Positions 1-26,118 of a stretch of 26,118 nucleotides of DNA are shown here, one piece after another. A program made the position numbers and the translations under genes. The notes under the pieces are model-generated. The model worked only from the letters and a program-made list of their open reading frames with translations. It had not been told where the DNA came from and searched no databases. How positions within the stretch are numbered: the first letter of the stretch is position 1; every line of letters begins with the position of its first letter. This DNA is from a virus. The stretch lies in IMG/VR virus record IMGVR_UViG_3300021197_001364, positions 1-26,118 of that record; one strand, written 5' to 3'.

Positions 1-2530
1 TACCTTGAGCATCAACCGTGATGTCTGCATTTGTGTAACTTCCAGCAGTTACGGATGTGTTTGCAAGATGCGATGCACCAATGCCATCGGCTTTAACTCT
101 TAGCGAATCACTATTTATTTCTATTGTGCTGTCATCAACATTTACACTTAAAGTATCGCCCGTTAATGTTAAACCGTCTCCAGCAGTAAGGTTTGTGTCA
201 TCCCCAATGTCAATTTGACCCAGCGTTATTGCTTGAGTTGAAATTGAAAGATAATCATGACTTGATGTAACCAATGTTACATTCGTGGAGTTGTCAGTAC
301 CGGCAGCGTCTACACCTAGTGTAGTTCTCATCGCTGAAACATTCGCATCATCCAATAAACCCCTAGCTGCTGCTGTCAAGTCCGTAACAGCATACGTATC
401 AGAGCCTGTGGTGTAAATCATCTTGTCAGCAGCGGTAGTTAATCCAGCTATAGATGTCAAGCCTGCGTCTACAGCTTGTTTGCCAGCTAATGCAGTAGTA
501 ATAGTTGAGGCATAACTAGCATCGTCATTAATCGCTGCTGCAAGTTCATTCAGTGTATCTAAAGCTCCGGGCGCTCCACCAATAAGATTGGTTATCTCTG
601 TGTCTACATAAGATTTAATAGATTGCTGTGTAGCTAAATGACTAGCGCTATTGGAAGTCATGTCATCTTCATCTTTGACGGGAACGGTAAAGTCTATATT
701 ACCATCCGTATCGTCGTAAGTGACAGTTATAAATGTCTCATCACCATCTAGCATACCTCCCACAAAGTCCTCAACCTCCTCTTGGGTAAGTTGAGTATCT
801 GTGTTTGTTACTGTCTCTGTTGCTGTTACCAATCCCGTAACATGTCCATTACTATCAAGAGTGATATCTTGTATGTACGTCCTACCGCTATTGTCAGAGG
901 ATGATGCAGCGCTAATATTTGGATGAGCGGTCAAAAAACCAGCGGAACTATTGTCGTAATTGGCAAGGTTGTTGTCTACAACAAAATCCATGTTGCCGTT
1001 GCTATCGTCATAGGTGACAGTTATAAGAGTTTTTGTACCACCCGTTGCAACTAAGGGACCAGCTATATCTTGCACTTCCTCTGTGGAAAGTTGTGTGTTA
1101 GTATCTGTTACAGTCTCGGTGGCTGTGGTTAATGCAGTGACATGACCATTGCTATCTAAAGTAATGTCTTGGATGTAAGTTCTACCAGAATTATCACTGC
1201 TTGAAGCAGCACTAATCGTCGGGTGCGCAGTTAAGTATCCAGCAGAACTGTGATCTCCCCACCCGTATGCCGTATCCCACTGACCAACCTTAGTGTCTGT
1301 AATCGTGTTAGTACCCATATCAATGCTATTTCCGTTAGCATCTAATGTGCCACCCAGCTGAGGTGTTGCGTCTTCAACCACATTGGAGATACCACCACCA
1401 CCACCACCACCAGTTAAACCAGAAACAGCAACAATATCAGCGGCATTTGTATCTACTCTTGACTCAAAGTATCCTGAATTCGCAGTGATACTAGAAGAGT
1501 TAGTTGAGATGCTAGAATCTGCCGAGTCTACGCGAGACTCAAAATAGCCAGAAAGAGAAGCGTCATTGTAGAGCAAACCAGACACTGTTGCTATGTCGGC
1601 TTTATTTTGATCTATTAATTGACCGCTAATGAAAGGCAATCCAGCGGTTGTTTGAATAGTTAAGTCAGAAAATCTTACTGAAGAAAATCTACCACTTGGA
1701 GATATAACATCACCAACTGTTTGAAAATGACCATCCTTATCTATACTTGCTTTTTCCGTAGATCCAACATTCCAAACTTGTAAATCTGCGATTTGACCAA
1801 CACCGGCGTTAACAGAAAGAATATCTTGAGATACAGAATTATTGGATATAGTTGTGGTATTGTCAGAGTTAATTACCAGAGAGTCAACAGAAATATTACC
1901 AGTACTTGTCGTAAAATTTAATATTTCTTCTAGTCTGTGAGTAAATTTTAATCCTTCTGAAGCACTGTCATCAATAGAGAGATATGCTAAACCATTACCT
2001 TTTAGTTCTACAAAGCCATCTTTTGCAGATACGTAGCCATAGGAGGGCGCTATTGTCTCAGTTGAAGAAGTTTTTAAACCTAATTTCCAAGTTGGGTCTG
2101 TACCCTCTTCTATAAAGAAAGAAGCAACCCTATTTGTGAAATCTGTAGATAAAGCCTGCCAGTAATCGCCGTCGTCAGATCTTTTAAATGCAAATGGTGT
2201 TGGAAAAACAACTAAGTCATTTTCGTCTTTAAATATAAGTTTTTCAGAAGGAACAACACAAAATACTATTGATGCACCAACTAAGGATATTTTAGAGCCG
2301 GAATCGGAACTTGTTATTACAGTGTCTCTAGTTAGGGTGTTTGAAGAGTAAGTACCTACACCTATTTCATATTTACTTTCATTTTGTATACAGTAGTATG
2401 TAGTGTTACCTTCTCCAACACCGCTAGAAAACGACTGAAACCCACCAAACGTACCGCCACTAAGGGTAATAGTACCAGTACCCTCAGTCGTGGTAGTTTC
2501 TTTTACTCTGTCAGCTATTATAAGTGGCAT
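1..2530 (-). CDS. Long tail fibre / receptor-binding structural protein (3' end outside window)
   Basis: Reading the minus strand from an ATG at 2530 gives 843 uninterrupted codons that leave the window at base 1, so the C-terminus is missing. The start lies 2 bases after the glycosyltransferase stop and has an AGGGA ribosome site. The N-terminal ~280 residues include a short attachment-like domain (MPLIIADRVKETTTTEGTG) and a 'VGSTEKASIDKDG' stretch. Then come a run of six glycines, the VEDATPQLGGTLDANG segment and two ~90-aa repeats with YIQDITLDSNGHVT cores. The last visible part (SYTNADITVDAQG) is also typical of repetitive phage fibres. It is Ser/Thr/Asp/Gly-rich with few Cys, as expected of a trimeric beta-rich fibre. 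Role (inferred): distal host recognition. A chaperone or adhesin tip may lie beyond the left edge. Confidence 0.85.
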   Translation of the reverse strand, partial: MPLIIADRVKETTTTEGTGTITLSGGTFGGFQSFSSGVGEGNTTYYCIQNESKYEIGVGTYSSNTLTRDTVITSSDSGSKISLVGASIVFCVVPSEKLIFKDENDLVVFPTPFAFKRSDDGDYWQALSTDFTNRVASFFIEEGTDPTWKLGLKTSSTETIAPSYGYVSAKDGFVELKGNGLAYLSIDDSASEGLKFTHRLEEILNFTTSTGNISVDSLVINSDNTTTISNNSVSQDILSVNAGVGQIADLQVWNVGSTEKASIDKDGHFQTVGDVISPSGRFSSVRFSDLTIQTTAGLPFISGQLIDQNKADIATVSGLLYNDASLSGYFESRVDSADSSISTNSSSITANSGYFESRVDTNAADIVAVSGLTGGGGGGGISNVVEDATPQLGGTLDANGNSIDMGTNTITDTKVGQWDTAYGWGDHSSAGYLTAHPTISAASSSDNSGRTYIQDITLDSNGHVTALTTATETVTDTNTQLSTEEVQDIAGPLVATGGTKTLITVTYDDSNGNMDFVVDNNLANYDNSSAGFLTAHPNISAASSSDNSGRTYIQDITLDSNGHVTGLVTATETVTNTDTQLTQEEVEDFVGGMLDGDETFITVTYDDTDGNIDFTVPVKDEDDMTSNSASHLATQQSIKSYVDTEITNLIGGAPGALDTLNELAAAINDDASYASTITTALAGKQAVDAGLTSIAGLTTAADKMIYTTGSDTYAVTDLTAAARGLLDDANVSAMRTTLGVDAAGTDNSTNVTLVTSSHDYLSISTQAITLGQIDIGDDTNLTAGDGLTLTGDTLSVNVDDSTIEINSDSLRVKADGIGASHLANTSVTAGSYTNADITVDAQG
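683..1249 (-). repeat. Two ~90-aa tandem repeats inside the tail fibre, 300-bp register
   Basis: Translated copies at 977-1249 and 683-949 both run SSAG(Y/F)LTAHP, then ISAASSSDNSGRTYIQDI, TLDSNGHVT, TATETVT, TQL, ITVTYDD and end at DF(V/T)V. Matching positions lie exactly 300 bases apart (for example the SSAG segments at 1249 and 949). Protein identity is high while third-codon positions have diverged, which points to an old duplication kept by selection. Confidence 0.85.
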
Positions 2531-2532
2531 TT

Positions 2533-3588
2533 CTATTCCCTGTTATATAGATATTTTGCTTCTCTTATAAAAGAATTATACACTATTTCATCAAAATCAT
2601 TTTGATTTACAAAATAATCGTGTACAGGACTCAAGTCAAGACCTAATTCCACATACTCAAGCACATAATTTCTTACTTTATAGTAATGTTCTAGAGGATA
2701 TCCGGGAGTTCCCACTCTGTGGAATTTGTGCATCCAAGCTAAAAACGGTAAACAGTAGGCTTTATGCCCTGCTTTTCTGAACTTCTCGTGTATATAGCAC
2801 TCTTCACCACCAAAACCCCTAGCGTGTTGATTATAACCCAACCAAGCCTCTTTTCTCACAAAAAAACAACCCGTTCCTTGACCAAAAATTTCAAATGGTT
2901 CTTCGTCAAATGTTTTTACTGCTAATGAATGTCCATCATTTGACAAGGATCTGTAATAATTATCTTCTTCAAGATTAGAGAAATTATATCCACATACGGG
3001 ACACTCTTTAATTATTTTACTATCTTTAGTAGATCTAACTATAAGTTCCTCGTCCGACAACTCCAAATCATAATAAAAGTCGTCGCATGAACACTTCCAA
3101 GATGTAGCCCAACTTCCCCACATTCCACCACCCCAAGTATTTCTAAAGTGGGTAGACACACTTTTGCAATTATCGTAAACTAATGGGCCATTATAAAGAT
3201 TATTAGTATCTGGGTTTTCATCCATAAATTCAAAAAGCTTTTCAAATACTGTGGTCGTGGGACACAATAGAACATGAGAATCTAACATTAGTATAAATTC
3301 ACCATTAGCGGCGGCAATCGCTGAATCCTTTGCTACAGCCGTTCCTTTATTTTCCCTTTGTATAGTATAACTAAGAGATTTTTCAGGTGCTAAATTTTGA
3401 ATTGCAAAGTTTTTTAACTCTCTAGCATGATTAGAATCTGGATTATTTTCACAGATCACAAACTCAATTTGTTGTAATAAATCTTGTCTCCCGTTAAATG
3501 TAAGCTCTTTCCTTATATCCTGAATAGTAAAATAAGCACCGTCCAAATCGTCGTAGTGGGCTATTGCCACTGAAAGTCTTTTTTCCAA
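2533..3588 (-). CDS. GT-A family glycosyltransferase with zinc-ribbon-like insert
   Basis: Predicted 351-aa nucleotide-sugar glycosyltransferase of the GT-A/GT2-GT27 type. Residues 5-55 form an opening Rossmann-like strand (LSVAIAHYDD ... EFVICENN). ENKGTAVAKDSAI (79-91) and GEFILMLDSHVLL (96-108) follow. DSH at 103-105 sits where metal-binding DxD or DxH is expected. GFGGEE (258-263) and MHKFHR (286-291) resemble the GGEN and His-rich C-terminal motifs of polypeptide GalNAc-transferases. A Cys insert (C166, C168, C196, C199) interrupts the domain. No signal peptide or membrane segment is seen. The start is TTG, chosen because TAAAGGAG lies 6-7 bases upstream and no ATG occurs before the catalytic motif. 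It is sandwiched between adhesin genes, so a virion adhesin or host surface glycan is the likely acceptor. The acceptor and sugar are unknown. Confidence 0.85.
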   Translation of the reverse strand: MEKRLSVAIAHYDDLDGAYFTIQDIRKELTFNGRQDLLQQIEFVICENNPDSNHARELKNFAIQNLAPEKSLSYTIQRENKGTAVAKDSAIAAANGEFILMLDSHVLLCPTTTVFEKLFEFMDENPDTNNLYNGPLVYDNCKSVSTHFRNTWGGGMWGSWATSWKCSCDDFYYDLELSDEELIVRSTKDSKIIKECPVCGYNFSNLEEDNYYRSLSNDGHSLAVKTFDEEPFEIFGQGTGCFFVRKEAWLGYNQHARGFGGEECYIHEKFRKAGHKAYCLPFLAWMHKFHRVGTPGYPLEHYYKVRNYVLEYVELGLDLSPVHDYFVNQNDFDEIVYNSFIREAKYLYNRE

Positions 3589-3599
3589 TCTACTCTCCT

Positions 3600-4613
3600 T
3601 TAAAAATCTATTTGTCTTGTAACTGTACTACCAACGGAAGGGAAATAAATACCTGTTACTGCTGTCTCACAACAGTAAATCTTTATTTCAAAACCATCGC
3701 CTGTTTGCAAACCCGCTGTGTATTCTGGGAAATATGTGCTGAATATTTCACCTATCCCTTCTGAAAGAGTCGAAGACAATGTAGATACATTATTCATAAC
3801 CGCTGTTTTGTCTGGACAGTCTTCTTCTTCTCCGGGTAGAAGAGGTGAGGGTTTAAAGCAATCACTACCATCTCCTCCTTCACTTCCAACATATCCCCAA
3901 GCATCTGGACCATCATAATCCCACTCATAGGTTGCGGACATAGCAAATTTTGATTCACATTCTGAATCGCAGGTTGGGGCGGGCGTTGTAGTGGTTGTCG
4001 TAGTAGTAGTAGTGGTAGTAGTGGTAGTTTGCTCTGGAGTACAACAAGATGGAGTATACCTTCTTTGGCCTATTTTTAAAGGTCCGATAAAACTATTAGG
4101 ATCTATCTTACATTCACCTTTCCTGTTAGCATTTGGAATTAATTTCCAAGCTGTCTCAAAACCTGTCTGTATATACTGCCATTCACAAGCGCTTAGATTA
4201 TCATCACATTGAAAAAACCCATCAATCTCTGAGCAAGAGTTTGGACCAATGGTTGTTGTTGTAGTCCTCCTTTTGGCACACGGTTGACTTTGACTATTTT
4301 CACCTATTCTAAAATCAGTTTTTGTTTTAAAGAATATACCCCCTAACTGCACTGATCTTCTGTCACACTCAGACTTAGTTAGGCCATCCACGCTTATCTG
4401 AAAATTTTGATTAATTTCACCATTAGCATCTATAGGGCCATAGCAACATAAACCAATTTCATGTTTAACACAATCTGACCTTGGGCTACAAACACCATCC
4501 CTCTCATCACACTCACCTCTAGAAAGATTTGTTAAAAAACTACCGTCTGGCAAGCAACAAAACTCACAAGAAAATGCTATATTTAATTGGGCTGTACCTG
4601 ATGATATTGTCAT
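3600..4613 (-). CDS. Cys-rich virion-associated protein with poly-threonine linker
   Basis: 337 aa, no enzyme motif recognised. It contains 22 cysteines, including CC pairs at 19-20, 56-57, 190-191 and 314-315. Residues 19-48 (CCLPDGSF ... GECDERDG ... C) and 56-112 (CCYGP ... GLTKSECDRR ... GGIF ... C) fit a repeat of the form CCxPDGxC-(T/L)xxEC-xxxGG-C. A five-Thr run lies at 117-121 and a 15-Thr run at 196-210, followed by PAPTC, a mucin-like linker. No signal peptide or transmembrane segment is seen. The gene starts 4 bases after the stop of the preceding long gene without a clear ribosome site, so translation is probably coupled. Position among fibre genes suggests a tail or adhesin component. 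The next gene is a glycosyltransferase, so the Thr run is a candidate O-glycosylation site (inference). Confidence 0.75.
   Translation of the reverse strand: MTISSGTAQLNIAFSCEFCCLPDGSFLTNLSRGECDERDGVCSPRSDCVKHEIGLCCYGPIDANGEINQNFQISVDGLTKSECDRRSVQLGGIFFKTKTDFRIGENSQSQPCAKRRTTTTTIGPNSCSEIDGFFQCDDNLSACEWQYIQTGFETAWKLIPNANRKGECKIDPNSFIGPLKIGQRRYTPSCCTPEQTTTTTTTTTTTTTTTPAPTCDSECESKFAMSATYEWDYDGPDAWGYVGSEGGDGSDCFKPSPLLPGEEEDCPDKTAVMNNVSTLSSTLSEGIGEIFSTYFPEYTAGLQTGDGFEIKIYCCETAVTGIYFPSVGSTVTRQIDF
3984..4028 (-). repeat. 15-threonine codon run
   Basis: Fifteen consecutive ACN codons (ACT, ACC, ACA and ACG mixed) encode residues 196-210 of the Cys-rich protein, followed by Pro-Ala-Pro-Thr. Mixed codon use shows it is not a pure DNA microsatellite, although a short (GTA)n-like core on the plus strand could allow in-frame length change. 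Confidence 0.95.
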
Positions 4614-4617
4614 TTTA

Positions 4618-7600
4618 TTATACCGGACTGACTGTGTAAGAAACGTTAAAAGTTCCAGTTAGTTTACAACAAATGTTAAGAGTAATTATTTTTTCGTTTT
4701 CGTCTTCTAAGAATGTTATTGTGCCGGAATCATTACTTATAGAACCACAACCAATATCTTGTAATAATAAATTTATTGATGGTATATTATAATCAACCTT
4801 GCATCTTAAACCTTGAACTCTTTTTGTAAAGGTTATATCTACTGTTCTATTGCCAGCTACGTCATCGCATGGCTCTCTTAAATCTATATTATCAACAGAA
4901 ACAAAAGTATTAGATCCGTCAAATAAATCTTCACCACAAGTTTGCACAAAATCATTAGAAAATAACTCTGCGCCACAGTTTAGTTCTGTGAAGTTATCAT
5001 CAAATGGAGTGAATGTATATTCAATTTCATCAAAGGGGATGGGTGATCCATCATAATATTGGAAGCTAGAATTTTCAAAGCAGCCATTTTGTTGAATGTA
5101 TTGATCTATGCCCGTAAGTTCGTTTCTTGGTATTGTAACTACCTGTTGTAAAAACCAAACTGGCTCTTCTGGTGTTCTTTGGTAATATGCGCAACAGCAA
5201 CCAGCCGTAAATTCTGGAGGGCATGGGTTAGATTCACAAGATCCGTTTATGGTTAATGACCAAGGGAAAATGTCAGGTACTTCGTCACAACTAGGTAGAT
5301 GATAACCTTGTGATCCAGCAGGTACACAATCAAAACACTCTCCAGTCTCAACGTTGCACTTATGACTAGTACCACCGCAAATTATACATATAGAATCAGA
5401 GCAATTCTCGAAAGTCTCAATAGTTTGAGTATTGTTTATGGATAGGGGTAAGTCTTCAAAGTCAACATCTGTTCCACCAACTTCCCCGGTTAAGAATAGC
5501 TCTGCATTACTCCAGTACGAATCATTTTTATACTGAATGCCGGGGGCGTTTAATAATTGACCTTTTTGATTTACAAATAAATTTATGTAATCAAAATTAA
5601 ATAGCGGAGTACCGGCATCTTCAGTTTTAGAGTCTACTGGATTACGTCTTGTGTGCTTAACGAATGTACTCTTTGTAAGATAGGTTAATACTCTAAAATT
5701 TCTATCAAGACCACCATTACCATATTTCGGACATCTAAAGTAGACACCGATAATATTATTTTCACCATCTGCAATGTCTGTATCAAAATTTTGCTTTGTG
5801 TATAAAAAGGCTGCGGAAAATCTTTGATTTAATTCCTGCCAGTAGGTGGCTGGGTAATTATCATCCTGCAAATTATCAATATCTGGACCATACCCAGAGT
5901 AAGGATCTGCACAGCTAGATGTTGCGTAATCTATTTTTTTGTATCTAACCCTAGTAAAACCTGTGTCTACACTCCCAGCTTTGTAAATATTTGTTATTAT
6001 ATCTTGTATGTCTGCACCTGAGTTCCTAGCGGCTTCATAATCCATATTAAAACCATCTCGGAAAATTTTTAACGGTGGAGTACTTGATCCAAATGAGTTA
6101 TCGCCAGTATCAGGCACTGATTCGTTATAAAATTCACGTCTATCTTCAGATCTATTATAACGACTACCTCTTTTAAGGATTAGAATTGTATTGTAACCAT
6201 CTGCATCATCATTTTCTAAAATATAACCGAATCCATAGCTTTGATTTACCAAGAATATATCTCTGACGCCTGTGAATGTTCTGGTTCTATTTTCTGGAAC
6301 TTCTTCGTCGAACCACTTCGCCCAACCATACTGGAAGGTATTAGTACTTAACCCTCTAGATGGGTCGTCGGCCCTATTTGGAAGATATGTCGGATCGAAT
6401 GATATCGTCTGAAGTGTTCCGTTGCTCCATAATACTAGATAACAACTTGTTTCCCGGCGTTGTATTTGCCAAGCGCAAAGTGCTTTTTTTATAGTAAGCC
6501 CAGCGGATGGCGCACTAAAACTTCCTTGAATCGCCAAGTGACCGTTTTGACCCCCAACGATTGTGTAATTATCTTCACCAAAAGCTTTTAATATTACTCC
6601 TCCGTCATTTAATAAAACAGCATCAGAAGGTTCGTACCTTTTTCCGTTTGATATAAAGTTTTCGTAATCAGCAAAAGCTTCATCCGAATTTTGATTCATA
6701 TCAAAAAAACCAAACAATGTTACATTGTTATTAGATCCATCCCAAGTTTTGAATCCTAAAAACCCTCTTCCCATAGGCAGTAATTCTACATAGTCAACAG
6801 AACTTTCGGTTTCTTGGTTTTTAGAATTAAGAATTAAAAAATTTGTGTATGAATATCCTGATGTTCCCGATCTGATTCTCTGTACAGAATTAAAATAATC
6901 ATCACCGCCATACTTAGGATTACCCCAAGTTGAGATGCTACCTCCCCCCGTAAGAACCGCAGTTGCATAGAAATTTTCTTCTATTTTTATAGCACCCCTA
7001 ATGCTATTCATTGTACTACGACGAATATCAGCCCTGTCTGAGTTATAAAATTTAATTTTTCGGAGATTAAGCCTGCCGATCACCTGCTGTTCATAAATTG
7101 AACCATATATACCTTTTTGGTCCAGTTTAGTATTATCATCATAAGACTCAAGTCGCTCGCGAGCAGCCGCTTGGTCATCTTCTATGTCTATTGCTGGTCT
7201 TCCGCTAGACACATCTCGTTTTCGTGGAATAAATTTTAAACCTGTTGTTTCAAGTTGAATGTCGGTAACGAGACCGGTTCCGCCATCTGGCTTATAGCTT
7301 ACCGCTGCCCCAGCTTGGTAACTACCCCCTTGGACAATTCTACCACCCGTTGTTATTGCTGTGATTCTACCGCCGTATTTAGAAGACAACTTAGAGAATC
7401 TAGTACCAGTGAGGTGATGGTATAAAAATTCTATATTATCATAATAATCATAAGCTAAAAACCTTACACGCGAAAATCCATCAATATACTCAAATTCTTT
7501 TGCGCCAGCACTCCAAAATGGACCATAGGAGTAATAAATACTACCAAGAGAAGAACTAATTTTACCGTTACTTTTCTCAGTCCAAAAAAGCATTGGTATA

Positions 7601-8313
7601 TCTTCAAAGTTGTCGCTTGCTGTAATATTTTCTTTATCTTCTAAGCTAAAATCATCTTGAATTGGAAATATTCTAGTCTGATGATTAATGTATTCTGCGG
7701 CTAGAAGACCACCGAGGTAGCCTGATCTCTGAGTAAGTTTTTGTTGATGAATATTATCAAGTGTTATGCATAGATATAATGTATTATCATTGGTTACAAA
7801 ATAAAAGTAATTGACTGGATCATGTCGTGGGTAGCTTTCAAAAACTGTGTTAATGTTATTATCGTACCCTCCATTTCCTAAATGATCCGGGTATATTCCT
7901 TTTCCATCGGTCGTATCAGTGCCATAGTTTAATTTTATTTTATGCCGATAATCAAATTTATTGTTATTGAACAGATTGCGAAGTGATGGATTGTCAAATT
8001 GAATCCCCGGAGAAAAATACTGAATATCTCTGAGATAAGAGTTGTATCTACTTTTTGGTGTAAATACTTTTTTAATTGCTTTTGGACCATCGACATCAAA
8101 TATATCTATAGCACAATCAACACGATTGCCACAAGGTAGTCCAGCACTAAACGCCGCATTTGGATACTCAGAACCAGCACACTGCTCTTCAGTTAAAGAG
8201 GGAGTACATCTAGGATAGAGTATTCCAAATACTTCTTCTGTATAACAGCAAGCACCAAGCTCCTTTGCGTTAGGAGGCGGTGTGCAACAGCATCTTAGGC
8301 CCGCGCTAGCCAT
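4618..8313 (-). CDS. Large Cys-rich structural protein with RCC1-like repeats
   Basis: 1231 aa. The N-terminus (residues 8-67) is Cys-rich: CCC at 8-10, then ACCYTEEV ... CTPSLTEEQC ... LPC, a divergent copy of the CCxxDG-type repeat in the next gene. Residues 100-350 are aromatic- and Asn-rich with no family recognised. Around 449-471 (YATAVLTGGGSISTWGNPKYGG) and 564-600 (DAVLLNDGGVILKAFGED) are RCC1-like beta-propeller blades, and further blade-like segments (CYLVLWSNGTLQTISFD, GFGYILENDD) follow. The C-terminal third (971-1041) returns to Cys clusters: CIICGGTSHKC, CFDC, AGCCC. It ends in a beta-rich domain with paired Cys (1215-1216). The ATG has a strong AAGGAGAGG site. Probable tail-associated adhesin or baseplate-distal protein, possibly disulfide-stabilised after release. 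Function is inferred from context. Confidence 0.75.
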   Translation of the reverse strand: MASAGLRCCCTPPPNAKELGACCYTEEVFGILYPRCTPSLTEEQCAGSEYPNAAFSAGLPCGNRVDCAIDIFDVDGPKAIKKVFTPKSRYNSYLRDIQYFSPGIQFDNPSLRNLFNNNKFDYRHKIKLNYGTDTTDGKGIYPDHLGNGGYDNNINTVFESYPRHDPVNYFYFVTNDNTLYLCITLDNIHQQKLTQRSGYLGGLLAAEYINHQTRIFPIQDDFSLEDKENITASDNFEDIPMLFWTEKSNGKISSSLGSIYYSYGPFWSAGAKEFEYIDGFSRVRFLAYDYYDNIEFLYHHLTGTRFSKLSSKYGGRITAITTGGRIVQGGSYQAGAAVSYKPDGGTGLVTDIQLETTGLKFIPRKRDVSSGRPAIDIEDDQAAARERLESYDDNTKLDQKGIYGSIYEQQVIGRLNLRKIKFYNSDRADIRRSTMNSIRGAIKIEENFYATAVLTGGGSISTWGNPKYGGDDYFNSVQRIRSGTSGYSYTNFLILNSKNQETESSVDYVELLPMGRGFLGFKTWDGSNNNVTLFGFFDMNQNSDEAFADYENFISNGKRYEPSDAVLLNDGGVILKAFGEDNYTIVGGQNGHLAIQGSFSAPSAGLTIKKALCAWQIQRRETSCYLVLWSNGTLQTISFDPTYLPNRADDPSRGLSTNTFQYGWAKWFDEEVPENRTRTFTGVRDIFLVNQSYGFGYILENDDADGYNTILILKRGSRYNRSEDRREFYNESVPDTGDNSFGSSTPPLKIFRDGFNMDYEAARNSGADIQDIITNIYKAGSVDTGFTRVRYKKIDYATSSCADPYSGYGPDIDNLQDDNYPATYWQELNQRFSAAFLYTKQNFDTDIADGENNIIGVYFRCPKYGNGGLDRNFRVLTYLTKSTFVKHTRRNPVDSKTEDAGTPLFNFDYINLFVNQKGQLLNAPGIQYKNDSYWSNAELFLTGEVGGTDVDFEDLPLSINNTQTIETFENCSDSICIICGGTSHKCNVETGECFDCVPAGSQGYHLPSCDEVPDIFPWSLTINGSCESNPCPPEFTAGCCCAYYQRTPEEPVWFLQQVVTIPRNELTGIDQYIQQNGCFENSSFQYYDGSPIPFDEIEYTFTPFDDNFTELNCGAELFSNDFVQTCGEDLFDGSNTFVSVDNIDLREPCDDVAGNRTVDITFTKRVQGLRCKVDYNIPSINLLLQDIGCGSISNDSGTITFLEDENEKIITLNICCKLTGTFNVSYTVSPV

Positions 8314-8327
8314 TTTCCTCTCCTTTA

Positions 8328-11300
8328 TTAAGTACCGCTACAAGAAGCATATGTAGGTCTGTATTCTCCATTGACAAGTGATGCAACACAGAAAAGCCCG
8401 CCGCTTATCTGAAGGAAAAAGTCTCTATTTGTAACATACTCTTCGTATGCGTCAGCAAACAGATCGCTTTTAACTGTTAACCTACCGCTGGTTGGATTAC
8501 TATAGTCAGATGGGTTAGTGATTTTATCTACCAATATGCCTTCAATCATAACTGGTTTAGACCAATTATATCCTTCAGATTGGTAAGGTCTATCGTTTGC
8601 AAAAACAATAGCACCAGAGTTTGCTGGCGAAGGAGTTAGCGTGGTTTTTAATCCTTCAAGCGTATTATAACGTGGAACAATTAAATAACCGCTAGCGTTT
8701 ACAATGTCGTGATAAGAACCAGTATTAGCAACAACTTGACCGGACGGATCTGAAATATCAACCCTTCTGCTTAAAATAACTTTATCAAAACGTCCACTAC
8801 CAGCAGTAATGAAGGTATTATCAGTTGAAAGTTCGATACCACTTGCAGCACGATAGGTATTTGACTCTACTGAATCAATTAAGCCACCGACACCTGATAT
8901 TTCTACAAGATCTTCATAGATAACATCAAGGTTGTAATTAGTCCAGCCACTTACAGAATCTATCAATCCGCCCACACCAGAAACCGCCAACAACTCGTCT
9001 GCAAAATAACCACTAATATTATCTGTTACACCGTCTAAACCAGAAACAGCATTAAGATTATAATCTGCCCAACCGCTAACTTGATGAGTATAATTCTCGT
9101 TCCAACCACTAGCTGCGTGAATAAGTCCAGTGTCTACTCCAGAAATTTCATTTAGTAATACATTTTCAAAGTATCCACTAACTTTAGCTAGTGTTCCATC
9201 TTTTACCCCAGAGACAATATTAAGTTGTTGTCTAGTGAAGAATTTCGCTTGACCTAAAATTCCTCTGTCTGTGTCGCTTAATCTCTGATCTATAACCCCA
9301 CCTACACCAGATATTGCAAGTAATCCGTGAACAGCTAAACCAGAAAGTGCGCCAGCCTCAACTCTAAATGTATTGTTGACAGCATCTAAAGAAACTCCTA
9401 CTCCACTAACACCGTGAATTTTGACAGTTTCGGTGTTTCGTATTTCTGCTGTGGCTGCACCATCCGTAGCGTCCCAGTAGTCATACTGGTTTGATTCAAT
9501 TAGTTTTGCGTCTATTCTTCCACTAACACTCCAGATTAAACCTTGTGTGCCATATATTGTTGGATCAAGGCCACTTAAAGTGTTAAAGTTACTAAACGCC
9601 CATCCACTAACATTTTGAGCGCTTTCTGATGAAGACTCTGGGCAATTTACATTGACAAGGCAATTAACTCTGTCTTCAAGCGTATCAAGTGCAGACTGAA
9701 CACCTTCTGCGGATATTAATACTTGATCTACATCTTGCTCTACGAAAACAGAAATACCGGAAATACCGGAGAACAGAACATTATCTCCACCGCCAATCTG
9801 GGATGTATTTATTCCGTCATCAATATTCCAGACATATAGATCACCTTGACCTCCAGCTTCTTTAATCTTCTGATCAATGAGTCCATCAACACCGCTAATC
9901 TCATTTAAATCTTCAGTTATAGCAAGTGCTGAAAAATCTACCTCGTTAATACCGGCATTATTTCTAACCGTTGTAGATATTCCATCTTTACCAATATATT
10001 TAACTCTTTTGTTTGGACCTACAGATTGAGACGGCCCTGAATCAGCCTCTGCAAACCAAGCCACATATTGATCTTGACCATCTGGAAAACTTATATTACT
10101 AATTTGTTCAAGAACGTAACCACCAGCCCAGCCGCTAACATTAGTGGTATAACCTTGATTAAAACCACTAACTGCTTCTATATAATTTTCAGTCCACCCG
10201 CTAACTTGATCTATAATACCACCCTTACCAGATATCTCAACAAAATCTTCAGCAAATGGCTCAAAATAAGTTTCAGTAAGAGTACCAACCAGAGAACTAT
10301 CTAATGCGCTAGCGATATCGTCAATTTGGTTTACAGCAACTTTAATTGCATCAAGAACTTGACCAGAAACAAAGCCACCAACGCCAGAAATATCTTCTAT
10401 AACACCAGAGACAACATTAAACCGGTCGCTAATGTATCCAGACAAAGGAGCAGCAGATATATCAAGTCGATAGCCTGTATCAACGCTATCTTCACCCAGA
10501 CCTAACTCTACTCTTATTCCGCTAACACCACTTACTATTAATGTATCAGAATGTTCTACCTGACCGGACCCACCGTGAGTGTCTTCAATTTCCCAGAAAA
10601 CATAAGAGCCAGCTTGTATTACTTTATCATCTAAATAATCTTTAAGGTATCCACTAACATTGTCTAGTTGACCATTAACTCCAGATATTTGAGTTAAATT
10701 GTCGGAAGCCCAACCACTAGCCGCCCAAATCAAACCGCTAGGACCACCCCAACGGCTTGGTAAAGCACCAGACAATTGATTTAGACTATATTCAGTCCAG
10801 CCCGAACCATTAGCAAAATTTGTATAAGATAAATCGTATGCATCATCTGCTTCTGATGCCGCAATAGCGCTAGCCCAGCCGCTTATTAAAACAGCGCTAG
10901 CTGTTATTTGAGACGCAAGGTATCCTGAATTAATACCGATTTCCTGTTTGATATAACCACTAGCCCAACCAGAAACAGGTGCTGCGGAAATAGCCAAATT
11001 ATAAAAACTTGTGCCTCCAGCGCCTTCGTCTGTAATCATTCTGGTTTCAATGCCACTAATACCACTTATCATAAGTGTATCAGCATGATGGACCATGCCT
11101 GAAGCGCCGTGTTCCCCTTCTATTTCCCAAAAGGCAAACCCACCAGCTTCTACTATTTTACTGTCGGTGTAAGCTTTATTCCAACCGCTAGCTAAATATA
11201 TTAAGCCATTTGGATGGCTACCTAAGACTCCAGACAATCCATATACAGAACCATCTTGTCTGCGATCAAGACCAGAAACAGAAGTTATTTCATCTCTTGA

Positions 11301-12527
11301 CCATCCACTAATTTGATATATTTTACCATTATCAATACCGCTAATTTGATTTAGTAAACCGTTGTAACCACTAATTTCATTAAGATTGTAATCTGCCCAA
11401 CCACTAACAGAATTAATTATACCGTTAACACCGGTAATCTCAAGTAACTCTGGATAAATTCTATTGTTGAAGTTATATAGTGTCCATCCACTTACATTAT
11501 CAAGTTGACCACTGAGAGAAAGTAACTGACCATGCTTGCCGCTTATTGCAACAATGTCGCTTTCTATATTTGATAACTGCCCGCTAACCCAACCAGATAT
11601 TGGGTATGCAGAAATTTCCATAACTCTTTTATTTGCAATTTGGTCATGGAAATAGATTGTATCTATACCACTAACACCACTAAGCATCACAACATCATCT
11701 TTATCTATGACGCCAGAAGTTCCAAATTTATCAGCTAAAGCAAAAGACCAAGCTAATGGGACATCAATTGTGCCAGCAACTGTTACGTTTCTAAATGCAG
11801 CATCCCATTCATAACCAGACGCACCGATACTAAATGTTTGACCGCTAGCTGGCAATAAATCACCACTTACGGCTAATCCAACATCACCATCTACAAATAT
11901 ATCTGTACCAACACCCAACTGTCTAGAAGATAAGTCACCATACAGTAAAGGAGGTACTCCGCTTTCGTTGAGAGTCTGGTCACAACCACCAGAAGCTTGA
12001 GGGTAAGCACCTAGATAAAATTTAAGATTAGAATTATCATCTACATAGTAAGCAGCACCATGACCAATAGCTATATTAAAATCACCTCTAGCGTTTTCAA
12101 CTAAAGAATAACTACCTACTGATACATTTCCAGACCCTACCGTGTTTGAGCCTAGCGCATTGTAACCAACAGCAACATTATCAGAACCAAAAGAATTGCA
12201 AGCTAGAGTTAATGAACCCAGTGCAGTATTTCTAGAGCCAGTATAGTTAATACTTAATGCTTTATAACCAAAAGCAGAGTTGTCAATAGAAGACCTATTA
12301 GCCAAAGAAATTTGAGAAAGCGCATTATCACCAGCAATTGTAGTTCTTGTTTCATCAGAACTAAAATTTAGTGATGTTAAGAGGGTATCATCCAATATAA
12401 TACCCAAAGAGTCAGCAAGATCAGTAAATACTGACCTTAAATCTCCGGGAGATATCAACCTACTGGTATTGTCTGGTAGTATATTTTCAAGATACTCCAG
12501 AAATTCGGACTTAGTTCTGATAGTCAT
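8328..12527 (-). CDS. Giant repetitive tail fibre (SGW/SGV repeats)
   Basis: 1399 aa. The N-terminal ~60 residues (MTIRTKSEFLEYLENILPD ... ISPGDLRSVFTDLADS) look like a virion-attachment domain. Residues ~80-160 carry five N-x-A-x-G-x-x-A-L copies, like YadA head or phage-fibre beta-rolls. From ~245 to ~1270 the chain alternates short ISGVxGxIxxVSGWxxYxL units with five ~60-aa modules that begin with an aromatic segment (FAFWEIE, YVFWEIE, LYVWNID, YDYWDA, AWSFALA) and end in ISAxPxSG. The C-terminal ~140 residues (SGAIVFANDRPY ... PTYASCSGT) form a distinct tip domain with two Cys. The start is 3 bases beyond the previous gene's stop with only a weak ribosome site, so coupling is likely. Best guess: long or side tail fibre. 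Confidence 0.85.
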   Translation of the reverse strand: MTIRTKSEFLEYLENILPDNTSRLISPGDLRSVFTDLADSLGIILDDTLLTSLNFSSDETRTTIAGDNALSQISLANRSSIDNSAFGYKALSINYTGSRNTALGSLTLACNSFGSDNVAVGYNALGSNTVGSGNVSVGSYSLVENARGDFNIAIGHGAAYYVDDNSNLKFYLGAYPQASGGCDQTLNESGVPPLLYGDLSSRQLGVGTDIFVDGDVGLAVSGDLLPASGQTFSIGASGYEWDAAFRNVTVAGTIDVPLAWSFALADKFGTSGVIDKDDVVMLSGVSGIDTIYFHDQIANKRVMEISAYPISGWVSGQLSNIESDIVAISGKHGQLLSLSGQLDNVSGWTLYNFNNRIYPELLEITGVNGIINSVSGWADYNLNEISGYNGLLNQISGIDNGKIYQISGWSRDEITSVSGLDRRQDGSVYGLSGVLGSHPNGLIYLASGWNKAYTDSKIVEAGGFAFWEIEGEHGASGMVHHADTLMISGISGIETRMITDEGAGGTSFYNLAISAAPVSGWASGYIKQEIGINSGYLASQITASAVLISGWASAIAASEADDAYDLSYTNFANGSGWTEYSLNQLSGALPSRWGGPSGLIWAASGWASDNLTQISGVNGQLDNVSGYLKDYLDDKVIQAGSYVFWEIEDTHGGSGQVEHSDTLIVSGVSGIRVELGLGEDSVDTGYRLDISAAPLSGYISDRFNVVSGVIEDISGVGGFVSGQVLDAIKVAVNQIDDIASALDSSLVGTLTETYFEPFAEDFVEISGKGGIIDQVSGWTENYIEAVSGFNQGYTTNVSGWAGGYVLEQISNISFPDGQDQYVAWFAEADSGPSQSVGPNKRVKYIGKDGISTTVRNNAGINEVDFSALAITEDLNEISGVDGLIDQKIKEAGGQGDLYVWNIDDGINTSQIGGGDNVLFSGISGISVFVEQDVDQVLISAEGVQSALDTLEDRVNCLVNVNCPESSSESAQNVSGWAFSNFNTLSGLDPTIYGTQGLIWSVSGRIDAKLIESNQYDYWDATDGAATAEIRNTETVKIHGVSGVGVSLDAVNNTFRVEAGALSGLAVHGLLAISGVGGVIDQRLSDTDRGILGQAKFFTRQQLNIVSGVKDGTLAKVSGYFENVLLNEISGVDTGLIHAASGWNENYTHQVSGWADYNLNAVSGLDGVTDNISGYFADELLAVSGVGGLIDSVSGWTNYNLDVIYEDLVEISGVGGLIDSVESNTYRAASGIELSTDNTFITAGSGRFDKVILSRRVDISDPSGQVVANTGSYHDIVNASGYLIVPRYNTLEGLKTTLTPSPANSGAIVFANDRPYQSEGYNWSKPVMIEGILVDKITNPSDYSNPTSGRLTVKSDLFADAYEEYVTNRDFFLQISGGLFCVASLVNGEYRPTYASCSGT
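9340..11757 (-). repeat. Five diverged ~60-aa modules within the giant fibre
   Basis: Approximate module starts on the minus strand are 11753, 11140, 10608, 9843 and 9485. Shared pattern: aromatic-rich strand with W, D/E-G, SG, D-x-(V/L)-x-(I/L)-SG-(I/V)-SG-I, then a variable 15-20 aa stretch and (I/V)-(S/E)-A-x-x-(L/V)-SG. DNA identity is low, so this is a protein-level repeat. Short SGW/SGV units separate the modules. Confidence 0.75.
12048..12290 (-). repeat. Five short N-x-A-x-G-x-x-A-L repeats (beta-roll)
   Basis: The translation shows NSAFGYKALS, NTALGSLTLA, NVAVGYNALG, NVSVGSYSLV and NIAIGHGAAY spaced by about 15-20 aa. This pattern is known from trimeric autotransporter heads and phage fibres, where it forms a left-handed beta-roll. 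Confidence 0.8.
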
Positions 12528-12529
12528 AG

Positions 12530-13018
12530 TTACTTAAATGAGATTATGAGTTGTTCTGAGTTAAATAGCAATGTATCTCCAGCGAAAACTTCTCTTGGAT
12601 TATCAAGAGTGGCTTTCATCAGGACGTTTCCTTCCCCGATGTCGTTGTCGTCTACAATAGCTATCCCAGAAACCCAGCCCCACCCATAGGAGCTTCCAGC
12701 ACTTTCTTGTGCCGCAGAATCCCAAATAAGTTGAAAACAATTTTTAATAACCCCACCGCTTGCTGCATAAACATCAGCATCAAACTTCCAGTTTACATTA
12801 CCTGAAATTGCGGGATCTCCAAGGTTTATTCTGTCATATCCAGTAAGTGTGCCGTTGGTATAGCGGTAGGGAAGTTCTGGCAAATTTGCGCCAGTAGCGT
12901 TTTCGGGAATCTCACCACTTGTTAATGCAATAGTAATATTTCCGGGTTTTGCAAAAGTCCCACCTCTGAATACGTGGTTTATCAATCCAGATTCTAAATA
13001 ATCTGATAAGTCTGCCAT
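12530..13018 (-). CDS. Small virion structural protein (tail/fibre-associated)
   Basis: 162 aa. Pattern: SDYLESGLINHVFRGGTF, then GNITIALTSGEIPE, a Gly/Asn-rich middle with FDAD, ASGGVIKNCFQLIWDSA, GWGWVSGIAIVDD, NVLMKATLDNPREVFAGD and a final LFNSEQLIISF. It matches a small beta-sandwich family common in tailed phages (LYVALSTxxP ... WGxVxxxALYDA ... GD ... FxAGxL). Those proteins are annotated variously as tail fibre or minor structural proteins, and I cannot fix the exact role. It is the first gene after the shared promoter-like 17-mer, with a TTAGGAG ribosome site, and leads the tail-fibre operon. Confidence 0.7.
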   Translation of the reverse strand: MADLSDYLESGLINHVFRGGTFAKPGNITIALTSGEIPENATGANLPELPYRYTNGTLTGYDRINLGDPAISGNVNWKFDADVYAASGGVIKNCFQLIWDSAAQESAGSSYGWGWVSGIAIVDDNDIGEGNVLMKATLDNPREVFAGDTLLFNSEQLIISFK

Positions 13019-13054
13019 TTTTTGCTCCTAATTAGAAGTCCTGATTTACACGGT

Positions 13055-13071
13055 GTGTTATATTATACACA
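13055..13071 (-). promoter_or_regulatory. Candidate late promoter, copy 1 (TGTGTATAATATAACAC)
   Basis: The minus-strand 17-mer TGTGTATAATATAACAC is identical to the copy at 18307-18323. It contains TATAAT and is nearly palindromic (GTGT ... ACAC). It lies 37 bases upstream of the 12530-13018 start codon and just after the terminator. No TTGACA-like box occurs 16-18 bases upstream, which fits a phage sigma that reads only a -10 element. Confidence 0.75.
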
Positions 13072-13089
13072 ATTCCGAGCTAACCATAT

Positions 13090-13124
13090 AAAAAAAGAAA
13101 GCCACTCCAATCGGAATGGCTTTC
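13090..13124 (-). terminator. Rho-independent terminator after the capsid gene
   Basis: A 12-bp stem (positions 13097-13108 with 13113-13124, 4-base loop) is followed on the minus strand by seven U. One pair is G-U on the minus transcript but a C-A mismatch on the plus transcript, and there is no U run on the plus side. The terminator therefore acts on leftward transcription, 28 bases beyond the major capsid stop codon. Confidence 0.92.
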
Positions 13125-13152
13125 CATTATAATATTAGAATAATCTAATAAA

Positions 13153-14160
13153 TTAGAAGCTACCGAGAATGATACGACGATTATCAAGAACACCGAATCC
13201 GAGTTCTGCGAAACCGTACCAACCAACTCTTTGCTGTCTGTGAAGAGTAGGGTCTTCGTGAATAGAAACTTGCTGCTTCATTGGCATAACGAAGCTATCG
13301 TTTGCGCCCTGATCAAGACCAACAACCAACTCAAGGTCGCTAGACTCAACAGAGCCACCAAGACCGTCCTCAAAGAACGACTGATACTCTTGACCTTCGC
13401 CAAGCTCATCAAGATCGCGAAGGTTTACACCAAAGATATTGGTGATTGGAGCGCCACCTTCACCAGCGTTGTAGATCTGAGTTCTAACAGCGTCAGAAAC
13501 TTGATCCAGACCCCAGTTACGCACATCTTCAAGTGCTTCTGGAGACACGTAGAGGTCAGTAAGACGACCACGATTGCCACTTGCGGTGTTACCACCAGCA
13601 TTACGACGCATGACGGTTTGCATCAAGCTGACAAGTCTCTTGGAGAACATACCAGCAGTTGCGTCACCGTCGTAAACCAAGATGTTACGATCAACACCAG
13701 CGGCCAGCAGAGTGTGCCACCCGTCGTCGTTCATCTTTTTAACAAATCCAGTCTCAAGGACTTGCATAGCGCGAGCAGTGATGTCCCAACGAGCTTCACG
13801 AGCATATCGAAGCAAGAAGTCGATGCTACTTGCAATGCTATAAGTTGGAATCATGACGTAATCGCTTTCAACCGCACGTTCAGGAACACGACCGTGACCG
13901 GGATTGGTGTAAGCTACGTGTTCACCTTCAGTTCCGGGTGCAAGAAGATCCAAAGGATATTCTGTGCTTCCTCCCGGCTCGACATTAATGGTCTCGAAAA
14001 TATTTCCGAGAATATTGCCAACCAAAACTCCCTTACGGAGTGGAAGCTCAAGAGCTTGTGCAAACTCTCTCTGCGCTGCCATTGCGGTTTCGGTGTGGCT
14101 ATCACCGCACTTACGTAGCAAAGAAATAAATTCTTCACTTGGTCTTTCAGTATATGACAT
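13153..14160 (-). CDS. Major capsid protein
   Basis: 335 aa, HK97-fold type by sequence character and by position after the protease/scaffold and decoration-like genes. It begins MSYTERPSEEFISLLRKCGD. A helical/N-arm region is followed by a domain with EYPLDLLAPGTEGEHVAYTNPGHGRVPERAVESDYVMIPTY, cut here only by description. A mid-chain segment, FLLRYAREARWDI, resembles the spine helix region. The end carries VSIHEDPTLHRQQRVGWYGFAELGFGVLDNRR, the usual C-terminal strand where capsid proteins close with a GFG/R-rich segment. An AAAGGAG site precedes the ATG. A strong terminator follows directly, so this is the last and probably most translated gene of its operon. The protein is probably trimmed by the upstream protease. 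Confidence 0.85.
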   Translation of the reverse strand: MSYTERPSEEFISLLRKCGDSHTETAMAAQREFAQALELPLRKGVLVGNILGNIFETINVEPGGSTEYPLDLLAPGTEGEHVAYTNPGHGRVPERAVESDYVMIPTYSIASSIDFLLRYAREARWDITARAMQVLETGFVKKMNDDGWHTLLAAGVDRNILVYDGDATAGMFSKRLVSLMQTVMRRNAGGNTASGNRGRLTDLYVSPEALEDVRNWGLDQVSDAVRTQIYNAGEGGAPITNIFGVNLRDLDELGEGQEYQSFFEDGLGGSVESSDLELVVGLDQGANDSFVMPMKQQVSIHEDPTLHRQQRVGWYGFAELGFGVLDNRRIILGSF

Positions 14161-14187
14161 TGTATTTATTCTCCTTTAGAGTTATGA

Positions 14188-14676
14188 CTAAGCGCCGTGA
14201 TTAGGAAGATTGATGTAAACCTTGGCATAGCCGTCTGCATCCTTGGCGGACATAAAGCGACCAAGAGACAAGGCTCCAGATTGAGCGGCATTAGCTGCGC
14301 TAGTTGCAATGTTACCAGCAACTGCGTTTGAAGCGTATGCCATATCTCCGGGACCGGGAGTTCCATCAACATTATTAGTTACGACCCAACCACGAGTCAA
14401 GACAGTAACTTTACCACCCTTTTGTACTTCATCTTTATATTGATTAAGATGGGTACGTGTGAGGTCTTTATTAACAACGTCATTAAGAAGGATACCAACA
14501 GCAACGCTAGTGTCGCCAGCAGCCTTATAAAGAACGGTGTTATCACCTTGATCTAGAGCAGCACCAGAAGCGCTAAGTTCGTCAAGACAAACTACACCGC
14601 CTCTTGTACCAGTACCACCGACATAAAAGAAACTGATATCGGTTGATTCTTCATATCTATCAGATTTGAGAGCCAT
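14188..14676 (-). CDS. Capsid decoration / head-stabilising-like protein
   Basis: 162 aa, small and beta-rich, with no Cys cluster. It starts MALKSDRYEESTDISFFYV. VAVGILLNDVV (58-68) and KVTVLTRGWVVTNN follow, then a Gly/Ala-rich part ending in GRFMSAKDADGYAKVYINLP. The order 'VAVG-I-L-N-D ... KVTVLxxGxV ... GDxAY ... G(R)F ... GYAKV' resembles DUF2190-like capsid cement proteins. Position between scaffold and capsid genes supports a head decoration role. The ATG has a TAGGAG ribosome site and the gap to the capsid gene is 27 bases. The name is tentative. Confidence 0.6.
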   Translation of the reverse strand: MALKSDRYEESTDISFFYVGGTGTRGGVVCLDELSASGAALDQGDNTVLYKAAGDTSVAVGILLNDVVNKDLTRTHLNQYKDEVQKGGKVTVLTRGWVVTNNVDGTPGPGDMAYASNAVAGNIATSAANAAQSGALSLGRFMSAKDADGYAKVYINLPNHGA

Positions 14677-14695
14677 AGTTAAATTCTCCTATAAA

Positions 14696-15400
14696 TTACT
14701 TAGTTGAGAGTACGTTCTTGGAAAGCCAGTCAGAAATGCCAGCCCTTGCGCTTTCACGCTCGTCAGCAACTTCTGTTTGATCAACCAAAGCTGCTTCACT
14801 TGTTTCCAAGTCTTCAACAAGCTCAGGAGTGACCTCTGCTTCAGCTTCTTCTTCATCAGCTTTAGCTTCTTTTTCTTTTTTCTTCTTTTCAATCGCTTCT
14901 TTTAGCGCTGGAGGCATTGCTGCTTCAGCTTCATCTTCTTTCTTCTTCTTCTTGTCGCCATGCATGTCTGCTTTTGGTTTCATCTTAGCAACTACAACGT
15001 CAAAAGCTTCATCGCCAAGCACTTCAAGAGCAGCTAGTGTCTCTTCAAGATCGTCTTGTTCAAAACCAGCTTCTACAAGAGCAGCCATTCTTTTTTCTAC
15101 TTTTGCTTTTTTCTTCATGTCGTCCATTTCTTTCATGGCAACAGAAAGATCGTCTTGTGATTTAGCAAGAGCGTCTTCTAGTTCAGCAACTTTAGCTTGA
15201 CTGCTTTTGATGCTTTCTTCTAGTTCAGCAATGCTGTTGTCTCTAGCCTCGATGTCAGCTTCAAAAGCCTCAACCTTGGAAGCAAATTCTTTATCTTTTG
15301 CTTCTTCGATTTGTGCCTTAATTGCTTCATTCTCAGCTTTAGCAGAAGCGAGTGCTGACTGAACATCAGCCAGTTGCTTCTCCAAAAGATTTTCGCTCAT
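14696..15400 (-). CDS. Candidate internal start: free scaffold protein nested in protease gene
   Basis: In frame with the protease gene, Met266 (ATG at 15400) follows a TAGGAGAA ribosome site at 15407-15413 with 8 intervening bases, stronger than many real starts here. It would yield 234 aa covering only the coiled-coil and Lys/Glu-rich scaffold. The boundary coincides with the domain switch. In lambda, Nu3 is made the same way inside gene C. Whether this start is used is inferred. Confidence 0.6.
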   Translation of the reverse strand: MSENLLEKQLADVQSALASAKAENEAIKAQIEEAKDKEFASKVEAFEADIEARDNSIAELEESIKSSQAKVAELEDALAKSQDDLSVAMKEMDDMKKKAKVEKRMAALVEAGFEQDDLEETLAALEVLGDEAFDVVVAKMKPKADMHGDKKKKKEDEAEAAMPPALKEAIEKKKKEKEAKADEEEAEAEVTPELVEDLETSEAALVDQTEVADERESARAGISDWLSKNVLSTK

Positions 15401-16195
15401 AGTGAGTTCTCCTATATCGAAATTGGAATTTTCATCTATATCAAATGCTACAGATTTTAAGATTACACTTCTTGGGTTGGCAGGTTTAGAAACTAAACCT
15501 TTTCCAGAGAAAGCGATATTTTTCAATGCGCGGCCTATCTTGTAGCCCTCGTATTCACCAGAGCCACCGTAAGCCCTAAGATGTTTAGTTAAAAATGAAG
15601 ATGCTTCATCTCTAGCTAAAATCTTTGCTACACCGTTTTCGTTACCCAAGGCATAATCGAAACCGGCAAACAGACACTCCATCGAAACGTACCATTTACC
15701 ATCCTCTATTTCGGAGATTATTTTCTCCATCCTTTCTCTGTTTTCATCTTTGGTCCAACTATTGTATAGGACCGCTTGAGTAATTATATCAAAGTCTTCT
15801 GGCATTTCACCGTCATTTGCGACAGCTTTACCATCTTTGCCTAACACATAACTACCAGTAATATGCCCAATAATATCATCTTCATCGTGCATATAATTGA
15901 ATTGTTTATCTTCTGGCGTATCTCTTGCTTGCCACGTAGCATTTGCCAGAAACACGTCGTCATTCTTGTTCCAACCGCATGAAACCAAAACAGACTCTAA
16001 GTAATATAAGTCTAATTGATCTTTAGTCGCTGCTTCTGAGTGCATAAAGTCGTTTATCTCCTTAGCCCAAGTTTTGTTTGGGATAGTAAAAGATTCGGAC
16101 TTAACGGCCTCAGAGCAGTACGCAACACTGGCGCTACTCTTAACGAGTTCGCCAATACCGTCATTTATTTCATTTTGGAATATTTGTATCGTCAT
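14696..16195 (-). CDS. Prohead maturation protease fused to scaffold
   Basis: 499 aa. The N-terminal ~250 residues look like a phage prohead protease: YMHDEDDIIGHI with H103, DFDIITQAVLYNSW (134-147), and YVSMECLFAGFDYAL with S171 as candidate nucleophile. Residues ~266-420 are an uninterrupted coiled coil (LLEKQLADVQSALASAKAE onward). The tail is Lys/Glu-rich with KKKKK runs at about 408-440, as in internal scaffolding or core proteins. The order protease-scaffold just before capsid genes is standard in phages. The ATG has AGAGGTGA upstream. An internal ATG with its own ribosome site lies at 15400 (see separate entry). After assembly the scaffold part is expected to be degraded (family knowledge). 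Confidence 0.85.
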   Translation of the reverse strand: MTIQIFQNEINDGIGELVKSSASVAYCSEAVKSESFTIPNKTWAKEINDFMHSEAATKDQLDLYYLESVLVSCGWNKNDDVFLANATWQARDTPEDKQFNYMHDEDDIIGHITGSYVLGKDGKAVANDGEMPEDFDIITQAVLYNSWTKDENRERMEKIISEIEDGKWYVSMECLFAGFDYALGNENGVAKILARDEASSFLTKHLRAYGGSGEYEGYKIGRALKNIAFSGKGLVSKPANPRSVILKSVAFDIDENSNFDIGELTMSENLLEKQLADVQSALASAKAENEAIKAQIEEAKDKEFASKVEAFEADIEARDNSIAELEESIKSSQAKVAELEDALAKSQDDLSVAMKEMDDMKKKAKVEKRMAALVEAGFEQDDLEETLAALEVLGDEAFDVVVAKMKPKADMHGDKKKKKEDEAEAAMPPALKEAIEKKKKEKEAKADEEEAEAEVTPELVEDLETSEAALVDQTEVADERESARAGISDWLSKNVLSTK

Positions 16196-16210
16196 ATATC
16201 ACCTCTAAAT

Positions 16211-16246
16211 AAGTAATACACAAAAAAAATGTTTTTTTAAAAAAAC
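16211..16246 (-). promoter_or_regulatory. Weak terminator plus weak -10-like element between portal and protease genes
   Basis: Downstream of the portal stop lies the perfect palindrome GTTTTTTTAAAAAAAC (16231-16246), followed on the minus strand by eight T. After that comes TGTGTATTACTTATTT (from 16223), which matches the first part of the shared late 17-mer. The layout resembles the terminator-promoter pair at 13055-13124 but both elements are much weaker, so this may be chance in AT-rich DNA. Confidence 0.3.
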
Positions 16247-16251
16247 TAGAA

Positions 16252-18267
16252 TTATCTACCCAAAGAGTATTCTACAAATGTAGAAATAGCCCTTCTTTGA
16301 TAGTCCACTAGGCTCAGAGAAATGGGTGATATATTTTGAGATTTTAAGCTAGCTTCGATCTTTTGGGGTATTTTTTTATTGCTATCTAAGCAATCTACGA
16401 TTTCTTGAGGTCCGTTATCGCTCATTAACTTTATGTTATAAAGAATATCTAATTTAATACCCTCTAGTTCAGCTACGTCAGCCTTAGTGAGATTCCTCAT
16501 GCTCTTCTTGTTGTTTGTCGATAAGTATGCCTCATTTACAACTTTAGATATGATATCGTATTGATCGTTCGCCCAATTAAACAAGTCAGCAACCCCCGGA
16601 GTAGACCTTGGGGTTTCTGTTCGTTTCTTTCTTGGTCCATCATCTAAGCTATTTTGCGGTCTACCGGCAGGATTAGTTGGTTTTTGTTTTTCTTTTGTTT
16701 CAGCGACTTTTTCATTAATTTCACCTTGCTTTTCCATTTTCTCTATCTCAAAACCTTTGTTTGGGTTGTGGAATGGGCTAGCTTTTTCTGGTAATCTTTC
16801 ACCCTCTCTAGCTTTATCTTCTCTTTTTAGTCTCATTTTTTCTACAGATGGAACTTCTTTAAATCTTTCAAGAACAGTCTCGTGAGAAATTATATCCCTA
16901 TCTGCTAATTGTATTAAAAGATTTTTCTCTGATGACTCGTCAGATAGACTCATTTGATCGTACATTATGTGTGGAGACTTTCTGAAACCCATTGCCTTCC
17001 GCACTATTTCACATTCCTTCTCCCAGAATGCGGTTAGTTGATCTCTACCGTATTGCAATCTTTCAACAAGAGTTTTAAGGGATATAAAGTTATTTGTAAA
17101 CCCACCACCATTACCTGCCATTCCCGTAAGCGTAGGAGGAACACCTAGACCAGCGTAAATGCTATTTAGGACAGAGTTGTACTTTTCAGAACCTAAAAAC
17201 TTGTATACTTGACTATTTGACTCTGTGTAAGAAAGTTCTGGACCCCAAACTAATTCCATAGTACCTCCACCAACATTACTAGATAAGATGTCTCTTAATT
17301 TATTAATAGCTGCTTTATTGGGTAGAATCTTATGATCTAGATTTCCAAGCGTCCATAATCTGATATTAGAAATTGCTCCATCTAAAGCAGACAAGTCGGC
17401 AAGGCGCATCTTCTCAAGCATTATGATATCATCTAGAATTGCGTAAATTAAAGGGTTTGCCCAGTTAGTCCAGTCATCCTTTTTGTAATAATGAACACAG
17501 ATTCTATCTGGATCTAAGTCTATTTTTCTATCACCCTTTTGTATCTTATTTTTAACATCTGGAGGTAATGTTTCTATTACATGTGCTGGTATTGATCCAT
17601 CTTTAAAGTTATCAATAAACGAAGTTGGATTGATTTGAAAATCTTTCCTGCCTACAAACAGATTAATCTTTTCATCTTTAATATCAATCTGTAGAGGGTT
17701 GAAAAAATTGTATCTCCAAGGAACTTGGTTTTTCTCAAACTCTGGCATCTGAACAACTATATCACTAGCCATAGATTTGATGTACTTAGTAATTTCAGGG
17801 GTTACTGTGGCATAACTTCTGTAAGCAAAAACTTGACCGGCTCTATAGAGGAGATTTAGGAATCGCTCTGATCTTTCTTTTCCGTTGATTTTTTTAAACC
17901 ACTGTTGGTAGAATTTTTCAACGCTTTTATTTTCGTGAACAATATTAACGCCTTGGCAGCCAAAATCACCCATCAAGTCAATAACATTCCGCACAATCCC
18001 AACTTTGTCATATGCGTCCATACACATTTTAATGGCGCGTTTTTTTCTTTGTGGTACTTGTTCATCTGGACGAAATGCATAATAATCGTTTCCAGTAAAT
18101 CCGGGTCTAACAGACCGGTTTGGTTCAATATCCTTAAAATCTCTAAAGGAACTGCTACCTTTTGAAATTCCTGCATAATTATCTATAGACTCAGCGTGTC
18201 TATCCATAGCTATGGCTTTAGAGGTCTCGTCATCCCAAGTGATGAGATTCTTATTGGTATCGGACAT
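16252..18267 (-). CDS. Portal protein
   Basis: 671 aa from the ATG at 18267. A GTG six bases earlier is possible, but AAAGGGTGA sits at ribosome-site distance from the ATG. Portal-like features: an N-terminal segment with RPDEQVPQRKKRAIKMCMDAYDK, a DLMGDFGCQG block, RAGQVFAYRS (~144-153), a FFNPLQIDI segment, and ALDGAISNIRLWTLG near 300. Then come LGVPPTLTGM and GGGFTNNFISLKTLVERLQ (~394-420), the usual portal 'GVPP' and helical stem region. The C-terminus is charged and low-complexity (KQGEINEKVAETKEKQK). It forms the dodecameric DNA gate with TerL docking (family knowledge). It opens the head operon behind the second copy of the late 17-mer. Confidence 0.93.
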   Translation of the reverse strand: MSDTNKNLITWDDETSKAIAMDRHAESIDNYAGISKGSSSFRDFKDIEPNRSVRPGFTGNDYYAFRPDEQVPQRKKRAIKMCMDAYDKVGIVRNVIDLMGDFGCQGVNIVHENKSVEKFYQQWFKKINGKERSERFLNLLYRAGQVFAYRSYATVTPEITKYIKSMASDIVVQMPEFEKNQVPWRYNFFNPLQIDIKDEKINLFVGRKDFQINPTSFIDNFKDGSIPAHVIETLPPDVKNKIQKGDRKIDLDPDRICVHYYKKDDWTNWANPLIYAILDDIIMLEKMRLADLSALDGAISNIRLWTLGNLDHKILPNKAAINKLRDILSSNVGGGTMELVWGPELSYTESNSQVYKFLGSEKYNSVLNSIYAGLGVPPTLTGMAGNGGGFTNNFISLKTLVERLQYGRDQLTAFWEKECEIVRKAMGFRKSPHIMYDQMSLSDESSEKNLLIQLADRDIISHETVLERFKEVPSVEKMRLKREDKAREGERLPEKASPFHNPNKGFEIEKMEKQGEINEKVAETKEKQKPTNPAGRPQNSLDDGPRKKRTETPRSTPGVADLFNWANDQYDIISKVVNEAYLSTNNKKSMRNLTKADVAELEGIKLDILYNIKLMSDNGPQEIVDCLDSNKKIPQKIEASLKSQNISPISLSLVDYQRRAISTFVEYSLGR

Positions 18268-18306
18268 TTTCACCCTTTAGAGTATAGTTGGAATGTAATT
18301 CAATTG

Positions 18307-18323
18307 GTGTTATATTATACACA
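18307..18323 (-). promoter_or_regulatory. Candidate late promoter, copy 2 (TGTGTATAATATAACAC)
   Basis: Exact 17-base match to the element at 13055-13071. It lies 40 bases upstream of the portal ATG (34 from the alternative GTG) and just after the TerL stop codon. No good -35 box is present. It would uncouple head genes from the upstream packaging/early operon. Confidence 0.75.
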
Positions 18324-18325
18324 GA

Positions 18326-20317
18326 TTAATAAATATCATTCATATTTTGGGTGAACCAGTTAGGACCAGTAAATAATTTACCTTTATCTTTTTGTTTGGA
18401 GTCCGAAGGTAAGGATGAAGCAAATCCACCAAAAAATTGATATTCTTCTGGGGTTCTTGTTCTAGATATAATCCTAGCCGCCATGTTTGCCATTATAAGA
18501 GCAGAATACCTATCCTTTCTCATTTTAGATTTCTTACCAGCACCAACAATAATCTCTGGTGTGTCCCATCTGTCTCGACCACTTGATGTCTGAGTCATTT
18601 GAATCATAGATAATTCATCTTTTAATTCCTCAATATCCATAACACACTCTTCTAATGTGTCATACATTCTACCTTTAATATTATCATCAATACTAGCTAG
18701 ACCTAGACCCGCAGAGTCAAACATTGGAAATAGAATGGCTTTGTCCTCAAAATCTTTTCTGAGTCCGTGATTAGCCTCTGCTAGCCAATCGTACTTTGCA
18801 AACTGGCACATTTCCAGAATATGTAATCCTCGTTCGTCGTCAGTGTCTTTTGGTTTGTCTTCGTCAATGACGGGCCATATAGCCATTTCGCCATCTTGGA
18901 TTTTATCGTCATCATGTAAAGATTCCATAACAGCAATACCGCCACCTTGAGCGTCCATTGCAATATGTACGCAAGGAAAAAGTTTCATTAAGTCTCTAAT
19001 TTTTCTTGCACAGTACGAATAGAAGTCTCTTTCTGTAGAAAAGCCTCTTTTTATTTTTTCTTTATGTTCTGATCTTGTTGTTGTCCAACAGTGTACAATT
19101 TTTCTGTGATCTTCTGCAAGTTCTAAAACAATAATGCTAAAATTATCAACTTCAGATGCGGGGTCAACACCAAATACATACTGCTTTTTTGGATCTCCAA
19201 TTAGCTTTGCTTCAAAGATGATGTCATTACCCTTGGAGTCTTTCATTGGCTCTTTGTCGTTAGATACACAAGACTCAATGAGAGATCTCTTGAAGAAACC
19301 CTCTGAGTCGCGCGTAAAGACCGCCCCAAACTCCATTTGATATATACCAGCATGAACGGTCGCTTTAGACCTAGCGACCTGTGAGGCATCCATAAAGCCT
19401 TCTGGTAGAAGTTCATAAGGTATTCTCATAATAGAGTATTCTGTCCAGTCAAAGTTTTTAGGAACTTCGTCGCCACCAAAAAGATCTCTGAGTTTATTTT
19501 CATTTCCGCCACTTTTAATTATCGTCTTCCATCTTTTCCAGTAGTCGGCAAAATGGTTGAAGTCGTAATAAGCAGTGCCGCTAAGGATAATTTGGTTGTC
19601 TTTCGTTTCGATTTGCGCCTCGTCGGAGCTATTTATTTCTACTCCTAGTTCTACTGCTTTTTTCTCTCTAGCTAACCTTTTAACGTTCTCAATAGGGTCT
19701 GAACTTACAGCAGCAAAACCTGCCACAACAGTCTCAAAGATATCGCGAGGAATAGAAGCAAATTCGTCAGAGATAATATCATTAGCTCTTTGACCTCTAA
19801 TTTTTTGTCCGTCGCCAAGAGGTAGGCAAGTAACGCGAGAATCGTTAATCCGCATAACGCAACGATCAACATCTCTACGTGGGCCAGAGTTTCCATCGCA
19901 TATATCCCTTAGAATTGGAGAATTGTTCCATATTGTCTCCATGTACTCAAAAAGAACTTTAGACTGTCTAAATGCAGCGCCGACAACAACAACTTTTCTC
20001 TGGGGTATTAGTACAGCCCTAAGCATGGCGTAAAGAGATAACATGAAGGATTTACCAAAACCACGACTAGCTATAAGCATCGGAAACTTACGGTTCCATA
20101 GTTCAGCTAATATAAGAGCTTGAGAGGGAAGTAAAGTGATGTTAAATATGTTTTTGACCAGAAAGGAAAAATACTCTGGTCTAGTCATAAGCCAAGTTAG
20201 TTTTAAATGAAATTCATCATCAGAACTTTTTAATAAACCCATAGGATTAAAGAGTTCACTTTCTGATACATCAATGTTTAGCCAAGCTTCATCTATTTGT
20301 TTTAATTTTTTATTCAT
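18326..20317 (-). CDS. terL: Terminase large subunit
   Basis: 663 aa DNA-packaging motor. ATPase domain: Walker A ASRGFGKS at 83-90, Walker B IISDEF at 181-186 with D184 and E185, and coupling motif LSGTAYYD at 245-252. Nuclease domain (RNase H-like): VFGVDPASE with D385 and HIAMDAQGGG with D455, with a further acidic residue expected near the C-terminus. Length and arrangement fit a T4-type or related headful terminase. The ATG overlaps the ClpP-like gene stop by 4 bases (ATGA) and has only a weak ribosome site, so translation is probably coupled. Unusually, TerL is the last gene of the early-side operon rather than the first gene of the head operon. Confidence 0.97.
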   Translation of the reverse strand: MNKKLKQIDEAWLNIDVSESELFNPMGLLKSSDDEFHLKLTWLMTRPEYFSFLVKNIFNITLLPSQALILAELWNRKFPMLIASRGFGKSFMLSLYAMLRAVLIPQRKVVVVGAAFRQSKVLFEYMETIWNNSPILRDICDGNSGPRRDVDRCVMRINDSRVTCLPLGDGQKIRGQRANDIISDEFASIPRDIFETVVAGFAAVSSDPIENVKRLAREKKAVELGVEINSSDEAQIETKDNQIILSGTAYYDFNHFADYWKRWKTIIKSGGNENKLRDLFGGDEVPKNFDWTEYSIMRIPYELLPEGFMDASQVARSKATVHAGIYQMEFGAVFTRDSEGFFKRSLIESCVSNDKEPMKDSKGNDIIFEAKLIGDPKKQYVFGVDPASEVDNFSIIVLELAEDHRKIVHCWTTTRSEHKEKIKRGFSTERDFYSYCARKIRDLMKLFPCVHIAMDAQGGGIAVMESLHDDDKIQDGEMAIWPVIDEDKPKDTDDERGLHILEMCQFAKYDWLAEANHGLRKDFEDKAILFPMFDSAGLGLASIDDNIKGRMYDTLEECVMDIEELKDELSMIQMTQTSSGRDRWDTPEIIVGAGKKSKMRKDRYSALIMANMAARIISRTRTPEEYQFFGGFASSLPSDSKQKDKGKLFTGPNWFTQNMNDIY

Positions 20318-20925
20318 TTATAAATTCCATCGACGAATCCGTAATACACAGCTTCATCTGCTGTCATGTACCAGTCGCCACCTCCTAGTTTTCTTTTTAT
20401 GTATGATTTAGTTTTAGATAGGTTGTTCTGACGTTCTTTAAAATATTCTCCTTTTTGACATCTTTCTGCATATATTTCTATCATTTGTTGCGCAATATAT
20501 TTTTCAAAGTCAGCTAGGTTTTGCGTGGTTAAATAATGTCCACTTATTTCGCTGCTACCCCAATGCACCATAAATGCAGAGTTGTCAGTAACTAAGCGTC
20601 TTGTTGCAGCTTGTATAATAACAGTACCCATAGAACATAACTGACCATAACCAATAAAAGTGGTCTTACATTTGCAATTTTTGATTGCATCGTATATACC
20701 CATACCAGAATACCAGCAACCGCCTACTGTCTGCATGTGTATTGTGATTGGATCTTTACTAAGATTCTTTAGTATGTTTATATTTTTAATAAAGTTTTGG
20801 AGCATCCTGTGGTCTACACCGGCAGACTCTCCTGAGTCATCGAACTCATTTATGTATATTTCTCTGTTTTTTACATCTATATTGTAAGAATGAATCTCAC
20901 CAACACTATCTCTTATGTTTGTCAT
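20314..20925 (-). CDS. ClpP-like serine protease
   Basis: 203 aa, S14 (ClpP) fold. Visible motifs: ITIHMQTVGGCWYSGMGIYDAI (60-81) as the oxyanion/strand region, GQLCSMGT with nucleophile S98, FMVHWGSS with H121, and MTADEAVYYGFVDGIY near the end, like the FLSAxEAxxYGLID of ClpP. The usual ERDT segment carrying the catalytic Asp is replaced by KRKLGGGD (177-184), so the third residue is unclear. Because a separate prohead protease exists downstream, this protein may act elsewhere: as a ClpP substitute or decoy with host ClpX, or as a second head protease. The ATG follows AGGG and overlaps the ERCC4 nuclease stop by 4 bases. Confidence 0.85.
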   Translation of the reverse strand: MTNIRDSVGEIHSYNIDVKNREIYINEFDDSGESAGVDHRMLQNFIKNINILKNLSKDPITIHMQTVGGCWYSGMGIYDAIKNCKCKTTFIGYGQLCSMGTVIIQAATRRLVTDNSAFMVHWGSSEISGHYLTTQNLADFEKYIAQQMIEIYAERCQKGEYFKERQNNLSKTKSYIKRKLGGGDWYMTADEAVYYGFVDGIYK

Positions 20926-21425
20926 CTTAATTGCCCTACAGTGTGTTTCTCATTGATTCTTTTTAGTAGACTGCTAATTAAATCAAATGCACCTCTTTCT
21001 GAACCAGCAAAAAAAACATGAACATCATAAAATACTGCAAATTCCATCAAGCATCTCAACATGTATTTTCCGGTGATCTTAACTTTGGTTTTTAATTCCT
21101 TGGGGACTTTAGCGCCTTCTGGAAATTTCATAAGATCTTCCATAGAAAATTCGCAAACTATGTATTTATGTTCATAGTCTCTCATTCTTTCTATTTCATT
21201 TAAAAAGGCGAATTTACCTTTACCTAAATTAATAGCTAGTTCTGAAGCGCTAGCTTTTCTTTCTATGCAAACTTTATCCTCCATGCCTAGAATAGAATAA
21301 TCACCTGTGTCTAACTTTTTTTGGATAGTGCCATTACAAGTGTTGAATTTTTTGAAAAAGTAACCTTTTTGTTCCCTCGTGTCTCTAACTACTGTGTACT
21401 GAGGAGCTTTTTTATATTTAGCCAT
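20922..21425 (-). CDS. ERCC4-fold (XPF/MUS81-like) nuclease
   Basis: 167 aa. The ERCC4 nuclease signature is complete: VVRDTRE with D15, R17 and E18; LDTGDYSI with G41 and D42; and VCIERKAS with E55, R56 and K57, followed by ELAINLGKGKFAFLNEIERM. This is a single nuclease domain without the C-terminal HhH repeats of XPF, so it is close to the small phage and archaeal-type versions. Likely cuts branched or flap DNA during replication, recombination or packaging. It has an AAGGAAG ribosome site and overlaps the HNH gene by 8 bases, so the two nucleases are co-translated. Confidence 0.88.
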   Translation of the reverse strand: MAKYKKAPQYTVVRDTREQKGYFFKKFNTCNGTIQKKLDTGDYSILGMEDKVCIERKASASELAINLGKGKFAFLNEIERMRDYEHKYIVCEFSMEDLMKFPEGAKVPKELKTKVKITGKYMLRCLMEFAVFYDVHVFFAGSERGAFDLISSLLKRINEKHTVGQLR

Positions 21426-21684
21426 TTTTCTTCCTTAGTATGTCTCGAAATAATGCTTGATAATGGTGTTCATTACCAGTAACTTCATTGTGACACTTCC
21501 TGCAAAGTGTTATACCGTTATCAACATCGTATCTCAACATAGAGGCGTTAGCCCATTTTTGTATATGGTGTGCTTGTAGTGATGTCTTTTTTTTACACCC
21601 CGGCATCTGGCATGTAAATTTATCTCTTTTATATACTTTAATCCTCCAGTCTTTATAAACTGGGTCATCATAGTTTCTTTTCAC
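21418..21684 (-). CDS. HNH endonuclease (packaging-associated type)
   Basis: 88 aa single-domain HNH. C25 and C30 form the first zinc knuckle, LQAHHIQKWA contains the catalytic H39/H40, DNGITLC holds N56, and CRKCHNEVTG supplies C61, C64 and H65. NEHHYQALFRDI is the typical C-terminal helix. Start is GTG, with AGAGGTGG upstream. It overlaps the preceding gene by 17 bases and the ERCC4 gene by 8. In many phages an HNH next to the terminase is needed for packaging cleavage. Here the operon leads to TerL, so that role is plausible. A stand-alone homing function is less likely, since there is no intron or intein nearby. Confidence 0.9.
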   Translation of the reverse strand: MKRNYDDPVYKDWRIKVYKRDKFTCQMPGCKKKTSLQAHHIQKWANASMLRYDVDNGITLCRKCHNEVTGNEHHYQALFRDILRKKNG

Positions 21685-21931
21685 TTGCCACCTCTACTTT
21701 CAACACTCTAATATCATTCATGATAGACTTTACAAACTCTATAGACTCTACGGAATGATCTTTTTTTAGTAGCTTTAAATTCAATTTATGATATGCTTTA
21801 TAACAAGCTCCGTCAGGATCTTCTGCTTCTACAAAAATAACCGGAGAGGGACTGTTGTAAGCACCTAGGTCAAATCTTTTTAACCTCGCGACAACTAAAG
21901 TCATATCCATAAGAACTTTATAAATCTTCAT
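21668..21931 (-). CDS. Small phage protein of unknown function
   Basis: 87 aa, no family recognised. Noted features: KRFDLGAYNSPSPVIFVEAEDPDGACYKAYHKL in the middle reads like a small alpha/beta domain with the PDGACYKAYH helix. A charged C-terminus ends KVEVASEKKL. The ATG overlaps the gmd stop (ATGA) and its end overlaps the HNH start, so it is embedded in the operon. No signal peptide and no coiled coil. Confidence 0.7.
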   Translation of the reverse strand: MKIYKVLMDMTLVVARLKRFDLGAYNSPSPVIFVEAEDPDGACYKAYHKLNLKLLKKDHSVESIEFVKSIMNDIRVLKVEVASEKKL

Positions 21932-23007
21932 TCTAGATCGTGTTTAACCATCATTTTAACAAGGTCTTCAAAACTATGTCTAGGTGTCCAGCCTAAGTTC
22001 TTGCTTGCTTTACTAGCGTCTCCACGTAAATAATCTACTTCCGCTGGTCTATAAAACTCTGGATCTTGTACTACATAGTCAGACCAATCCTCAATACCAA
22101 CCTCTTTAAATGCAACGTTTAAAAATTCTCTGATAGTATGTGTTTCACCTGTACAAATTACGTAATCATCAGGACAGTCTTGCTGCAACATCATCCACAT
22201 CGCTTCACAATAATCTCCTGCGTATCCCCAGTCTCGATATGCGTCTAGATTGCCTAGACGAAGCTTGGGAAAACCCTCTCCGTCCATAAGGGAGTTATAA
22301 AGCATATTCTCATCGTCTTGCTGGGGGATATCTATAATCGCCCCCGTCTCGTTTGTTGGATTGTTCCATTTGACAAACTCACCAATCCACTTGGTAATCT
22401 TTCTCGTTACAAAATTCTCACCTCTACGTGGTCCTTCGTGATTGAATAATATTCCGGCACTTGCATGTAGGCCATAACCTTCTCTGTACAATCTAGTCAT
22501 ATAGTGAGCAGCGCATTTAGCTATCGCATATGGGCTTTGCGGTAAAAACTTGGTTTCTTCGTTTTGGTATTTACTTTCAGCGGTCATCCCAACTTCAATA
22601 TCATAATTGCTTCCAAACATCTCACTAGAACTAGCTTGGTAAAATCTTGTGCCTATCATACGAAGGTCTACCATACTTTGTAATATATTTAAACAGCCTT
22701 TGCCAGTGATGTCCCAAGTCAACCCCGGTTGATTAAAAGATACCGCAACATGAGATTGTGCTGCTAAATTGTAGACTTCATCTACTTTTTCGTGACATTT
22801 TAATATATTTATAACGCTAGATTGATCCGTAATGTCTCCTTCAAGCAATTTGAATTTAGGATTACTCATTAGATGGGAAATACGTTCCGTGTTTGGGGTG
22901 CTAGTACGCCTTGATACCCCGTATACTTGGTAATCTTTTGCAATCAGTAGATCTGAAAGGTGAGAGCCATCCTGTCCTGTAACACCAAAAATTATAGCTG
23001 TCTTCAT
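21928..23007 (-). CDS. gmd: GDP-mannose 4,6-dehydratase
   Basis: 359 aa short-chain dehydrogenase that turns GDP-D-mannose into GDP-4-dehydro-6-deoxy-D-mannose, precursor of GDP-fucose, GDP-rhamnose or GDP-perosamine. Motifs: the Rossmann loop GVTGQDGS (8-15), VYNLAAQSHV (78-87), the active site SSSEMFG (126-132) with YAIAK Y160/K164, and FNHEGPRRGENFVTRKI (188-204), diagnostic of Gmd. LGNLDAYRDWGYAGDY (251-266) is the C-terminal hallmark. About 25 extra residues at ~218-245 interrupt the region before it. The ATG has AAGGA. No second-step enzyme (reductase or aminotransferase) is in the window, so it must use host or other phage enzymes. It probably supplies sugar for glycan modification of phage or host. 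Confidence 0.97.
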   Translation of the reverse strand: MKTAIIFGVTGQDGSHLSDLLIAKDYQVYGVSRRTSTPNTERISHLMSNPKFKLLEGDITDQSSVINILKCHEKVDEVYNLAAQSHVAVSFNQPGLTWDITGKGCLNILQSMVDLRMIGTRFYQASSSEMFGSNYDIEVGMTAESKYQNEETKFLPQSPYAIAKCAAHYMTRLYREGYGLHASAGILFNHEGPRRGENFVTRKITKWIGEFVKWNNPTNETGAIIDIPQQDDENMLYNSLMDGEGFPKLRLGNLDAYRDWGYAGDYCEAMWMMLQQDCPDDYVICTGETHTIREFLNVAFKEVGIEDWSDYVVQDPEFYRPAEVDYLRGDASKASKNLGWTPRHSFEDLVKMMVKHDLE

Positions 23008-23015
23008 TTTGTTCC

Positions 23016-23801
23016 TTAATTTCTTAGAGTGTCTGAGTTTAAGAAAGGTTGATCGACCATTCCATCTTGATACTGATGGTAGTCCGATAGCCTCTCTCTT
23101 TCTTTTTCCATAGCAAGTTTCATCTTTTCCATCTCCATGCCATATTTCTTTGTGACATCGGGATTGGTCATCAGGAAAGCAATCCAGCCCGTCAAGCTTT
23201 GTTTACTGTCCTCTAATCGTTTCACACGTTGCTCACGGGTCGCCTTCATTTCTTTGAGCATCGAGTTCTTTTTGGTTTGCAATTCGCGGTAGTCTTTGTT
23301 TAGAGACTCTTGTGAAGCCTTCAGAGACGACACCTGACGCTCCATGTTAAATATCTGGTCTACATTCTGTTGGTCTGGGTCACGCGCTCTCTCCTCGGCT
23401 ATGAGAGCTTCTAGAGCCGATATCTGCTGAATGTTATCTTTATTAAACTTCAGGCAGCGATTCATCAGTAATTCTAATTTTATAAGATCAACAACTTGTA
23501 GTTCTTCCGTAGGTATAACGTCATCGCGAAATTGGGAGATGATTCGAGACCAATGGTATCTAAAGAGTTTAAGCTCATCGTCAGTAAATTGATTTTTAAT
23601 TTCGGGCCAATACGCCCTGTTTTCGAGGTCAAATGCCGCGATTTCCTCAGCAGACGCGCCCTTACCATAATTTTTCTTAATATGTTTCTCTACACTATCA
23701 GGATCTCTATTTAAGTGTAAAGCAATATCAGTATAAGATTCAGTTTTTATGTGTTCTTCTATATATTGTATTTCTTCTTTAGAGAATCTACCCTTTTTCA
23801 T
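23016..23801 (-). CDS. HTH and coiled-coil protein, possible small terminase subunit
   Basis: 261 aa from the ATG at 23801, chosen over an in-frame TTG at 23837 because CAGGAG lies 7 bases before the ATG. The N-terminal 46 residues (GRFSKEEIQYIEEHIKTES, then YTDIALHLNRDPDSVEKHIKK) form a Myb/SANT or HTH-like DNA-binding domain. The rest is largely helical: a Trp-containing bundle (FRYHWSRIISQFRDD), then a long coiled coil (~135-205, MERQVSSLKASQESLNKDY), then a charged tail. HTH, oligomerising coiled coil and tail is the plan of small terminases, but the gene is five genes from TerL. It could equally be a transcription or replication factor. It overlaps the sigma gene by 14 bases. Confidence 0.6.
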   Translation of the reverse strand: MKKGRFSKEEIQYIEEHIKTESYTDIALHLNRDPDSVEKHIKKNYGKGASAEEIAAFDLENRAYWPEIKNQFTDDELKLFRYHWSRIISQFRDDVIPTEELQVVDLIKLELLMNRCLKFNKDNIQQISALEALIAEERARDPDQQNVDQIFNMERQVSSLKASQESLNKDYRELQTKKNSMLKEMKATREQRVKRLEDSKQSLTGWIAFLMTNPDVTKKYGMEMEKMKLAMEKERERLSDYHQYQDGMVDQPFLNSDTLRN

Positions 23802-24318
23802 AGCCAAACTCCTGTGATAGTTCCTGTATCTTTTCAATAATCTCCGTCTTCCTAGCCTTTGGTATATAAACGTTGTCTAACATTTTAAGGTAGTCCATAC
23901 GCATAGAGGCCGGTAAATTAATATCAATAAAAGAATTAAGCTCCTCGTTGTCAATCTTCTCTTCAGCCAGCGAGTAAGAAAATTCATCTCTAGATCGCCG
24001 GTATTCATCAATAATAGAATCTTCGTAGTCTAATTGTGCAGGTTGAAGAACCTTTATTCTGTCTTCGTTAGATTCACTAATGAAATAATTGTCTCTAACG
24101 AAGTTTTTGAGTCTGTTTGATAGATTCTTACTGATGAAATTCTCTAGCGGCCTTTTATTGTCATACCTTTCTAGAGCTTTAAGGCAAATTATGTAAGATT
24201 CTTGTTTTATATCGTCTATCGTGTAACCATAAAAGGTATATTTAGGGGCTATTCTATTTACAACACGAGTTATTATATCTAAAGTTTGCTGTTCTGTTAA
24301 ATTATTTGGTATTTTCAT
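23788..24318 (-). CDS. T4 gp55-like late sigma factor
   Basis: 176 aa from the ATG at 24318 (178 from a GTG at 24324); GTGGGGTGA precedes the ATG. Residues ~25-75 match sigma70 region 2 as seen in T4 gp55: RIAPKYTFYGYTIDDIKQES, then CLKALERYDNKRPLENFI, then SNRLKNFVRDNY, parallel to the gp55 FxGYTxxxKQE ... aYITQAxxNAFxxRIKKE arrangement. There is no region 4, so it would recognise a -10 element alone and act with a clamp-type coactivator (family knowledge). The middle is acidic and the C-terminus charged. It overlaps the preceding gene by 17-23 bases. The shared 17-mer in front of the two late operons is the natural target (inference). Confidence 0.8.
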   Translation of the reverse strand: MKIPNNLTEQQTLDIITRVVNRIAPKYTFYGYTIDDIKQESYIICLKALERYDNKRPLENFISKNLSNRLKNFVRDNYFISESNEDRIKVLQPAQLDYEDSIIDEYRRSRDEFSYSLAEEKIDNEELNSFIDINLPASMRMDYLKMLDNVYIPKARKTEIIEKIQELSQEFGYEKG

Positions 24319-24934
24319 CTTCACCCCACATCAACGTGCGCCATTGTTTCCCATTATACCCCTCGAAACAACCGTCTACAGGATTAAATCTGATGCTTCC
24401 AACGGCGGGAATCAAATTATCGTCAACATATTCACTAAGAATTGACCATAATTCATATTTATCTATAGATTGTATAATATTATCTAGTCTACCTAGTAAT
24501 GTTTTGTCTTGGAGTTCTACAGAAAGGGGCTTGTCTGGTTCAGAACAGCATAAAACGGAGTTTGAGTGGACAAACATATCCTTATAGCTGGCTGGTGTTC
24601 CGGTAGACACAAAGATACGGCTGCCGGTTGGTGACTTGAGCCGCTTGGGTCTCTTGCTGTCTCCTTCCCCAGAGGCGGCTGACCAGCTTTCGAGAACCTT
24701 TTCACGGTGTAGTCGTGAATTTTTTGCTTCTTTATAGATATAACCTACACCAAATTCTTGATAGAGAACATCTCGGTCCTCTTTAATAACTATTTTATAG
24801 AAAAAAGAGTTATCGTCTTGGTTTTTAAGGTCATAAGGGCCAGTATTTTCACCTACAAGCTGTAGGTCACTACTTTTCGGTATCGTCTGCGCTTCGCTCG
24901 ACGCTAGCACTGCCGTGTTCATCTTCTTTTTCAT
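24302..24934 (-). CDS. Protein of unknown function with a fibre-like C-terminal motif
   Basis: 210 aa, no enzyme family recognised. The N-terminus (MKKKMNTAVLASSEAQT) is followed by FFYKIVIKEDRDVLYQEFGVGYIYKE, a basic stretch SKRPKRLKSPTGSR, and a Ser-rich part. The last ~35 residues read AVGSIRFNPVDGCFEGYNG, then KQWRTLMWG, the 'GxIRFN ... FEGYxGxxW' element widespread in phage tail-fibre proteins. Its position in the early-side operon next to the sigma gene is unusual for a structural protein. The ATG has GAAGGA 8 bases upstream. Confidence 0.7.
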   Translation of the reverse strand: MKKKMNTAVLASSEAQTIPKSSDLQLVGENTGPYDLKNQDDNSFFYKIVIKEDRDVLYQEFGVGYIYKEAKNSRLHREKVLESWSAASGEGDSKRPKRLKSPTGSRIFVSTGTPASYKDMFVHSNSVLCCSEPDKPLSVELQDKTLLGRLDNIIQSIDKYELWSILSEYVDDNLIPAVGSIRFNPVDGCFEGYNGKQWRTLMWGEDENTK

Positions 24935-25040
24935 TTAGCAAGTCCTTCAGGGGTTTATCCTCTTTCTCTAATTCCGACTTTACCGCGCGAATTACTTCTG
25001 CGGTTGCCTTTGTTATCATCATAGATTTCATTTTTTTCAT
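24870..25040 (-). CDS. Small acidic/basic protein heading the leftward operon
   Basis: 56 aa, read from an ATG at 25040: MKKMKSMMITKATAEVIRAV, then KSELEKEDKPLKDLLNEKE and an acidic Ser-rich tail ending DDTEK. AAGGAG lies 9 bases upstream and a strong promoter ends immediately before it. The start of the 210-aa gene lies inside it, so the two overlap by 65 bases in different frames. Mostly helical and charged. No known family. Either an early regulatory peptide or a leader that couples translation of the next gene. Confidence 0.65.
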   Translation of the reverse strand: MKKMKSMMITKATAEVIRAVKSELEKEDKPLKDLLNEKEDEHGSASVERSADDTEK

Positions 25041-25060
25041 TTTTGTGTTCTCCTTAACCT

Positions 25061-25089
25061 ATAATACACTCGAAACGCTATTTTTTCAA
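25061..25089 (-). promoter_or_regulatory. Sigma70-type promoter for the leftward operon
   Basis: The minus strand shows TTGAAA (25084-25089), exactly 17 bases, then TATTAT (25061-25066). Transcription would begin about 7 bases later, at or beside the AAGGAG ribosome site of the 56-aa gene, giving a leader of only ~15 bases. The TATTAT is preceded by GTG, as in the late 17-mer. A host-sigma early promoter is the natural reading. Confidence 0.85.
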
Positions 25090-25521
25090 GAAAAAGCATA
25101 AAATTAGAATATTAATTGGTAATTTAAGGTGCAATTCTGCTATTATTGGGTGGATAAAGAGTAATTTTTGTCCGGGAAAGTAAGATTTTTAAATTTTATA
25201 TAACGCAGTCACGTAAAAAATTTGTCCTGTTCGTGGCGCTTGGACGGCGAAAGTCAGATATAAAAATTTATTAGGATTGCTAGGAATTGAGCCTAGGTGT
25301 TACCCGCTCCTAGTACATTTGGCAGATTCAGGTTCCGGTAACGGAAGATTTAAGAAAGAATTTTCTAAGTCGTGAGTTGTTTAGCTCTCACCCACAGGAT
25401 TTAAATCCAAGCAAGTAATCTGGTTTGTGGTTCACTAGTTATTTTCTCAGTGCTAGACCAAGCGTATACTTGCTTGGTAGAGTAAAAGCTAGGGGTTTAG
25501 ATATATTTAATAAGGTAAGTC
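25090..25521 (+). other. Divergent intergenic region with dense inverted repeats (candidate structured RNA)
   Basis: No convincing open reading frame. Plus-strand structures: CTAGG at 25280-25284 pairs with CCTAG at 25292-25296, and the overlapping CTAGG at 25293-25297 pairs instead with CCTAG at 25309-25313, so these two hairpins exclude each other. TTCCG-GTAA-CGGAA (25333-25346) is a GNRA-type tetraloop. GTGAG/CTCAC stand at 25372-25376 and 25387-25391. GGATTTAAATCC (25397-25408) is a 12-base palindrome. CCAAGCAAGTA (25407-25417) pairs perfectly with TACTTGCTTGG (25467-25477), with TGGT/ACCA and CACT/AGTG nested inside. Upstream sequence is AT-rich. Candidate non-coding RNA, leader, or a replication/recombination site. 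No promoter with good spacing was found for it. Confidence 0.45.
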
Positions 25522-25722
25522 ATGTCAGTTAAGTCACCGTGTGTCCGAAAGTGCGGCCTCAATGAAAGTAATATATGTGTCGGATGTGGTAGGACAACGA
25601 GGGATATAAGAATATGGGGAAATTGCAATGAAAAAGAAAGAATCGAAATCGTCAAAGAAAGTAGTAAAAGGCTATCCCGCTTGCAAGAAGTGCGGGACGA
25701 CGGTTTTCTATCTGATACGTAA
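25522..25722 (+). CDS. DUF1289-family small Cys-cluster protein
   Basis: 66 aa. SPCVRKCGL at 5-13 and ICVGCGRTTRDI at 18-29 give C7, C11, C19 and C22. IRIWGNCNEKERIEIVKE follows, the standard DUF1289 layout (SPCxxxCxLxxxxxCxGCxRTxxEIxxW ... ERxxI). Such proteins are common in proteobacteria; function unknown, probably metal-binding. The ATG has AAGGT four to five bases upstream. It reads away from all large genes, opposite to the structural operons. A 46-aa zinc ribbon starts inside it. Confidence 0.85.
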   Translation: MSVKSPCVRKCGLNESNICVGCGRTTRDIRIWGNCNEKERIEIVKESSKRLSRLQEVRDDGFLSDT

Positions 25723-25768
25723 GAAACAATACAAGTGTGTGCTGTGCGGATCAACACAAAGCGAGTAG
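25628..25768 (+). CDS. 46-aa zinc-ribbon protein overlapping the DUF1289 gene
   Basis: Reading from ATG 25628 gives a Lys/Ser-rich start (MKKKESKSSKKVVKGY), then CKKCG (19-23), TTVFYLIRKKQYK, CVLCG (37-41) and a short tail STQSE. Two CxxCG knuckles define a zinc ribbon. GGGGAAA is placed as a ribosome site 8 bases before the ATG. It overlaps the upstream gene by 95 bases in another frame. Basic head plus ribbon suggests nucleic-acid or protein binding; no specific function is assigned. Confidence 0.75.
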   Translation: MKKKESKSSKKVVKGYPACKKCGTTVFYLIRKKQYKCVLCGSTQSE

Positions 25769-26011
25769 CTTGCATTGGTATCTTATGTTGTGTACTTAAT
25801 TAATGTTATTGAGTGTAATGGATTAGCTGAAACACCAGACCAGCCTGCGCTTGTTTTGTAACAACCACCTTAACCTTTTTTTAAGGGGACCGATGGGTTT
25901 TTCGCGAAGATAAAACACCACCCCCCTCCCGTTAACGTAAACCCTTACACAGCAACAACTTACGTCAAACAATTATTTCTAGAATATTCCCAGAATAACT
26001 GCACACACCTA
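25769..26011. other. Non-coding stretch before the rightward gene
   Basis: All start codons here run into stops within a few codons. The only structures seen are CCTTAA ... TTAAGG (25868-25886, 7-base loop, no U run after it), a C-rich run near 25919-25930, and ACGTAA ... TTACGT about 22 bases apart near 25936-25970. It may carry leader or operator sites for the next promoter. Confidence 0.5.
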
Positions 26012-26039
26012 TTGACAAATGCCGATAAGTATGTATAAT
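26012..26039 (+). promoter_or_regulatory. Consensus sigma70 promoter for rightward gene
   Basis: TTGACA (26012-26017), 16 bases, TATAAT (26034-26039), both full consensus boxes. Transcription would begin near 26046, about 30 bases before the ATG at 26076. A strong host-sigma promoter typical of immediate-early phage genes. Confidence 0.92.
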
Positions 26040-26075
26040 GGGGGACATAACAACAACACTTACTAAGGTAAAACA

Positions 26076-26118
26076 ATGATTACAATGATTTTTCAAAACG
26101 CTTCCAATGACACCCGCT
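26076..26118 (+). CDS. Start of a rightward early gene (cut by window edge)
   Basis: Fourteen codons are visible: MITMIFQNASNDTR. AAGGT lies six bases before the ATG, and a consensus promoter lies upstream. Too short to identify; an immediate-early gene is likely from the promoter strength. Confidence 0.6.
   Translation, partial: MITMIFQNASNDTR

Follow-up and report, generated by a model that had tools for sequence, protein, structure and literature searches.

We propose that a soluble, cytosolic, metal-dependent GT-A enzyme encoded by a tailed phage O-glycosylates the threonine-run linkers of a tail-region protein encoded upstream of it. We consider this reading likely, with catalysis, the sugar donor, the site, the virion location of the acceptor and the role of the modification all being inferred, and it is based on the predicted fold of the enzyme, its active-site pattern, the pairing of the two genes in phages and in bacteria, the conservation of the threonine runs at the protein level and the enrichment of proline at position +3. 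The stretch of DNA analysed, referred to here as the window, comprises positions 1-26,118 (26 kb) of the viral record IMGVR_UViG_3300021197_001364. The record is that of a tailed phage, as judged from a terminase, a virion/tail-spike-like protein recognised by PHROG and a tail fibre gene that adjoins the enzyme gene. The features discussed are given in Table 1, and labels such as L001 denote related or comparison loci. A ClpP-like protease, recognised by eye, is encoded at 20314-20925 on the minus strand and adjoins the large terminase subunit, and a GDP-mannose 4,6-dehydratase gene at 21928-23007 on the same strand is a possible source of nucleotide sugar.

Table 1. Features of the glycosyltransferase gene block; coordinates refer to the window.
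Feature	Position	Strand	Details
GT27-like glycosyltransferase	2533..3588	-	351 aa, TTG start; DxH 103-105, FGGEE 259-263, H287/F289/R291, Y297
Cys-pair insertion	2977..3099	-	residues about 164-204, CxC and CPVC; zinc-ribbon-like; from viral and bacterial alignments
Ribosome-binding site of glycosyltransferase gene	3593..3601	-	AAAGGAGAG, by sequence reading
Proposed acceptor	3600..4613	-	337 aa, Cys-rich modular, two Thr runs between Cys-rich modules
T15 run then PAP	3984..4028	-	residues 196-210, mixed Thr codons
T5 run then IGP	4251..4265	-	residues 117-121; homologous linker is T8 in L002 and L003
Cys-rich member of this gene block, 1231 aa	4618..8313	-	N-terminal CCCTPPP; highly variable among relatives
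1399-aa virion/tail-spike-like protein	8328..12527	-	phrog_6002, phrog_4636; upstream block member, conserved
Tail fibre protein, cut by window end	1..2530	-	phrog_454, E 9.5e-24; begins 2 bases past glycosyltransferase gene

The preliminary description of this DNA had pointed to DSH (103-105), GFGGEE (258-263) and MHKFHR (286-291) as motifs close to those of polypeptide GalNAc-transferases and to a threonine-run gene immediately upstream. When the translation was re-read all three motifs were found in the 351-aa open reading frame, and the threonine-run gene, with its T15 followed by PAP, does lie directly upstream on the same strand, 11 bases from the glycosyltransferase gene, whose TTG start is just downstream of the ribosome-binding site. 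An alignment of 32 viral sequences, with relatives 33-62% identical to the window enzyme, gave an AlphaFold2 model with a pLDDT of 91.7 and a pTM of 0.91. In a Foldseek search of this model against the PDB, ranks 1-45 were all GT27 polypeptide GalNAc-transferases, and in VIA-align against the PDB entries 1-29 were all GT27, with Z scores of 19.1-22.8. The best match was GalNAc-T2 (Z 22.8, rmsd 3.0 Å over 262 residues) and TgGalNAc-T3 scored Z 22.5, whereas the scores outside GT27 were 18.9 for RmlT, 18.3 for B4GALNT1, 18.1 for K4CP, 18.0 for GlfT2 and 17.6 for TarS. A Bradyrhizobium relative that was modelled independently (pLDDT 95.1) gave the same ranking, with Z 23.6 vs 18.9. A match of the fold to GT2 lipid or polysaccharide enzymes would have gone against the earlier claim, and in the two models no GT2 polymer or lipid enzyme ranked as high as the GT27 matches. 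Function cannot be concluded from a shared fold.

In GalNAc-T2 the metal ligands are D224, H226 and H359, and the contact residues are W331, E334, R208, G308/G309, R362 and Y367, of which E334 contacts O4 and O6 of GalNAc (PMC4388629). By motif spacing, and not by residue-level superposition, D224/H226 are equivalent to D103/H105 of the window enzyme and H359 to H287. E334 is likewise matched by E262 and W331 by F259, which are 25 and 28 residues, respectively, before the distal His in both enzymes, and R208 is matched by K87, 16 residues before the Asp in both; position 87 is Arg in 27 of the 32 viral sequences and Lys in the others. G238-x-G240, R291 and Y297 are at equal or near-equal spacing to the pocket and contact residues of which they are the counterparts. 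With the exception of position 87, none of these GalNAc-T2-equivalent residues varies among the 32 viral sequences, nor do the F-G-G-E-E core and F289. In 32 bacterial relatives DxH and the distal His are invariant and the wider active-site pattern is nearly so; across all 64 aligned sequences the motif is invariably DxH and not DxD.

Sequence-only searches place the enzyme less specifically. The sole Pfam family above its cut-off was PF00535 (GT2; residues 37-142, E 1.3e-7, 32.1 bits vs 23.3), and the N-terminal half groups with GT2 enzymes, TarS among them at E 0.003. Matches to GT27 were weak, namely PF02709 at E 0.086 in one member and GalNAc-T7 at E 0.28 with a bacterial profile, and no GT27 chain was retrieved by sequence with the viral profile. 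PF11397 (GT60) was not matched at E<=1 by any of 32 members. No Pfam match to a ricin-type lectin domain was found and the protein stops after the catalytic domain; no hydrophobic segment that could be a membrane anchor precedes the first strand, which begins at residue 5; and the Trp of the GT27 motif (WGGEN) is replaced by an invariant Phe in FGGEE. Tests for the lectin domain, the membrane anchor and the motif Trp all came out negative, and for this reason we do not file the enzyme as GT27; in its inferred working it is GT27-like and not GT27 proper. The Cys-pair insertion is found in the branch of the window and is absent from L037, L042 and L044 and from the bacterial relatives; that it might bind metal is an inference from its zinc-ribbon-like cysteines. 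Viral long forms of about 575-690 aa (L029-L041, L044, L143-L178) have a C-terminal SAM-methyltransferase (Methyltransf_24/RMNT_CmcI-like), and a Cys-rich tail (DUF6171) is frequent on them.

In the 337-aa protein the T15 run uses ACT, ACC, ACA and ACG in irregular order and therefore is not a product of triplet slippage, and its occurrence by chance is negligible at 12.5% Thr. Among the distinct runs of at least 8 Thr, 71 in all, the codons are almost always mixed, which rules out slippage as their origin apart from exceptions with short codon periodicity (L031, L040, L151, L177 and L178). The homologue in L001 has a T15 at the same place and only 3 of its 15 codons agree with those of the window. 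Of 310 viral runs 76% were followed by proline at +3, as were 90% of 30 bacterial ones, compared to a background of 9-10%; the figure was 48% in Thr-run proteins without such an enzyme in the locus, and Pro at -1 was also common. A pocket for Pro at +3 is known in GalNAc-T1 and many isoenzymes (PMC10901373). Examples of such neighbours are those of L136, which reads TTTTTTTAGPTTTTTTTAGP, and L016, which reads TTTTTSGPTTTTTSGP. The Thr-run protein of L016 itself bears a virion/tail-spike N-terminus, and it is only in relatives like this one that the Thr-run protein is recognisable as a virion protein, the 337-aa protein having no Pfam or PHROG match. With neither mass spectrometry nor a virion location for the 337-aa protein, its glycosylation is inferred. 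In L012 the enzyme neighbour (2471-3373) has a T19 and a run of about 25 Ser, and so Ser may also be an acceptor.

For the survey of gene pairing, Thr-rich was defined as at least 10 Thr in 20 codons, the enzymes were collapsed at 70% identity and a span of -3/+1.5 kb was taken. The collapse left 36 phage loci, of which 31 had Thr-rich coding sequence within this span, and of 49 bacterial loci 29 had a Thr-rich window there. In phages the frequency per kb was 0.63-0.66 for the nearest 2 kb on the upstream side, 0.29 for the third kb on that side and 0.00-0.08 in all other bins; in bacteria it reached 0.35 for the kb immediately upstream, against 0.12-0.13 for the neighbouring kb on each side and 0.00-0.04 at greater distances. 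The background in random viral contigs was 9 of 984 kb bins. Chance pairing with long tail proteins was ruled out by length-matched controls, since among open reading frames of 800 aa or more 15 of 28 adjacent ones were Thr-rich, compared to 1 of 35 others in the same loci and 2 of 37 in random viral records. That any phage GT2 pairs with Thr runs was also ruled out, as none of 17 unrelated phage GT2 genes, drawn from random viral records, had a Thr-rich window within 1.5 kb. When a cyanophage GT2 was scanned with as a control, no relatives were retrieved. The GT27-first fold and this survey together support the earlier view of a GalNAc-transferase-like enzyme beside a Thr-rich acceptor, the modification itself not having been measured.

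The expectation that homologous phages would share the pair was borne out only in part, because relatives without a Thr-rich neighbour exist, and the viral ones are nearly all in the clade of the window. In a tree of 96 viral enzymes 76 had a Thr-rich neighbour, 16 had none and 4 were at contig ends, and 14 of the 16 fall in that clade. It has 16 enzymes, of which only those of the window and L001 have a neighbour that reaches the Thr-rich threshold, the neighbour in L002 and L003 having a T8; this suggests that the Thr-rich neighbour is labile there while the enzyme remains intact. The enzymes of the clade keep DxH and also the other motifs, with qualifications for L133-L135 and for L130, which was partly unread. 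In the opposite direction, Thr runs alone do not predict the enzyme: viral contigs with runs of T12 or longer and without it are common (L179-L297), and only 3 of 49 viral records with such runs encode it. GT60 was considered as the enzyme of these other phages and was rejected, there being no clear enrichment (2 of 49 vs 1 of 50 random records). GT60-like (PF11397) genes do lie within about 2 kb of Thr-run open reading frames in two phage records, each of which contains both members of its pair: L184 (838-1392 and 2881-3834) and L247 (3925-5559 and 6244-7125). A second GT2 gene is frequent elsewhere in the records of phages that have the enzyme, and in L030, L153, L158, L160, L165, L171, L173 and L177 it is about 2-3 kb from the GT27-like gene.

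Under a rival account the enzyme does act on proteins of the tail-fibre block, but the sites that it modifies lie outside the Thr runs, which are plain flexible linkers of fast-evolving modular adhesins that coincidentally share the cassette. The frequency of Thr runs in viral proteins without the enzyme, the preserved active sites of enzymes without Thr-rich neighbours and the placing of the runs as linkers between Cys-rich modules would all fit such an account. However, bacteria show the same pairing next to unrelated small proteins with TAT-like signals and with no evident adhesin cassette, Pro at +3 is enriched to 76-90%, and the Thr-rich signal is centred sharply on the enzyme gene and not on the tail region at large, and we therefore hold this account to be unlikely. 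Still less probable, in our judgement, is that the enzyme is an ordinary GT2 acting on a host surface polysaccharide or a lipid carrier, as in superinfection exclusion or receptor change. PF00535 being the only Pfam family above cut-off speaks for it, as do the GDP-mannose 4,6-dehydratase gene of the record and the second GT2 genes, several of them nearby, in such phages. Against this, the enzyme has no membrane segment and has DxH in place of the DxD usual in GT2, in both models the top GT27 match outscores GT2 polymer enzymes by about 4-5 Z units, and, unlike the 17 control phage GT2 genes, its gene sits between tail genes and beside Thr-run proteins.

A variant that is compatible with our preferred explanation, glycosylation of the Thr-run linkers, keeps the same acceptor and replaces GalNAc by another sugar, for example alpha-GlcNAc as in GT60 or the sugar of another UDP-sugar, with the glycan O-methylated where the glycosyltransferase is fused to a methyltransferase. 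We give this variant almost an even chance. The fold does not reveal which donor is used, GT60-like genes occur close to Thr-run genes in the two phage records described above and many viral relatives have the C-terminal SAM-methyltransferase, but the equivalent of E334 and the G-x-G pocket are conserved and PF11397 is matched at E<=1 by none of the 32 members.

Successive scans found relatives in 45 and then 401 viral loci, of which the best 80 were inspected, and in 97 bacterial loci, of which 80 were kept; the bacterial sources are Proteobacteria, Planctomycetes, Acidobacteria, Desulfobulbaceae, Bacteroidota, Actinobacteria and others. Among INPHARED isolates there was no close relative and the only match was a weak one to the C-terminal tail. 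In 37 of 74 bacterial loci a loose TAT-like pattern was present in an open reading frame within 4 kb, a minority of these being clearly spurious frames. In the convincing cases, such as L055, L078, L100, L109, L112, L115, L120 and L121, a core like LPxKWTKPVVxSVVxPAHA is followed by a Thr/Pro tail. Small TAT-like proteins with this shared core and mucin-like tails, in L054 too, are often in tandem beside the GT27-like enzymes, and the whole looks like an uncharacterised system for the modification of exported proteins. The enzymes of L100 and L121, the only two of this kind scanned, have their glycosyltransferase part preceded by an HprK-related kinase A domain. The Thr-run protein of L059 combines a TAT-like signal with a PqqD-related domain at the N-terminus (TIGR04353, below the curated cut-off), and those of L080 and L113 resemble it by eye. 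TAT exports proteins that are already folded, and glycosylation in the cytosol ahead of export would therefore fit, which is an inference.

In the mechanism that we envisage for the phage, the 351-aa enzyme would be produced together with the tail-region proteins and would bind Mn2+ through D103, H105 and H287, along with a UDP-sugar. The sugar transferred would most likely be a HexNAc; GalNAc is not proven, and the host, and hence the supply of UDP-GalNAc, is unknown. The threonines of the neighbouring linker would be modified in the cytosol ahead of virion assembly, and this linker of the tail-fibre/adhesin region is predicted to become mucin-like, with dense O-glycosylation, and may as a result be stiff and extended, protease-resistant or shielding. 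In many other phages the SAM-methyltransferase fusion and the second GT2 gene suggest that the glycan may be elaborated further.

GT27 polypeptide GalNAc-transferases start mucin sugar chains in animals. The phage enzyme is like them (GalNAc-T2 and T. gondii GalNAc-T3) in that no other structures match it so well across the entire catalytic domain, in having DxH with the distal His, GGE, Arg/Lys and the Gly pocket at equal or near-equal spacing, and in that the adjoining protein has threonines with Pro at +3, the context of their acceptors. It is unlike them in being only about 15% identical, in lacking the lectin domain and the anchor of these type II Golgi proteins, in having Phe for Trp331 and in being a cytosolic enzyme of phages and bacteria whose activity is inferred. 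With the GT2 enzymes TarS, TarP and RmlT of wall teichoic acid and the chondroitin polymerase K4CP it shares the GT-A fold and a sequence-detectable N-terminal half, but these have lower structural scores, DxD and not DxH, and polysaccharide acceptors. GT60 polypeptide alpha-GlcNAc-transferases likewise transfer to protein hydroxyl groups and have relatives in phages, twice near Thr-run genes, but their Pfam model is not matched by the phage enzyme family. A phage precedent is found in mycobacteriophages, which are reported to encode the enzymes that glycosylate their capsid and tail-tube subunits, including Che8 gp110 and Corndog gp36-38, the latter with the methyltransferase gp35 (Freeman et al. 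2023 via PMC12363180, PMC11600133, PMC12619734, PMC4351075). Such systems resemble the one proposed here in their phage-encoded glycosyltransferases aimed at the phage's own virion proteins and, in Corndog, in the methyltransferase gene; this set is a precedent for elaboration of the glycan by the fused methyltransferase or second GT2. They differ in that their targets are the C-termini of capsid and tail-tube subunits, whereas those proposed here are Thr-run linkers in the tail-fibre region. Glycosylation of phage virions is already known. A literature search, which did not cover subscription papers, found no mucin-type version of it that relies on a GT27-like enzyme and no description of a bacterial or phage GT27-like enzyme with a Thr-run partner.

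To our knowledge the initiation of mucin-type O-glycosylation is generally regarded as eukaryotic. A wider conjecture is that it exists across prokaryotes and viruses, with cytosolic GT27-like enzymes acting on T-x-x-P runs of phage tail adhesins and of bacterial TAT-like exported proteins, and that the eukaryotic GalNAc-transferases are a membrane-anchored, lectin-bearing offshoot; we put this forward tentatively, as possible and not as probable. The pair of enzyme and Thr-run protein is small and amenable to direct testing. If the proposal is true, glycoengineering would gain soluble enzymes that act in one step and the eukaryotic GalNAc-transferases would have a candidate source, and it would mean that there is a prokaryotic route to mucin-like glycoproteins and that phages have a new means to armour or stiffen their adhesins.
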